Assembly (NCBI GenBank): GCA_021819245.1
Contig: JAKARI010000005.1
Coordinates: forward strand, 11,376-75,375
DNA length: 64,000 nucleotides
Source of the DNA: Pseudomonadota bacterium
Lineage (GTDB): Bacteria; Pseudomonadota; Gammaproteobacteria; Acidiferrobacterales; Acidiferrobacteraceae
Direction of reading: 5' to 3'
Positions 1-64,000 of the stretch are shown here, piece by piece; the stretch's first letter is position 1; each line of letters starts with the position of its first letter. A program made the position numbers and the translations under genes. The notes beneath the pieces were generated by a model. That model searched no databases. It was not told where the DNA came from and was given only the letters and a program-made list of their open reading frames with translations.

Positions 1-30
1 CCCGCGGCGCCTTCGCCCGCGGCGCCTTCG
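1..30. repeat. Two tandem copies of a 15-bp GC-rich unit
   Basis: The window opens with two perfect head-to-tail copies of CCCGCGGCGCCTTCG. The array probably continues to the left of the window, so its true copy number is unknown. No gene can be assigned here. Confidence 0.7.
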
Positions 31-196
31 TAAGATGCGCCGCATCTCCAACGACAAACGTCGCAAGCCCTTGGCGATCCTAAGGGGGCCAGGGACGGTC
101 CCCACGGTCGCGGGGCCGTCCGGCCATCACGGCCAAGCGCGCCCGGGCCCGCTGCGCCGCCTGCGCCTAGGCGACCACAACATGGGAGAACCTGAC

Positions 197-727
197 ATGC
201 CGAAACGTATCACCCCCCGTGGCCTGCGCCTGATGTCGCGCCGAGCGCTGCCGGCCCTCACAGGCGTCGTGCTGGCCGCCACCACGCTCAGCGCCCAGGC
301 CGCCACCGGCCCCTCGGGCACCCATACCGAGGCCACCCCCTATAGTTATCCGATCCTTCTGAAGCGATTGTTCGCCTCGGTCAAGGCCCATCACATGGTG
401 GTCGTCGCCAAGGCGAGCGCGAGCCGCGGGGCGGCGGCCCGCGGCGTGAAGATCCCGGGGAACGCCGTCATCATGGTGTTTCGCAACGATTTCGCGGTGA
501 CCATGCTCAAAGACAGCGTGGCCGCCGGCATCGAGGCGCCCATTCGCATCTATGTCACGGCCAATCGCAACGGCACGGCCGACATCACCTACCGCACGCC
601 CAGTGCGGTGTTTGCCCCCTACCATAACCGCGCCTTAAACCATCTGGCCGACACGCTCGACCCGATCTTCGCGGCCATCGTCCGTTCGGCCGCGGGACCG
701 CACGCCAGGCCCAGTCGGCTTTCGTGA
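197..727 (+). CDS. Exported DUF302 family protein
   Basis: A 176-residue protein with a Sec-type signal peptide: an Arg-rich N-terminus, a hydrophobic stretch and an Ala-rich cleavage region ending near residue 36. The mature part has the DUF302 pattern: an N-terminal helix with a Ser-Val-Lys element, a central Gly-Asn-Ala-Val-Ile-Met-Val-Phe strand, a Glu-Ala-Pro-Ile-Arg-Ile strand and a C-terminal Tyr-Arg-Thr-Pro segment. The ATG at 197 is preceded by GGGAGA; an in-frame ATG at 182 is the alternative. DUF302 proteins are small soluble proteins of unknown biochemistry, often found near sulfur or metal genes. No partner in the window indicates its exact role. Confidence 0.75.
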   Translation: MPKRITPRGLRLMSRRALPALTGVVLAATTLSAQAATGPSGTHTEATPYSYPILLKRLFASVKAHHMVVVAKASASRGAAARGVKIPGNAVIMVFRNDFAVTMLKDSVAAGIEAPIRIYVTANRNGTADITYRTPSAVFAPYHNRALNHLADTLDPIFAAIVRSAAGPHARPSRLS

Positions 728-865
728 CGGCCTCACAGATGGGGTCCGTGAACACCTTAAGACAGCGATCCGCAGGCCGTGTAAGATAAGGGCCGCGGCG
801 CGCGACCAAGCGCGACGGGATCTGCCCACAGGCAGGGACCCGTGGGGCCGGGGGAGGGACCGTGT

Positions 866-961
866 ATGGCCACCGTGATCACAAGAGCCGCTTCAATCGG
901 CCCAGGGCGCAAGGACGCGCGTATCATGTCATCCCACGATGGCATCATCACCACCGACTAA
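866..961 (+). CDS. Possible 31-residue small protein
   Basis: A short reading frame with ATG at 866 and stop at 959-961. A strong GGGAGGG ribosome site lies seven bases upstream of the ATG, and the frame ends 25 bases before the next small exported protein. The product would be soluble, with no signal peptide or recognisable motif. The case rests on ribosome-site quality and position only; it could equally be a leader peptide or a chance frame in GC-rich DNA. Confidence 0.25.
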   Translation: MATVITRAASIGPGRKDARIMSSHDGIITTD

Positions 962-986
962 CGCAGAACACCTAAGGAGTCTCTAG

Positions 987-1193
987 ATGAAGATATCGAC
1001 CTACGCCCTTCACACCGTCATGGCGCTCGCGGCCACCATGGTCCTGACAACCACGGCTTACGCCGGCATGAAGAATGCCTGCGGTTCCCAGGGGAGCACG
1101 ATGAAGAAATCCGGCTGCGGCTCCAAGGGCAGCACCATGAAGAGCTCCTACGACGCGAAGAAAGACAAAATGAAGAACGCCTGCGGGTCTTAA
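987..1193 (+). CDS. Small exported Cys/Gly/Ser/Met/Lys repeat protein
   Basis: A 68-residue protein. Residues 1-27 form a clear signal peptide ending in Ala-Tyr-Ala-Gly. The roughly 41-residue mature part is low-complexity: the unit Cys-Gly-Ser-(Gln/Lys)-Gly-Ser-Thr-Met-Lys occurs twice, and Met-Lys-Asn-Ala-Cys-Gly-Ser occurs at both ends. It has three spaced cysteines, several methionines and many lysines. AAGGAG lies eight bases before the ATG. Function is unknown; the composition could suit metal or redox work in the periplasm, especially beside merTP and a multiheme cytochrome, but that is inference. A terminator-like hairpin follows within 35 bases. Confidence 0.7.
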   Translation: MKISTYALHTVMALAATMVLTTTAYAGMKNACGSQGSTMKKSGCGSKGSTMKSSYDAKKDKMKNACGS

Positions 1194-1219
1194 AGACCCT
1201 CACGGGCACGCGTCATCGC

Positions 1220-2455
1220 ATGATACCCCGCCTGCGCCCCTTCGGCCGGGCGGGTGTTTTTGGGGCCACGCACCGCAGGGCAAAAGCGGCCCTGTGGCTT
1301 TTCGTGCTCCTCCTCCTCAACCCGCTCACCCCGGCCCAGGCCTGGCCGACCACGGCCTTTCTCAGCCACTACTGGCGCAGACCCGTTCCGATCGGGGGCG
1401 CGAGCCCGCCGCACTGGCCGGCCTTCGAGACCGCGCTCTCGGCGCGCGCCTGCGGGCAGTGCCATATTGAACAGTACCGTCAATGGCGCACAAGCCGCCA
1501 CGCCCTGGCGATGGGGCCTGGGGTCATGGGACAGCTCGCACAGGCCGGGCTCGGCCACTGGGCGTTCGTGCGCGGCTGCCTGTCCTGTCATGCCCCGGCG
1601 CGGGCCCAATGGCATCAGGTGCGCGCCGCGCTTGCGGGCCGCCCGCTCGCCGCCCTGGCCCGGCAAGGGGTCACCTGCGCCGACTGCCATGTGCGCCACT
1701 ACCGGCGCTTCGGGCCGCCGCTTGCGCCGTATCTGGCCGACGGGCGCGTCATACACGGCGGCTTTACCCCAAGCCGCGACTTTACGCGCAGCCGGTTTTG
1801 CATAAGCTGCCATCAATTCCATCGCAATGGCGCGCGCCTCGACGGCTCGCTTCTGGAAAACGTCTACGGGGAATGGCGCAAGAGCCGCTACGCGCGCGCG
1901 GGCGTGACCTGCCAGAGCTGCCACATGCCGGATGGGCGTCATGACTTCTATGGGATCCACAACCCACGCTTCGTGCGCCGTGCGCTCACCATCCGTTTCC
2001 GGGCCGGCCCCGCGCCCTCGGGCCGCGCCATCACCGCCCGTCTCGTCATCACGAATTCCGGGGTCGGCCACGATTTCCCGACCTATACGACCCCCGAGGT
2101 GGTCGCCGCCCTATGGCAACGATGCGCCACCCACATATGCCGCGGCACCCTCCGGCGCCTCGTGATCGGCCGGCGCATCAGTCTTAACCTCAAGCACCAA
2201 TACTTCGACACCCGCATCAAGGCGGGCCAATCGCGCACCCTATCCTACGACGTCGCACGCGCGCCCAAGGCCACGGGGCTCGCGGCGCGCATCACGGTCT
2301 ACCCGGACGCGGCCTATGTGCGCTTCTTTCGCGCCTACCTCGTGCGCTACCGGCTCACCGCGGCCGAGCGCCACACCATCCGCCAGGCGCTTTTGCGCGA
2401 TGAGCACTCGAGCTACGTCTTGTGGCAGGCCAACCGCCCCGTACCGCGGCGGTAA
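1220..2455 (+). CDS. Exported pentaheme c-type cytochrome (cytochrome c554-like family)
   Basis: A 411-residue protein with a long Arg-rich N-terminus and a hydrophobic signal segment (residues 24-40, ending Pro-Ala-Gln-Ala). Five CxxCH haem motifs lie at about residues 78, 120, 153, 194 and 231, after which comes a haem-free beta-rich C-terminal domain with a Gly-His-Asp-Phe-Pro-Thr element. This layout is typical of periplasmic multiheme cytochromes related to cytochrome c554. The role is electron transfer; donor and acceptor are unknown. The ATG at 1220 has only a weak ribosome site and lies within a terminator-like hairpin, so expression may depend on readthrough from the small protein upstream. 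No better in-frame start exists before the signal segment. Confidence 0.8.
   Translation: MIPRLRPFGRAGVFGATHRRAKAALWLFVLLLLNPLTPAQAWPTTAFLSHYWRRPVPIGGASPPHWPAFETALSARACGQCHIEQYRQWRTSRHALAMGPGVMGQLAQAGLGHWAFVRGCLSCHAPARAQWHQVRAALAGRPLAALARQGVTCADCHVRHYRRFGPPLAPYLADGRVIHGGFTPSRDFTRSRFCISCHQFHRNGARLDGSLLENVYGEWRKSRYARAGVTCQSCHMPDGRHDFYGIHNPRFVRRALTIRFRAGPAPSGRAITARLVITNSGVGHDFPTYTTPEVVAALWQRCATHICRGTLRRLVIGRRISLNLKHQYFDTRIKAGQSRTLSYDVARAPKATGLAARITVYPDAAYVRFFRAYLVRYRLTAAERHTIRQALLRDEHSSYVLWQANRPVPRR
1226..1261 (+). terminator. Rho-independent terminator-like hairpin overlapping the next gene start
   Basis: A CCCGCC arm (1227-1232) pairs with GGCGGG (1249-1254), with further pairing inside, and is followed by TGTTTTT. 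It sits 33 bases after the small repeat-protein stop and inside the first codons of the multiheme cytochrome, whose ATG is at 1220. Confidence 0.6.
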
Positions 2456-2490
2456 TCGAGGCCCGGTACGGGCATGGCGCAAACCCCCTT

Positions 2491-2841
2491 TTAGGCGCGC
2501 TTGCCCCGCACCAGGGTCCCGGGGAAGCCCGCGTCCTTGACGGCCTTCAAAAACACCGCCGGGTTGGTGCGGCCGATGATGTATTTCACGGTGACATTTT
2601 GTGTCGACTCGTCGACCCCCACGCCCATCACGCCCTTGAGCCGGATGAGCGACATATAGACCGTGGTCGCGCACGAATGATTGCTGCAGGTCATGCCCGG
2701 GATATGAATGACGGCCTGCGCAAACCGCATGGCGACGGTCTGCACAGAGCCCTGGGTCGTGACCGCGGCCATGGCCGGACCCAGGACGGCTGCCGAGACG
2801 AGGGTCGCGGCCAAAACGACAGAGCGTGTGATATTTTTCAT
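2491..2841 (-). CDS. merP: MerP-like periplasmic heavy-metal-binding protein
   Basis: A 116-residue protein with a signal peptide (residues 1-26, ending Pro-Ala-Met-Ala-Ala), then one HMA domain. The metal loop reads Gly-Met-Thr-Cys-Ser-Asn-His-Ser-Cys, so the two cysteines are separated by four residues with a His between them, instead of the usual CxxC of MerP. In mer systems MerP hands Hg(II) to the membrane transporter MerT. It lies nine bases downstream of merT, with AGGAG eight bases before the ATG, so the two are cotranscribed. The altered spacing leaves metal specificity open (Hg, Cu or another soft metal). Confidence 0.75.
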   Translation of the reverse strand: MKNITRSVVLAATLVSAAVLGPAMAAVTTQGSVQTVAMRFAQAVIHIPGMTCSNHSCATTVYMSLIRLKGVMGVGVDESTQNVTVKYIIGRTNPAVFLKAVKDAGFPGTLVRGKRA

Positions 2842-2850
2842 GATGATCTC

Positions 2851-3240
2851 CTAAGGTGTCGTGGGAATCGACGGGGCGATAAGCGCGGGGAGCACATAGG
2901 GCGCGGCCAGGGCGACGGCCACCAGCACCGTGCCCAACCACAGCCACAACGCGGAATGCCCGCCTCGCGGCGGACAGGCACAGGCGGCCTCGGCGCGCCG
3001 CCCCCGCCAGTAGCGCCAATGCGCGAATGCGAGCAAGACTATGGTCATGGCGATGAGCCACGGGCGCAGCGGGTCAAGCACCGTGAGATCGGCGACCCAT
3101 GCCCCACCGATACCGGCGACCACCAGGACAAGCGGCCCGACGCAGCACACCGAGGCCAAAAAGCCGGTGACCACCGCCGCCCACAGCCCGCGCCGCCCGG
3201 CGGCCACGGGCCCGCCTCTTGTGTCCTTGTCCACCCTCAT
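2851..3240 (-). CDS. merT: MerT-like mercuric ion transport protein
   Basis: A 129-residue inner-membrane protein with three predicted membrane segments. The first carries the vicinal pair Ser-Val-Cys-Cys-Val-Gly-Pro (Cys32-Cys33) diagnostic of MerT. A second cysteine pair (Ala-Cys-Ala-Cys-Pro) lies in the loop after the second helix, as expected for handing metal to the cytoplasm. It is first in a two-gene merT-merP operon beneath a MerR-type operator. No mercuric reductase gene is nearby, so import here must connect to an enzyme encoded elsewhere, or the pair serves another metal. Confidence 0.8.
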   Translation of the reverse strand: MRVDKDTRGGPVAAGRRGLWAAVVTGFLASVCCVGPLVLVVAGIGGAWVADLTVLDPLRPWLIAMTIVLLAFAHWRYWRGRRAEAACACPPRGGHSALWLWLGTVLVAVALAAPYVLPALIAPSIPTTP

Positions 3241-3269
3241 AGCTATACCCTGCGACCGATCATGATATG

Positions 3270-3301
3270 AGCCTAGACCACGTACCTAAGTACGGTGTCA
3301 A
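3270..3301 (-). promoter_or_regulatory. MerR-family operator/promoter for merTP
   Basis: Read on the minus strand there is a TTGACA -35 (3296-3301), a 20-bp spacer and a TAGGCT -10 (3270-3275). The spacer holds the dyad CGTAC-CTAA-GTACG (3281-3294), with the same half-sites as classical mer operators. The over-long spacer with a central dyad is the hallmark of MerR-type activation by DNA untwisting. No merR gene is adjacent; the next gene upstream is the unrelated GH15 gene on the other strand. Confidence 0.85.
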
Positions 3302-3469
3302 GGCCGGCATCGCCTGGCGCGTGCGGCGATCACGCCCAGAAGGCTTGCCCCGGACACGGCAAAAAGGCTATACCGGACAGGCGCCTGCCAGGCGGCGGGC
3401 GACCTGTTTCCGCAAACGTGCTGTAAGGCGCAGGCCTTGCGCCGCACACCCGCCCTGCAAGGAGGTGCC

Positions 3470-5308
3470 ATGCCCGCCCCGCAATACGACAGCCTGCCCA
3501 TCGAAGACTACGCGCTCATCGGCAACACCATCACCGGGGCCCTGGTCGGCAAAAACGGCTCGATCGACTGGTTTTGCGCCCCGCGCCTGGATAGCGCCGC
3601 GTGCCTGGCGGCACTGCTCGGCAGCCACGACAACGGCCACTGGCAGATCGCGCCTGTCGGCGGCGCGCAGGCGGTGCGCCGCCGCTATCGCGGCGATACG
3701 CTGATCCTCGAGACCGAGTTCGAGACGCCCACGGGCTTGGCGCGCCTGACCGACTTCATGGTCATAAACGGCCATGACTCCGAGGAACACTGTCACCTCG
3801 TGCGCATCGTCGAGGGGCTGCGCGGCACGGTCGACATGGAGATGGCACTCGCCATCCGCTTCTACTACGGGTCCATGGTCCCGTGGGTCCGGCGGGTGGG
3901 TACGGCCCGGCTTGCGGTCGCGGGCCCCGACACCCTCTATCTTACGGCCACCGTCCCCCTTCACGGTAAGGACCAGACGACCCGCGCCCGATTCCGGCTC
4001 ACAGCCGGCGCGCGCGAGACATTCCAGATGAGCTACCAACCGGCGCATCATACCGCCTACACACCCCCGGAACCACTCGCGGCGCTCGCCCATACCGAGC
4101 AGTGGTGGCGCGCGTGGGCGGCGAAGAACCGCTATCAGGGCCCCTGGCGTGATGCCGTCATGCGTTCGCTCATCACCTTGAAGGCCCTCACCTGCCGCCC
4201 CACCGGGGCGATCGCTGCGGCCCTGACCACCTCGCTGCCGGAGGCGTTCGGCGGCACGCGCAACTGGGATTACCGCTACTGCTGGCTGCGTGACGCCACC
4301 TTCACCCTGTGGTCGATGCTCGCCACAGGCTACACCGAAGAGGCCGTCGCCTGGCGCGAATGGCTCATGCGCGCCGTGGCCGGCGATCCCGCCGATCTTC
4401 AGATCGTCTATGGCGTCAACGGCGAGCGCTGGATCGGGGAGCGGGAGATCCCCTGGCTTTGCGGCTACGAGGGGGCCAAACCCGTGCGCGTCGGCAATGC
4501 CGCCTCCGATCAGTTTCAGATCGACGTCTATGGCGAGCTCATGGACTCCCTGCATCTGGCGCGCAGCGCGGGCCTCCATCCGCAACCCCATGCCTGGAAG
4601 ATCCAGTGCGCGATCATGACGTTTCTCGAGTCGGCCTGGCAGCTCCCGGATGACGGCATCTGGGAGATGCGCGGGGGGCGCCGGCACTTCACCCATTCCA
4701 AGGTCATGGCCTGGGTCGCCTTCGACCGGGCGGTCAAGGATGCCACGCGCCATGGGCTTACGGCGCCGGTGGCGCGCTGGGCCAAGATCCGCGATACCAT
4801 TCATGCCGACGTCTGCGCGCAGGGCTTTAGCGCCGCCCGGAACAGCTTCACGCAGTATTACGGCAGCGAGGCCCTGGATGCGAGCCTGCTCATGATGGCC
4901 CTGGTCGGGTTTCTGCCGGCGACCGACCCGCGCGTCATCGGGACCGTGCGCGCCATCGAGTCCGATCTCATAGACGGCGGCCTCGTCCTGCGCTATCGCC
5001 CGCAGGAATCGGGTGATGGCCTGCCGGGCCGCGAGGGCGTGTTTCTGCCCTGCTCGTTTTGGCTGGTCGACAATCTCGTCTTGCAGGGACGGCATGATGA
5101 GGCGCATGCGCTCTTTGCGCGTCTTGCGGGCCTATGCAACGATGTGGGCCTGTTGTCGGAGGAATACGATCCTGCGGCCCGGCGGCTTTGCGGCAACTTC
5201 CCGCAGGCCTTCACCCACGTCGCCCTCGTCAACTCCGCGCGCACCCTCGCAGGCGCCGGACCGGCTACCGACTATTACCCCCCGGCGGGCGCCAGCGCGC
5301 GACGATAG
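3470..5308 (+). CDS. Glycoside hydrolase family 15 protein (trehalase/glucoamylase-like)
   Basis: A 612-residue cytoplasmic protein without a signal peptide. It has the two-part GH15 layout: an N-terminal beta-sandwich starting with Pro-Ile-Glu-Asp-Tyr-Ala-Leu-Ile-Gly-Asn, and a C-terminal (alpha/alpha)6 catalytic domain with Asn-Trp-Asp-Tyr-Arg-Tyr-Cys-Trp-Leu-Arg-Asp around residue 265. A conserved Ser-Glu-Glu-Tyr-Asp tract and a Phe-Pro-Gln-Ala-Phe-Thr-His tract lie near the end. Relatives act on trehalose or alpha-glucans; the substrate cannot be read from sequence. AAGGAGGT four bases before the ATG at 3470 fixes the start. The 3' end overlaps the convergent methyltransferase gene by 34 bases. 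Confidence 0.85.
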   Translation: MPAPQYDSLPIEDYALIGNTITGALVGKNGSIDWFCAPRLDSAACLAALLGSHDNGHWQIAPVGGAQAVRRRYRGDTLILETEFETPTGLARLTDFMVINGHDSEEHCHLVRIVEGLRGTVDMEMALAIRFYYGSMVPWVRRVGTARLAVAGPDTLYLTATVPLHGKDQTTRARFRLTAGARETFQMSYQPAHHTAYTPPEPLAALAHTEQWWRAWAAKNRYQGPWRDAVMRSLITLKALTCRPTGAIAAALTTSLPEAFGGTRNWDYRYCWLRDATFTLWSMLATGYTEEAVAWREWLMRAVAGDPADLQIVYGVNGERWIGEREIPWLCGYEGAKPVRVGNAASDQFQIDVYGELMDSLHLARSAGLHPQPHAWKIQCAIMTFLESAWQLPDDGIWEMRGGRRHFTHSKVMAWVAFDRAVKDATRHGLTAPVARWAKIRDTIHADVCAQGFSAARNSFTQYYGSEALDASLLMMALVGFLPATDPRVIGTVRAIESDLIDGGLVLRYRPQESGDGLPGREGVFLPCSFWLVDNLVLQGRHDEAHALFARLAGLCNDVGLLSEEYDPAARRLCGNFPQAFTHVALVNSARTLAGAGPATDYYPPAGASARR

Positions 5309-5940
5309 ATGCGCGTCAGCCAGATCCGGGTACGGGCCTCGAAGACCGGTGCAAGGCCCGCAGCGCGCATCTGCCGGTCGATCATCGCAGGATCGTGCAC
5401 AAACGGCCGATAGCGGCTGCCTACGGCGCAAAACAGGCCCGCTCCGAGATGCGCCGCGACCCGATTGAATGCGTGCCGGCGCGGCAGCGTCAGGGCGCAG
5501 GCCTCCCGGGTGCGCGCAAGCGTCGCGGCGATCAGTCCGGCGGCGTCCGGATAACAGCACACCACCTTGTCGAGCAGCGTGATATCAGCGGTATCGAGTG
5601 CCGGCGCCAAGTCCTGAAAATCCCCTGACACATAGCGCACCCGCTGCGCGAGCCCCTGGCGCGCCGCCAAGGCCCGCGCCTCGATCAGCATCGGCCAGGC
5701 GAGATCGACGCCCACCGCGGTCGCCGCCCCATGCAACACGAGGTACTGATGGAGATAACCGACCCCGCACCCGATCTCGAGCAGCGATCGCCCGGCAAAC
5801 CCGACCGCGCTGAGGCCCGCTATGAGATGCCTCTGAGTGTCCTCGAGACCCCGCCGTTCATAACGCCGGGTATAGCGGTGCGAGAAGTGTCCGAAACACC
5901 GCCCGATTCCACAGCTCGTACTGCCGCAGCATCCCGCCAT
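5275..5940 (-). CDS. Class I SAM-dependent methyltransferase with Cys-rich N-terminus
   Basis: About 221 residues. Motif I reads Leu-Glu-Ile-Gly-Cys-Gly-Val-Gly, followed by an acidic Gly-Val-Asp-Leu strand and an Asp-Lys-Val-Val-Cys-Cys-Tyr-Pro segment typical of a UbiE/BioC-like subgroup of unknown substrate. The N-terminus is unusual, with four cysteines in the first dozen residues (Cys-Cys-Gly-Ser-Thr-Ser-Cys-Gly-Ile-Gly-Arg-Cys). The ATG at 5940 is chosen because GGAGGGGG lies just upstream; ATGs at 5955 and 5994 are in frame. It is convergent with the GH15 gene. Confidence 0.75.
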   Translation of the reverse strand: MAGCCGSTSCGIGRCFGHFSHRYTRRYERRGLEDTQRHLIAGLSAVGFAGRSLLEIGCGVGYLHQYLVLHGAATAVGVDLAWPMLIEARALAARQGLAQRVRYVSGDFQDLAPALDTADITLLDKVVCCYPDAAGLIAATLARTREACALTLPRRHAFNRVAAHLGAGLFCAVGSRYRPFVHDPAMIDRQMRAAGLAPVFEARTRIWLTRIYRRALAPAGG

Positions 5941-6033
5941 GTCCCCCTCCGGCATCGCAAAAGTCGAGATCGGGCCGCGCGCGCCGCCCGCCATCTCGCC
6001 ACCGGGCGGCCAGCGCCGCCCGTCCTCTCCCCA

Positions 6034-6828
6034 TTATGTCCCAAACACCATCTGCACACCGACTGCGATCAGCAAGACACCAAAGACGCGCTTTAATTGC
6101 GCGACCGGCAGATTATGGGCGAGATACACACCCACCGGCACGACCAGCATGGCCACCGTGGTCAGGCCCGCGAGCGCCGGCAGATAAATATAACCCAAGG
6201 CCCCCGGCGGGAGACCGGCCCGGTGCTGCCCGGAGAGCGCAAGGCCCATGGCGCCAAAGAGCGCGATCGGGAATCCCAGGGTCGCGGATATGGCAATCGC
6301 CCGGCGCATATCGACGTTACAGGCGGTGAGAAACGGGACCGTCAGGCTGCCGCCGCCTATGCCGAGGAGGGCCGACATAGCCCCTATGCCAATGCCCACG
6401 CCCACAAGCCCGGGATACGAAGGCAGGCGCCAATGCGCCGCCGGATGCCAGTCGGCGAAAAGCTGCAGGCCGACTGCGGTCAGGAATACCCCGAATATCT
6501 CCTTTAGGACAAGACCCGGCAGGAGGCCCGCCAGATAGCCGCTCGCAAGACTCCCGACCAGGGTCGCCGCCCCAAGGGGTGCGGCCACCGACCAGTCGAT
6601 CGCGCGACGCTTTTGTTGGGCGGAGATGGCGGCAAGCGAGGTAAACAGGATATTCGCAAGCGACGTGCCTATGGCAAGCTTCATCGCCAGCCCCGCGGGC
6701 AGGTGCTCCTTGGCAAAGACATACACGAGCGCCGGCACCACCACGCTGCCGCCGCCGATCCCGAGCATGCCGGCCAGCAGGCCCGTGACAAGCCCAAGCC
6801 CCATAGAGATGAGAATCACCGCGGCCAT
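6034..6828 (-). CDS. TauE/SafE family anion permease
   Basis: A 264-residue integral membrane protein with about eight helices arranged as two repeats, each opened by Gly-Ile-Gly-Gly-Gly-Ser (near residues 22 and 144), the signature of the TauE/SafE (sulfite exporter) family. Members move sulfite, sulfoacetate or related anions. The start at 6828 puts the first helix directly at the N-terminus and has a G-rich ribosome site. In a sulfur-oxidising host, export of sulfite or other oxidised sulfur species would be a reasonable role, but substrate is not shown by the sequence. Confidence 0.8.
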   Translation of the reverse strand: MAAVILISMGLGLVTGLLAGMLGIGGGSVVVPALVYVFAKEHLPAGLAMKLAIGTSLANILFTSLAAISAQQKRRAIDWSVAAPLGAATLVGSLASGYLAGLLPGLVLKEIFGVFLTAVGLQLFADWHPAAHWRLPSYPGLVGVGIGIGAMSALLGIGGGSLTVPFLTACNVDMRRAIAISATLGFPIALFGAMGLALSGQHRAGLPPGALGYIYLPALAGLTTVAMLVVPVGVYLAHNLPVAQLKRVFGVLLIAVGVQMVFGT

Positions 6829-6931
6829 GCCGCCCCCCGTCAAGACCCTGCCAGGACCCCTCATACCATGCGCCATCACCATAGGCAATGCGGGGATGCG
6901 CACAGGTCCCCCGTGGCGCGCAGGCACGGCC

Positions 6932-8521
6932 CTAATCGACGAACATGGCGGCACCGTCGCTGCGCGGATCCGCGCCCCCCAAGACCATGCCGCCGGCATG
7001 GCGCATGACAAGGCCCGCGTGGCCGACCGCCTCGTCGAAGGCGCCCAGCCTCGACACGACATGGCCACGGCGTTGAAGCTCGCGAAAGACCGTATCCGGA
7101 AAGCGCGCCTCGATCTTGACATCATCGGAGACCTGCCCCCAGGTGCGTCCGAGAAGCCAGCGCGGGGCCGCGACCGCCTGCTGCGGATCGTCCCCATAGA
7201 CGGCCACGCGCGTGAACACTGCGGCCTGGGTCTGCGGCTGGCCGTCACCCCCCATGGCCCCGTAGGCCAGCACGCGCCCGTCTGTAAGCACGGCAAGCGC
7301 GGGATTGAGGGTATGAAACGGCCGGCGGCCGGGGGCTATGCGATCGACTGCGCCCGCAAGGGACAGGCCCGTTCCGCGGTTCTGCCAGCAGATCCCGGTA
7401 CCCGGCAGGACCACGCCGCTGCCAAACTCGTGATAGAGGCTCTGCATGAAGCTCACGGCGCAGCCCCGATGATCGATGATTCCAAGCCATACGGTATCGG
7501 CCGGACCGCAGGCGGCGCGCCACGGCGCGGCCCGCGCGGGATCGATCGCCGCGCACTCGGCGTCGAGCCGTAAGGGCCTAAGCCAGTCACTGACATCCGC
7601 CCCGGCGTCCAGAAACCGCTCCTTGTGGCGATCGCGCAGCAGGAAGGCCCGCTTGGTGGCCTCGACCGTAAGATGGATCATATCGGCGCCCTCACGGGGG
7701 AGACGGTCGAGACCCAGGCGATCGAGCATACCGACAATGGCGAGCGACAAGACCCCTTGCGTAGGCGGCGGCAGGTTATAAAGGGTGCCGAGACGATGCG
7801 CCATCCGCAACGGCGTTACGGTGCGCGCGCGACATGTCTCCAGATCGGCGGCGGTCACGGGGCTTGCCACCGCTGCGAGATCCGCGGCGATGCGCTCTGC
7901 GACCCCGCCCTCATAGAAATCCCACAGCCCGGAGCGTGCGAGCGCGCGCAGGGTCGCGGCCAGGGCCGGCTGGCAAAGCCTCGTCCCAGGCGCGGGCACC
8001 GTGCCATCGGCCGCGAGAAAGTGTTCCCGAAAGCCGGGCTGTCCGCACAGCTCCGCCAGGCGCCCCCGGGTGCTCGCGGCCTGGCTTTCGGTCACGATAA
8101 ACCCGTGCTCGGCGTACGCGATGGCATCTTCCAGAAGGCGCCCGAGCGAGAATACGGGTGCCTGCCGGCAAGCGAGCGCACACTCCCAGCCGGCAACCGT
8201 TCCGGCCACGGTATTGGCGGCCAGTGGCCCGCGCGATGGCATGGCCTCGTGACCGTGCGCCCGATAGAACTCCGGGTGCGCGAGCGACCCGACCGTGCCG
8301 CCGGCATCGATCCCAAAGGGCGGATGTCCCGGCTCGTAGACAAGCCAGAACCCGTCGCCGCCTAGTCCCGCCATGTGCGGGTAGACGACCGCGATCACCG
8401 CGGCGGCCGCCACCATGGCCTCTATGGCGCCCCCGCCGTCTTTGAGCACCCGCGCCGCCGCCTGGGCGGCCGCGGCGTGGGGCGCCACCGCCACCGCCCG
8501 CGCGCCCTCACCCTTCCCCAT
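6932..8521 (-). CDS. Gamma-glutamyltransferase family Ntn-hydrolase (YwrD-like)
   Basis: About 529 residues with the GGT fold. The nucleophilic Thr that would start the small subunit after self-cleavage is at about residue 343 in Asp-Thr-Val-Trp-Leu-Gly-Ile-Ile-Asp, followed by Gly-Ser-Gly-Val-Val-Leu-Pro and Trp-Gln-Asn-Arg-Gly. These match the YwrD-like branch rather than the glutathione-type Ggt, which has Thr-Thr-His. No signal peptide is present, so the enzyme is probably cytoplasmic. Likely activity is gamma-glutamyl or related amide hydrolysis. The ATG at 8521 is preferred; a GTG at 8539 is also in frame. It lies 103 bases upstream of the permease on the same strand. Confidence 0.8.
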   Translation of the reverse strand: MGKGEGARAVAVAPHAAAAQAAARVLKDGGGAIEAMVAAAAVIAVVYPHMAGLGGDGFWLVYEPGHPPFGIDAGGTVGSLAHPEFYRAHGHEAMPSRGPLAANTVAGTVAGWECALACRQAPVFSLGRLLEDAIAYAEHGFIVTESQAASTRGRLAELCGQPGFREHFLAADGTVPAPGTRLCQPALAATLRALARSGLWDFYEGGVAERIAADLAAVASPVTAADLETCRARTVTPLRMAHRLGTLYNLPPPTQGVLSLAIVGMLDRLGLDRLPREGADMIHLTVEATKRAFLLRDRHKERFLDAGADVSDWLRPLRLDAECAAIDPARAAPWRAACGPADTVWLGIIDHRGCAVSFMQSLYHEFGSGVVLPGTGICWQNRGTGLSLAGAVDRIAPGRRPFHTLNPALAVLTDGRVLAYGAMGGDGQPQTQAAVFTRVAVYGDDPQQAVAAPRWLLGRTWGQVSDDVKIEARFPDTVFRELQRRGHVVSRLGAFDEAVGHAGLVMRHAGGMVLGGADPRSDGAAMFVD

Positions 8522-8615
8522 CGCCCTATCCCCCCGCACCGCGTAGGATCATACCATTGCGCCGAGACCGGCCACCCGGATGTCCCAGTGCGCATACCGG
8601 GAGTCGGCGCGCGCC

Positions 8616-8644
8616 TTGAGGAGGCCACTTCATGACGCTATGAT
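8616..8644 (+). promoter_or_regulatory. Sigma70-type promoter for the PhnD-like gene
   Basis: TTGAGG (8616-8621), a 17-bp spacer and TATGAT (8639-8644). The expected transcript starts near 8651. Its leader of about 65 bases contains a Shine-Dalgarno-like AAAAAGGAGG at 8652-8661 and two small perfect hairpins (8676-8690 and 8692-8706) before the ATG at 8715. Confidence 0.5.
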
Positions 8645-8714
8645 ACCTTCCAAAAAGGAGGAGCGGGAAAAATCACCACCCCCTCGGTGGCTACGGGTTT
8701 CCCGTATAACGATA

Positions 8715-9533
8715 ATGGAACAACGAATTCTTGGTGTTTTTCTGTTCTTTGTGGCGGCCGCGGCCTACGCGGCACCGGCCCCGCTCGTGGTCATCGGCGC
8801 CCCCAACGGTTCCGCCCCTCAAATGAGGGCCCGGTTTGCCCCCTTGGTCCGCTATCTCAGCCAAGCCATGGGCCGACCCGTTCGTTTTCGCACCAACAAC
8901 AATCTTGTGACGTTTGGCGTCGAGGTTCAGACCCATCGCGCCGCGATCATGTTCGCCGCCCCGCACATTTTGTCGTGGGCGCAAAAGTATTATCACTACA
9001 AACCGGTATTAGCCGGGGCGGGACGGCTCTCGTTTGTGGTGGTCGCGCGCCCGAATTCCCATGTCACGCTCAAGAGCCTTGGCTACGAGATGCCTGTGTG
9101 CGGTGTGCCCGCACCCAATCTGGCGACAACGGCGCTGCTGAGGTTCTACCCCTCACAATCCCTCCGGCAGCCCCACATTGTGGCGGTGCCGTCGCCTGCG
9201 GCGGCGATAGCGGGTGTCCTTCATGGCCGGTGCAGGGCGGCCGTCGTGCCGTTGCATGCGGCGGCACGCCAGCACCTTGTGCGCACGGTCGCGTCGGTAG
9301 GCGTGTTTCCTAACCAGGGCTTCGCTATCTCCGGTGCCCTATCTCCGGCCCTGCAACAGCGCCTGGCGCAGGCCTTGCTGGGCGCGGCCCGCGCCGGCGC
9401 GCTAAAGACTATCCAGCAGGCGGATGGTATCTCCGGGTGGAAAACCCCGCGCCCGCTCGAATACGCGCACTACAGCAGCCTCGTATCGGGCATGCTCGGC
9501 TTTGCCGTGCCACCCGCAAGCGGAGGGGGTTAG
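8715..9533 (+). CDS. Periplasmic PhnD-like substrate-binding protein (orphan)
   Basis: A 272-residue protein with a signal peptide (Met-Glu-Gln-Arg-Ile-Leu then a hydrophobic run to Ala-Tyr-Ala, residue 19). The mature part resembles the phosphate/phosphonate (PhnD) binding-protein family: Pro-Leu-Val-Arg-Tyr-Leu-Ser-Gln-Ala-Met-Gly-Arg-Pro-Val, a mid-domain Ala-Pro-His-Ile segment and a later Phe-Pro-Asn-Gln-Gly. No ABC permease or ATPase gene is adjacent, so it may serve a distant transporter or act as a sensor domain. The ATG at 8715 is chosen because the signal peptide begins there; the immediate upstream ribosome site is poor. Confidence 0.75.
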   Translation: MEQRILGVFLFFVAAAAYAAPAPLVVIGAPNGSAPQMRARFAPLVRYLSQAMGRPVRFRTNNNLVTFGVEVQTHRAAIMFAAPHILSWAQKYYHYKPVLAGAGRLSFVVVARPNSHVTLKSLGYEMPVCGVPAPNLATTALLRFYPSQSLRQPHIVAVPSPAAAIAGVLHGRCRAAVVPLHAAARQHLVRTVASVGVFPNQGFAISGALSPALQQRLAQALLGAARAGALKTIQQADGISGWKTPRPLEYAHYSSLVSGMLGFAVPPASGGG

Positions 9534-10090
9534 CACCCCTCTTGACCACAGGGGCATTCACACGAGCCGGGCCCTGTGTGCAAGGCCCCGTCTGGCGTGC
9601 GCACGCCCCGGCCGCGGACCGCGGATGTAGGGCGCCTCGCGCCCCAATAGGGTCGCTTGGCGGGCATCCGGGAATGTGGCACCGGGGCACGGGTGCCGTG
9701 TTTCGCAGAGCGACACCTACCCCTGAGAGGCCACACCGAGGCGGGCAGTGCGGAGGCCATGCGCGGCCTCCGCACCACCCCGCAACCACAGCACCGCACT
9801 GCTACAGATGAATGGCCGCTTCGTTCCCCAGGATAAACCGTAAGCCACCCCTTCGGCCACGCCCGAGCACGACGAGAATGAGGCGAGCCCACCTCGCCAA
9901 TCGCAAGGGCGCGCGTGCGGCCATCAATAAGGCCCCCGCCGCGGTGACCCCCTGCGCTCATACCGCCCGCGGCTACCAGCAGCCGGGTCGCCGCAATGGA
10001 GTCGCCGATAACCCGCACAAGAGCGGCCGTCTCGCGTTTGGCGGCGCAGGGACGGGGCGTCCCCTGCGGAAACAGTATGCCGCACTCCCC
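9534..10090. other. Non-coding gap between the PhnD-like gene and cyoD
   Basis: About 550 bases. Several open frames cross it, but none has a convincing ribosome site, family resemblance or hydrophobic pattern. I see no clear terminator or promoter. No cyoE or assembly gene follows cyoD here. Confidence 0.5.
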
Positions 10091-10483
10091 TTATCGCGTT
10101 CCCGCTCGCGTATGCAGGGACATTGGGCTCGCGCCAGAACGGGCGGGCATGATCATCGTCCGCTGGTACAGCCCATGGAACATCCAGGCCGTAAGCCCAA
10201 TCGTGACGATGAACAGGGGCACGAATAGGAGCAGGGAAAACGTATGCCAAAACTGCCCCCTGGACGTATCCGTATGCAAGATCAGATAACTCTGAATAAT
10301 CACCGTCAGTCCGCCAATGGCCGTGGTCACCAGGAAGACGTCGAAGGGGGCCATCCCGGACAACACGACCAGCAACGCGACAGTCATCAAGGCCACGGAA
10401 ATCACGAAATTCGCCAGGTAGGTTTTGCCGTTGGCGATGGAAACCTCCGGGTGATGCAATGGATTTGCCGCATGACCGCTCAT
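10091..10483 (-). CDS. cyoD: Cytochrome bo3-type quinol oxidase subunit IV
   Basis: A 130-residue protein with three membrane helices and the CyoD-type pattern (Leu-Val-Val-Leu-Ser-Gly-Met-Ala-Pro-Phe, Gln-Ser-Tyr-Leu-Ile-Leu-His, Trp-Met-Phe-His-Gly-Leu-Tyr). It stabilises the oxidase and has no cofactor. The ATG at 10483 overlaps the cyoC stop codon as ATGA, indicating translational coupling, and GGGAGTGG precedes it. It is the last gene of the cyoABCD operon. Confidence 0.85.
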   Translation of the reverse strand: MSGHAANPLHHPEVSIANGKTYLANFVISVALMTVALLVVLSGMAPFDVFLVTTAIGGLTVIIQSYLILHTDTSRGQFWHTFSLLLFVPLFIVTIGLTAWMFHGLYQRTMIMPARSGASPMSLHTRAGTR

Positions 10484-11115
10484 AACACCACTCCCTGCAG
10501 ATAAACGAATACAAAGACAAACACCCAAATGACCGCCTGAAAATGCCAGAAAAGGCGCAAGTTGATGAGCCTGTAAACGACGTTTTGGGAAAATCCCTCT
10601 TTGGCAATCTGGAGCAGCATCACCAGCATCCAAGCCACGCCCACCACGATGTGAACGGCATGGTAGATGATGATCGCAAAAAACGCAGACAGAAACCCAT
10701 TCGTTTGCGGCGTAATGCCATGCTGGAACAGATTGACGTTATCCGCGACGGAAAGTCCCAGGTACACCAATCCCAAGAGGGCGGATAGCAGAATCCATCC
10801 CGTGACCCCGCGCCGGCTTCCCTTCTTGAGGCTCACCATGGCCAATCCATACGTCAGCACGCTGGCGAAAAGCGCTATGGTTTCTTCATAGGCGACGCGG
10901 GGATTGATGAACTCCGAGGGGGCGGGGCCCCCAACCATGTTGCTGGCATGACTCAATACCACCAAGGACGCGAACAAGGCCGCATAGACCATGGCGTCCG
11001 TGAGCATATAGAGCCAGAACCCGAAGGTTCGCGTCCCGATGACATCATGACCCGGGTAATGCCGTGCCCACAGGGAAGCGGACTTCGGATCAACTGCAGT
11101 AGAATGTGCGCTCAT
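10480..11115 (-). CDS. cyoC: Cytochrome bo3-type quinol oxidase subunit III
   Basis: A 211-residue protein with five membrane helices and the CyoC hallmarks: Trp-Leu-Tyr-Met-Leu-Thr-Asp-Ala-Met at the first helix, and Tyr-His-Ala-Val-His-Ile-Val-Val-Gly and Arg-Leu-Phe-Trp-His-Phe-Gln later. The ATG at 11115 is chosen over the overlapping GTG three bases upstream. It is separated from cyoB by about 88 bases that include a GGGCCC-based hairpin (11136-11159), possibly an intercistronic processing or stability element. It overlaps cyoD by four bases. Confidence 0.9.
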   Translation of the reverse strand: MSAHSTAVDPKSASLWARHYPGHDVIGTRTFGFWLYMLTDAMVYAALFASLVVLSHASNMVGGPAPSEFINPRVAYEETIALFASVLTYGLAMVSLKKGSRRGVTGWILLSALLGLVYLGLSVADNVNLFQHGITPQTNGFLSAFFAIIIYHAVHIVVGVAWMLVMLLQIAKEGFSQNVVYRLINLRLFWHFQAVIWVFVFVFVYLQGVVL

Positions 11116-11203
11116 CACTCTCTATCCTCTTCAAGGGCCCCCCAAAAACCCGGGCCCCGATGGTTTCTCTGAATCTCTCGCCGTTACCGGTCCACTGGTG
11201 GAT

Positions 11204-13345
11204 CTACAACCGCCCTCCGGACGAGGCACCCGTTCCACCGGCCGGTTCGGGGAGCCGCTGGTAGGCCGTGGCCGTACCCACAGGCCCGCCCGCGTAAGGC
11301 GGCACCCCTGTCGCGATAAAATCCGATGCCCGGTCGCTCCTGCGCTTCTCCGTGCGCTCGACCTCATTCGGAGGGATGGTCATATCCGTATCCGTGTCGA
11401 AGGAGCGAACAATGATCATGATGACGATCGCGGCGGTAGACAGGGCGGTGAGCCACCAGATACGCCAGGTGAGGCCAAATGCCAAGGTAAAGAAGAAGGC
11501 CCCGAGTACCAGCGGCACACCGGTATTCTTCGGCATGTGGATCGGCTCGTAGTCCCCGGGATGCAACTCCGTCAGACCGTTGTCCTTCCTCCAGGCCCAC
11601 TCATCGCGCGCATTGATGTGGGGAATCAACGCGAAGTTGTAGCTGGGAACCGGGCTGTGCGTCATCCATTCCACGGAACGCCCGGTACCCCAGGCATCCG
11701 CCCCCACCCGACGCGACTCGCGATCCCGCAAACTGACGTAGAGGTGCGCCAAAAAGAACAGCAATGCGGCTCCGTAGAGGCCGATACCGACCATTTCCAG
11801 GTGCAGATACGGCCCCCACGCCGTGTACGGAATATAATCCAAGCGCCTCGTCATTCCGGCCAGTCCCAGGATGAACATCGGAACAAAGACGAAGCCCGTC
11901 CCCAGAACCATGAACCAGAAGAACCATTTCCCCCACTTCTGCTCCAGCTTGAACCCGAATAGCTTCGGGAACCAATACTCCACCGCCCCAAAAATACTGG
12001 ATGCGATCACCAGAACCATCATGTGGAAATGGGCCACGACAAAAATGCCGTTGTGCCACATGTAATCATTACTCGCGAAGGCATTCATCATGCCGGTCAT
12101 GCCCCCCACAATGAGGAGGGACAGAGCCAGCAACGCCCACATCATGGGTAGCTCGAAACGGACCCTTCCGCGGTACATCGTAAAAATCCAATTAAAGATT
12201 TTCACACCCGTGGGAATCCCTACAAGCATCGTGGTAATGCTATAGAAGCTGTTTACCGAGGGCGCCGCCGCCATCGTGAAAAAATGGTGCAGCCATACCC
12301 CCCACGACACTCCGCCGATCGCAAACGATGCGATGACCATCGTGGCGTAGCCAAAAAGGGTTTTTTCAGAAAACGTCGGAATGATCTCAGACATGATCCC
12401 AAAAGCCGGCAGAATCAAGAAGTAGACCTCCGGGTGCCCCCAGATCCAAAAGAGATCGTTATAGAGCATCAGGTTTCCGCCCATTCCCGCCGTGTAGAAA
12501 TGGGTACCCAGGTAGCGATCCATTCCCACGAGCGCCAGGGCGACCATCAGCACGGGGAAGGACGTCAGCGCGATCAGGTTGGTGCTTAAACTTGCCCAGG
12601 TGAAGATCGGCAACCGCATCCAGGTCATGCCCGGGGCGCGCATCTTCACGATGGTTGCGATGAGATTGATGCTGCCTAAGGATGTGCCGATCGCGGATAG
12701 CTGAAAGGCCCACATCCAGTAGTCGACGCCGACCCCAGGACTATAGGGAAGTTCGAAATATGGGAGAAACCCGTACCAGCCGCCGTGGGCGAAATTCCCA
12801 ATAAAGAGCGACAGCATGACCAGCGCCGCGCCACCGCCTGTCAGCCAGAGTCCCAGGGCATTGAGATAGGGATAGGCCATATCCCTGGCGCCGATCTGAA
12901 TCGGAACGATGATATTCATCAATCCGACCAGCAGAGGGGTGGCGGCAAACACGATCATGATCATGCCGTGCGCGCTGAAAATCTGCCCTATATGAAAGGG
13001 CGTCAGATACCCATGGACTGCGCCCATGTATCCGGGGGAATGGGGCCCGATGGCCATGTCCTGCTGTAAACGGATCATGACGGCGTCGGCAAACCCGCGC
13101 AGCAGCATGACCAGACCGATAATGATGTACATGATGCCGATCCGTTTATGGTCGACGGTGGTCAGCCACTCGCGCCAGAGATACTTCCATTTCCCGAAAT
13201 ACGTGACGGCTCCAACCGCTGCCAATCCGAGGAGTGCTACGACCGCAAATGTGTACTCGAGAATCGGGACGTGGAGAAACGCCAGCTGCTTCATGCAAAG
13301 GCGCCCTAGCGCCGGGGACCAGGATCCCTGCAAATGTACGAGCAT
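11204..13345 (-). CDS. cyoB: Cytochrome bo3-type quinol oxidase subunit I
   Basis: A 713-residue haem-copper oxidase core. Haem b ligands His126 and His441, haem o/a3 ligand His439 and CuB ligands His304, His353 and His354 are visible, with the Tyr308 crosslink residue in Gly-His-Pro-Glu-Val-Tyr. The quinol-site residues known from E. coli CyoB (Arg71, Asp75, His98, Gln101) correspond to Arg83, Asp87, His118 and Gln121 here. The D-channel set Asn144, Asp155, Asn162 and K-channel Lys382 are kept, so this is a proton-pumping quinol oxidase. The last roughly 45 residues form a Gly/Pro-rich tail. The start at 13345 follows the cyoA stop by one base; Met18 (13294) is an alternative. Confidence 0.95.
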   Translation of the reverse strand: MLVHLQGSWSPALGRLCMKQLAFLHVPILEYTFAVVALLGLAAVGAVTYFGKWKYLWREWLTTVDHKRIGIMYIIIGLVMLLRGFADAVMIRLQQDMAIGPHSPGYMGAVHGYLTPFHIGQIFSAHGMIMIVFAATPLLVGLMNIIVPIQIGARDMAYPYLNALGLWLTGGGAALVMLSLFIGNFAHGGWYGFLPYFELPYSPGVGVDYWMWAFQLSAIGTSLGSINLIATIVKMRAPGMTWMRLPIFTWASLSTNLIALTSFPVLMVALALVGMDRYLGTHFYTAGMGGNLMLYNDLFWIWGHPEVYFLILPAFGIMSEIIPTFSEKTLFGYATMVIASFAIGGVSWGVWLHHFFTMAAAPSVNSFYSITTMLVGIPTGVKIFNWIFTMYRGRVRFELPMMWALLALSLLIVGGMTGMMNAFASNDYMWHNGIFVVAHFHMMVLVIASSIFGAVEYWFPKLFGFKLEQKWGKWFFWFMVLGTGFVFVPMFILGLAGMTRRLDYIPYTAWGPYLHLEMVGIGLYGAALLFFLAHLYVSLRDRESRRVGADAWGTGRSVEWMTHSPVPSYNFALIPHINARDEWAWRKDNGLTELHPGDYEPIHMPKNTGVPLVLGAFFFTLAFGLTWRIWWLTALSTAAIVIMIIVRSFDTDTDMTIPPNEVERTEKRRSDRASDFIATGVPPYAGGPVGTATAYQRLPEPAGGTGASSGGRL

Positions 13346-13346
13346 G

Positions 13347-14324
13347 TCAGTAATACCCCTCTTTCTGTAGCTTGCTTTGCTTTTTGAGATACGCGACCAT
13401 ATTTTCCGTCATATTCATCGGGGTGTTCCAGGTTTTTCCCCTCATCACCTCTCGTACGACGAAATCAAACAATCCCGGTTTGACATGCCCGAATATCGGC
13501 TGGGTTTTTTGACCAACGGGAATATACGGCCTTGCAAAACGGTTGAAACCTTTATAGCTCAGGCTTTGCGGGGTTTTCTGTATTGACGACACCCAGGCCT
13601 GGAATTTCCGTTTTCCGACCACATGAGTGTTGAAGTGCATCCAGGACAACCCCGCGCCGCTGTAGTCAGCGGAAAAGCCGAGATAGTTCCCGCGATGATC
13701 GGCGATGAGGGCCTGTTTCGTGCGCATGCCGGGCATCACATCGATCATGCCGACAAGTTGCGGGATAATGAAGTCATTGACCACGGACGTCGATGTCAGG
13801 CGGAACCGAACCGGGATGCCGCGCGGGACGACCAGTTGATTTGTCGTGGCGATGTGTTGCTGTGGATAAACGAACAGCCAGCGCCAGTCGGTGGCGATGA
13901 CATCGACCTCGAGCGGCGTACTGCCCGCCTTTTTCTCGGCCTTGGCTATGACCTCCGGGTTGTATGGATTGACCGCGTAGATGGCTTTGACCGAGAGATA
14001 AGAGAGGACACCAACCGTGATAAGCGGTATCCCCCAGACCACGATTTCAATGGCCGTGGAATGCGACCACTGGGGTTGATAAGCGCCGTGACCGCCCTTG
14101 CGGTATCTCATGGTCGCCCAAATCGCCAGCAAGGTGGTCGGCACAATGATGAGAAGCATAATCCCGACATCCAGCAGGAAGTAATGGAAGGATGTCTTGG
14201 AGATCGCCCCCTCCGGGTGCATGAGATAGATACCTCGCGCAGAGCAGCCCGAGAGGAAGAGTCCGAGGGCCCCCACCGCGAGAAGCGTTGCGCCGTGGCG
14301 GACTTTTTTCCATGAATTTTTCAC
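13347..14324 (-). CDS. cyoA: Cytochrome bo3-type quinol oxidase subunit II
   Basis: A 325-residue protein with a lipoprotein signal (Leu-Phe-Leu-Ser-Gly-Cys), two membrane helices and a periplasmic cupredoxin domain. The CuA cysteine ligands of cytochrome c oxidases are absent: the segment reads Ser-Ala-Asp-Tyr-Ser-Gly-Ala-Gly, as in CyoA. A CyoA-type C-terminal extension ends Lys-Glu-Gly-Tyr-Tyr. The GTG start at 14324 is chosen because AAAGGAG lies five to six bases upstream. It is the first gene of the operon. Confidence 0.92.
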   Translation of the reverse strand: MKNSWKKVRHGATLLAVGALGLFLSGCSARGIYLMHPEGAISKTSFHYFLLDVGIMLLIIVPTTLLAIWATMRYRKGGHGAYQPQWSHSTAIEIVVWGIPLITVGVLSYLSVKAIYAVNPYNPEVIAKAEKKAGSTPLEVDVIATDWRWLFVYPQQHIATTNQLVVPRGIPVRFRLTSTSVVNDFIIPQLVGMIDVMPGMRTKQALIADHRGNYLGFSADYSGAGLSWMHFNTHVVGKRKFQAWVSSIQKTPQSLSYKGFNRFARPYIPVGQKTQPIFGHVKPGLFDFVVREVMRGKTWNTPMNMTENMVAYLKKQSKLQKEGYY

Positions 14325-14343
14325 ACTCACTCCTTTTGTTGCA

Positions 14344-14363
14344 CGCAGCAATGGGCTGCTGCG
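14344..14363 (-). promoter_or_regulatory. Small perfect hairpin just upstream of cyoA
   Basis: CGCAGCA (14344-14350) and TGCTGCG (14357-14363) form a 7-bp inverted repeat with a 6-base loop, directly before the cyoA ribosome site. It could be an operator or a leader structure; function is not shown. Confidence 0.3.
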
Positions 14364-15263
14364 GAACCTTCTGGTAAGAAACGATTGTCAGATGGCACGC
14401 GATGGGGCGGCGAGCCGATCCCCGTGTGGCCTGGTACGATGGTAGGCACACTCGGCGATGCCGCGTGCCCCGCGATGGGGGACAGGGGGCCTCCCCTGAC
14501 TCGAGTGACCGCGTGCCCGCCATGCATAATACCCAGACACCCCGGACGACCGCCTCGACGGCCGACGAGTGATCCTCGTGGGCACGAAAACGGCCGCAAG
14601 CCCCGTGCTTGCCAGGGGCGCATCACCCTGCCGGGACGATGCCCGCAGGGATCATGGTGACCCGCATCGCCAGGGCAGTGAGGGCGGGACACGGATCGTC
14701 TGCCACGGACATGATCCCGTTTCGAATGGGCGTCCGGACATCGTTTCCGGCGCCCTGATAGGCACAAACCCCAGGGCGTACGGGCGGCACCAAGGCGCGT
14801 GCCGGACGCATCTCTCACCGCCCGCCTGTTTTTTGGCATATCTCCGAAGGCCTTAAAAATATGTCACGGTCGCCCTAGACGCCCGGCCCCTCGGGGCATC
14901 GGTCGCCGCTTCGCCCTTTTTGATCTCACCGCCTCGCGGGGCCCTGCGAGATACCCCCCGGGGACCCAGGCTCTATCGAAAAAGAGGTGTCCTGCGGAGC
15001 GGCGGCTATCCTAAGGGGATAGGCTTCGGATGGTTTTGATGTATATCAGTGACATGAGGTGACTTTTATGCTCTGACGCGATGTGTCGGCATCGCGGCCT
15101 GCGCAATGGGGTGTCCGAGGCGCCCCTCTCGGCGCCCTGGGGAGACAGGCCTGGACCGCGTACCCATGTCCACCCAGCCGCACACCCCGGCCCCTTCCCG
15201 GCCGCGCGTGCCAGGCGCGGCCGGCCGAGTCCAGGCGCCCCGAAGACCGGGTCCCCAACGATC
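14364..15263. other. Long non-coding region between cyoA and mtnA
   Basis: About 900 bases with no convincing gene. Frames that cross it have no ribosome sites or family resemblance. It must contain the cyo promoter. Notable pieces are an FNR/ANR-like palindrome at 15036-15049, a small inverted repeat CTATCC/GGATAG around 15006-15022, and an A/T-rich stretch near 14850-14870. A long leader or a small RNA gene is possible. Confidence 0.45.
15036..15049. promoter_or_regulatory. FNR/ANR-like binding site
   Basis: TTGATGTATATCAG matches the FNR consensus TTGAT-N4-ATCAA at nine of ten positions. On the minus strand a TAGGAT hexamer (15009-15014) lies where the -10 of a class II FNR promoter would be, about 31 bases from the box centre, pointing towards cyoA; on the plus strand TATGCT (15067-15072) is roughly similarly placed. 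The target is therefore uncertain. Confidence 0.35.
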
Positions 15264-16331
15264 TTACGCCAGGGTCGGTGCCGCCAGAAGCCTGCGGATC
15301 CCCTCGGCATCGGGGTGCGGCAGCACCCCACGCTCGGTGATCAGGGCATCGATGAGGCCTGCCGGGGTCACATCGAAGACCGGGTTCCAGGCGCGCGCCC
15401 CCGCCGGGCTGTGCGCCACCCCCTGGCACCGCAAGACCTCGCCCTCGGCGCGTTCCTCGATGGGGATCATCCGACCCTCCGGGGTCGCGGCATCGATCGT
15501 GCTGATCGGCGCCACGACGTAGAAGGGCACGCCATGATGCCGCGCCAGCACCGCAAGCCCATAAGTGCCGATCTTGTTGGCGGTATCCCCATTGGCCGCG
15601 ATCCGGTCGGCCCCGACCAGGACGGCGGCGATAGCGCCCGAGCGCAAGAGCGCACCCGCCGCACTATCGGCCAGCACGGTCACAGGCAGCCCCTCTTCCA
15701 CGAGCTCCCAGGCGGTCAGCCGCGCGCCCTGCAGCCACGGGCGGGTCTCATCGGCGTAGACCATGGTGATCCCGCCCGTTGCCGCGGCCGCGCGCACGAC
15801 CCCAAGCGCGGTGCCGTAGCCGCCTGTCGCCAGCGCCCCGGTGTTGCAGTGCGTCAATACCCGCGCCTGAGGCGGCAGGAGCGCGGCCCCCAGGGCCCCC
15901 ATGCGGCGATTGGCGGCGATATCCTCCTCGTGCAGGCGCCGGGCGACGGCGAGCAGGGCGGCCACCGGCGACCCGGGGGGCAGGGTGGCCATGGCGCGCT
16001 CCATGACATCCAGGGCCCAGCCGAGGTTCACGGCCGTGGGGCGGCTTGCGCGCAGGAGGGCAAGATCGGCGCGCGCGCTCGCGCGCCAGTCGCCTACGGC
16101 GCGGGCATAGGCGGCGGAGACCGCCAGCACCGCGCCATAGGCCGCGGTCACCCCGATCGCCGGGGCCCCGCGCACGACCATGGCCGTGATGGCGGCCGCG
16201 ACCTCGGGCGCCGTCGCGCATGTCTCGTAGCGCAGCGTGCCGGGCAAGACGCGCTGATCCAAAAGCCACACCGCGCCATCGCGCCATTCGACCGCGCGCA
16301 CCTTGTCGTAGAGCACCTCGTCCACCGCCAT
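15264..16331 (-). CDS. mtnA: S-methyl-5-thioribose-1-phosphate isomerase
   Basis: A 355-residue enzyme of the eIF2B-like fold that converts methylthioribose-1-phosphate to methylthioribulose-1-phosphate in methionine salvage. Catalytic Cys162 lies in Thr-His-Cys-Asn-Thr-Gly-Ala and catalytic Asp242 in Val-Gly-Ala-Asp-Arg-Ile, with an early Arg-Gly-Ala-Pro-Ala-Ile-Gly motif. The ATG at 16331 abuts GGAGGA; the GTG six bases further in (16325) would have better spacing and may be the true start. It is divergent from mtaD, the preceding step for methylthioadenosine, which supports the role. Confidence 0.92.
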
Positions 16332-16516
16332 TCCTCCGCCTGCTCGGGACACAACGTCCGGCGATGATGCTATCATGGCCGGCGTCGGTTTTTCGTTCCG
16401 CCTACAGCAAAGGGCCTCGGACAGCGTGCGGGGCGGCGGGGACGGTAACAACGACCGCGCGGCCCTCGACACACCGGCGCCGGCGCGCACGGCCCCCAAC
16501 CCTAATGAAGGCTCGC

Positions 16517-17839
16517 ATGGACTACGATCTTTGTCTCAAAGCGCCCTGGATCATTCCGGTTGAACCGCGCGGGCAGGTGCTGCGCGGCCACGCCATACTC
16601 GTGCGCGGCGGACGCATCGCGGCGATCGTGCCACAGGCGGACGTGCCGGCGGCGGTCCACACGGTGGATCTCCCGGGCCATGTCGTGCTGCCGGGCCTTG
16701 TCAATGCCCACACCCACGCCGCCATGACCCTGTTTCGCGGGCTCGCCGACGACCTCCCGCTCCAGCAATGGCTGAATGATCATATCTGGCCGGCCGAGGG
16801 CCGCCACGTCAACGGCGACTTCGCGCGCGACGGCAGCGCGCTTGCCGCCCTGGAGATGATCCGCGGCGGCACGACCTGCTTTGCCGATATGTACTTCTTT
16901 GCCGACGAGACCGCGCGCGTGGCGGCCAGCGCCGGCCTGCGCGCGGCGCTCGGCCTTGTGGTCATCGACGTGCCGACCGCCTGGGCGCGCGACCCCGAGG
17001 AATACCTAAGCCGCGGGGTCGCGCTGTGCGACAAGTGGCGCCACGAGCCGCTCATAACGCCGCTGCTCGCCCCCCATGCCCCCTATTCGGTGTCCGATGA
17101 CACCCTGACCCGCATCCGTGTGCGCGCCGACGAACAAGACATCGCGCTCCATATGCACATTCACGAGACCGCAGGCGAGATCACGCAGTCCCTGCGCACC
17201 TATGGTATGCGCCCGCTCGCGCGGCTCGACCGGCTGGGGCTTATCCACGCCAATCTCATGGCCGTGCATATGACAGAGCTCGACGCGGACGAGATCGTCT
17301 TGTGCGCCGAGCGCGGGGTGAGCGTGGTCCATTGCCCCGAGTCCAATCTGAAGATCGCCGCCGGCATCTGCCCGGTGGCGTCACTCGTGCGTGCCGGCAT
17401 CAATGTCGCCCTCGGGACCGATGGCGCGGCCAGCAACAACGACCTCGACATGTTCGGAGAGATGCGCACCGCGGCGCTGCTGGCCAAAGGCACGAGCCGG
17501 GACGCCACCGCGATCCCCGCAGCGGTGGCCCTGGAAATGGCGACCTTGAACGGCGCCCGGGCCCTGGGGCTTGGCGATGACATCGGCTCGCTCATACCGG
17601 GCAAGAGCGCCGACATGATCGCGGTCGATTTGCGCGCGCCCGCCACCTCGCCCGTCTATGACCCGATCTCCCAGCTCGTCTACGCCGCAGGCCGCGACCA
17701 GGTGACGCATGTCTTTGTGGCCGGCCGCGCGCTGTTGCGCGACCGGTGCGTGCTGACCCTCGATGAGCCGTCCATCATGAGCCGCGCCGCGGCCTGGCGT
17801 GATAGGATATACGCATGCGATCAGGGAGGGATGTCATGA
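16517..17839 (+). CDS. mtaD: 5-methylthioadenosine/S-adenosylhomocysteine deaminase
   Basis: A 440-residue amidohydrolase. The metal site is visible as His65-Thr-His67, a later His-Met-His-Ile-His-Glu, and [10 protein letters not shown]. It deaminates methylthioadenosine (and possibly SAH) to the inosine form; with a methylthioinosine phosphorylase elsewhere this would feed MtnA. The ATG at 16517 is chosen for AAGG six bases upstream; the ATG at 16505 lacks a ribosome site. The stop overlaps the ubiG start (ATGA), so the genes are coupled. Confidence 0.88.
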
Positions 17840-18546
17840 CCCCGGGGCAGAACGTCGACCCCAAGGAGCTTGAGCGATTCGAGGCGGTGGCCGCCCACTG
17901 GTGGGATCCGCACGGACCGCTCAAGCCCCTGCATGGCATGAACCCCCTGCGCCTGCGCTTTATCAAAGACCGTATCGATCTCACCGGCCGTAAGGTGCTC
18001 GATGTCGGTTGCGGCGGGGGCTTGCTCGCGGAGGCCATGGCCGCCGCCGGGGCCCTCGTGACCGGCATCGATCTCGCCCACGAGGCGCTGCTCGTAGCAC
18101 GCCTGCATGCCATCGAAAATGGCGTTGACATCGACTATCGGGAGACGTCGGTCGAGGACCTCTCGCTCGCCGAGCCGGCCGCCTACGATGTCGTAACCTG
18201 CCTCGAGATGCTCGAGCATGTCCCCGATCCGGTGTCGGTGGTGGCGGCCTGCGCGCGGCTCGTAAGGCCCGGCGGCCGGGTCTTCTTCTCGACCATCAAC
18301 CGCACGCCCCGGGCGTGGCTTGCCGCCATCGTGGGCGCCGAGTACCTGCTGAACATGCTGCCGCGCGGGACTCATGAGTACGCGCGCTTCATCCGCCCCT
18401 CGGAGCTTGCCGCCTGGATGCGCGCGGCCGGGCTTGCGACCGAGACCATAAGCGGCGTGCGCTACTGGCCGGTGATCAACTCCTATGCCCTGTCGCCTGC
18501 CGTCGACGTCAATTACCTCGTGTGCGGGCAGCGCGAAGGGTCCTGA
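17836..18546 (+). CDS. ubiG: Ubiquinone biosynthesis O-methyltransferase
   Basis: A 236-residue class I methyltransferase that carries out both O-methylations of ubiquinone synthesis. It shows the UbiG signature Trp-Trp-Asp-Pro-His-Gly-Pro-Leu-Lys-Pro-Leu near residue 24, motif I Val-Leu-Asp-Val-Gly-Cys-Gly-Gly-Gly, and Glu-Met-Leu-Glu-His-Val. GGGAGGG precedes the ATG at 17836. It is coupled to mtaD upstream and to the HAD phosphatase downstream by overlapping stop/start codons. Its presence fits ubiquinone as the carrier between complex I and the bo3 oxidase. Confidence 0.93.
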   Translation: MTPGQNVDPKELERFEAVAAHWWDPHGPLKPLHGMNPLRLRFIKDRIDLTGRKVLDVGCGGGLLAEAMAAAGALVTGIDLAHEALLVARLHAIENGVDIDYRETSVEDLSLAEPAAYDVVTCLEMLEHVPDPVSVVAACARLVRPGGRVFFSTINRTPRAWLAAIVGAEYLLNMLPRGTHEYARFIRPSELAAWMRAAGLATETISGVRYWPVINSYALSPAVDVNYLVCGQREGS

Positions 18547-19190
18547 TGCCTGAGGTCGTGCTCTTTGATCTCGACGGCACCCTGGCCAACACCGCCCCGG
18601 ATCTGGCCCTGGCGCTCGACGCCGTGCGCGCGCCGGGGAGCCCACCCCTCGACCGCGAGCGCGTCCGGCGGGCGACCGCCGTGGGCACGACCGCGCTTTT
18701 GCGCGAGGGCCTGGGCATCGAGCCGAATGCCCCCGACTACGAGGCGGTGCGTGCGGCCTTTTTGGGGCATTATCAGCGCCTCATCGGGACCGCCACGGAA
18801 CTGATCCCGGGAATGGCCGAGGTGCTGGCGGCCCTCAACGAGCAGGGGTTGCCGTGGGGGATCGTGACCAACAAGCCCGCGCATCTGGCCTCGCGCGTGC
18901 TGTCCGCCCTGGGCCTGACCGGCCACGCCCGCTGTCTCGTGGGCGGCGACACGCTCGCGCGGTGCAAGCCCGACCCGGACCCGCTGCTCCATGCCTGCGC
19001 CCTTTTGCGGGTCGCCCCGGACCGCTGCCTCTACGTCGGCGACGACGAGGGGGATATCGTGGCCGCGCACCGGGCCGGCATGCCGGCGCTGGCCGTCGCC
19101 TTCGGTTATGCCACCCCCGGCGAGGCCGAACGCTGGGGGGCCGAGGGCCTGCTCATGGCCCCTGCCGACCTTTTAGCCTGGGTCCGCTAA
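18546..19190 (+). CDS. HAD-IA phosphatase, Gph/MupP family
   Basis: A 214-residue HAD phosphatase: nucleophile motif Leu-Phe-Asp-Leu-Asp-Gly-Thr-Leu at the N-terminus, Thr-Asn-Lys-Pro motif II, Lys-Pro-Asp-Pro-Asp-Pro motif III and Gly-Asp-Asp-Glu-Gly-Asp motif IV. The class includes phosphoglycolate phosphatase (Gph) and MupP, the N-acetylmuramate-6-phosphate phosphatase of cell-wall recycling. In Pseudomonas the gene directly behind ubiG is mupP, which favours that reading; an autotroph would also need Gph. The stop of ubiG and the start share one base (TGATG). The 3' end overlaps convergent queD by 18 bases. Confidence 0.85.
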   Translation: MPEVVLFDLDGTLANTAPDLALALDAVRAPGSPPLDRERVRRATAVGTTALLREGLGIEPNAPDYEAVRAAFLGHYQRLIGTATELIPGMAEVLAALNEQGLPWGIVTNKPAHLASRVLSALGLTGHARCLVGGDTLARCKPDPDPLLHACALLRVAPDRCLYVGDDEGDIVAAHRAGMPALAVAFGYATPGEAERWGAEGLLMAPADLLAWVR

Positions 19191-19553
19191 GTCCGGGCCC
19201 TCATAGGCGCAGCCCGAGGTGCAGGTCTCATGAATCACGACCCGCGACAGGCCGGGGAGGACGCCCGCAAGCCGCCCCCAGACATAGCGCGCCAGGCACT
19301 CGCTGGTGGGGTTTTCAAGCCCCGGGATATCGTTGAGATAATGATGGTCGAGGTCGTCGAAGATCGGCCGGAAGGCCGCGCTCACATCCGCAAAGTCCAT
19401 GACCCAGCCGTGCCGGGCATCGGGCGTCCCGCGCACATGAATGTCGATACGAAACGAGTGCCCGTGCAGCCGCCAGCACTTGTGGCCCTCGGGCAGGCCC
19501 GGCAGGCGGTGCGCGGCCTCGATCCGGAAGGTCTTGAAGATCTCCATGGCCAT
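19173..19553 (-). CDS. queD: 6-carboxy-5,6,7,8-tetrahydropterin synthase
   Basis: A 126-residue enzyme of the QueD/PTPS fold, an early step of queuosine synthesis from dihydroneopterin triphosphate. Zinc ligands His15, His30 and His32 are visible, as are catalytic Cys26 (Lys-Cys-Trp-Arg-Leu-His-Gly-His) and the Leu-Asp-His-His-Tyr-Leu-Asn-Asp loop. The start at 19553 lies one base after the cbbY stop (TGATATG); the ATG at 19547 is an alternative. No other queuosine gene is in the window. Confidence 0.92.
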   Translation of the reverse strand: MAMEIFKTFRIEAAHRLPGLPEGHKCWRLHGHSFRIDIHVRGTPDARHGWVMDFADVSAAFRPIFDDLDHHYLNDIPGLENPTSECLARYVWGRLAGVLPGLSRVVIHETCTSGCAYEGPDLADPG

Positions 19554-19554
19554 A

Positions 19555-20319
19555 TCAGCGCGCCCCGCACGAGGCTCTCAACGCCATCAGGGTATCGACG
19601 TCGATCTGACGGCCGGTCCATGCCGCGCCCGACAGGCGTGTCGCGGGCGCCCCGGGATCGCCGAGATGGTCGACGACCAACGCAGCCGCCGAGAGATCCT
19701 GAGCACGCGTATAATCGGTGACCGTCACGACCGTGCAGAGACCGGCACCGGTGGCGGCACGCAGGCCGTTTTCCGAGTCCTCGAAGGCCAGGCAATCGCG
19801 CGCGCTCAGGCCAAGCCCCGCCAGGGCGTATTCATAAATATCGGGCGCTGGCTTCTTGGCGGCCACGCAATCGCCGGCCCCGACGGTATGAAACCAGCCG
19901 CGCGCGCCAGGCCCGAGCGCCGCCCAGATGGGCTCGAGATTCTTTTCCGTGGTGGTGGTCGCGATGGCCAGCACAAGCCCCCGGTCGCGGGCCTCGGCCA
20001 GCAAGCGGCGCACGCCCGGGCGCAGCGGCACCCCCTCGGTGTTCAGGAGATCGCTGTACAAAGTGGTCTTGCGGGCATGCAGATGGCGTATGAGGGCCGA
20101 AAGATCGCCGGATGGGCGCAAATCCGGCCGCACATCGGTAAAAAAGTGCAACAGGCGCTCCTTGCCCCCGGTGATGGCAAGAAGCCTGCCGTAGAGCGCC
20201 TCATCCCACACGATCGGCAGGCCCTGCTCGGCGAAGGCGCGATTGAACGCCACGCGATGCCCGTCGCGCTCGGTATCGGCAAGGGTCCCGTCGACATCGA
20301 AAATCAGTGCCTTGAGCAT
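19555..20319 (-). CDS. cbbY: CbbY-type HAD phosphatase
   Basis: A 254-residue HAD-IA protein with Phe-Asp-Val-Asp-Gly-Thr-Leu-Ala-Asp-Thr-Glu, then Ala-Phe-Asn-Arg-Ala-Phe, Thr-Gly-Gly-Lys-Glu-Arg and Lys-Lys-Pro-Ala-Pro-Asp, the pattern of CbbY. CbbY removes xylulose-1,5-bisphosphate, an inhibitory RuBisCO by-product, and is usually in cbb operons of autotrophs. Here it stands alone with queD. TAAGGAGACGAG precedes the ATG. It is therefore a trace of Calvin-cycle metabolism elsewhere in the genome; a general sugar-phosphate phosphatase is the alternative. Confidence 0.8.
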   Translation of the reverse strand: MLKALIFDVDGTLADTERDGHRVAFNRAFAEQGLPIVWDEALYGRLLAITGGKERLLHFFTDVRPDLRPSGDLSALIRHLHARKTTLYSDLLNTEGVPLRPGVRRLLAEARDRGLVLAIATTTTEKNLEPIWAALGPGARGWFHTVGAGDCVAAKKPAPDIYEYALAGLGLSARDCLAFEDSENGLRAATGAGLCTVVTVTDYTRAQDLSAAALVVDHLGDPGAPATRLSGAAWTGRQIDVDTLMALRASCGAR

Positions 20320-20378
20320 CTCGTCTCCTTAAAAGTCCCCCCGGCGAAAACGGCCACGGCCGCCCGTCGGACCCTTTC

Positions 20379-20409
20379 TTGCGTGCCCCTGCGCTTTCTG
20401 GTATAGAAT
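20379..20409 (+). promoter_or_regulatory. Sigma70-type promoter of dksA
   Basis: TTGCGT (20379-20384), a 17-bp spacer and TATAGAAT (20402-20409). The transcript would begin near 20415, about 45 bases before the dksA ATG. Confidence 0.6.
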
Positions 20410-20458
20410 CGCGCTTGCTCGCACGCCCTCCCATTGTCTCGAGCGCAGGAGTATATTG

Positions 20459-20899
20459 ATGGCGGTCACCAAAAAGAAGGACAACCAGGCCTTACTGCAC
20501 GGCATAAAGCCTTATACCGTCGCCGAGGGCGAAGAATACATGAATACCCGCCAGCGCGAACACTTCCGCAAGGTGCTGCTGGCCTGGAAGGCGGAGCTGA
20601 TACAGGAGGTATCACGCACCATGCATGCCATGCAAGATGAGACCGCCAATCACCCCGACCCGAATGACCGCGCAAGCCAGGAGACCGATATGTCGCTCGA
20701 GCTGCGCAATCGCGAGCGCGAGCGCAAACTGATCAAGAAGATCGACGAGGCGGTCAGCCGCATCGATGCCGATGATTACGGGTACTGCGAAAACTGCGGT
20801 GTGGAGATTGGCGTGCAGAGGCTCGAGGCGCGGCCGACCGCCACCTTGTGCATCGACTGCAAGACCCTAGACGAGATCCGCGAAAAACAGATGGCATAA
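20459..20899 (+). CDS. dksA: RNA polymerase-binding transcription factor DksA
   Basis: A 146-residue protein that binds the RNA polymerase secondary channel and works with ppGpp. The coiled-coil tip carries Asp67, Asp70 and Ala72 (Asp-Pro-Asn-Asp-Arg-Ala), equivalent to the functional residues of E. coli DksA. A canonical four-cysteine zinc finger follows (Cys110, Cys113, Cys131, Cys134). AGGAG lies eight bases before the ATG at 20459. It is monocistronic with its own promoter and divergent from cbbY. Confidence 0.95.
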   Translation: MAVTKKKDNQALLHGIKPYTVAEGEEYMNTRQREHFRKVLLAWKAELIQEVSRTMHAMQDETANHPDPNDRASQETDMSLELRNRERERKLIKKIDEAVSRIDADDYGYCENCGVEIGVQRLEARPTATLCIDCKTLDEIREKQMA

Positions 20900-21020
20900 C
20901 GACCAGGGGCGGCCCGATGGCGGTCGGGAGCGCGCCTTAAGGCCTCAATAATCCCGTCCCCGCTACAAGGTCTGCGCGCCGCATCCGGCCTAGGCGCGAG
21001 GCCCTTTCAAGGAACCGCCC

Positions 21021-21671
21021 GTGATACACGCCACCATCCAGGCCCTGGCAGGGGCCATGCTGCTTGTGATCCGCCAGACCGGCTATATCGGGATCGTGGG
21101 GCTTATGACGCTCGAGAGCGCCTGCATCCCCATCCCCTCGGAGGTCATCATGACCTTCTCCGGTTATCTGGCCTCGACCCACGCCTTACGCCTTTCCGGG
21201 GTCATCCTGGCCGGCACCGCCGGCAACGTCATAGGCTCTCTGGCCGCCTATGCCCTCGGGGCCTACGGAGGGCTGCCGTTTTTGCGCCGCCACGGGCGCA
21301 AGATTCTGATATCCCCAGAGGACCTCGACACCGCCCACACATGGTTTGCGCGATACGGCCAGGCGGCGGTCTTCATCGGCCGCCTGCTGCCCATCCTGCG
21401 CACCTTCATATCGCTCCCGGCGGGTGTGGCGCGCATGCCGCTGATCCCGTTTGTCGCCTACTCGGCGGCCGGGTCCGCGCTCTGGTGCGCGGCACTGGCC
21501 GGGATCGGCCTGCGCCTGGGCCAGCATTGGCAGGCGCTTGCCCCCTACATGCACGCGGTGGATGATAGCGTAGCAGGGGGCCTCGTGCTCTTTCTGATCG
21601 TGGCCGTGCGCCGCCATCGCCGCCGCCTGCCGCCGGCCGGCGGGGACCGCGGGCGCAGGGCGCAACCTTAA
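21021..21671 (+). CDS. DedA family inner-membrane protein
   Basis: A 216-residue membrane protein with the DedA/SNARE-associated pattern: [11 protein letters not shown] near residue 32, Gly-Asn-Val-Ile-Gly-Ser, and [18 protein letters not shown]. The re-entrant Glu and the Arg residues known to matter in DedA proteins are present. Family members act in membrane homeostasis and undecaprenyl/phospholipid flipping. The GTG start has AAGGA seven bases upstream. The C-terminal tail is Arg-rich and cytoplasmic. Confidence 0.88.
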
Positions 21672-21702
21672 AAAAAACGCATCCGATAGGGGGGAGATAC
21701 CC

Positions 21703-23679
<1,977 letters not shown>

Positions 23680-23709
23680 GCAGGCCGCAGGCGTCCGTGC
23701 CGAGGTGCC

Positions 23710-24711
23710 ATGACGCCGTTTAGGGCGCCCCTCTGGGCCCGCAACCCCCACGCGCAGACCCTGCTCGGGGCGTTGTGCGATCGCGCCTCCGGCGAGGGCC
23801 TCATACGCGAGCGCATCACCTTATCCGACGGGGATTTTCTGGACCTCGACTGGCTTTCGCCCCGGGCGCACACAGGCCCGGTGCTGCTCGTGCTGCATGG
23901 CCTCGAGGGGTCATCGCGCTCCCCCTATATCACGCGCCTTTTGCGCCGGTGCCGCGCGGCCGGCTGGAACGCCGTCGTCATGCACTTTCGCGGCTGCAGC
24001 GGACAGCCCAACCGCCTTGCGCGCGGCTATCACGCAGGCGAGACGGGCGACCTTCAGGAGATCATGAATCGTCTCCACAGCCGCTATCCCCAGGGGGTGT
24101 GCGCCGTCGGGTATTCGCTGGGCGGCTCGGTCCTCTTGAAATGGCTCGGGGAACAGGGCACGCACGCACCGATTCTGGCGGCCGCCGCGGTCTCGGTCCC
24201 GTTCGATCTTGCCAGCGCCGCGCGCCGTCTGGATAAGGGGGCCTCGCGGCTCTACCAGTGGATCCTGTTGCGCTGGCTCAAACGCTCGCTTGTGCACAAG
24301 GCCCGCGCGCGCGGCACCGACCCCCACTTTGTGCGCGGGCTGCGCACCTTCCGGGCCTTCGATGGGGCAGTGACCGCCCCCTTGCACGGCTTTCGCGACG
24401 CGAACGACTACTACCGGCGCGCGAGCTGCCGCCCGTATCTGCGCCACATCACGGTTCCGACCCTGCTGGTGCAGGCCGCAGACGACCCCTTCCTGATGCA
24501 AGGCAGTGCCCCCGACGCCGCCGAACTGGGGGCGGCCGTGCGGCTCGAACTCTCGGCCCGCGGGGGGCATGTGGGCTTCATTGGCGGCGGCACACCCTGG
24601 GCCCCGCACTTCTGGCTCGATGACCGCCTGGCGGCCTTCCTTGGCCCTTATATGCACGGGGGCCCGCGCCTCGATCCGAAGCGGCCGGGCACAGCCGGCT
24701 GTGGGCCTTAG
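23710..24711 (+). CDS. YheT-family alpha/beta hydrolase
   Basis: A 333-residue hydrolase with the YheT opening Arg-Asn-Pro-His-Ala-Gln-Thr, the oxyanion segment Leu-His-Gly-Leu-Glu-Gly-Ser, the nucleophile elbow Gly-Tyr-Ser-Leu-Gly-Gly and a C-terminal Gly-Gly-His-Val-Gly-Phe active-site His. Family members are esterases of uncertain substrate. CGAGGTG precedes the ATG. It follows acs closely and ends six bases before a terminator-like hairpin. Confidence 0.88.
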   Translation: MTPFRAPLWARNPHAQTLLGALCDRASGEGLIRERITLSDGDFLDLDWLSPRAHTGPVLLVLHGLEGSSRSPYITRLLRRCRAAGWNAVVMHFRGCSGQPNRLARGYHAGETGDLQEIMNRLHSRYPQGVCAVGYSLGGSVLLKWLGEQGTHAPILAAAAVSVPFDLASAARRLDKGASRLYQWILLRWLKRSLVHKARARGTDPHFVRGLRTFRAFDGAVTAPLHGFRDANDYYRRASCRPYLRHITVPTLLVQAADDPFLMQGSAPDAAELGAAVRLELSARGGHVGFIGGGTPWAPHFWLDDRLAAFLGPYMHGGPRLDPKRPGTAGCGP

Positions 24712-24716
24712 GAAAT

Positions 24717-24750
24717 GACGGGGGGCGCGTAGGATTGCCCCGCCGTCTTT
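24717..24750 (+). terminator. Terminator-like hairpin after acs and the YheT-type gene
   Basis: GACGG+GGGGC pairs with GCCCC+G+CCGTC (one bulge) and is followed by TTT. It begins six bases after the hydrolase stop. Confidence 0.5.
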
Positions 24751-24881
24751 CACCCAATCCCCCTTGGGCCTTGTGCCGACCATTGGGCCCTCTCACGAAG
24801 GGGAAAAACCCGAGACCCATGCCATCGCATGGAACAGCGGAAAACCGTCATCGGTTCCATGTCACGGTCAGGGGACTCGGC

Positions 24882-25103
24882 ATGGCTCACGGCAATTCAC
24901 GGATTCAGAGGCATCGCATCGCGCGGCGCACGGCGGGGTTGCGCCCAGTGCACATTGGGTGCCGGATACGCGCCGTCCACACATGACTTAAAAAGGGGTG
25001 CCGTCGCCAGTCGCGCCTAGTCGCTTTGGCGGACAAGGCCGACACCGCGAGACAGCCCCTTATGGATGAGGCCTTGGCTGACCGAGACAGCTGGGTGGGA
25101 TGA
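24882..25103 (+). pseudogene. Degenerate MazE-family antitoxin
   Basis: Reading from the ATG at 24882 (AGGGGAC upstream) gives an N-terminus ending Ala-Gly-Leu-Arg-Pro-Val-His-Ile. One base then appears lost: the next frame gives Trp-Val-Pro-Asp-Thr-Arg-Arg-Pro. The first frame resumes with Cys-Arg-Arg-Gln-Ser-Arg-Leu-Val-Ala-Leu-Ala-Asp-Lys-Ala-Asp and ends Asp-Glu-Ala-Leu-Ala-Asp-Arg-Asp-Ser-Trp-Val-Gly. Together these are the successive blocks of the antitoxin MazE family that pairs with PemK/MazF-type toxins. Read in one frame, the gene is broken by a TGA at 24984-24986. The terminal TGA overlaps the toxin ATG (ATGA), the usual coupling. Confidence 0.7.
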
Positions 25104-25425
25104 GGCGCGGCGATTTCGTGACCCGTGCTACGCAGGGGTCCTTCGACACGCTGAGACCCGCCGTGGTGATTGAGGCTGACCATTTCCCCGAGTAGGCCAC
25201 CGTGACGGTGCGGCCGGTAACGAGCCTGCCTGGGACTGCGCCCTTGTGGCGTATCACGGTTCAACCGGACAGCGAAAACGGCGTGCAGAGGCCTTCGCAG
25301 GTCATGGCGGACAAGGCCATGACCGTAAGGCGCGATCAGGTCGGGCCCGCTATCGGGCACATCGATGGTGATGCGCTGGTGGAGGTCGAGCGTTGTTGAG
25401 CGGTGTCCCTTGGCATCGCACACGA
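25100..25425 (+). pseudogene. Degenerate PemK/MazF-family toxin
   Basis: One frame from the ATG at 25100 reads Met-Arg-Arg-Gly-Asp-Phe-Val, then Arg-Pro-Ala-Val-Val-Ile-Glu-Ala-Asp-His-Phe, a TAG at 25193-25195, Ala-Thr-Val-Thr-Val-Arg-Pro-Val-Thr-Ser, Pro-Leu-Trp-Arg-Ile-Thr-Val-Gln-Pro, Gln-Val-Met-Ala-Asp-Lys-Ala-Met-Thr-Val-Arg-Arg, a TGA at 25397-25399, and Ala-Val-Ser-Leu-Gly-Ile-Ala. These are the ordered conserved blocks of PemK/MazF endoribonucleases over a normal length of about 108 codons. Two in-frame stops show that the toxin is dead. The recognisable core suggests fairly recent decay. Confidence 0.75.
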
Positions 25426-25862
25426 CACATCCCCGCCACGGCCCACGCGTGTGCCCGCCCGCCTTGAGCGGCTTTAAGGCCCTCTGCGACGACGCGCCTC
25501 CGGACGGGTCGGGCATGCCATCCGCCCACACCATCCCCTAAAGCCCGCCCGCGAAGACGGGTAGAGAGCGGCCCGACATCCGCGTAACCCGGAAGTCGAG
25601 CCGCCACTCTGCCCCTGAGGTCGCGGTGATCCTCGATCGCCGCGCCACCGTCATTGGCGAACCCATCGACCCGCATGACCGCCTCATAGCGCGCCCGCAC
25701 GTCAAGGCCAGGCGCCACCACGCCGTCTGCTCCCGCAGTCCGGACCAGCGATCGGGGTACAGCGGCCCTCTGCGCGTCTGGGCCGCGCCCTGGCCGAGAA
25801 GCCGCCAGCCGGCCCCCCGCGCCCCCCAACCCGGGCTGCCGGCCACCACCCCGCTGCGGGGC
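25426..25862. other. Region without a recognisable gene
   Basis: About 440 bases between the dead toxin gene and the DsrE-like gene. Open frames exist on both strands but change frame without clear start, ribosome site or known motif. It may be further decayed accessory DNA linked to the toxin-antitoxin remnant. Confidence 0.4.
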
Positions 25863-26351
25863 TTAGGGTTTGAGCAGGTCGAAGCCGTGCTGTTCGAGCT
25901 GCATGATGCGCACCACCCCGCCGGGCACCACCACCGCCTGCGGTACGAGCCTCGGGAAGTGGCCGGTCTTGGCCTTGATGCCGAGCATCGTCTGATGGCA
26001 GGCGTCGAACTCCACACCCTGGGCGTTCAGGCTCTGAATGCGCGCCCCAAACGGGCTGTTTGCAAACAGCATCTTAAGCCCCGGCCCATAGGCCACCACC
26101 ACCACCTGGATCTTGTCCGAGCCAAAGTAATTCATGACGTTGGCGACGTTGGATAAGGCGAGGTTCCAACGGGCCGGCCGGCCTTGATCCACCTGCACGA
26201 CGAGGTGCTCGCGGGCGAATGGGTGGGAATGAATGAATTGCGGCTTATTGAAGTTGTAGTGGTGGAAAAGCGTCCAGTTCTCGGCGAGCGCCGGCACCAT
26301 CAAGATCCCGTAGGCTAAAACCGCCAACAGCAGTTTGCGCAAGAATGTCAT
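25863..26351 (-). CDS. Exported DsrE/DsrF-like protein
   Basis: A 162-residue protein with a signal peptide (cleavage near Pro-Ala-Leu-Ala-Glu, residue 24) and a DsrE-like fold. Strands include Ile-Gln-Val-Val-Val-Val-Ala-Tyr-Gly-Pro-Gly, Phe-Gly-Ala-Arg-Ile-Gln-Ser-Leu, and the conserved cysteine in Phe-Asp-Ala-Cys-His-Gln-Thr-Met. Cytoplasmic DsrE family proteins pass persulfide sulfur; exported members are common in sulfur bacteria but their partners are not known. AGAGG lies upstream of the ATG. It is not in an obvious operon. Confidence 0.8.
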   Translation of the reverse strand: MTFLRKLLLAVLAYGILMVPALAENWTLFHHYNFNKPQFIHSHPFAREHLVVQVDQGRPARWNLALSNVANVMNYFGSDKIQVVVVAYGPGLKMLFANSPFGARIQSLNAQGVEFDACHQTMLGIKAKTGHFPRLVPQAVVVPGGVVRIMQLEQHGFDLLKP

Positions 26352-26515
26352 AGAACCTCTTTTTGTGCGTGGTGTGGGGTTATTTCGCGGGGTCTGCCGG
26401 GCGATCCGGCCCAGCCCCCGTTCGCGTTATAGTCGGCGCCATCCCGCGCCGACGGGTATTGGTCGCCTCTCGCGACCGAATCTTACGGCCGCACGCAATC
26501 GCGACGCCCCGTTCC

Positions 26516-27544
26516 TTAGGGCCGCGTGCCGACCACCACCGCCTCGCGCCCTTCGAGGAACCCCCGGACCTCGGGCACGAGGCCTGCACCGCGAAAGGCC
26601 GCGGCAATCTCGGAGGGCTGCAGAAAGTGGTTGCCCTGAACGTGTTCGGTCAGATTCTGAAACGCCACCATGCGCCGCGCGGGCTCGCGCAGGGCGGCAC
26701 GCTCAGCCGGCCAATGCGGCTCCCATATGACCGCCGCCCCACCCGGCTTTAAGTGATCGTGCAGGATCCGGAAGACTGTCTCCTTCTCATCCCAGACATG
26801 GTGGAGGGCGCGGTTGAGCGCGATGATGTCGGCCGGCTCCGGGCTCTCGAAGCCATAGATATCGCCCTTGGCGAACCGGACCCGGTCGGCAAGCCCCGCG
26901 GCCTGGGCACGCGCCTGCCCCTGGCGGACGTTCTCGTCGAAACCATCGATACCCAGGCATCGCAGGCGCGGATAGGCGCGCGCCAGACGCATGAGATACC
27001 AGCCATTGCCGCAGCCGAGATCTATGACCAGGCCGCCTTGCGCCGCGGCGCGCTCGTAGACCGGCAGGGCCGGCATGATGGTCTTTTCGAACACCGGCCC
27101 GAACTGGGCCTCGAGCATGGGCCCAAACCACGGAAGGATCGTCGCGCGCTCGGCGAGCACCGCCTCTCCGGGACGCTCGCCGGTCTTCGTGAGGCCGGCC
27201 GCGCGCTCGGCGATGTGCGCCGTCAACACCTCCTGGACCGCAAAAGGCATGAGCGTCCCCGGGGCATCCGGCAGGAACGCGCGCCCCAGATCGGTCAGCA
27301 CGAAACCGCCCGGGGTTTCATCCAAAAGCCCGAAGGCATAGGCCGCGTCGCACCAGCGCACGACATAGCCCAGATCCCCACCCGCGGCCTGCGCAAGCCC
27401 CGCGGCATCGGCCTGCTTAAGCCTTTCGGCGGCCTGCAAGAGACCCGCGCTGAGGCCGATATAGGCCACCGACAGGCGCACCGCACCCTGAATGTCCTTC
27501 ATGATGGTATCGCGCAGAGTGGGGGTGGCGGGTGTGCTTTCCAT
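26516..27544 (-). CDS. SAM-dependent methyltransferase, O-methyltransferase-like
   Basis: A 342-residue protein. Residues 1-110 resemble a winged-helix dimerisation domain (helical start, then Asp-Glu-Thr-Pro-Gly-Gly-Phe-Val-Leu-Thr-Asp-Leu-Gly). The catalytic domain has Val-Ile-Asp-Leu-Gly-Cys-Gly-Asn-Gly-Trp-Tyr-Leu, an acidic Gly-Ile-Asp-Gly strand end, Lys-Gly-Asp-Ile-Tyr and Asn-Arg-Ala-Leu-His-His-Val-Trp-Asp. This two-domain layout is found in small-molecule O-methyltransferases. The substrate is unknown. The start at 27544 is fixed by AGGAGGT six bases upstream. Confidence 0.8.
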   Translation of the reverse strand: MESTPATPTLRDTIMKDIQGAVRLSVAYIGLSAGLLQAAERLKQADAAGLAQAAGGDLGYVVRWCDAAYAFGLLDETPGGFVLTDLGRAFLPDAPGTLMPFAVQEVLTAHIAERAAGLTKTGERPGEAVLAERATILPWFGPMLEAQFGPVFEKTIMPALPVYERAAAQGGLVIDLGCGNGWYLMRLARAYPRLRCLGIDGFDENVRQGQARAQAAGLADRVRFAKGDIYGFESPEPADIIALNRALHHVWDEKETVFRILHDHLKPGGAAVIWEPHWPAERAALREPARRMVAFQNLTEHVQGNHFLQPSEIAAAFRGAGLVPEVRGFLEGREAVVVGTRP

Positions 27545-27610
27545 GAAACCTCCTGACAGATCAGTTGATTGGGCCGTCACCAGGCTCGGCCTTGCGCTCA
27601 CAAAACGACA

Positions 27611-27641
27611 GGGGGCGCGCAGGATCATCCCTGCCGCCCCC
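27611..27641 (-). terminator. Hairpin behind pnp, likely terminator
   Basis: GGGGGC-GC-GCAGG (27611-27623) pairs with CCTGC-C-GCCCCC (27631-27641) around a short A/T loop. On the minus strand the stem is followed by TGTCGTTTTG. It lies 29 bases past the pnp stop and before the methyltransferase gene. Confidence 0.5.
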
Positions 27642-27669
27642 TCGTCCGGTCCGCACTACGGTGCCTACA

Positions 27670-29754
27670 CTAACCGCCGTCCACCGCCTTCATGCTCAGA
27701 CGAATACGGCCCTGTTTGTCGACCTCCAGGACCTTGACGCGCACCATCTGGCCCTCGGTGAGCTTCTCGCTTACGTTCTCCACGCGCTCATGGGAGATCT
27801 GCGAGATATGCACGAGTCCGTCCTTGCCCGGCAGGATCGTGACAAAGGCCCCGAAATCCATGAGCTTGGCGACCCGCCCTTCATATACCATGCCCACCTG
27901 CACCTCGGCGGTGATCTGCTCGATGCGGTGACGCGCCTCCTGGCCTGCGGCATTGTCCACCGATGCGATCTTTACGACCCCATCGTCATCGATATCGATA
28001 GTCGCGCCGGTCTCCTCGCACAGGGCACGGATCGTGGCGCCGCCCTTGCCGATGACATCACGAATCTTTTCGGGGTTGATCTTGAAGGTGATGATACGCG
28101 GCGCGTACTCCGACATCTCCTGCCGCGCCTCAGGTATGGCGCCATTCATGATGCCCAGGATATGCAGCCGGCCCTCGCGTGCCTGCTTTAGGGCGGTATC
28201 CATGATCTCGCGGTTGATACCCTCGATCTTGATGTCCATCTGCAGAGCGGTCACGCCCTGGGCGGTCCCGGCGACCTTGAAATCCATGTCGCCCAGGTGA
28301 TCCTCGTCACCGAGGATGTCGGTCAGCACCGCGAACCGGTCCTCTTCCTTTATGAGGCCCATGGCGATGCCCGCCACCGGCGCCTTGGTCTTTACGCCGG
28401 CATCCATGAGAGACAGACTGGTCCCGCACACCGTGGCCATCGAGCTCGATCCATTCGATTCCGTGATCTCCGAGACCACGCGCAGCACATACGGGAACTC
28501 CGCGAGATCCGGCAGGACCGCAGCGATGGCGCGCTTGGCAAGCCGCCCGTGCCCGATCTCGCGGCGCTTGGGACTGCCCACCCGCCCGATCTCGCCGACC
28601 GACGAGGGCGGGAAATTGTAGTGCAGCATGAAGGGGTCGCGGCGCTCCCCTTCCAGCGCATCGATCATCTGCGCATCACGTCCGGTGCCGAGCGTCGTGA
28701 CCACCAGCGCCTGGGTCTCTCCGCGCGTAAAGAGCGCCGAGCCGTGGGTACGCGGCAATATCCCGGTACGGATGGTGATCGGGCGCACGGTCTTGTTGTC
28801 GCGCCCATCGATGCGTGGTTCGCCGCTTAGTATGCGCCCGCGGACGATGCGCTTCTCGAGCGCGCCGAAGGCGGCGAGCACCTGGTCGGCATTGGGCTTG
28901 GGCGCCTCGCCGGAGAGTTTCGCGACCGCCTGGTCGCGCAGCTGCGCCACACGATCCTGGCGCGGCAGCTTCTCACGAATCTGATAGGCGGCCGTAAGCT
29001 CGGTACCGACCGCCGCGGCGATCGCCGCGGCAAGCTCGGTATCCTTGGCAGGCGGCGTCCAGTCCCAGGGCTGGACCTTGGCCTCGGCCACCAGCTCATC
29101 GATGGCCTGTATCACGACACGCATCTGCTCGTGCCCGAAGAGTACCGCCCCCAGCATCACCTCCTCGGACAGGATCTTGGCCTCGGACTCGACCATCAAC
29201 ACCGCGTTGCGGGTGCCGGCTACGACCAGATCGAGCGCCGAGGTGGCAAGGTCGGCCATTCCGGGGTTTAAGAGATACTTGCCATCGCGATAGCCTACGC
29301 GCGCCGCCCCAAGCGGCCCCTTGAACGGCATGCCCGAAAGCGACAGCGCGGCCGACGCCCCGATCATGGAAATGATATCCGGATCGATATCGGGGTCCAG
29401 CGACATCACGGTCGCGATGATCTGGACTTCATTGGTAAAGGACTTCGGAAACAACGGGCGGATCGGGCGGTCTATCAGGCGGGAGGTCAGGATTTCTTTT
29501 TCCGACGGACGCCCCTCGCGCTTGAAAAATCCCCCGGGGATACGCCCGGCCGCGTAGGAACGCTCCTGATAGTCCACGGTGAGCGGAAAGAAATCGCGAT
29601 CGGGCGCCGACTGCCGCATCCCCACGACCGTAACCTGCACGAGCGTATCGCCCATGCTGGCCATGACGGCCCCCGTGGCCTGGCGGGCAATCTCCCCGGT
29701 CTCGATCTTGACCGTATGGCTGCCATACGGGAACGTCTTTGTGATTTTGCCCAA
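27670..29754 (-). CDS. pnp: Polynucleotide phosphorylase
   Basis: A 694-residue 3'-5' exoribonuclease of the degradosome. It has two RNase PH-like cores (the second with the catalytic Asp cluster [10 protein letters not shown]), a KH domain with Val-Ile-Gly-Lys-Gly-Gly-Ala-Thr-Ile near residue 560, and a C-terminal S1 domain. The start appears to be TTG at 29754, with GGAGG ten bases upstream; translated from there it matches the usual PNPase N-terminus (Phe-Pro-Tyr-Gly-Ser-His). It follows rpsO, as in most gammaproteobacteria. Confidence 0.95.
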
Positions 29755-29798
29755 CGCGCATTTCCTCCGCTTTCAGTGCCCTTTAGGGGTGTTTTCGC

Positions 29799-30068
29799 CT
29801 ACTTGCGCAGGCCCAGCCGCGCGACGAGATCGCGGTAGCGACTGGCATCCACGCGCTTTAGGTAATCAAGCAGCTTGCGCCGCTTGCCGACCATGCGCAG
29901 CAGGCCCTGACGCGAGTGGTTATCCTTCTTATGGATGGCGAAGTGCTGCGAAAGATCATCGATATGGGCCGAGATCAACGCCACCTGCACCTCCGGGGAT
30001 CCGGTATCGGACTCGCCCCTGCGATACTCCGCGATTACCTGCATCTTTTTTTCCACTGTAAATGCCAT
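29799..30068 (-). CDS. rpsO: Small ribosomal subunit protein uS15
   Basis: An 89-residue protein with the S15 pattern: [10 protein letters not shown], [11 protein letters not shown], and Arg-Arg-Lys-Leu-Leu-Asp-Tyr-Leu-Lys. It binds 16S rRNA early in 30S assembly. The ATG at 30068 has GAGGGTGG upstream. It lies between truB and pnp in the conserved order. Confidence 0.96.
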
Positions 30069-30118
30069 ACCACCCTCGCTCACCCGAACCATTCCGAGAA
30101 TTAAGATAAACCGCTATT

Positions 30119-31030
30119 CTAACCGCGCGCGTCCATGGGCTCAACATGCGAAAAAGCCCCGGCCCACAGACGCTTGGGGCGGATCTCCCCCGCCGCCGCC
30201 TGCCAGCCGATGCCAAGAAACGCCCCGGAATCGTCATAAAGGCGCACCAGGCCCTCCTGATGGCCCCCGCCGACATAGACCCCTTGCCCGCGGCCGACGG
30301 CCCGCGCCAGGAACCCCGGCAAGACCACCGAGGGCAGGCCGTCGAGCGCGGCGTCGCTTGCAAGAAGCGGCGTATCGGCACAGACATCGGCCAGCGCCAC
30401 CGCCTCATCTGCGGTAAAGCGTCCTACCGCGAGCCTGCGCAATGCGGCCACATGCCCCCCGCAACCCAGGGCGCAGCCTAAGTCGTGCGCAAGGCTGCGC
30501 ACATAAAAGCCCTTGCCGCAGGCGATGTCGAGCGTGAGCGCATCCCCTACGCGCTCCACGATCTCGATCGCGGTCACGACCACGCTGCGGCTTGCGGGCC
30601 GAGTCTCATCGCCGCGCCGCGCGCGCTCGTAAAACGGCCGGCCGTCTTGCTTGATGGCCGAGAACCGGGGCGGCGTCTGATCGATGCGGCCGATGAAACG
30701 GCCCACCGCCTCGCTTATGGCGCCATCGGATACCGCCACCGGGCGCTGCGCCACGACCTCGCCCTCGCGGTCATAGGTCGTGGTGCTGACACCAAGCGCA
30801 ATAGTCACCCGATAGCGCTTGTCGCTGTCGACCAGAAACGAGGCGGCCTTGGTGGCCTCTCCGAAACACAGCACCAAGACGCCGGTCGCGAGCGGATCGA
30901 GCGTGCCTGTGTGGCCGCCCTTGCAGGCGCGCAGCCGGTGCCGGGCCTGCGCCAAGGCCTGGGTGGAGCTAAGCCCGAGCGGCTTATCCAAGACCAGCAG
31001 GCCGTCGCGGCGCACGCATGGGGCCTTCAT
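30119..31030 (-). CDS. truB: tRNA pseudouridine(55) synthase
   Basis: A 303-residue enzyme making Psi55 in the T loop of tRNAs. Catalytic Asp45 is in Gly-His-Thr-Gly-Thr-Leu-Asp-Pro-Leu-Ala-Thr-Gly; Lys-Arg-Tyr follows, and Cys-Gly-Lys-Gly-Phe-Tyr-Val-Arg-Ser-Leu-Ala lies mid-protein. A C-terminal PUA-like region is present. The ATG shares one base with the rbfA stop (TGATG), so translation is coupled. Confidence 0.95.
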   Translation of the reverse strand: MKAPCVRRDGLLVLDKPLGLSSTQALAQARHRLRACKGGHTGTLDPLATGVLVLCFGEATKAASFLVDSDKRYRVTIALGVSTTTYDREGEVVAQRPVAVSDGAISEAVGRFIGRIDQTPPRFSAIKQDGRPFYERARRGDETRPASRSVVVTAIEIVERVGDALTLDIACGKGFYVRSLAHDLGCALGCGGHVAALRRLAVGRFTADEAVALADVCADTPLLASDAALDGLPSVVLPGFLARAVGRGQGVYVGGGHQEGLVRLYDDSGAFLGIGWQAAAGEIRPKRLWAGAFSHVEPMDARG

Positions 31031-31413
31031 CAGGCGTCGTCCTCGCCCCGGCGTTCACGGCGCGCCTGATCGAGCAGCGCATCGATCCGGAAGCCCTGAT
31101 CGACCGAGGGGTCGTAGGAAAAAACCAGATTGGGCGCGACCCGCAGCCGCAGCCGGGAGGCCAATTCGCGGCGCATGAGCGGGGCAAGCAGGTTGAGATG
31201 CGCCACCGCCGCGCGCGCCGCGCCCTCGCCCTGGTAGTGCGTCACATAGATGCGCGCCTGTTTGAGGTCAGGGCTCACATCCGCCTGCGCGAGTGACGCC
31301 AAACGTATCTGCCCGTCGTCGATCTCCATCAGGACCCACTGCGCGGCCTCGCGCAAGACGAGCGCGCCGACCCGCGCGGCACGCGATCCGGCCTTGGGCG
31401 CGTGACGTTTCAA
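31030..31413 (-). CDS. rbfA: 30S ribosome-binding factor RbfA
   Basis: A 127-residue KH-type protein needed for late 16S rRNA maturation. Visible are [12 protein letters not shown] and [12 protein letters not shown]. The start is TTG at 31413 overlapping the infB TGA (TTGA); no ATG or GTG gives a full-length protein. It sits between infB and truB as usual. Confidence 0.92.
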
Positions 31414-33908
31414 AGGGTCCGGGCAACCTCGACCCTTTCATAGACCTCGATCTGATCCCCGGCCCGGATATCCGAATAGTTCTTGAGTGTCATGCCGCAC
31501 TCCATCCCCGCCTTGACCTCCGAGACGTCGTCGCGGAAGCGCCGTAGCGATTCGATCTCGCCATCATATATGACGACATTGTCGCGTAGCACGCGCGCCT
31601 GCCGGCCGCGCCGGATCGTGCCTTCGCTCACCTGGCAACCGGCGATGGTCCCGGCCTTCGAGGTCCGGAATACCTCGCGAACCTCGGCAGTCCCCACCAC
31701 ATCCTCGCGGTACTGAGGCTTCAACATGCCGGCCATGGCCGCCTTGACCTCATTGACCGCGTCATAGATGACATTGTAGTAGTGGATATCGACGCCCTCG
31801 GAATCGATCAGGCGCCGGGCGCCGGCATCGGCGCGCACATTAAAGCCAATGATGATGGCGTTGGATGCGACCGCCAGATTGACGTCCGATTCGCTGATGC
31901 CGCCCACCATGCCGTGCACCACGCGCACCTTCACCTCATCGGTCGAGAGCTTCTCCAGCGCATCCGTAAGGGCCTCGACCGACCCCTGGACATCGGCCTT
32001 TACAATGAGCGTCAGCGTCTTGACGTCGCCATCTTGCATCTGCTGGAACATGTTGGAGAGCTTTGATGCCTGCTGGCGCTGGAGCTTGACGTCCTTGTAC
32101 TTGCCCTGGCGAAAGAGCGCGATCTCGCGCGCCTTGCGCTCGTTTTCCACACCGGTCACCTCATCGCCGGCATTGGGCACCCCGGAAAGCCCCTGCACCT
32201 CGACCGGTATCGACGGCCCGGCCTCCTTGATCGAGCGCCCGACCTCGTCTGCCATCGCCCGGACCCGCCCGGACTCGCGTCCCGCAAGGATGACGTCACC
32301 CTTGCGCAAGGTCCCTTCCTGCACCAGGATCGTGGCCACCGGGCCGCGTCCCTTGTCGAGCCGCGCCTCGATGACGATACCGGTCGCCATGGCATTGCGC
32401 ACCGCCGTAAGCTCGAGGAGTTCCGCCTGCAGCAGCACGGCGTCGAGCAGCTCTTCGATCCCCTGGCCGGTCTTGGCGGACACCGGCACGAAGATATCCG
32501 ACCCGCCCCACTCCTCGGGCACCACCTCGTGGGCCACGAGCTCCTGCTTTACGCGTTCCATGTCGGCCTGCGGCTTGTCGATCTTGTTCACCGCCACCAC
32601 GATCGGCACGCCGGCCTCGCGGGCATGGTGAATCGCCTCAATGGTCTGAGGCATCACGCCGTCGTCGGCTGCCACCACCAGAATGACGATATCCGTCACC
32701 TTGGCGCCGCGCGCGCGCATGGCGGTGAATGCCTCATGGCCCGGGGTATCCAGAAACGTCAGCATGCCCTTGGGCATCTCGACGTGATAGGCGCCGATGT
32801 GCTGCGTTATACCGCCGGCCTCGCCGCTTGCCACCTTGGTCTTGCGGATATAGTCGAGCAGCGAGGTCTTGCCGTGATCGACATGCCCCATGACCGTGAC
32901 CACCGGCGGGCGCGGTTCGCGCGCCCCCTCCTGTTCGCCGGTCTTCAAGGCGGCCTCCGGGTCGTGGCTGCGCGCCTCGTGAGCGACGTGCCCGAGCTCC
33001 TCAACTACGATGGTCGCCGTCTCGCGATCGAGCACCTGATTGATCGTCACCATCATCCCAAGCTGCATCAAGACCTTGATCGCCTCCACGGCCTTGATCG
33101 ACATCTGCTGGGCGAGTTCGGCCACGGTGATGGCCTCCGGCAGGTAGACATCGCGCACCACGCGCTCGGTGGGCATCTCGAAGGCATGCTGGCCGCTCAT
33201 GCTCGTGACCACGCGTTTGCCCGAAGACGCCCCGCGCGGCGGGGTGCTGCCCGCCCGCGCCTTCGGCTGCTTGCGGTCGCCCATCGGCGATCGCACCCCC
33301 GGCCGCTCGCGGCGCTCGTTGCGCCCGCGCTCAGGCCGCGCGTCCTTGCGGCCGGTCCGACCTTGCGGCGCCTCCTTCGCGACCGGAGGGGGCTCTACCG
33401 CCGCCATCGGGACCGGTTCCGCGACGGCTGGCGCCTCGGGCTGCAAGGGCGTCTCGACCGCCTGCGGCTCCGGCACCGGGGACGCGGGCGCGACCTGGAT
33501 CTCCACGGGTTCCTCGATCGCCACCACCTCCGGCGGCGCGACCACCTCGGGCGGGCGCTCGGGGACCGGCTCGGCCTCCGGGACCATGGCCTCCGGCTCG
33601 CCCGGGACCGGGCGTTTTACGAAGGTCCGTTTCTTGCGCACCTCGACCTGCACGGCACGGCTCTGGCCGAATCGCGAGTTCTGCACGATCTTGCTCGTGG
33701 ACTTCTGTGTCAATGTGATGCGCTTGGCCTCCGGTTCCCCGGCGCCATGATGCGTGCGCAGAAAGTTGAGAAGCGCCATCTTCTCGTCGTCGCTCAAGGG
33801 ATCACCGGTCTTCTTGCCGGCGATCCCGGCGGCGACGAGCTGCTGGAGCAGCTTGTCGGGCGCCACGCCTATCTGTTCGGCAAAGCTTTTGACTGTCGTG
33901 TCAGGCAT
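31410..33908 (-). CDS. infB: Translation initiation factor IF-2
   Basis: An 832-residue GTPase that delivers initiator tRNA. Layout: an N-terminal IF2N-type region (1-55), a long Pro/Glu/Val-rich then Arg-rich linker (about 90-240), a second IF2N domain, the G domain with Gly-His-Val-Asp-His-Gly-Lys-Thr (about residue 340), Asp-Thr-Pro-Gly-His-Glu and Asn-Lys-Ile-Asp, then domains II-IV. It lies 13 bases downstream of nusA. The linker is typical of proteobacterial IF-2 and varies in length. Confidence 0.97.
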
Positions 33909-33921
33909 CGAATGAAATCCG

Positions 33922-35424
33922 TCAGGCCCCCTGGCTCTGGTCCGCGAACCAGGGCGCGCGCGCCGCCATGATGAGAACGCGGGCCCGTTCCTCGTCTAGC
34001 CCCTCGATCGCCGCCAGATCATCAACCGACTGATCGGCGAGCTCCTCCATGGTCTTGATGCCATGGCTTGCGAGCAGGCGCGCCGTGTGCTCATCCATCT
34101 CGGCCATCGCGAGGAGGTCCTCGGCCGGCTCGGCCATATCGATCTTTTCCTCGAGCGTTATGGCCCGCGTGAGCAATATGTCGCGTGCGCGATCGCGCCA
34201 CTCGTCGACCTGCGCCTCGCTTACGCCCTCGACCGACATCATCTCCTGCTTCGGGACATAGGCGACCTCATCGAGGGTCATGAACCCCTCGCGCACGAGC
34301 AGCTCGGCCATCGAAGGCTCCATATGCAGCTGCTCGACAAACATCGCAACGGCATTGGCGGCCTCCGTCTCGCCGCGGGCCGACGCCGTCTCCTCGGTCA
34401 TGACATTGAGCTCCCAGCCGGTCAGCTCGGACGCGAGCCGGACATTCTGGCCACCCCGGCCGATCACCTGCGACAGCTGCGACTCCTCGACGATGACATC
34501 CATGCTGTGGAGCTCCTCGTCGACGACAATCGAGATCACCTCGGCCGGCGCCAGGCCATTGATGACAAACTGCGCCGGGTCCGGGGACCATTGGATGATA
34601 TCGACCCGCTCGCCCCCCAGCTCATTGGATACGCTCTGTACGCGCGAACCGCGCATGCCGACGCACGCCCCTATCGGGTCGATCCGCGGGTCCTTGGAAT
34701 TGACCGCGATCTTGGCGCGCAGGCCGGGATCGCGGGCCGCGCCGTGTATCTCGATCAACCCCTCGCCGGCCTCAGGCACCTCGAGCTTGAAGAGCTCGAC
34801 GAGCAGCTGGGGGCTCGTGCGGCTTAGAAACAACTGCGGCCCGCGCGGCGCCGAATGGACGTCCTCCAGGTAGGCGCGCACCCGGTCCCCGGGGCGCAGC
34901 CCCTCGCGCGGGATCATGGCCGACTTCGGCAGCAGGGCCTCGGCGGTACCAAGATCGATGATCGCATCGCCCCGCTCCAGGCGCTTGACCACGCCCGTGA
35001 CCAACTCCCCCTGGCGGCCCTTGAATTGATTGACGATCTGCTCGCGCTCGGCCTCGCGGACCTTTTGCACGATCACCTGCTTGGCGGCCTGAGCGGCGAT
35101 CCGGCCGAAATCGGCGGCCTCGATCGGCTCCTCGACATACTCGCCCAGCTCGACATCGGGCTTGCGCTCACGCGCCTGCGCACGACGCATCTCGCGCCCC
35201 GGAAACTCGAGGGTCTCCTGTTCGTCGGGCACCACCAGCCAGCGCCGGAAGGTATCGTACTCCCCGGTCTTTCTGTTGATCTGAACGCGGGCGTCTATAT
35301 CCTCTTTATGGCGTTTGCGGGTCGCCGTCGCCAAGGCCGCCTCGAGCGCCTCAAAAATGACCTCACGGTCGACATTCTTCTCCCGTGAAACGGCCTCGAC
35401 CACCATCAGAATTTCGTTCGCCAT
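33922..35424 (-). CDS. nusA: Transcription termination/antitermination factor NusA
   Basis: A 500-residue protein with an N-terminal RNA polymerase-binding domain ([12 protein letters not shown]), an S1 domain, two KH domains ([12 protein letters not shown] and Val-Ile-Gly-Arg-Gly-Gly-Gln-Asn-Val), and two C-terminal acidic repeats as in gammaproteobacteria. GGAGGCAGTG precedes the ATG at 35424. It lies between rimP and infB. Confidence 0.96.
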
Positions 35425-35442
35425 CACTGCCTCCAGCCGCCC

Positions 35443-35898
35443 TCAGAGTTCGGGCACAAGCCTCGCCTTTTCGATATTCTCGAATGCGAGATCATAACGC
35501 GTCTCGTCTGCCTTCAGGATGACACGCCCATCGATCAGTCCCACGAGGCGCCCCTGAAAGTTCCGCCGCCCATCCACCGGGAGCATGGTCTTAAGCTTGA
35601 CCAGGGATCCGGCGAAGCGCGCGAAATCACCGGGCCGCACAAGCGGCCGATCCAGCCCAGGCGATGAGATCTCGAGCGTGTACTGCCCCGGGATCGGGTC
35701 CTCGACATCGAAAAGCGCGCTCACCTGACGGCTCACCCGGGCGCAGTCATCGACATCGACGCCCTGCGGCCGGTCGATGTAAATGCGCAGGGTCTTTTGC
35801 CCGCTCACGAACTCGATATCCACGACCTCGAAGCCGAGATGGGCAAGTGCCGGCTCCACCAAGGCCCGTAACCGATCCGTCTGAACGCGTTTCTCCAT
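35443..35898 (-). CDS. rimP: Ribosome maturation factor RimP
   Basis: A 151-residue protein needed for 30S assembly. It carries Leu-Gly-Phe-Glu-Val-Val-Asp-Ile-Glu, Arg-Ile-Tyr-Ile-Asp-Arg-Pro, Cys-Ala-Arg-Val-Ser-Arg-Gln, and Tyr-Thr-Leu-Glu-Ile-Ser-Ser-Pro-Gly-Leu-Asp-Arg-Pro-Leu. Start at 35898 (Met-Glu-Lys-Arg); ATG 35904 is equally possible and no ribosome site is obvious. It is the first gene of the nusA-infB superoperon, behind a leader hairpin and a strong promoter. Confidence 0.93.
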   Translation of the reverse strand: MEKRVQTDRLRALVEPALAHLGFEVVDIEFVSGQKTLRIYIDRPQGVDVDDCARVSRQVSALFDVEDPIPGQYTLEISSPGLDRPLVRPGDFARFAGSLVKLKTMLPVDGRRNFQGRLVGLIDGRVILKADETRYDLAFENIEKARLVPEL

Positions 35899-35912
35899 GA
35901 CCATAAACGCAA

Positions 35913-35932
35913 AAGTGGGCATAAGCCCACTT
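35913..35932 (-). terminator. rimP leader attenuator hairpin
   Basis: AAGTGGGC (35913-35920) and GCCCACTT (35925-35932) form a perfect 8-bp stem with a 4-base loop. On the minus strand it is followed by TTGCGTTT and then the rimP start 15 bases later. Its place and form match the terminator-like rimP leader element known in gammaproteobacteria. Confidence 0.6.
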
Positions 35933-35964
35933 CCGCAAAAGACCTTCACACGAGATAAAGCCGG

Positions 35965-35992
35965 ATTATAAGCCTTCCCGCCAAAACTTCAA
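35965..35992 (-). promoter_or_regulatory. Promoter of the rimP-nusA-infB operon
   Basis: On the minus strand TTGAAG (35987-35992), a 16-bp spacer and a perfect TATAAT (35965-35970). The transcript would start near 35958 and run through the attenuator hairpin into rimP. Confidence 0.7.
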
Positions 35993-36146
35993 TGCACGCG
36001 TGCGAGGGGCCGCGTCGTGCCGCCCCAGTCCTCGGCCCCCGCACTGACCGGGGCGGCCCCGGGTCCGGCCCCGCAGGGGGGGTGCGGGACCATGCCTGCG
36101 TCTTGCAATCCCGACCCGCCCGCGCCGCGAAAAGACCCGAGCAGGC

Positions 36147-36174
36147 TTGCCATGGCCCTAAAACATGATAGACT
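36147..36174 (+). promoter_or_regulatory. Promoter of the initiator tRNA gene
   Basis: TTGCCA (36147-36152), a 16-bp spacer and TAGACT (36169-36174), followed by a GC-rich discriminator as in stringently controlled stable RNA promoters. It ends about 14 bases before the mature tRNA. Confidence 0.6.
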
Positions 36175-36187
36175 CTGCGCCCTTTAG

Positions 36188-36264
<77 letters not shown>

Positions 36265-36660
36265 CTTTAACCGGACATCAGGACCGTGCCCGCGCAGGCA
36301 CGGCCCGCAGCCGGATCGGCCCTGCGCCCTAGCGGGGAAACGCCATCCCGGCGCGCACAACCTAAGGCCCGCCCGCCATAGTACCCCCTCATGACCGGCC
36401 CCCGCGGCCGCCCACACGCCGTCCAGGGTGCCATAATGTCGCGCCCCGATCTCGGCGCAATACTCACATGGCGGGCCGCACGGCCTCGGGCCCCTGACCA
36501 TTCTGCGATCGGGCCATGCGCTCATTGCCGGCCGCATGGCTTCCCACAGACTATGCGCCGCCGCGCCACAGTGAAGGCCGCCTACGATGCGCCAAAGGCC
36601 CCTTATCGGCAGCTGCGTGCCCTGCCCGGCTTATCCAGGGCGTAGCGCCTTACGCGTGAC
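36265..36660. other. Non-coding region after the initiator tRNA
   Basis: About 400 bases without a supported gene. A perfect 7-bp hairpin CCGTGCC/GGCACGG (36284-36303) lies 20 bases behind the tRNA but lacks a T tract, so it is at best a weak terminator or processing signal. Nothing else is recognisable. Confidence 0.45.
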
Positions 36661-36662
36661 GC

Positions 36663-36718
36663 AACGAATAAGGTGGGATCGCGAGAGCGCAGCGAGCCGC
36701 GGTCTCACCTTATTCGTT
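36663..36718. repeat. 56-bp palindromic element at the intron truncation point
   Basis: AACGAATAAGGTG (36663-36675) and CACCTTATTCGTT (36706-36718) are perfect 13-bp inverted repeats. The 30 bases between them pair further (GATCGCG with CGCGGTC, one mismatch), so the whole element can fold into one long hairpin. It abuts the truncated end of the group II intron remnant and supplies the stop codon of its reverse-transcriptase fragment. Confidence 0.8.
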
Positions 36719-36826
36719 CTTGAGCACTCGATCATAGGCGAACCACAGGTTGCCGCGTTCACACACGGCGTCCATCAGCCCGCCTTCCCGCTCCCGCTGC
36801 GCTTTCGTCCGCAAACGGGTCGTCAC
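36710..36826 (-). pseudogene. N-terminal fragment of a group II intron reverse transcriptase
   Basis: A GTG at 36826 opens a 38-codon frame with Met-Asp-Ala-Val-Cys-Glu-Arg-Gly-Asn-Leu and Ala-Tyr-Asp-Arg-Val-Leu-Lys-Asn-Glu. This corresponds to the very start of LtrA-type maturases, just before their usual Gly-Ala-X-Gly-Val-Asp block. The frame then stops in the palindromic element. The reverse transcriptase, maturase and endonuclease parts are missing. Confidence 0.65.
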
Positions 36827-37346
36827 GTCAGCCTCGGCGCCGTGCGAAGCCCTGCCGGCGTTCGCCCTGACGCCTCTTCGCCGGTAGGCACTTGCCGCCA
36901 ATCGTCCGCCTTCATCGACTGTCCCTGTGGTCCCGCCGCCCACGGGCGGCCTTCACTGTTCGCCCCTTCACCCCGTACCGGCAGCTCCTATGGCCTCGGC
37001 TGACTTCTGCGCGAGCGTCCCGTCACCTCTCGACGGCGGTCGCACGGAGGTTTCCCTCGGCACCCGCGCAGATCTCCCCGGGTATTGCGCACCCCCCCTT
37101 TCGCGCGTATGCCTGTCGGACATACGTCACGGCGTTCCGTACGAGTTTCGGGCCTCGACGATATTGGCCGCCTTACCCCACCGTGCCGCCTCCTGTCCGC
37201 GTCCTGTTCGTCAGGCCAGCGCTTTGCCTTCGGCCTCCTCCCGATTCCCCGTCGCCCAGAACACCCTTGCCGTTCAGCCGGCTCTTCCCCATGTCGGGCG
37301 AGCCGAGGACCTCCACCTCCCGGTGGGTGCGCCCGGCCGGGCGCAC
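36719..37346 (-). mobile_element. Truncated group II intron (bacterial class C type), 5' part
   Basis: Read on the minus strand, the element opens at 37346 with GTGCGCCCGG, the GUGYG start of group II introns, inside a GTGCGCCCGGCCGGGCGCAC hairpin. Further on come the GGGAAACCTCCGTGCGAC and AGAAGTCAGCCGAGGCCATA tracts typical of the region ahead of the intron-encoded protein, then the reverse-transcriptase start. Domains V and VI and most of the protein are gone. The 5' end sits directly behind the T tract of the TonB-receptor terminator, the preferred target of class C introns. It cannot splice in this form. Confidence 0.75.
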
Positions 37347-37348
37347 CC

Positions 37349-37382
37349 AAAAAAAAGGGCCTCGAGGATTACCCTCGAGGCC
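37349..37382 (-). terminator. Rho-independent terminator of the TonB-receptor gene
   Basis: A perfect 10-bp stem GGCCTCGAGG/CCTCGAGGCC (37358-37367 and 37373-37382) with a 5-base loop, followed on the minus strand by C and eight T (37356-37349). It starts 24 bases after the receptor stop codon. The group II intron remnant begins right behind the T run. Confidence 0.9.
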
Positions 37383-37406
37383 GTCAATGAGGAGCCAGGA
37401 AACGAA

Positions 37407-39791
37407 CTAGAAGCGCGCGTTCAGATTGATGAAGTACTGGCGCGGCGCCCCCGGATCGGCAAGCACGGCGCCGGCGCTGTTGCCGCCGAAATAGCCGCCG
37501 CTTGTGATGTACTCGATCGGGTCATACTGCTTGTTGAACAGATTGGTCACGCCCACCGTCACAGTAACCGCAGACAGGCCGACCATGCCGGTCCCGGCCT
37601 TGATCGCAACCTGCGCGTTGACGATGTTATACGACGCCATCTGGACATTGTTCGTCGGGGCATTGGCCAAATTGCTGAACAGATATTGCGTGCCGGTATA
37701 CTGATCGGACACGCCGGGCGATACCAGATAGCGCCCAAAGGCCACACGATAATTGAGACCCAACGATGCCGTGACCTTGGGGCTATAGGAGATCGGGTAA
37801 CCCCCATAGTTCGTCGTGCTGCCGCTTGGCACATAGGAATCGAAATACGCGTGCGTAAGCGCCACGTTTCCGAAGACATGCCAGTGCCAGGATGGGCTGT
37901 CCTGCGCGCTGATATTGAGGCCCTGGTAGGTCGCGGACGCCGAGGCAAACTCCGTGGTGGCAAAATTCCCTCCGGTCGATATGTAGGTGGCCAGGGTCTC
38001 GTTGCTCAGCTTGTCGCGGTAGATATCCGCATTCATCACGAAGTGGCGCAACAGGCCCTCGCGCCGGATCAGAAGGCGCGTCCCAAGCTCCTCATCGACG
38101 CTTTTTACGGGTTTCAGGGACCCGAGGTCTATGACATTGCTCCCGCTATAGGCGCCAAAGGCGTTGTCCCCGGGATTCTGGTAGGTCTCGGCGGCATTGC
38201 CATAGAGCGACCAGTGCTTGGTGAGCAGGTAACGCGCGCCCAGAGACGGCTCCAGGCGCGTAAAGACCTTGCTGTCACTGGGCGAAAGCGATTGGTTGGT
38301 CGCCCCGGGCGGGGTATAACTCGCACCGTTATTGAAAAACTGCGTCTGGAAATCGACGCCGGCGATGCCCGGTGTGATGGTCAGGGGCTTGATCGGCGTG
38401 ATCGCGTCTTGCACGAAACCCGTCAGATAGGTGTTGTCGAGCGTGTCATTATTGTACTGGACGGGGTTCGCCGGGCTCGTCCCATAGGTCACGTTATAGC
38501 CCGTATACGGCGTCGTATAGGTCTGATTGATCCATGAGCCCCCGAACTTGACTTGGTTCCACGGCAGCGTCCAGTCGAAGACCAGGCGGTTGCCATAGGT
38601 ATCGGACCGCGGGTTGTAGTACTCGGAGTTGACGGTGCCGGGCGGCGTGTCGTTGTAGTTGTAATTGTCCACGCGCCAATGGACCCTGTGGCCATGGCGG
38701 TACCACACCAGGTCGTGCAAAGACAGGTCCGGGGCAAGCCCGATCTTTAACTGCGAATAGAGCATGCGGTCTTGCACCCGGATCTGCTTGAACCATACCG
38801 ATTCCGGCAGCGACGAGTAGTAGCCGGTGGTCGACTGGCTATAAAGCGGGGTGTTGGGCGTGCCATCGACGGTGATGGCCGTGCCTCCGGGCCCCGCCGT
38901 TATGGGTGAGACCGGGATGAAGTTGGGACGGAACTCCACCGTGTCGTCTTCATAGCCGCCGACACTGAAGGATCCATCGGAGAAGGTCTTGACGGTCTTG
39001 GCAAACAGGGCAGACGAGCGGCTCGGGGCATTGAATGTCCCCGTGCGGAAGGTATTGTCGCGCATGAACCCATAGGCCACCACCGTCGACCAGCCGTCAT
39101 ATGTGCCGGTATTGGCGATGAGGTCGGCACCCTCGGTCTGATCGCTGCCATAGGTCAACCCCACGCTGCCGCCGGCGTGCTTGGTGGGCTGTACCGGCAC
39201 GAAATTGACGGTGCCGCCCACGCTGTCGAACCAGCGGGTCGCCGGATTGCCTGGCCCGTAGATCACATTGACGCCGGAGATGAGCTGCATGACCGGGATC
39301 TCATTTGAGTCCCAACTGCCATTGTGCGCGATCAGGTTATTCATCGGCACGCCGTCGAACAGCACGGTAAGTCCGTTGCGCTCGACATCGCCGTTGACGC
39401 TCGACCAGCCGACCTTGACGCCGCGCAGCGCGATCTCGTAGCGCGCGGAGCCGCTGATACCGCCGTAGCCGCGCACCGCGACCCCGGGCGCGAGCGCGAG
39501 CGCCTGGGCTGAGCCCGCCACCGGGCCATTGGCGGCAATCTGGCGCCGGCCTATGAACCGCTCGGTCTGCGTCGACTTGAAGATCTTGCGCTTGCCAAGC
39601 TTCGTGTTGGTGGCCTTAAGGAGCGCCTCGGCCTTCTTGCGGCTCTGGGCGCTTACGGTGCCGACGTTCACGGATGATGAGTCCGAAGCGGCGGCAAAAG
39701 CCGGAGTGATGGCCAACGCACACAAAACAACGGATGTGAGCGCCGACAATCGGCCGGGGCTTGCCGGCAACGAGCGACGATGAGACGGCAT
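37407..39791 (-). CDS. TonB-dependent outer-membrane receptor
   Basis: A 794-residue outer-membrane receptor. After a long signal peptide ending Pro-Ala-Phe-Ala come a plug domain (Gln-Ile-Ala-Ala-Asn-Gly-Pro, Ala-Leu-Arg-Gly-Val-Lys, Phe-Asp-Gly-Val-Pro-Met-Asn) and a beta-barrel with a typical Gly-Val-Thr-Asn-Leu-Phe-Asn-Lys-Gln-Tyr-Asp near the end, closing in the C-terminal Phe of outer-membrane proteins. The ligand is unknown. GGAGG lies 12 bases before the ATG at 39791; a GTG at 39809 is in frame. Upstream lie PhoB-box-like repeats, so phosphate starvation, rather than iron, may control it. No tonB/exbBD genes are near. Confidence 0.88.
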   Translation of the reverse strand: MPSHRRSLPASPGRLSALTSVVLCALAITPAFAAASDSSSVNVGTVSAQSRKKAEALLKATNTKLGKRKIFKSTQTERFIGRRQIAANGPVAGSAQALALAPGVAVRGYGGISGSARYEIALRGVKVGWSSVNGDVERNGLTVLFDGVPMNNLIAHNGSWDSNEIPVMQLISGVNVIYGPGNPATRWFDSVGGTVNFVPVQPTKHAGGSVGLTYGSDQTEGADLIANTGTYDGWSTVVAYGFMRDNTFRTGTFNAPSRSSALFAKTVKTFSDGSFSVGGYEDDTVEFRPNFIPVSPITAGPGGTAITVDGTPNTPLYSQSTTGYYSSLPESVWFKQIRVQDRMLYSQLKIGLAPDLSLHDLVWYRHGHRVHWRVDNYNYNDTPPGTVNSEYYNPRSDTYGNRLVFDWTLPWNQVKFGGSWINQTYTTPYTGYNVTYGTSPANPVQYNNDTLDNTYLTGFVQDAITPIKPLTITPGIAGVDFQTQFFNNGASYTPPGATNQSLSPSDSKVFTRLEPSLGARYLLTKHWSLYGNAAETYQNPGDNAFGAYSGSNVIDLGSLKPVKSVDEELGTRLLIRREGLLRHFVMNADIYRDKLSNETLATYISTGGNFATTEFASASATYQGLNISAQDSPSWHWHVFGNVALTHAYFDSYVPSGSTTNYGGYPISYSPKVTASLGLNYRVAFGRYLVSPGVSDQYTGTQYLFSNLANAPTNNVQMASYNIVNAQVAIKAGTGMVGLSAVTVTVGVTNLFNKQYDPIEYITSGGYFGGNSAGAVLADPGAPRQYFINLNARF

Positions 39792-39861
39792 GACGCGGTG
39801 TTCCTCCACTGATTTTCGATGATGGGAACTTTTTTCCCCGGGCGTACTCTGCCGGGGCCGT

Positions 39862-39901
39862 GTGACAGGATGAACCGTTCTCTATGACAGATTTCTGACA
39901 A
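39862..39901 (-). promoter_or_regulatory. PhoB-box-like direct repeats upstream of the TonB receptor
   Basis: On the minus strand the half-sites TTGTCAG (39895-39901), CTGTCAT (39884-39890) and CTGTCAC (39862-39868) fit the PhoB half-site CTGTCAT. They fall on an exact 11-bp register with 4-bp spacers; a fourth slot (39873-39879) is degenerate. This direct-repeat geometry is that of Pho boxes. Confidence 0.55.
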
Positions 39902-40026
39902 CCGGGAATCATCGCAGGCGGGGCTCGCTAATCCATGGAAGGCGGTATATCATTCCGGCGCTCTTTATATGATGGATATTATAGAGGCTATACCGCGGGT
40001 CTTTGTCCCGCCTTCATGAGGTGCGA

Positions 40027-40731
40027 ATGGGCACGAATAAAGAGAAAACGGGCATGCGTGGCGCAAGACCCGATCAGCAGCCCCGGATCTGGGATGTCCC
40101 GACACGCGTATTTCATTGGACGCTCGTGATTCTCGTGGCCTGGGAGTGGGCCTCGAGCCACTTGGGGCACGGCTTCATGCGCTACCATATGTGGGGCGGC
40201 TACGCGGTCCTGACCTTGATCCTGTTTCGCGTATCGTGGGGCTTTGTCGGAAGCGAGACGGCGCGCTTTGCGCAATTCCTGCGCTCGCCCCGCAACACCT
40301 GGGGCTATATCAGGTCATGGGGCAAGGAGTCGCACCACCATATCCACGGACACAATCCGCTCGGCGGATGGGCCGTGATCGCCTTTTTAGTGACGCTTAC
40401 GATTCAGGTGGGCACCGGCCTTTTTGCCACCGACGATGTGCTGACGGCAGGCCCGCTCAACGCGCTCGTGGGCGGCCGCATGGGCGATCTCCTGACCGCC
40501 ATCCACAAAGGGAATTTCGACATCCTGCTAGCACTCGTCGTGTCCCATGTGATCGCCGTGATCCTGCATCGCGTGATCGCGGGCCACGACCTGGTGCGCC
40601 CCATGATCACCGGCCGCGCCGCAAGGCCCGTGCCGGGCGCCATAAGTCCTCGCGCCTTCGCGCGGCCCTGGGTGAGCGTGGCGGCACTCGCGCTATCGGG
40701 CCTCGGGACCTGGCTTATCCTTCAGATCTGA
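40027..40731 (+). CDS. Cytochrome b561-type membrane protein
   Basis: A 234-residue membrane protein of the bacterial di-haem cytochrome b561 family, four helices plus a C-terminal anchor. Likely haem ligands are the His residues in Arg-Val-Phe-His-Trp, Arg-Tyr-His-Met-Trp-Gly and Val-Val-Ser-His-Val-Ile-Ala-Val-Ile-Leu-His. The loop Arg-Asn-Thr-Trp-Gly-Tyr and the Asn-Pro-Leu-Gly-Gly-Trp motif are family features. It moves electrons between quinol and a periplasmic carrier such as the neighbouring cytochrome c'. The ATG at 40027 has GAGGTG upstream; it is divergent from the TonB receptor and convergent with the cytochrome c' gene. Confidence 0.85.
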   Translation: MGTNKEKTGMRGARPDQQPRIWDVPTRVFHWTLVILVAWEWASSHLGHGFMRYHMWGGYAVLTLILFRVSWGFVGSETARFAQFLRSPRNTWGYIRSWGKESHHHIHGHNPLGGWAVIAFLVTLTIQVGTGLFATDDVLTAGPLNALVGGRMGDLLTAIHKGNFDILLALVVSHVIAVILHRVIAGHDLVRPMITGRAARPVPGAISPRAFARPWVSVAALALSGLGTWLILQI

Positions 40732-40742
40732 GGTGGCGCCGC

Positions 40743-41195
40743 CTAACGCATGAAGCGGTGATGGCATGAGCGGCAGGCTGAAGCCACCTGTTCAAGCGGG
40801 CGGGCCGCTTGCGAGAAGGGCGCATGACTGGTGGCCTGCGCAAGCGCCTGTGTCGCTGCCTGGAAACGGGTGACAGCCTTTGCGAAGGCCTGGGGCTCGC
40901 GCCATATGCGCACGGACGCCTTGGTGGCGCCGCGATCGGAGCCCGGAACGAAGGCCACCCACGCAAGCGGCGCGAGCGCGGCAAGGGCGCGCCCTTCGGC
41001 TGCGAAACGCTGCGCATCATAGGGGCGCTGGTGGCGCAGGGTCTGCGCGATGCGCACGAGATTCCAGTCCATGGCCGCCATGAGCTCGCGGCGATAGTCG
41101 ATGTCGGACTGGATGCGGGTCTCGGCCAGGACCCCTGTGGGCGCAAGGACCGCGGCAACGGCGCACACGGCCATGGCCTTCTTCAGGCACTTCAT
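40743..41195 (-). CDS. Cytochrome c'/c556-like periplasmic cytochrome
   Basis: About 150 residues: a signal peptide ending Gly-Val-Leu-Ala-Glu, a four-helix bundle with Ile-Asp-Tyr-Arg-Arg-Glu-Leu-Met-Ala-Ala-Met near the start, and a single C-terminal haem motif Cys-Arg-Ser-Cys-His-His-Arg, the arrangement of class II cytochromes c. The ATG at 41195 is chosen since AAGGAG lies nine bases upstream; ATG 41204 and TTG 41213 are in frame. It ends 11 bases from the convergent cytochrome b561 gene, a plausible redox partner. A Pho-like promoter precedes it. Confidence 0.85.
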   Translation of the reverse strand: MKCLKKAMAVCAVAAVLAPTGVLAETRIQSDIDYRRELMAAMDWNLVRIAQTLRHQRPYDAQRFAAEGRALAALAPLAWVAFVPGSDRGATKASVRIWREPQAFAKAVTRFQAATQALAQATSHAPFSQAARPLEQVASACRSCHHRFMR

Positions 41196-41247
41196 GCAGG
41201 TCATCTCCTTCAAGGGGCTGGCGGCCCGACGTGGGCCGCGGGGGGCG

Positions 41248-41281
41248 ATACTACGGAGGGTACGTGACAGAACCGTGACGG
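41248..41281 (-). promoter_or_regulatory. PhoB-box-like promoter of the cytochrome c' gene
   Basis: On the minus strand CCGTCAC (41275-41281), 4 bp, CTGTCAC (41264-41270), exactly 10 bp, then TAGTAT as -10 (41248-41253). The 11-bp repeat plus a -10 ten bases behind the box is the architecture of PhoB-activated promoters, where the box replaces the -35. The transcript would start about 45 bases before the ATG. Confidence 0.6.
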
Positions 41282-41309
41282 CGCTCGGTCTTTTGTGAAG
41301 GGGACCGCC

Positions 41310-42740
41310 TTAGGGGAAGCCGCGCACGGCCGCCCGGCAGATGCCGATCAGCGCGCCAACCCATGGGGTGGCCAGCACCATGGCAAGACCGTTTAGACTC
41401 AAGACCCAGCGCAGGTCACGGCCGGGCCGCAGGGGCATGGCATCCACCGGGGCATCGAAGAACATGAGCTTTACCGCACGCAGGTAGTAAAAGGCCCCGA
41501 TCACCGAAAACAACACCGCCGCCACCGCCAGCCCATAGAACCCGGCACTGACCGCAGCCTGTATGACGGCGAGCTTGGCATAGAACCCTATAGTCGGCGG
41601 GATGCCCGCCATCGAGAACATGAACAAAAGCATCACCCACGCGTACCAGGGGCTCCTGTTATACAGGCCCCGCAGGTCGTCTAGGCGCTCGGCCTCGAAG
41701 CCCTTGCGGGAGAGCAGGATGATGACGCCAAACGCCCCCAGCGTCATGAGCGCGTAGACCAGGGCATAGAACAGGGCATCGGCATAGCCGCTTACGCGCG
41801 CGCTCAAGAGCCCAAGCAATAAAAATCCCATATGCGCAATCGCCGAATAGGCCAGCATGCGCTTTATGTTGACCTGCGCTATGGCGACGACGTTGCCGAT
41901 CGCCATCGACAGGAACGAGAGCAGCACCAGCATCTCCTGCCATGCGCCCGACAGACCATGGAGCCCCTCGACTAGCAGGCGCAAAAAGAGCGCGAACGCG
42001 GCGATCTTGGGGGCCGCGCTGACATACAGGGTCACGCCGGTCGGGGCCCCCTCGTAGACGTCGGGCACCCACATATGGAAGGGAACGACACCGAGCTTGA
42101 AGGCCAGGCCCGACAGCACAAACACAAGACCAAGTGTCGCCACCAGATCCTGGCGCGGAAGCGCGGCGAGCGCCGCCGCCACCTTGCCGATCTCGAGGCT
42201 GCCGGTGGCGCCATACAGCATGGACAGGCCGTAGAGCAAAAGCCCCGAGGACAAGGCCCCGAGAATGAAGTACTTCATGGCGGCCTCGGTCGCCGGCACC
42301 GAATCCCGCTGCATTGCGATCAGCGCATAGAGGCTAAGAGACATGAGCTCGAGCCCAAGATACAAAGACAGGAAATGCGCGGCGCTCACCATCACGCACA
42401 TGCCGGCCACGCCGGTAAGGGCGAGCGCAAAGTATTCGCTGCGGAATACCCCGCGCTCGGTCATATAGGTGCGTGAATAGGCCAGCACGATCGCGGTCAT
42501 CGCGAAAATGGCGATCTGCAAAATGACACTCAGATAGTCAGCCGCCATCATGCCGTGCAGGATCACCCGCGGTGTTTCGTTGCGCGCGGCATAGGCGGCG
42601 ACGGCGGCGGCCGCCAGGGTCCCCTGGGTTGCCGCATACATCAGGCCCTTGAATCGCCGCTTCCAGAAAAGATCGGCGAGCAGTATCACGCAGGCCATGG
42701 TAAAGACGATGATTTCCGGCAGGACCGGTCTTATGTGCAT
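41310..42740 (-). CDS. nuoN: NADH-quinone oxidoreductase subunit N
   Basis: A 476-residue antiporter-like proton-pumping subunit with about 14 helices. It shows Glu-Leu-Met-Ser-Leu-Ser-Leu-Tyr-Ala-Leu with the key Glu in helix 5, Phe-Lys-Leu-Gly-Val-Val-Pro-Phe-His-Met-Trp-Val-Pro-Asp-Val-Tyr-Glu-Gly, and Lys-Arg-Met-Leu-Ala-Tyr-Ser. It is the last gene of the nuoA-N operon, 12 bases after nuoM. No clear terminator follows. Confidence 0.95.
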   Translation of the reverse strand: MHIRPVLPEIIVFTMACVILLADLFWKRRFKGLMYAATQGTLAAAAVAAYAARNETPRVILHGMMAADYLSVILQIAIFAMTAIVLAYSRTYMTERGVFRSEYFALALTGVAGMCVMVSAAHFLSLYLGLELMSLSLYALIAMQRDSVPATEAAMKYFILGALSSGLLLYGLSMLYGATGSLEIGKVAAALAALPRQDLVATLGLVFVLSGLAFKLGVVPFHMWVPDVYEGAPTGVTLYVSAAPKIAAFALFLRLLVEGLHGLSGAWQEMLVLLSFLSMAIGNVVAIAQVNIKRMLAYSAIAHMGFLLLGLLSARVSGYADALFYALVYALMTLGAFGVIILLSRKGFEAERLDDLRGLYNRSPWYAWVMLLFMFSMAGIPPTIGFYAKLAVIQAAVSAGFYGLAVAAVLFSVIGAFYYLRAVKLMFFDAPVDAMPLRPGRDLRWVLSLNGLAMVLATPWVGALIGICRAAVRGFP

Positions 42741-42752
42741 TATGAGGCCACC

Positions 42753-44249
42753 CTAGGGAGTCGCGCCCGCGAGCCGCACGCCCGGGCGCCATAAAAGATG
42801 GTGGACGGAGGCGCTCATCACATGCAGCAAAGGCGCAGGCCACACGCCCAGGATGAGGACCGCCGCGCCCAGAATCGCGAGAAACGACAGCTCGCGCCCG
42901 GTCACGTCCGAGAGCCCGGCCACCGCAGGTTTCGTGACCGGCCCGAAGATCACCCGCTTGTACATCCACAACGTATAGGCAGCGCCCGAGATCAGGGTCG
43001 TGGCCGCCAAGACGGCATACCAGACGTCGACCTTGAACGCCCCCAGGATGACCAGAAACTCGCCGACGAAGCCGGAGGTGCCAGGAAGCCCGGCATTGGC
43101 CATGGCAAAAAGCATCATGAAGGCCGCGAATATCGGCATGCGATTGGCAACACCGCCGTAATCGTGAATGGCGCGCGAGTGCAGGCGGTCGTAAAGCACG
43201 CCGACACACAAAAAGAGCGCGGCCGACACGAATCCGTGCGAGATCATCTGCACGAGCGCCCCGTCCATGGCGATACGCCGAAACAGGAAGATGCCGAGGG
43301 TCACGAAGCCCATGTGCGCGATCGAGGAATAGGCGATCAATTTTTTCATGTCGTCTTGCATCAGCGCGACGAGCCCGATGTAGACCACGGCGATGAGCGA
43401 GAGCGTAATCATCAATCCCGAAAGCTCATGACTTGCCATAGGGACGATCGGCAGGCTAAAGCGCACGAATCCATAGGCACCCATCTTCAGCATGATCGCG
43501 GCGAGCACCACCGAACCGCCGGTAGGGGCCTCGACGTGGGCGTCCGGGAGCCAGGTATGGACCGGCCACATGGGGATCTTTACGGCGAAGGCGATCAGAA
43601 ACGCGAGGAATATCAGGATTTGCGGCGTAAGCCCAAGCGGCAGGTGATAATATGCGGCGATACGAAAGGACTCGCCGGCGCGGTAATACAGATAGAGCAG
43701 GGCCACCAGCATCAGCACCGACCCGAGGAACGTGTAGAGGAAGAACTTGATGGTCGCATAGACCCGGTTCGGTCCCCCCCAGATGCCGATGATCAAAAAC
43801 ATCGGGATCAGCATCGCCTCCCAGAAGACATAAAACAGCATGGCGTCGAGCGCGCTAAAGACGCCGATCATAAGGCCCTCCATGATCAGGAAGGCGGCGA
43901 AATATTCAGCGACGCGCTCCTTCACGGCGGGACCGGCGGCGATCACGACAATCACGCCGATCATGCTCGTCAAAAGCACGAGCGGCATCGATATCCCGTC
44001 GACTCCGAGCGCATAATTGATATGAAATGCGGGTATCCACGGGGCACTCTCGCGAAACTGCATGGCATATGAGCCGGCGCGAAACAGCCCCCACAAGGGC
44101 ACGGTCACAAGGAACGTGCCGCCCGCGCCCACCGCCGAAAGCGGCCGCACGAGACGCGGATAGCGCCGGCCGCCGAGCAATATCAGGACCCCGAAGGCGA
44201 TAGGCAGCCAGATGGCAACACTCAGGGCTATGTGTCGGTAGACGTCCAT
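42753..44249 (-). CDS. nuoM: NADH-quinone oxidoreductase subunit M
   Basis: A 498-residue antiporter-like subunit with Phe-Tyr-Val-Phe-Trp-Glu-Ala-Met-Leu-Ile-Pro-Met-Phe (pump Glu), Phe-Ala-Val-Lys-Ile-Pro-Met-Trp-Pro-Val-His-Thr-Trp-Leu-Pro-Asp-Ala-His, and Lys-Lys-Leu-Ile-Ala-Tyr-Ser-Ser. The ATG at 44249 is 11 bases after the nuoL stop; upstream in-frame codons would overlap nuoL and give no homologous residues. Confidence 0.95.
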   Translation of the reverse strand: MDVYRHIALSVAIWLPIAFGVLILLGGRRYPRLVRPLSAVGAGGTFLVTVPLWGLFRAGSYAMQFRESAPWIPAFHINYALGVDGISMPLVLLTSMIGVIVVIAAGPAVKERVAEYFAAFLIMEGLMIGVFSALDAMLFYVFWEAMLIPMFLIIGIWGGPNRVYATIKFFLYTFLGSVLMLVALLYLYYRAGESFRIAAYYHLPLGLTPQILIFLAFLIAFAVKIPMWPVHTWLPDAHVEAPTGGSVVLAAIMLKMGAYGFVRFSLPIVPMASHELSGLMITLSLIAVVYIGLVALMQDDMKKLIAYSSIAHMGFVTLGIFLFRRIAMDGALVQMISHGFVSAALFLCVGVLYDRLHSRAIHDYGGVANRMPIFAAFMMLFAMANAGLPGTSGFVGEFLVILGAFKVDVWYAVLAATTLISGAAYTLWMYKRVIFGPVTKPAVAGLSDVTGRELSFLAILGAAVLILGVWPAPLLHVMSASVHHLLWRPGVRLAGATP

Positions 44250-44260
44250 GATGCCAGCCC

Positions 44261-46219
44261 TTATCCGCGGTGAAGAAAGAATGTCATGAGCACGAAGAGC
44301 CCAAGTATGACGGCAAAGGCGTAATGGTAGATGTAGCCTGACTGAAGGCGCCGCCCCCATGCCGCTATCCTTCCCACGAGCCGCGCCGTGCCATTGACGA
44401 GCGCGCCGTCTATGAACTCGACATCGCCCACGCGCCACAGGAACTTTCCTGCGGCTCGCGCGCCTGCCGCCAGCCCGTCGAGATAAACGGCGTCAAACCC
44501 GTAGCCTGCGCGCAAGATCGCCCACAGCCCATGCAGGCTACGCGCCATGCGCGCCGGAAGCTCCGGCCGGAGAATATAGAAATACCATGCGGTGCCGATA
44601 CCCGCGAGTGCCAGATAGAGCGGCGGCGACACGAATGCCGTGCCCATGAAGGCCCATATCCCATGATAGTGCGCCGCCATGCGCAACAGCGGATTATCCG
44701 CTTGCGGCACATAAAGGGCGCCCTGAAAGAAGTGGCCAAAGAGCAGGGGCCGGATGAGGATCATGCCCGCGAAGATCGATAAAATGGCGAGCACAACGAG
44801 CGGCCCCGTCACGACCCACGGGGATTCCCGCAGGTGATGGCGGGTATGGGCGTCCATGCGCGGTTCCCCGTAAAACGCAAGAAACACCATGCGAAAGGTA
44901 TAGCACGCGGTTATGAATACGGCGCCAAGCACTGCGGCAAATGCATAGCCGGCACCCGGCAGATTCGAGTAGGAAACCGCATCGATGATCGCATCCTTCG
45001 AGAAAAATCCGGCAAATGGCGGGATGCCCGCGAGCGCGAGCGCGCCCACCCATGTGGCCGCGAACGTGACCGGCATATAGCGCCGCAGGCCGCCCATCTT
45101 GCGCAGGTCCTGCTCATGATGCAGGGCGATGATGACCGAGCCCGCGGCCAGAAACAGCAGGGCCTTGAAAAACGCGTGCGTCACGAGATGAAAGATCGCC
45201 GCCGCATACGCCGAGGCGCCGAGCGCCGCAGTCATGTAGCCCAGCTGGGACAGCGTCGAATAGGCGATCACACGCTTGATATCGGTCTGCACCAGACCGA
45301 GCAGCGCCATGAAAAACGCCGTCGAGGCGCCTACCACCAGCACCACGCTGCGCGCCACGGGCGACTGCTCAAAAAGCGGCGACATGCGCGCCACCATGAA
45401 GATTCCGGCGGTCACCATGGTCGCGGCATGGATCAAGGCCGAGATTGGCGTCGGGCCCTCCATGGAATCCGGCAGCCAGACATGCAGCGGCATCTGCGCG
45501 GATTTGCCCATGGCGCCTATGAAGAGCAGGATGCAGATGACCGTCAGCATATGCCAGGATGCCCCGGCCGCAACCACGAGCCGCATGCCGCGCGCGGCAT
45601 CGATATGCGCAAACACGGTGGCATAATTGAGGCTGTGAAACACAGTATAGATCGCCGCGATCCCGAGGATGAACCCGAAATCCCCCAAACGGTTGACGAG
45701 AAAGGCCTTGAGATTCGCGCGTATGGCCGACTCGCGTGTGTACCAGAAACCGATCAGAAGGTATGACACCAGCCCCACGCCCTCCCACCCAAAGAAGAGC
45801 TGCAGGAAATTATTGGCCATGACGAGCATGAGCATGGCGAAGGTAAAGAGCGAGATATAGCTGAAGAATCGCTGATAACCCGGGTCACCGCGCATATACC
45901 CGATGGTGTATATGTGCACCATGAGCGACACGAACGTCACCACCGCCATCATGAGCGCGGTCAGCGGATCGATCAGAAAGCCGACGTCAAGCGGCAGCCC
46001 CCCGGCACGTCCCCACACATAGATCGTGGCGTCGAAATCATGCCCGGCCATGGCCTGCGGGAGGGCATACCCCGCCGACAGGGCAAACGCCACCGCGACC
46101 CCAAGGATGACGATACGATGGGTCCATGCGGTTCCCAGCGCGCGTCCGAAAAACCCGGCGATAATCGCCCCCAGGAGACACGCCAGGGGGGCCGCCGTAT
46201 ACAGCAAGGCCGCGGGCAT
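44261..46219 (-). CDS. nuoL: NADH-quinone oxidoreductase subunit L
   Basis: A 652-residue antiporter-like subunit with the long C-terminal lateral helix. Visible are Phe-Phe-Gly-Trp-Glu-Gly-Val-Gly-Leu-Val-Ser-Tyr-Leu (pump Glu), Lys-Ser-Ala-Gln-Met-Pro-Leu-His-Val-Trp-Leu-Pro-Asp-Ser-Met-Glu-Gly-Pro-Thr-Pro, and Arg-Val-Ile-Ala-Tyr-Ser-Thr. It follows nuoK by six bases. Confidence 0.96.
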   Translation of the reverse strand: MPAALLYTAAPLACLLGAIIAGFFGRALGTAWTHRIVILGVAVAFALSAGYALPQAMAGHDFDATIYVWGRAGGLPLDVGFLIDPLTALMMAVVTFVSLMVHIYTIGYMRGDPGYQRFFSYISLFTFAMLMLVMANNFLQLFFGWEGVGLVSYLLIGFWYTRESAIRANLKAFLVNRLGDFGFILGIAAIYTVFHSLNYATVFAHIDAARGMRLVVAAGASWHMLTVICILLFIGAMGKSAQMPLHVWLPDSMEGPTPISALIHAATMVTAGIFMVARMSPLFEQSPVARSVVLVVGASTAFFMALLGLVQTDIKRVIAYSTLSQLGYMTAALGASAYAAAIFHLVTHAFFKALLFLAAGSVIIALHHEQDLRKMGGLRRYMPVTFAATWVGALALAGIPPFAGFFSKDAIIDAVSYSNLPGAGYAFAAVLGAVFITACYTFRMVFLAFYGEPRMDAHTRHHLRESPWVVTGPLVVLAILSIFAGMILIRPLLFGHFFQGALYVPQADNPLLRMAAHYHGIWAFMGTAFVSPPLYLALAGIGTAWYFYILRPELPARMARSLHGLWAILRAGYGFDAVYLDGLAAGARAAGKFLWRVGDVEFIDGALVNGTARLVGRIAAWGRRLQSGYIYHYAFAVILGLFVLMTFFLHRG

Positions 46220-46225
46220 CGTCTG

Positions 46226-46531
46226 CTAACCCTTCAGGGTATCGAAATCGTCGACGTTGATCGTGCGGCGATTGCGAAACAAGACGATGAGAATGGCAAG
46301 CCCGATGGCCGATTCAGCGGCGGCAACCGTCAACACAAAGAATACGAAGACCTGCCCGGACATCCCCCAGAGAAAATGCGAGAACGCCACGAAATTGAGA
46401 TTCACGGCAAGCAATATGAGCTCAATCGCCATGAGCAGCACGACGAGATTCTTGCGGTTTAAGAATACGCCGACCACGCCTATGGAAAAAAGCGCGGCGG
46501 CCAAAATCAGATACTGTGAGAGTGAAACCAC
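46226..46531 (-). CDS. nuoK: NADH-quinone oxidoreductase subunit K
   Basis: A 101-residue three-helix subunit with the two membrane glutamates of the proton path (Met-Ala-Ile-Glu-Leu-Ile-Leu and [10 protein letters not shown]). GTG start at 46531 with a GGGGGATAGG ribosome site. It lies between nuoJ and nuoL. Confidence 0.95.
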
Positions 46532-46565
46532 GGACCTATCCCCCTGATTATAGGAATTCTCGGCG

Positions 46566-47177
46566 TCATGTCTTGGGCTCTGACGGCATCTTGACGAGCC
46601 GCACGCGGTCGCGGGCGCGCACCTCGACCTGGCGCGCCGGATCCTGGTATTTGGTATCGGGCCGCCTGCGCATGGTAAGCGCGATCGCGGCGATGATCGC
46701 GACTAACAAAATGGCGGCGGCGATCTCGAACGGATAGACGTACGTGGTATACAAAAGCAGGCCCAGCGCGCGGGTGTTGCTGACGTGCGGGTGTGCGGCG
46801 GGCGCCATGGCGGCGATGACTTGCATGGGCGCAAACTGCCGGGGCCCCACCACGAGCGCGATTTCCACGACCATCAGCACCGCCACCACGGCGCCGACCG
46901 GCAGATACTCGGTAAATCCCTGGCGCAGCACCGCGAGATTGACGTCGATCATCATGACCACGAACAAGAATAGCACCATGACCGCCCCGACATAGACGAG
47001 CACAAGGACGATCGCGAGAAATTCGGCGTGAAGCAGTATCCAAAGGCACGCCGCGCTGACAAAGGCCAGTACCAGAAACAGCACCGATTTGACGGGGTTC
47101 CTTATGGTCACGACCATGGCCGCAGACGCCAGCAGTATCGCCGAGAAGAGATAGAACACCGCGGTTTCGAACGTCAT
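46566..47177 (-). CDS. nuoJ: NADH-quinone oxidoreductase subunit J
   Basis: A 203-residue, five-helix subunit. The third helix carries [15 protein letters not shown], the pi-bulge region that gates proton transfer, and Arg-Asn-Pro-Val-Lys-Ser-Val-Leu is near the start. The soluble basic C-terminus is slightly longer than in E. coli. Confidence 0.95.
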
Positions 47178-47188
47178 CGCCCCGACCC

Positions 47189-47677
47189 CTATCGATATCG
47201 CGCGTCGGCGGCACGGTCAGCGGCGATCTGCTTCTCGTGCTGGTCGCCGATGGCAAGCAGCATGGATTTCGTATAGAGCAGATCGCCACGCTTCTCGCCA
47301 TGATAATCGAACACGCGCGTCTCCACGATCGAATCCACGGGGCATGATTCCTCGCAGAATCCGCAGAATATGCACTTACTGAGATCGATGTCGTAGCGCG
47401 TCGTGCGCCGTGTGCCGTCGGCACGCTGCTCGGATTCGATGGTGATGGCAAGCGCGGGGCACACCGCCTCGCAGAGCTTGCAGGCGATACAGCGCTCCTC
47501 GCCATTGGGATAACGGCGCAAGGCGTGAAGCCCGCGAAACCGGGGCGATTGGGGGGTACGCTCGTCCGGATACTGCACCGTGATTTTGCGCGCAAAGAAG
47601 TGCTTGCCGGTCAGACGCAGGCCCTGAAGGAGCTCGATCAAAAGCAGGCTGTGCAGGTATTTGCGTATCGCCTTCAT
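47189..47677 (-). CDS. nuoI: NADH-quinone oxidoreductase subunit I
   Basis: A 162-residue ferredoxin-like subunit holding clusters N6a and N6b. Two 4Fe-4S motifs are complete: [12 protein letters not shown] and [12 protein letters not shown]. The N-terminal amphipathic helix binds the membrane arm. It lies ten bases after nuoH. Confidence 0.96.
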
Positions 47678-47687
47678 AGGGACCCCA

Positions 47688-48737
47688 TCAGCGGTAAAAC
47701 ACGAAAGCCCACGGCGTGAAAAACATCACAAACCCCATGACACCGATCCATACCAGCGTGACCGGGATCAGCACCTTCCATCCCAGGCGCATGATCTGGT
47801 CGTAACGATAGCGCGGGAAGGTCGCGCGCAGCCACAGGTACAAAAAAAGGATCACGGCGACCTTCAGCAGGAACCACGCAAGCGGCGGTATCCAGGTGAA
47901 GGGTGCACAATCGAAAGGCGGATACCAGCCTCCGAGAAACAGCACCGCAGTGAGCGCCGACACCAGGATCATATTCGCATATTCCGCCAGGAAAAAGAGC
48001 GCGAACGACATCCCCGAATACTCGACATGAAACCCCGCCACGATCTCGGACTCGCCTTCTGCGACATCGAACGGGGCCCGGTTGGTCTCGGCGACACCCG
48101 CTATGAAGTACACGAGAAACAAAGGGAAGAGCGGCAGGAAAAGCCAGTGCCAGAAGCCGCCGGCCTGCTCGAGCGCGATCTTACGCAGGTTCAAGGTGCC
48201 GGCCGCCATGAGCACCCCTACGAGCGCGAACCCCATGGCGATCTCATAGGCCACGATCTGCGCGGCCGAACGCAGGCTGCCGAGAAATGCATACTTGGAA
48301 TTCGATGCCCAGCCGGCGATCACGACGCCATAGACCCCCATGGACGTGACCGCGAGCACAAAGAGCAATCCCGCATTGATATTGGCCAGCACGAGCGTGT
48401 TCGTAAACGGCACCACCGCCCAGGCCACGAGCGCGGGCATGAGGGCGAGCACCGGGGCTATGATAAAGAGGCCCTTGTTGGCCCCCGTGGGGACGATGAT
48501 CTCCTTGAGCAGGAGCTTCAAACCGTCTGCAATCGGCTGCAGCCAGCCGCGCGGACCCACGCGATTGGGCCCTATGCGCACCTGCATATAGCCTATGACC
48601 TTGCGTTCCGCGAAGGTCAGATAGGCGACCCCGAGCATGAGCGGGAGCACGATTGCAACGATCTTTGCGAGATCCCACAGGAACACCTGGGACCAGGCGG
48701 GCATGGCGCCCCAGAAGGTGAAAAGCGCCGCCATCAT
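47688..48737 (-). CDS. nuoH: NADH-quinone oxidoreductase subunit H
   Basis: A 349-residue membrane subunit forming part of the quinone chamber. Conserved are [12 protein letters not shown], Gly-Pro-Asn-Arg-Val-Gly-Pro, and [16 protein letters not shown]. The ATG at 48737 overlaps the nuoG stop (ATGA); an ATG directly after it (48734) is possible. Confidence 0.95.
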
Positions 48738-51085
48738 GGATGGCTCACGCGGATGGGCCCAGACCACGGCAAGGACGCCGTCGCCCTCAGGGCGGCCGGG
48801 ATATACACGGCACCGTCCGGGACGCGATCATCGATTGCCACCTCGAGCAGGGCCTGCGCCGTCCCCATAACGACGCGCACATGGGTGCCCGCGGCAATTC
48901 CTAAGCGCAGGGCCGAGGCCTTGTTGACGCCGCATATCGGGGACCCTCGGTCCGCGGCCTTATGCAGGACCTCGGAGTGGCGGACCAGAGTGTCTGAATC
49001 ATAAAGATTCACCTCGGCGATACGCTCAAGGCCCTGCGCGGTCGGGTGCCGCGGCGCAAGGGCCATGGGCCGGTAGGGCCCCGGGGGCAGGCACAGGTCG
49101 CCGATCGCCGCGCGCACGGCCGCGGCCGAATCGAAGCCAAGGCCCGGCACGCCGCATCGTTCCGCCAGGACCCGCAGGATCTTCCAGCCCGGACGCGCCT
49201 CGCCACGGGGCGCGACCGCGGCCTCGAAGGTCTGCCACCGTCCCTCGGCGTTCACAAATGAGCCATCGGTCTCGGTAAACGGCGCCATCGGCAGCAGCAC
49301 GTGCGCGTAATCCAGTGCCTCGGAGCGAAATGCCGATAGCGCCACCACGAAGTCCGCGGCCTCGAGGGCGGCCCGGGCGCGGCCCCCATCGGCGCCGTCG
49401 GTCACGGGTTCGGCATCGACCAGCAGAAAGCCCTTTTGGCCCCCATCCCACATCGCCGACACCGCACGCCCCGCGACCGGCGGGGCCATGCCGAGCGCTG
49501 CGCGCGCAGGCACGGCGCCCGCAAGCCAAAGACCGGCGGAATTGCCGGGTGGGAGAAATCCTAGCGGCGCGCCCGTGATCTCCCCTAAGGCCGCGGCCAG
49601 CGCGCGCAGCGCCGCGGCCTCGGGATGGCAGGCCGCAAGCGTGCCGAGAAGGATGAGCGGGCGTTCGGCCACGCACAGCCACTCGGCGGTCTTGCGCTCC
49701 ATCTCCGTCGCCTCAAGCCCCTCAGTCCATGCCGCCACATCCGCGGGCAGGGCGGATCCGGTACACGCCGCCGACGCCACGAGCAGCCGCCCGAGGGCCT
49801 CGGGAAGGAGGCTCGGGGCTACGATGGTCTTGGCGGCCAGATCAAAGGTAAAGGCGAAATCCACGGGATTGATCGCGGCGATCCGCGCGCCATCCAAAAA
49901 TGCCTTGCGCAGCCTGTGGGCAAGGAGCGGCTGGTCCTTGCGGATATTGCTGCCGATCAGAACCAAGGCATCGACGCGCTCGAGCTCGGTGATCTCGATG
50001 CCGAGCGCAGGATACAGGGGCGCGCCGGGGTCGTCGCGGAAATCGCTTTCACGAAGCCTGTGGTCGACATTGCCGGAGCCAAGGCCGCGCGCAAGCCGTG
50101 CCATGAGGTAGCCCTCCTCGACTGTCGCCTGGGGCGATGCCAGGGCGCCGAGCGACGCCGCGCCATGGGCGGCCACGACCTCGCGCAATCCGGCCGCGGC
50201 GCGCGCGAGCGCTACGTCCCAGTCGACCTCGCGCCATTGTCCATCCACGCGCACAAGCGGTGCCACAAGCCGCGAGGCACCATCAAGCGCCGTATAGCTG
50301 AAACGATCGCGATCCGATATCCAGGTCTCGTTGACCGCCTCGTTTTCCTGCGGCAGGACCCGCATCACCTTGTTGCGGCGGGTCTCCACGAGCAGATTGG
50401 CGCCTACGCAATCATGAGGGCTGATCGAGGCCTTGGCGGAAAGCTCCCAGGGCCGCGCCGAATAGCGAAACGGCTTCGACGTCAGGGCGCCGACCGGGCA
50501 CAGATCGATCATGTTACCGGAGAGCTCCGAATCGACGCTCGACTCCACATAGGTCCCTATGCGCATGTGCTCGCCGCGACCGGTCGCGCCGAGCTCCATG
50601 ATGCCTCCGATCTCCTGGCCGAAGCGCACGCAGCGCGTACAGTGGATGCAGCGCGTCATCTCGGTGGCGATGAACGGGCCTATATCCTGGTCCTTGACGA
50701 TGCGCTTGGCCTCGGCAAAGCGCGACACATCCTGCCCGTAGCCCACCGCCAGGTCCTGCAGGTCGCATTCCCCGCCCTGATCGCAGATCGGGCAGTCGAG
50801 CGGATGATTGATGAGCAGAAACTCCATCACCCCCTTTTGCGCCATTCGCGTCTTTTCCGAGCGCGTCGACACCTTCATGCCCTCGGTCACAGGGGTGGCG
50901 CATGCCGGAACGGGCTTGGCCATGCGCTCGATATCGACCAGGCACATGCGGCAACTGGCGGCCACCGACAGCTTCTTGTGATAGCAGAAATGCGGGATGT
51001 AGATGCCCGCCGCCTGGGCCGCCTCGATGACCATGGCGCCCTCCTCCACCGCAAGCGACTTGCCATCGATCTCAATGTTGAGCAT
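48734..51085 (-). CDS. nuoG: NADH-quinone oxidoreductase subunit G
   Basis: A 783-residue iron-sulfur subunit. The N-terminal 240 residues carry the 2Fe-2S ligands (Cys-Tyr-His and Cys-Arg-Met-Cys), the His-plus-3-Cys N5 site ([10 protein letters not shown]), and Cys-Ile-His-Cys-Thr-Arg-Cys for N4. The rest is a molybdopterin-oxidoreductase-like domain without cofactor function. The ATG at 51085 has GGGAG seven bases upstream; ATG 51091 is an alternative. It is 16 bases after nuoF. Confidence 0.95.
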
Positions 51086-51101
51086 CGCCATCTCCCAGGC
51101 C

Positions 51102-52379
51102 TTACGCCGCAACCGCCATGGGGCAACTGTGGGAACGGATATGGTTCTCGAACTCCTCACGGAAGTTCTTCAGGAAACTCAAGACCGGGAGCGCCGCCGC
51201 GTCGCCCAGGGCGCAGATCGTGCGGCCTTCGATCTTCTTGGCCATGTCCGCCAGGAGATCGAGATCCTCCATGCGCCCCTGGCCATGTTCTATGCGATGC
51301 AGCACGCGCGCAAGCCACCCGGTCCCCTCCCGGCAGGGGGTACACTGGCCGCACGACTCCTCATAATAAAAATGCGAGATCCGCTCCAGCGCGCGCACCA
51401 TGCACGTCGAGTCGTCCATAACGATCACGGACCCCGCGCCAAGCATGGTCCCGGCCTTCGACAGCGAATCGTAATCCATGGTAAGGCCCATCATGATGTC
51501 GCCGCGCACCACGGGGACGGACGACCCGCCCGGGATCACGGCCTTCAGCTTGCGGCCGCGCCAGACGCCCCCGGCCATCTCGAGGAGCTCGGAAAACGGC
51601 GTGCCAAGCGGGACCTCGTAGTTGCCGGGCCGATTGACGTGTCCGGACACGGAAAAGATCTTCGGCCCGCCGTTGTTGGGCTTGCCGAGACCGAGAAACC
51701 AGAGCCCCCCATGACGCATGATCGACGGTATCGAGGCCAGGGTCTCCGTGTTGTTGATGGTCGTCGGCCGCCCATACAAGCCGTAGCTTGCCGGAAACGG
51801 CGGCTTGAACCGCGGCTGGCCCTTCTTGCCCTCCAGCGACTCGAGCAGCGCGGTCTCCTCCCCGCAGATATAGGCGCCGGCACCCCTGTGGGTATGCAGC
51901 TCGAAATCGATCCCGGAGCCGAAGATGTCCTTGCCCAAATAGCCCGCCTTGCGGGCCTCCGCCAGGGCGTCCTCGAAGCGCGCGATGGGCTCGTGAAACT
52001 CGCCGCGGATATAGTTGTATCCGACCGTAGCCCCAATGGTGTAGCCGGCGATCGCCATACCCTCGATCAAGGCGTGCGGGTTCAAGCGCAGGATGTCGCG
52101 ATCCTTGAAGGTCCCGGGCTCCCCTTCGTCGGAGTTGCAGACGATATACTTCTGTCCCGGCGCGCCCCGCGGCATGAAGCTCCATTTGAGGCCGGTCGGG
52201 AAACCCGCCCCTCCGCGCCCGCGCAGCACGGATTTCTTGATCTCGGTAATGATCTCATCGGGCGGGGTCTTCTCGCTTAAGATGCGCCGCCATGCCTGAT
52301 AGCCGCCATCGTCCTCATAGACATCCAGGGCCCAGGGGCGGTCGCGATGCCGGTTACGGAGACAGACCTCGTTTGCCAT
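51102..52379 (-). CDS. nuoF: NADH-quinone oxidoreductase subunit F
   Basis: A 425-residue NADH- and FMN-binding subunit. Visible are [13 protein letters not shown], [10 protein letters not shown], [11 protein letters not shown], and cluster N3 in [11 protein letters not shown]. The ATG at 52379 lies two bases after the nuoE stop, with GGAGTG as ribosome site. Confidence 0.96.
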
Positions 52380-52381
52380 GG

Positions 52382-52852
52382 TCACTCCAGGCCCGATAGG
52401 ATCTCGTCGATCCGGTCGGGCGTCAGGTTCTCGTAGTAGGTCTTGTCGATCTGAAACATCGGCGCACCCCCGCAGGCCGCCAGACACTCGACCTCTTTTA
52501 GCGTAAAACGCCCATCGGGCGTCGTTTCCCCGAAGCCTATGCCAAGCCGCTTCTTCAGATGCGCGACGACATCATCGCTGCCGCGCAAAAGGCAGGAGAT
52601 GTTGGTGCACACCGATATCTTATGGCGCCCGACCGGCTCGAGATCGTACATCGAATAGAAGGTCGCCACCTCATAGACCTGAATGGGCCGCATCCCGAGC
52701 CGCTCGGCGACATAGTCCATGAGCAAGACGCTCAGCCACCCGTGCTCATCCTGGGCAATATGCAGCGCCGCCATCACCGCCGACTGTTTGTGCTCCGGCG
52801 GATACTTGGCAATCTCCCGGTCGATCTTTTCGAGAGACTCCTTTGTCAGCAT
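52382..52852 (-). CDS. nuoE: NADH-quinone oxidoreductase subunit E
   Basis: A 156-residue thioredoxin-like subunit with 2Fe-2S cluster N1a; the ligands appear in Cys-Thr-Asn-Ile-Ser-Cys and Glu-Cys-Leu-Ala-Ala-Cys. Val-Ala-Thr-Phe-Tyr-Ser-Met-Tyr is also conserved. It follows nuoD by four bases. Confidence 0.95.
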
Positions 52853-52856
52853 GAAT

Positions 52857-54110
52857 TCACCTGTCGATCTCGCCGAAAACGATGTCCTGGGTGCCGATGA
52901 TTGCCACCACGTCGGCTATCATGTGCCCGCGGCTCATCTCGTCTAATGCCGCCAAGTGGGCAAACCCGGGGGCACGGATCTTCAAGCGAAACGGCTTGTT
53001 GGCGCCATCGGACATGAGATAGATGCCGAACTCGCCCTTGGGGTGCTCAACGGCCGCATAGGCCTCCCCCTCGGGCACGGAATACCCCTCGGTAAAGAGC
53101 TTGAAGTGGTGGATCAAGGCCTCCATGTCGGCCTTCATCTCGGCGCGCGGTGGCGGCACGATCTTGTGATCCGCAACGATCACCGGACCCGGATGTGCGC
53201 GTAGCCAATCGATGCATTGCTTCACGATGCGCGTCGACTGGCGCATCTCGGCGACACGCACGAGATAGCGGTCATAGCAATCGCCGTGAACCCCGACCGG
53301 TATGTCGAAATCGAGCCTGTCATAGACCTCGTAGGGCTGCTTTTTGCGCAGATCCCACTCCACCCCGGAGCCCCTCAACATGGGTCCCGTGAAGCCCAGC
53401 TGAAGGGCCCGCTCGGCACTGACGACCCCTATGCCGACGGTCCTCTGTTTCCAGATCCGGTTGTCGGTCAGGAGCGTCTCGTAGTCGTCGATATAACCCG
53501 GGAACCGCGCGCAAAAATCCCCCAGGAAGTCGAGCAGGCTCCCCTCGCGATTGGCGTTCATGCGCGCCACATCCTGTTCGCCGTGCCAGCGCGATACGCT
53601 ATAGCGCGGCATGCTGTCCGGCAGGTCGCGATAGACCCCGCCTACGCGGTAGTAGGCGGCATGCATGCGCGCGCCCGACACCGCCTCATAGACGTCCATC
53701 AGGTCCTCGCGCTCGCGGAAGGCATACAGAAAGACCGTCATGGCGCCGATATCGAGCGCGTGCGCGCCCAGCCACAAGAGGTGATTCAGAATGCGCGTGA
53801 TCTCGTCGAACATCACGCGGATATATTGCGCGCGAACCGGCACGTCGACGGAAAGCAGCCTTTCCAGGGCCATGACATAGGCATGCTCGTTGGCCATCAT
53901 CGACACGTAATCCAGCCGGTCCATGTAAGGGATCGACTGATTGTAGGGCTTGGTCTCGGCGAGCTTCTCGGTTGCGCGGTGCAAAAGCCCGATATGGGGG
54001 TCGGCGCGCTCGATGACCTCGCCGTCGAGTTCGAGAACGAGCCGCAGCACGCCATGGGCGGCCGGATGCTGGGGCCCGAAATTCATGGTGTAATTACGAA
54101 TCTCTGCCAC
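52857..54110 (-). CDS. nuoD: NADH-quinone oxidoreductase subunit D
   Basis: A 417-residue subunit of the quinone-reducing site, related to hydrogenase large subunits. Conserved are [13 protein letters not shown], Pro-Tyr-Met-Asp-Arg-Leu-Asp-Tyr and a C-terminal Asp-Ile-Val-Phe-Gly-Glu-Ile-Asp-Arg. The GTG at 54110 has GGAGGGC six bases upstream; its first 17 bases overlap nuoC, so the two are coupled. Confidence 0.95.
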
Positions 54111-54696
54111 CGTAGCCCTCCTCTCGGATGACACGCGGCACGAGCACGCGCGGCTCTATGCTCACCGGTTCGTACACGACGCGCCGCTTGTCCGGATCGT
54201 AGCGCATCTCGACCCGCCCCGAGATGGGGAAATCTTTACGGAACGGGTGGCCCACGAAGCCATAGTCGGTAAGCAGGCGGCGCAGATCCTTGTGGCCCTC
54301 GAATATGATGCCAAACAGATCAAAGGCCTCGCGCTCATACCAGTCGGCGCAATTCCAGACCTCGGTCAAAGACGCCACCGCCGGGCTCTCGTCGTCTAGA
54401 AAGGTGCGCACGCGCACGCGCCGATTGTGGCGCAAGGACAAAAGATGCGCCACGACCGCAAATCGCGGCGCACGCTCGCGCCTGCGGCCATAAGTCAGAT
54501 AATCCACGCCGCACAGATCGATGAGCTGCTCGAACCCAAAGCGCGGGTCATCGCGCAGCATATAGCCGCAGGATCGCCATTTCTCACGCGCGACCTCGAG
54601 CGTGAGTTCGTTGTGCTCGATCGTGGCCAAAACGAGCGCGTCGCCCAGGGTTTCGCGGGCGGACTCGAGGAGGCCCTCATGCGCTTGCGTAGTCAT
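54094..54696 (-). CDS. nuoC: NADH-quinone oxidoreductase subunit C
   Basis: A 200-residue hydrophilic subunit with [14 protein letters not shown] and [16 protein letters not shown]. It is separate from nuoD, not fused as in E. coli. The start is uncertain: ATG 54696 lacks a ribosome site, and a TTG at about 54714, just past the nuoB stop, would extend the N-terminus slightly. Confidence 0.93.
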
Positions 54697-54719
54697 GAAT
54701 TCAGCGATTGCATCCAATT

Positions 54720-55196
54720 TCAGCGCGCGATCGTGTTCGTGCGCCGAATCTTGTTTTGAAGTTGGATGATGCCGTAGAGAAGCGCCTCGGCCGTGGGTGG
54801 GCAGCCAGGAACGTAGACGTCTACCGGCACGATCCGGTCGCAGCCGCGCACCACGGAATAGGAATAGTGGTAATAGCCGCCGCCATTGGCGCATGACCCC
54901 ATGGAAATGACCCAACGGGGCTCCGCCATCTGGTCATAGACCTTGCGCAGGGCCGGGGCCATCTTGTTCACGAGCGTGCCGGCCACGATCATGACATCCG
55001 ATTGACGGGGACTTGGCCGAAACACGACACCGAACCGATCGAGGTCATAACGCGCAGCGCCGGCATGCATCATCTCGACGGCGCAGCAGGCGAGCCCGAA
55101 GGTCATGGGCCACAGCGATCCGGTGCGTGTCCAATTGATGAGCTTGTCGGCCGAGGTTACGGCCCAACCCTTGTCGAGGACGCCTTCTACTCCCAC
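54720..55196 (-). CDS. nuoB: NADH-quinone oxidoreductase subunit B
   Basis: A 158-residue subunit with cluster N2, the electron donor to quinone. Ligands are the tandem Cys-Cys in Leu-Ala-Cys-Cys-Ala-Val-Glu-Met, then Gly-Ser-Cys-Ala-Asn-Gly-Gly and Pro-Gly-Cys-Pro-Pro. The GTG start at 55196 has AAGGGG seven bases upstream and overlaps the end of nuoA by ten bases. Confidence 0.96.
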
Positions 55197-55543
55197 TCAA
55201 GCGCCCCTTTCATCCACTCGTAGACGAAACCGACCACCAGGATCCCGAGGAACAGCACCATCGCCAGAAAGCCCGGACGCCCAATCTGCTTCAAGGCCAC
55301 GGCCCAGGGGAACAAAAACGCAATCTCGAGATCAAACACGATGAATAAAATCGCGACCAGGTAATAGCGCACGTCGAACTTCATGCGCGTATCCTCAAAG
55401 GCCTCGAAACCGCATTCATAGGGCGAGAGCTTGGCCGCGTCGGGGTGGTAGGGGGCAAGCACGCGCCCTAGGACCAGGGGCAAGAGGCCGACTACGAGGC
55501 CTACGCCTATGAATATCAGAATGGGCAGATAATCGTTTAACAT
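55187..55543 (-). CDS. nuoA: NADH-quinone oxidoreductase subunit A
   Basis: A 118-residue, three-helix subunit with Tyr-Glu-Cys-Gly-Phe-Glu (conserved loop), [18 protein letters not shown]. GAGGAGAGCGG precedes the ATG. First gene of the complex I operon, about 50 bases behind the predicted transcript start. Confidence 0.96.
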
Positions 55544-55599
55544 CCGCTCTCCTCGAAAATAGATCCTTAAAAGTCGACCGGCCTGCCCGCGAGTCGGTT

Positions 55600-55629
55600 A
55601 GTCTAGGCACCCCCGCGCGCCCAAGTCAA
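55600..55629 (-). promoter_or_regulatory. Promoter of the nuo operon
   Basis: On the minus strand TTGACT (55624-55629), an 18-bp GC-rich spacer and TAGACT (55600-55605). Transcription would start near 55593. It lies between tRNA-Leu and nuoA, so complex I can be transcribed apart from the secG/tRNA genes. Confidence 0.65.
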
Positions 55630-55705
55630 GACGCGGTCTTAGGTTACAGATATATTCTCTTTCAAGCGGTTAGCCGACCCTGAAGGGGTTGGCCGGAAGA
55701 ATGAT

Positions 55706-55790
55706 TGGTGCCGAAGGCGGGACTCGAACCCGCACAGCTTGCGCCACCGCCCCCTCAAGACGGCGTGTCTACCAATTCCACCACTTCGGC
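55706..55790 (-). tRNA. tRNA-Leu (anticodon GAG), CCA encoded
   Basis: A class II tRNA of 85 bases. It starts GCCGAAG and ends CTTCGGC-ACCA, with anticodon stem CCGTC/GGCGG around TTGAGGG (anticodon at 55754-55756 on the plus strand), a long variable arm and T arm GCGGG-TTCGAGT-CCCGC. The order secG-tRNA-Leu(GAG) is shared with other gammaproteobacteria. Confidence 0.95.
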
Positions 55791-55826
55791 TGATGAGATA
55801 CCCCTAACGCCTCTCTCGCCCCGGTC

Positions 55827-56174
55827 CTATGGGGCCTTTTGACCCGGTATGCCCGGTACCGAGGACGGTGCGGCCGGCGCCTGCGACACCGGGGCCGCTG
55901 GCACGGCCGGCTGCGTGAGCGGGATCATGCCGGGGGCCGCGTGCGGGCGCGCCGAGAGGTAGGCAAGCCCCAGACTCGTCGCGAAAAACAAGGTGGCCAG
56001 CACGGCCGTCACGCGGCTTAAAAACGTCGCGGAACCGCGCGCGCCGAACAAGGTCTGCGAAGACCCGCCGCCAAAGGAGGCCCCCATGTCCGCCCCCTTG
56101 CCGTGCTGTATGAGCACGACGACGATGAGCGCGAGCGCCACGAAAACCTGTAGGATCACCAAAACCGTCGCCAT
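55827..56174 (-). CDS. secG: Preprotein translocase subunit SecG
   Basis: A 115-residue protein with two membrane helices: [20 protein letters not shown], then the conserved [12 protein letters not shown]. The tail is Pro/Ala-rich and cytoplasmic. It follows tpiA by 21 bases, the classical tpiA-secG pair. Confidence 0.93.
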
Positions 56175-56195
56175 GACATCCTTGAATAAAGAGTT

Positions 56196-56963
56196 CTAGG
56201 CCAGGTCGGGACACGCCGCCCGGCAGATACCCACGAAATCTGCGGCCACGAGGGAGGCGCCGCCGATCAGACCCCCATCGATATCATCCCGCGCAAACAG
56301 CTCGCGGGCATTCTGCGCCTTGACGCTGCCGCCATACAATATCCGCAATCCCACGGCCGCTGTGGGATTACGCTGCGCCACGGCGTTGCGAATCTCGCGG
56401 TGCACCGCCTGCGCCTCGTCGGGGCTGGCCGCGCGGCCCGTGCCGATCGCCCACACGGGCTCATAGGCTATCACGGCGCGGTCGAAGGCGCCCGTCCCGC
56501 AGGATGCGAATACCGCACCGATCTGCCGCAGCACGACCTCGCGGGTGTGCCCGCCATCGCGTTCCGCGGCGGTCTCCCCCACACAGAGCACCGGCGTAAC
56601 ACCGGCGGCCAGGGCGCGGGCGAACTTCTGCGCCACCACGCCATCGCTCTCTCCAAACAGCGTGCGCCGCTCCGAGTGCCCAATGATAGCAAATTCGCAG
56701 CCCATGTCGCGCGCCATGCCCGCCGAGATCTCGCCGGTATAGGCCCCGTCGCCATAGGCGCTCACATCCTGCGCCCCCCATGCGATGGCAGGACAGCGGC
56801 TCAACCCATCGGCGGCGACCCCGAGATAGACATAAGGCGGACAGACGGCCACATCGACACCAGGGAACGTTGCGGCCTCGGCGGCCACTGCCGCTATCAG
56901 GGCCTGCGCCTCGCGGCGGCGGCCGTTCATCTTCCAATTGCCCATGACCAATGGCCGCCGCAT
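56196..56963 (-). CDS. tpiA: Triosephosphate isomerase
   Basis: A 255-residue TIM barrel. Active-site residues Lys11 (Gly-Asn-Trp-Lys-Met-Asn), His96 (Ile-Ile-Gly-His-Ser-Glu-Arg-Arg) and Glu168 (Ala-Tyr-Glu-Pro-Val-Trp-Ala-Ile-Gly-Thr-Gly) are present, and Leu-Tyr-Gly-Gly-Ser-Val closes the phosphate site. The ATG at 56963 has GGAGGGAC upstream. It acts in glycolysis, gluconeogenesis and the Calvin cycle. Confidence 0.96.
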   Translation of the reverse strand: MRRPLVMGNWKMNGRRREAQALIAAVAAEAATFPGVDVAVCPPYVYLGVAADGLSRCPAIAWGAQDVSAYGDGAYTGEISAGMARDMGCEFAIIGHSERRTLFGESDGVVAQKFARALAAGVTPVLCVGETAAERDGGHTREVVLRQIGAVFASCGTGAFDRAVIAYEPVWAIGTGRAASPDEAQAVHREIRNAVAQRNPTAAVGLRILYGGSVKAQNARELFARDDIDGGLIGGASLVAADFVGICRAACPDLA

Positions 56964-57067
56964 ACGTCCCTCCGGGATATCCTTTCCAAAATGCGCGCCG
57001 ATGTTACCGGCAAGCCGATGCGAAAGCAATTTCCGGCACCCGGAAAGATCCCCCCGGGAGATGGCGA

Positions 57068-58435
57068 TCAGGAGACATCGGCCTCGGCGGCGGCCTTGGC
57101 GACCGCCTGGGCGAGCTGCTCGGTCAGCTCCGTTACGGTCTGCGCCTCCGCGGCCTCGACCATAACGCGTACCACGGGCTCGGTCCCCGACGGACGCAGC
57201 ACCACGCGCCCCTCGCTCCCCAAGAGCTGCTCGATATCTTTGAGGAGCGCAAGCACCCCGGGGGCACGCACGACCTCGCGCGCCGACACGCCGCGGTTTA
57301 TGGCCACGTTGACGATCGTCTGCGGGAAGACATGCATGCCCGAAGCGAGGTCGGCAAGGCTGCGCTCGGACTCGCGCATGGCCGCCAGCACCTGCAGGGC
57401 GGCGATGATCCCGTCTCCGGTGGTGCTTTTGTCCAGACAGATCACGTGCCCCGAGGCCTCGCCCCCCAGATCCCACCCGCGCTCGGCGAGCAGCGCCATG
57501 ACATAGCGGTCGCCCACCGCCGCCCGCGCGAACGGGATGCCGTTTTGATTCAAGGCCCGTTCAAGGCCCACGTTGCTCATGAGGGTCCCGGCGACGCCCG
57601 GCACGGAGACCCCCATGCGCCTGCGATGCGCCGCTATCATATACACAATACGATCGCCATCGATGACCGACCCGGCATGATCGACCATGATCACCCGGTC
57701 GCCATCGCCGTCGAGCGCGATGCCGAGGTCAGCACCCTCCGCCAGCACCGCCTGGCGCAGGGTCTGCGGGTGGGTCGATCCGCACTCGCGGTTGATGTTA
57801 AAGCCGTCCGGGGCATTCCCGATGGCAATCACATGCGCGCCGAGCTCCTCGAAGACGTGGGGCGCGATCTGATAGGCGGCGCCATGAGCGCAGTCCACGA
57901 CGATCTTGAGTCCCCCAAGCCCGAGCCGGCAGGGGAATGTGCTTTTGCAAAACTCGATATACCGGCCGGCGGCATCGGCAAACCGCCGCACCTTGCCGAG
58001 CTCGGCCGACGACACGATGCGCATGGGCTTTTGCATCATGGCCTCGATGGCGCACTCCACATCGTCTGGCAATTTCGCGCCCAGAGAGGAAAAGAACTTG
58101 ATGCCGTTATCTTCGTAGAGATTGTGCGAGGCGCTGATGACGATGCCGGCCTGGGCACGCGCGGTCCGCGTAAGATAGGCGATGCCTGGAGTGGGCATCG
58201 GTCCTATGAGGCGGATATCGGCACCGGCCGCCGACAATCCCGCCTCGAGGGCCGACTCGAGGAGATAGCCCGAGATGCGGGTGTCCTTGCCGATCAATAC
58301 GCTGCCGCGATCCTCGCCATGGGCCAACAAGACGCGTCCCGCGGCCCAACCAAGCTTGAGTACCGTCTCCGGCGTGACCGGCTCCTCGCCGACCCGACCG
58401 CGCATGCCGTCGGTCCCAAAAAAATGTCGTTTCAC
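57068..58435 (-). CDS. glmM: Phosphoglucosamine mutase
   Basis: A 455-residue enzyme making glucosamine-1-phosphate for cell-wall precursors. The phosphorylated Ser103 is in Ile-Ser-Ala-Ser-His-Asn, the Mg site is Asp-Gly-Asp-Gly-Asp-Arg, the sugar loop is Gly-Gly-Glu-Ala-Ser-Gly-His, and the phosphate loop is Arg-Pro-Ser-Gly-Thr-Glu-Pro. The GTG start overlaps the folP stop (GTGA). The conserved pair folP-glmM supports the call. Confidence 0.95.
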
Positions 58436-59283
58436 GCACCCTGCCCCTGAGGTTCGAATACCCACTCCCACGCGCGCACCGCCTCGCGGGTGGCACGCAC
58501 GTCGTGAACACGCACCACCCGCGCGCCGCCTGCGATCGCAGCCAGCGCCAAGGCGATGCTCGTCTGCAATCGCCCCCCCATGGGAAGACCCCAGGGATCC
58601 GCGGTCATGCGCTTGCGCGACACACCCACGAGCACTGGCGCAAGTGCGCCGATGCGCGGCAGCGCGCGCATGAGCGCCCGGTTCTCCTCGAGGTCCTTGC
58701 CGAAACCAAAACCGGGATCGATCACAAGCCGCTCCCGCGGGATGCCCGCAGCCTGGGCGGCCATCAGGCGCGCCTTAAGATAGACCTCCACCTCGGTCAC
58801 CACATCCCGCCCCGCGATGCGCGTCCCCGCCATGAGCGACCCGGACGGCTCATGCACGAGGCACACCGGCACCTTAAGACCGGCGACCGCTGCAAGCGCC
58901 CCGGGGCGTGTGAGCGCGCGCACATCATTGATGAGCGAGGCACCCGCCGCCACCGCCTCGGTCATGACCAAGGGCTCCGAGGTATCCACCGACACCGGCA
59001 CGGAAAAGCGCGCGCACACCGCCGCCACGACCGGGACCACACGCGCGCACTCCTCATTCGCGCTTACGGGCCGCGCCCCGGGGCGGGTCGACTCGCCCCC
59101 GATATCGATGATATCGGCACCCTCCTCGATCAGGGCCTCGACATGCCGCAGCGCCTTGTCCGGGGACAAAAAAAGACCCCCGTCCGAAAACGAATCGGGG
59201 GTCGTATTGACAATACCCATAATGGCCACATGACCATCCGGCCGCAACCAGGAGGCCGCCGTACGCGCCTCCACCCGTACCAC
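58432..59283 (-). CDS. folP: Dihydropteroate synthase
   Basis: A 283-residue TIM-barrel enzyme joining p-aminobenzoate to dihydropterin pyrophosphate in folate synthesis. Signatures are [16 protein letters not shown] and [12 protein letters not shown], and Asp-Pro-Gly-Phe-Gly-Phe-Gly-Lys. The GTG start at 59283 directly follows the ftsH stop; no clear ribosome site, so coupling is likely. Confidence 0.95.
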
Positions 59284-61206
59284 CTAGCGCGATTCCCCGG
59301 CCGGGGCATCCATGCGCGGCGTGACGCGCGAGCGGTCGGCGGCCTTGGGCTCACTGCCGTCGCCTCCCGGGGTGGTAGTGTTGGTATCGCTGTACCCGTA
59401 GGGCGGACGCGGCCTGCGGCCTTCCATGATGTCGTTGATCTGATCCGTGTCGAGCGTCTCCCATTCGAGCAGCATGCCGGCCATCATCTCGACCTTGTCC
59501 TTGTTGGTCTCGATGATGCGCCGTGCCCGGCCGTACTGTTCATCGACGATCCGCCGTATCTCGGCATCGACGAGCTGTGCTGTGGCATCGCTGAGGTTCT
59601 TGTGGGTCGTGACATCGCGCCCCAGGAAGACCTCGCTCTGATTCTCGCCATAGACCCGCGTGCCGAGCCGATCGCTCATGCCCCAACGGCTCACCATGTT
59701 CCGCGCAAGCTCGGTCGCCCGCTCGAAATCATTGGCCGCCCCGGTGGTCATCTGATGCATGAACACCTCCTCGGCGATACGTCCGGCCATGAGCACGGCG
59801 ATAGTCGACAGGAGGTACTCGCGGTCATGGCTGTAGCGATCCTCGGTCGGCAACTGCATCGTCACACCGAGCGCCCGGCCCCGGGGAATGATGGTCACCT
59901 TGTGCACGGGATCGGTATTGGGCAAGAGGCGCGCGACCACTGCGTGCCCCGACTCGTGGTAGGCGGTATTGACGCGCTCCTTTTCGGGCATGACGATCGA
60001 GCGGCGCTCGGCGCCCATGACGATCTTGTCCTTGGCGAGCTCGAAGTCCTGCATCTCCACGAGACGCTTGTTGGCGCGCGCCGCGAACAGGGCCGCCTCG
60101 TTGACGAGATTGGCAAGATCCGCGCCGGAGAAGCCCGGCGTGCCGCGCGCCAGAATGCTCGGCACGACATCATCCGACACCGGCACCTTGCGCATGTGGA
60201 TGCGAATGATCTGTTCGCGTCCGCGGATATCCGGCAGCGGCACGAACACCTGCCGGTCGAACCGGCCGGGGCGCAAAAGCGCCGGGTCGAGCACATCGGG
60301 CCGGTTGGTGGCCGCGATCACGATCACGCCCTCGCTGCCCTCGAAGCCGTCCATCTCGACTAGCAACTGGTTTAAGGTCTGCTCGCGCTCGTCGTGCCCG
60401 CCGCCGAGGCCCGCCCCGCGCTGACGGCCGACGGCATCGATTTCGTCGATGAAGATGATGCACGGGGCATGCTTCTTGGCCTGGTCGAACATGTCGCGCA
60501 CGCGTGACGCGCCCACGCCCACGAACATCTCCACGAAGTCGGAGCCGGAGATCGAGAAAAACGGCACCTTCGCCTCGCCGGCAATCGCCTTGGCGAGCAG
60601 GGTCTTGCCGGTGCCCGGGCTTCCGGTCATGAGCACGCCGCGCGGAATGCGCCCGCCAAGCTTCTGGAACTTGGTCGGATCCCGCAGAAATTCGACGAGT
60701 TCCTTGACCTCTTCCTTGGCCTCTTCGACGCCGGCGACATCCTCGAAGGTCACCTTATTGGTGTCTTCCGTCAGCATCCGCGCCTTGCTCTTGCCAAAGC
60801 TCATGGCGCTGCGGCCACCGCCGCCGCCCTGCATCTGGCGCATGAAGAAAATCCACACCCCGACCAACAGCAAAAGCGGGAACCAGTTGATGAAGATCTG
60901 CAGCAAAAGCGACTGCTGCGCACGCGGCTTGGCGTCGACATTGACGCCGTTGCTGAGGAGATCTTTCACCAATCCCGAATCGGCTGGGGCGTAGGTCTGA
61001 AAGCGTTGGCCGGTCTTCGTGACCCCGGTAATCCGATGGCCCTTGATGACGACCCCGCCGACCTGTCCCTGCTTGACGTGGTTGATGAACCGAGAGAACG
61101 CGATCGACCGGACCGCCGAATGATGGTTGCCAAAACTATTGAAGACCGACATCAACACTATGGCGATGATGAGCCATAGAAGGAGATTTTTCGCAAGATT
61201 ATTCAA
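59284..61206 (-). CDS. ftsH: ATP-dependent zinc metalloprotease FtsH
   Basis: A 640-residue inner-membrane AAA+ protease with two N-terminal helices around a periplasmic domain. Walker A is Gly-Ser-Pro-Gly-Thr-Gly-Lys-Thr (about residue 196), Walker B [10 protein letters not shown], the second region of homology includes Arg-Pro-Gly-Arg-Phe-Asp, and the zinc site is His-Glu-Ser-Gly-His. The start appears to be TTG at 61206 with GAGGTC upstream. It follows rlmE as in other gammaproteobacteria. Confidence 0.96.
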
Positions 61207-61251
61207 GATAAGACCTCGTGCGCCCCACGAGACGCGCCTGCCGCCATTCTC

Positions 61252-61878
61252 CTACGACTCCGATCCCGACACAACTGGCCGCAATCCGGTACCGAGGAGG
61301 TACACCTCGGGGCTGCGGGGGCGCGACGCCGGCGGTTTGCGCGTGGCCACCCGTTGGAAACGGCGCCGCATATCGGCCAAAAGCTCCGGGAATCCGGCAC
61401 CCTGAAAGACCTTAATAAGGCAACTCCCCTCCGGGGTCAAGCACGAGACGGCAAAATCCAGAGCGATCTCGGCCAGCGCCACCGCACGCGCCTGATCAGA
61501 CGCCTCTATACCCGTTATATTGGGGGCCATGTCCGAAATTACAAGGTCCGCCGGGCCCTGAAGCGCGGCGCGCACCGCCGCATAGCACGCGGGCTCGGTG
61601 AAATCCCCCTGAATGAACACCACCCCGGGCACGGGGTCCATGGGCAGGACATCGACCGCCACGAGTCGCCCGGCCGGCCCGAGCCGGCGCGCCGCATACT
61701 GGGCAAAACCGCCCGGGGCGCAGCCCAGGTCGGCGATAACCTGGCCTTGCCGGATGAGCCGGTCCCGGGCATCGATCTCCATGAGCTTGTAGGCAGCCCG
61801 CGAGCGGTAGCCCTCGGCCTGCGCCCGCTTCACATAAGGGTCGGCGAAATGCTCATCCATCCAGCGATTACGGGCCAT
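61252..61878 (-). CDS. rlmE: 23S rRNA (uridine(2552)-2'-O)-methyltransferase
   Basis: A 208-residue RrmJ/FtsJ-type methyltransferase. It carries Arg-Ser-Arg-Ala-Ala-Tyr-Lys-Leu near the start (first catalytic Lys), Asp-Leu-Gly-Cys-Ala-Pro-Gly-Gly-Phe, Ser-Asp-Met-Ala-Pro-Asn (Asp), Leu-Ile-Lys-Val-Phe-Gln-Gly (Lys), and Arg-Ser-Pro-Glu-Val-Tyr (Glu), completing the K-D-K-E tetrad. It lies 45 bases upstream of ftsH. Confidence 0.95.
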   Translation of the reverse strand: MARNRWMDEHFADPYVKRAQAEGYRSRAAYKLMEIDARDRLIRQGQVIADLGCAPGGFAQYAARRLGPAGRLVAVDVLPMDPVPGVVFIQGDFTEPACYAAVRAALQGPADLVISDMAPNITGIEASDQARAVALAEIALDFAVSCLTPEGSCLIKVFQGAGFPELLADMRRRFQRVATRKPPASRPRSPEVYLLGTGLRPVVSGSES

Positions 61879-61895
61879 AGGCGGATCTTACGCCC

Positions 61896-62348
61896 TCACA
61901 AGGCGCGGGCCACGACTATAAGCCCGAGGACCCCTTCTGCCAGATAGGCCGTGGTGGAGACGACGTGCAGGGCCATGAAGGGTCCCCAAAACCGGCTCCC
62001 GGGCCCGAAATGCGCCGTGGCGCGCAGCATGGCCATGACGGGCAGGATGACGAGCACAAAGACCGCGTCGAGCCCCCAGGCGATGCGCGCCAGGCGAAGC
62101 CAACGCCCGGCGGGCACGGCACGGGCGACGATCCCACCCAGGACAAGCCCCAGGCCCTGCCCGGCGCCAAACAAGTACCCGGCAAGCCCCCCGGCCACCG
62201 CCTGCGGGAGGCGCCAGAACAACAGGGGCACGACCCCGGCCACCGTCCACAGGCTACCCATCCACAAGACCGCCGCGACCCGCGCAGAGGCCGCCCGGCG
62301 CCCTGATCGCGCATGCGGATCAGATGTAGCGGATATCGAGGATCTCAT
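61896..62348 (-). CDS. DUF4149-type small membrane protein
   Basis: About 150 residues with four predicted helices, starting [13 protein letters not shown], as in DUF4149 (TMEM205-like) proteins. Such a gene between greA and rlmE is common in gammaproteobacteria. The start is unclear: ATG 62348 overlaps greA by 29 bases and gives normal length; the only other in-frame option nearby is TTG at 62267, which would trim the first helix. Function is unknown. Confidence 0.6.
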
Positions 62349-62796
62349 ACTGGCGGATACCGTCCGGGACCGCCACCTCCACGACATCCCCGCTCTCCTT
62401 GCCGATCAGGGCGCGCGCGATCGGGGAGCTGATCGATATCTTGCCACCCTGAATATCGGCCTCATCGTCCCCCACGATCTGGTAAATCACCTCGCACTGC
62501 CCCTCCTCTTCAAAGAGGCAGACGGTCGCGCTAAACACCACCCGCCCTTGGGCATTCACGGTCAAGGGATCGATGATCTGGGCATTGCCCAGCTTGGCTT
62601 CAATGGCGCTTATCCGCCCCTCGATGAAGCTCTGCTGCTCCTTGGCCGCGTGGTATTCGGCATTTTCCGACAGATCGCCGTGCGCCCGGGCCTCCGCAAT
62701 CGCCTGTATGATGCGCGGTCGCTCGACGGTCTTGAGGCGATGCAGCTCGTGCTTTAGTTTTTCTGCGCCACTTACCGTGAGGGGAACCTTAGTCAT
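62320..62796 (-). CDS. greA: Transcription elongation factor GreA
   Basis: A 158-residue protein that restarts backtracked RNA polymerase. The N-terminal coiled coil carries the acidic tip Gly-Asp-Leu-Ser-Glu-Asn-Ala-Glu-Tyr, and the C-terminal FKBP-like domain has [14 protein letters not shown]. AAGGAG is eight bases before the ATG. It overlaps the end of carB by eight bases, in the conserved carB-greA order. Confidence 0.96.
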
Positions 62797-64000
62797 GCGC
62801 GATCTCCTTATGCAAGTCCTGCAAGCATCTCACCTCGAACTCCTGCATGTGCCCATGCGCCTCGCAGGCCGCGCGCGCCGCCGCGAGCGTCGTATAGTTC
62901 GTCACCTTGTGCTGCAAGGCCTCGCGACGGATGAGATAAGAATCGGCCATGCTCTGCTTGTCGGCTACGGTATTGACGATGATATCGATCTCGTCATTTT
63001 TAATCATGTCCACGACATGCGGCCGTCCTTCCGATACCTTGTTGACCGCGCGCACCGTAAGACCCGACGCCTCGAGCACGCCTGCGGTGCCGCGCGTCGC
63101 CAAGAGATCGAACCCGTGATCGGCAAAATAGCGGGCGATGGGCACCGCCGCGGCGCGGTCACGGTCCCGCACGCTGATAAAGATCCGCCCGCGGCGCGGA
63201 ATCGCGGCACCGGCTGCGATCTGCGACTTGGCAAACGCCTCGCCGAAGCTCCGGCCCATACCCATGACCTCGCCCGTCGACTTCATCTCCGGCCCAAGCA
63301 CGGTATCGACGCCCGGGAACTTGATGAACGGGAACACCGCCTCCTTCACGGAATAATAGGCGGGCACGACCTCGGACACGACCCCCTGACTCGCCAGCGA
63401 ATAGCCCATCATGGCGCGCGCCGCGATCTTGGCAAGCGGCCGGGCGGTCGCCTTCGACACATAGGGGATGGTGCGCGATGCCCGCGGATTCACCTCGAGG
63501 ACATAAACCGACTGGTCCTTGATCGCGAACTGCACATTCATGAGGCCGACCACGTTCAGGGCATGCGCCAATGCCACGGTCTGCCGGCGCAACTCGTCTT
63601 GCAGCGCCCGGGAAAGCCCAAAGGGCGGCAGCGAACACGCCGAGTCACCCGAATGGACGCCGGCCTCCTCGATATGCTCCATGATGCCGCCGATGACCAC
63701 GCGCTGCCCGTCACAGACCGCGTCCACATCGACCTCTATGGCATCACTCAGAAACCGATCGAGAAGGATTGGGCTGTCATTGGACACCCGCACCGCGATC
63801 CGCATATAGATCTCGAGGTCTTCGCGATTATGGCAGATCTCCATGGCGCGCCCGCCCAGCACGTAAGACGGCCGCACCACCAGCGGATATCCGGTCTGCT
63901 CGGCCAAGATCACGGCATCGGCGGCGTTATGCGCGATACAGTTGGGCGGCTGTAACAGCCCGAGTTCGGCGATGAGCCTCTGAAAGCGCTCCCGATCCTC
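62789..64000 (-). CDS. carB: Carbamoyl phosphate synthase large subunit, C-terminal part (cut by window edge)
   Basis: The frame is open to the window edge and encodes the last 403 residues of a protein usually about 1,070 long. Visible are the start of the second ATP-grasp half (Arg-Glu-Arg-Phe, then [17 protein letters not shown]), Glu-Val-Asn-Pro-Arg-Ala-Ser-Arg-Thr, and the allosteric MGS-like domain at the end. It supplies carbamoyl phosphate for pyrimidines and arginine. The N-terminal half and start lie outside the window. Confidence 0.95.

Follow-up and report, generated by a model that had tools for sequence, protein, structure and literature searches.

The window analyzed here, a 64,000-nucleotide stretch of DNA, very probably carries the import genes of a mercury-resistance regulon that is dispersed over the genome and would be run in trans by a single MerR. 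Three loci, a shared operator, promoter spacers of 19–20 bp, the MerR cysteines, and conservation through the genus can be read from the genomes; MerR binding, induction by mercury, and transport are what we infer from them. In the mechanism we propose, one MerR, encoded alone by the cytochrome-c-maturation genes, would sit on the over-spaced promoters of merTP and merA, repressing both without Hg(II) and untwisting both when Hg(II) is bound. MerP and MerT would carry Hg(II) into the cytoplasm, and an unlinked MerA would there reduce it to Hg(0).

The merTP module

The module and its two neighbors are laid out in the window as follows.

1220–2455, plus strand: multiheme cytochrome c; convergent neighbor, outside the mer system
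2491–2841, minus strand: merP-like gene, 116 aa (Pfam PF00403 HMA, 31.4 bits; cut-off 24.8)
2851–3240, minus strand: merT, 129 aa (Pfam PF02411 MerT, 79.8 bits; cut-off 32.9)
3270–3301, minus strand: mer-type promoter/operator (TTGACA 3301–3296, 20-bp spacer, TAGGCT 3275–3270)
3470–5308, plus strand: GH15 glycosidase (trehalase-like); divergent neighbor, marks the place of merTP

An earlier reading made from the sequence only had placed a merTP module with its minus-strand promoter at 2491–3301, between a divergent GH15 enzyme and a convergent multiheme cytochrome. The Pfam matches to MerT and HMA, both over cut-off, bear out the module, and the family scan found both neighbors as described. 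MerT is the inner-membrane Hg(II) importer; the copy here, which has a VCCVGP motif and a CAC loop (by eye), is the one MerT detected in the whole genome. Its best NCBIfam model is MerT PRK13751 at 85.9 bits, under the equivalog cut-off of 150, and the merP-like product scores 44.2 bits for the NCBIfam MerP model, under the cut-off of 92.55. Since both proteins pass the Pfam cut-offs and miss the NCBIfam equivalog cut-offs, we regard them as divergent members of their families.

The merP-like product has a signal peptide (by eye) followed by an HMA domain, and its motif is C-x4-C (GMTCSNHSC) instead of the classical GMTCxxC or C-x2-C. Both motif cysteines are invariant, and the two extra residues between them are kept, in all 11 sequences from the genus. 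An AlphaFold model shows the beta-alpha-beta-beta-alpha-beta HMA fold, with block means of 89–94 in the core and a lower-confidence mean of 76 for the block that holds the motif; its best PDB match is a MerP, 1osd from Ralstonia metallidurans. A search with two peptide patterns for C-x4-C MerP outside the genus returned eight loci, all in genomes of the genus. The same spacing occurs in the MerP on contig C128 of G017, a genome of another genus, and is absent from that genome's classical MerP copy. A plasmid origin of merP was considered and set aside, as one weak partial match was found among 72,556 plasmid records.

The operator and its distribution

The promoter described in the earlier reading, with its 20-bp spacer and CGTAC-N4-GTACG dyad, has all of its elements in place, the dyad lying at 3281–3294 within the spacer. 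An over-long spacer is reported to keep RNA polymerase off until metal-bound MerR distorts the DNA (PMC9909328, PMC11049809), and the sites upstream of merT and merA have the elements that predicted MerR-type control by DNA distortion would use. Their −10 hexamers are weak (TAGGCT before merT, CAGACT before merA), and a sigma-70 scan restricted to spacers of 16–18 bp found no promoter within 2400–3480. The scan of the same region gave a single terminator-like match, close to chance.

By itself the dyad is weak evidence: GTAC-N4-GTAC is seen once in the window, against 0.18 expected, and at least once in 16 of 100 shuffles. The operator sequence TTGACNNCGTACNNNNGTAC has exactly two exact matches genome-wide, upstream of merT in the window and upstream of merA (C52:2058–2077); a genome-wide check for more copies of the dyad, proposed in the earlier reading, thus yields one other exact operator copy. 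When mismatches are admitted in the same genome, there are 83 matches at up to three mismatches versus 236 for a backward control, and three versus three at up to one. Because such raw counts do not exceed the control, the strength of the operator lies in the location of its exact sites and in their conservation. At up to one mismatch it is present at 11 of 11 merT loci and 14 of 14 merA loci of the genus. The 29 matches at this threshold in the 14 genus genomes comprise 25 distinct mer sites, three reverse readings of the same dyads, and one site elsewhere, so that 25 of 26 distinct sites are mer sites; the backward control has 18 matches in these genomes. The 12 unlinked merA promoters have spacers of 20 bp, the 11 merT promoters spacers of 19–20 bp (with the −10 taken as the best hexamer having A2 and T6, and one opposite-strand reading omitted).

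merA and merR on other contigs

The earlier observation that neither merR nor merA lies in the flanking kilobases holds for the whole of contig C10 (98 kb), which contains the window and on which no MerR-family gene and no MerA was found. The genome (2.25 Mb in 54 contigs, 91% complete), which the earlier reading could not see, has both: a search located merA on C52 and a mercury-type merR on C43. The single MerA over cut-off scores 546.4 bits for the NCBIfam MerA model (cut-off 454.45) and has an N-terminal HMA domain, the GGTCVNIGC motif, and a C-terminal SCCAG cysteine pair. Reduction elsewhere in the genome, one of the two options that the reading had offered, is what the genome suggests, since the operator found at merT also precedes merA on C52; the other, a different use for the imported metal, is not needed. 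The case that would have made the module a simple duplicate, namely the same merTP within a full mer operon at another place, did not occur, and no second MerT was found.

Contig C52 is 7 kb long, and its first 383 bases match the end of a different contig at 98.7% identity. A degenerate 130-bp MerR remnant (80% identity) occupies 1905–2033, and the merA operator starts at 2058. Upstream of merA stands an MFS gene at eight of 12 unlinked merA loci, including that of G001, the source of the query; in the present genome the MFS gene is on contig C14, apart from merA, and none was seen near merA of G010, G011b, and G012 in the stretch of sequence examined. We also observed four related MerR-like sequences (C41 11960–12478, C14 3833–4302, C52 1–383, and C52 1905–2033), among them one MerR-like gene, a copy that has diverged, a 3′ end that is nearly identical, and the 130-bp remnant; they lie at the ends of contigs and immediately ahead of the merA operator. 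The proteins end in a C-x2-C...C-x2-C tail. Judged by reading frames only, C41 and C47 hold two hydrogenase-4/formate-hydrogenlyase-like clusters.

Five MerR-family genes pass the Pfam cut-off in this genome. The stand-alone MerR on C43 is best matched by TIGR02051 MerR at 132.2 bits, which is under the NCBIfam equivalog cut-off of 150.85 and still the top-scoring family, the zinc, copper, and cadmium/lead models reaching at most 100.9 bits. It has cysteines at what we take to be the places of Tn501 Cys82, Cys117, and Cys126, positioned without an aligned Tn501 sequence. All three are kept in every one of the 11 lone MerRs aligned from the genus; the alignment covers 15 of 23 loci and omits five linked ones, the G017 locus on C48, and the lone merR loci of G004 and G006, so that two of the genus's 13 lone MerRs are outside it. 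The third cysteine is described as distinguishing regulators of +2 from those of +1 metals, and is also found in ZntR and CadR (PMC9909328). As ZntR and CadR share it, the assignment of the C43 protein to mercury rests on its profile score and on the company of the operator. It is a probable mercury sensor, and the sole one of the five that resembles a mercury regulator. Hence the trans-acting regulator postulated in the earlier reading is suggested by the genome, in which a mercury-type merR on C43 is joined by the same operator at merT and merA.

The lone merR sits beside cytochrome-c-maturation genes (the names CcmE, DsbE, MFS, PheT, and hydrogenase used here are readings of frames, not family scans) and is present in 13 of 14 genus genomes, the exception being G003. 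At each of the 13 loci, at least one of four genes that neighbor merR in G001 is adjacent; these four, which served as the queries, are read as CcmE, DsbE, a divergently oriented gene, and a member of an oxidoreductase cluster. We sought the mer dyad in the 400 bases that precede merR at these 13 loci, and no site stood out. The best sites have two to three dyad and four to six operator mismatches, about the same as mononucleotide shuffles (means of 2.1–2.3 and 5.0–5.2); at one locus (L070) the operator is one mismatch better than the shuffle mean. As no mer site was found there, the autorepression that comes with the divergent layout would appear to have been lost.

Conservation in the genus and family

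We searched the 18 genomes listed for the family, of which 14 belong to the genus of the window. MerT was found in 12 of the 18 (11 of 14 in the genus) and MerA, at E ≤ 1e-100, in 16 of the 18 (13 of 14 in the genus, at 14 loci). The full three-way split, with merT, a distant merA, and a lone merR, is present in ten of 14 genus genomes. In G001, a single 3.4-Mb contig, the genes lie at 0.915 Mb (merT), 1.786 Mb (merA), and 2.497 Mb (merR), that is, with gaps of 871 kb from merT to merA and 710 kb from merA to merR. In G013 a single contig carries merT and merA at a distance of 365 kb, and merR is on another; in the other eight three-way genomes the loci are on different contigs, three in the genome of the window. 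The hallmark of a mer operon, merR and the structural genes in one cluster, is therefore not seen in these genomes. Linked merR-merA clusters do occur in G003 and G005, and G011 (85% complete) has two merA genes and a lone merR, with merT not found. G007 has merR alone of the mer genes. Its lone mercury-type merR (99% complete genome; C7 4564–4938, locus L129) has the three cysteines, and a search of this genome for merT, merA, and the mer operator found none.

The place of merTP is fixed as well, with one exception. Among the 11 merT-bearing genomes of the genus, ten have GH15 on the merT side, and the cytochrome is on the merP side in nine of these ten, the contig of G009 ending there; the eleventh genome, G003, has merTP at a different place. 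In G003, G005, and G007, the cytochrome and GH15 frames share a strand and are direct neighbors, separated by 63 to 213 bp that hold no merTP, so that merTP was either inserted into this gap or cleanly lost from it. The cytochrome itself is present in 16 of 18 family genomes, including five of the six without merT. Since the cytochrome–GH15 pair exists without merTP, the cytochrome is independent of the module. Upstream of the cytochrome in the window, 987–1193 (plus strand) encodes a secreted-looking peptide of 68 aa with repeated NACGS-type motifs and no Pfam or NCBIfam match; similar peptides adjoin the cytochrome in several relatives.

Origin of the arrangement

Two genomes keep the structural genes together. 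On contig C128 of G017, merT, merP, and merA stand behind one perfect operator; no merR was found on this contig, a lone merR being on C48, and the genome has a classical linked mer cluster as well. In G003 (L130 8195–9755, contig C103), merA follows directly after merT-merP in pieces and in different frames, which may be sequencing error, as the coverage on record is ~2.9x. In unrooted trees to which other Gammaproteobacteria were added, MerA of the split loci groups with that of the G017 operon (0.993; 26 of 28 rows, omitting G011b and G147), and split MerT, together with MerT of G017 and G003, is separated from the rest (1.000; 20 of 26 rows, omitting G245, G147, G073, G173, G138, and G072). 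As G017 and G003 keep merT-merP-merA together, the splitting of an operon is indicated. The simplest story would be that a merTPA operator-driven operon without an adjacent merR later broke, each part now having a copy of the operator.

A different history seems doubtful to us, if conceivable. The lone merR may have been a resident chromosomal regulator, fixed by the cytochrome-c-maturation genes before merTP came and freed of mer-type autoregulation, which operator-carrying mer modules then joined; the merR of G007 would in that case regulate something else.

A sample of the class (232 genomes, 47 MerT loci over cut-off) places the split in a wider setting. Within 10 kb of merT, both merA and merR are found at 24 loci, merR only at eight, merA only at seven, and neither at eight, the unlinked classes being upper bounds, as six MerA candidates were scored per genome and the MerR threshold was strict (1e-34). 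One of the eight loci with neither, in G173, has a MerA-like frame adjacent, and G173 also has a linked cluster; the only others of the eight with all three genes in the genome are G000 and G008, which belong to this genus. The seven merA-only loci have a perfect operator in five cases and one with two mismatches in two, and as these loci carry the operator, it may be common for MerR to act from afar. In G049, a merR-merT locus and a separate merA locus both have a perfect operator. In a 2012 survey, 195 mer operons, or 71.7%, contained merR (PMC3466566).

Alternative explanations

It is quite unlikely that merTP and merA answer to another MerR-family regulator, either the CueR/ZntR-like protein on C21 or the hydrogenase-adjacent, HspR-like MerR. 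The genome does offer candidates among its five MerR-family genes, and the 130-bp remnant just ahead of the merA operator on C52 is of the HspR-like kind. The C21 protein, however, adjoins a copper ATPase, has alanine at the Cys82 place, and shows no clear preference among the zinc, copper, and mercury models (118.3, 117.0, and 115.9 bits), whereas the MerR equivalog model gives the C41 and C14 proteins only 33.0 and 30.2 bits and is clearly the best match of the C43 protein. The gene on C13 has no NCBIfam match at 1e-10. We consider it very improbable that merTP imports another metal, such as copper or silver, or is a functionless remnant. The scores of MerT and MerP under the NCBIfam cut-offs and the C-x4-C motif could be taken that way; against this, no stop interrupts any of the 11 MerT matches of the genus, all 11 merP frames are open, the module keeps its place in ten of 11 genomes, and its operator is common to merTP and merA.

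The earlier reading speculated that the neighboring multiheme cytochrome serves as the reductant for mercury brought in by merTP; we find this scarcely credible. Its position beside merTP invites the idea, and iron-dependent mercury volatilization with cytochrome c oxidase has been reported in A. ferrooxidans (PMC1142338). A true merA is nevertheless present in the genome, and the presence of the cytochrome in most merT-less family genomes, together with the empty gap in G003, G005, and G007, speaks against such a role, as does our not finding it in G017, which has merT-merP-merA. The dispersed regulon under one MerR thus stays the explanation that we favor.

Comparison with known systems

Like the mer operons of Tn501 and Tn21, the system described here has TTGAC, a dyad inside an over-long spacer, and homologues of MerT, MerP, MerA, and MerR. 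By eye, 12 of 16 bases equal those of the Tn501 site as cited, which is of the CCGTAC-N4-GTACGG type (PMC11049809). Unlike in Tn501 and Tn21, the genes form three unlinked loci, merR is away from the operator, and no dyad was found in the 400 bases upstream of merR; compared with Tn501, the MerP motif is C-x4-C and the spacer is 20 bp instead of 19 bp. In Thiobacillus (Acidithiobacillus) ferrooxidans, also an acidophile, merR is reportedly spaced apart from the structural genes, to go by the title of Inoue 1991. The present system resembles it in having merR away from the structural genes and differs in that merTP and merA are separate as well, whereas that title sets only merR apart.

The closest experimental precedent for action in trans is Synechocystis, where merR (slr0701) is far from merA (slr1849) and MerR drives merA in trans, a placing that the paper terms unique to cyanobacteria (PMC6741143). 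The distance between merR and merA is a shared feature; merT and merP are absent from the Synechocystis system, and slr0701 also controls an element upstream of itself, of a kind that was not found at the lone merR of the present genus. Acidithiobacillus ferrooxidans MC2.2 has scattered mer genes, with merTP operons and merA at separate places (PMC9449456), but these are many copies, some partial, in one strain, in contrast to the single-copy, genus-wide loci seen here. Among the listed matches and passages from the open-access literature, none describes three mer loci conserved across a genus in which merTP is a unit with its own operator, and the main text of the paper on Af. thiooxydans ZJ does not mention mercury, merR, or mercuric. 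Split mer systems are thus already known; relative to the literature cited, what is new is that a form with three separate loci is conserved throughout a genus and that merTP bears its own operator.

Implications

Our results suggest that a textbook operon can split into separate loci and stay one regulon, provided that each piece keeps its own operator. How the dosage of MerR is set without a divergent promoter becomes a directly testable question. Surveys that judge merTP or merA by their neighbors will miscall such loci as orphans.
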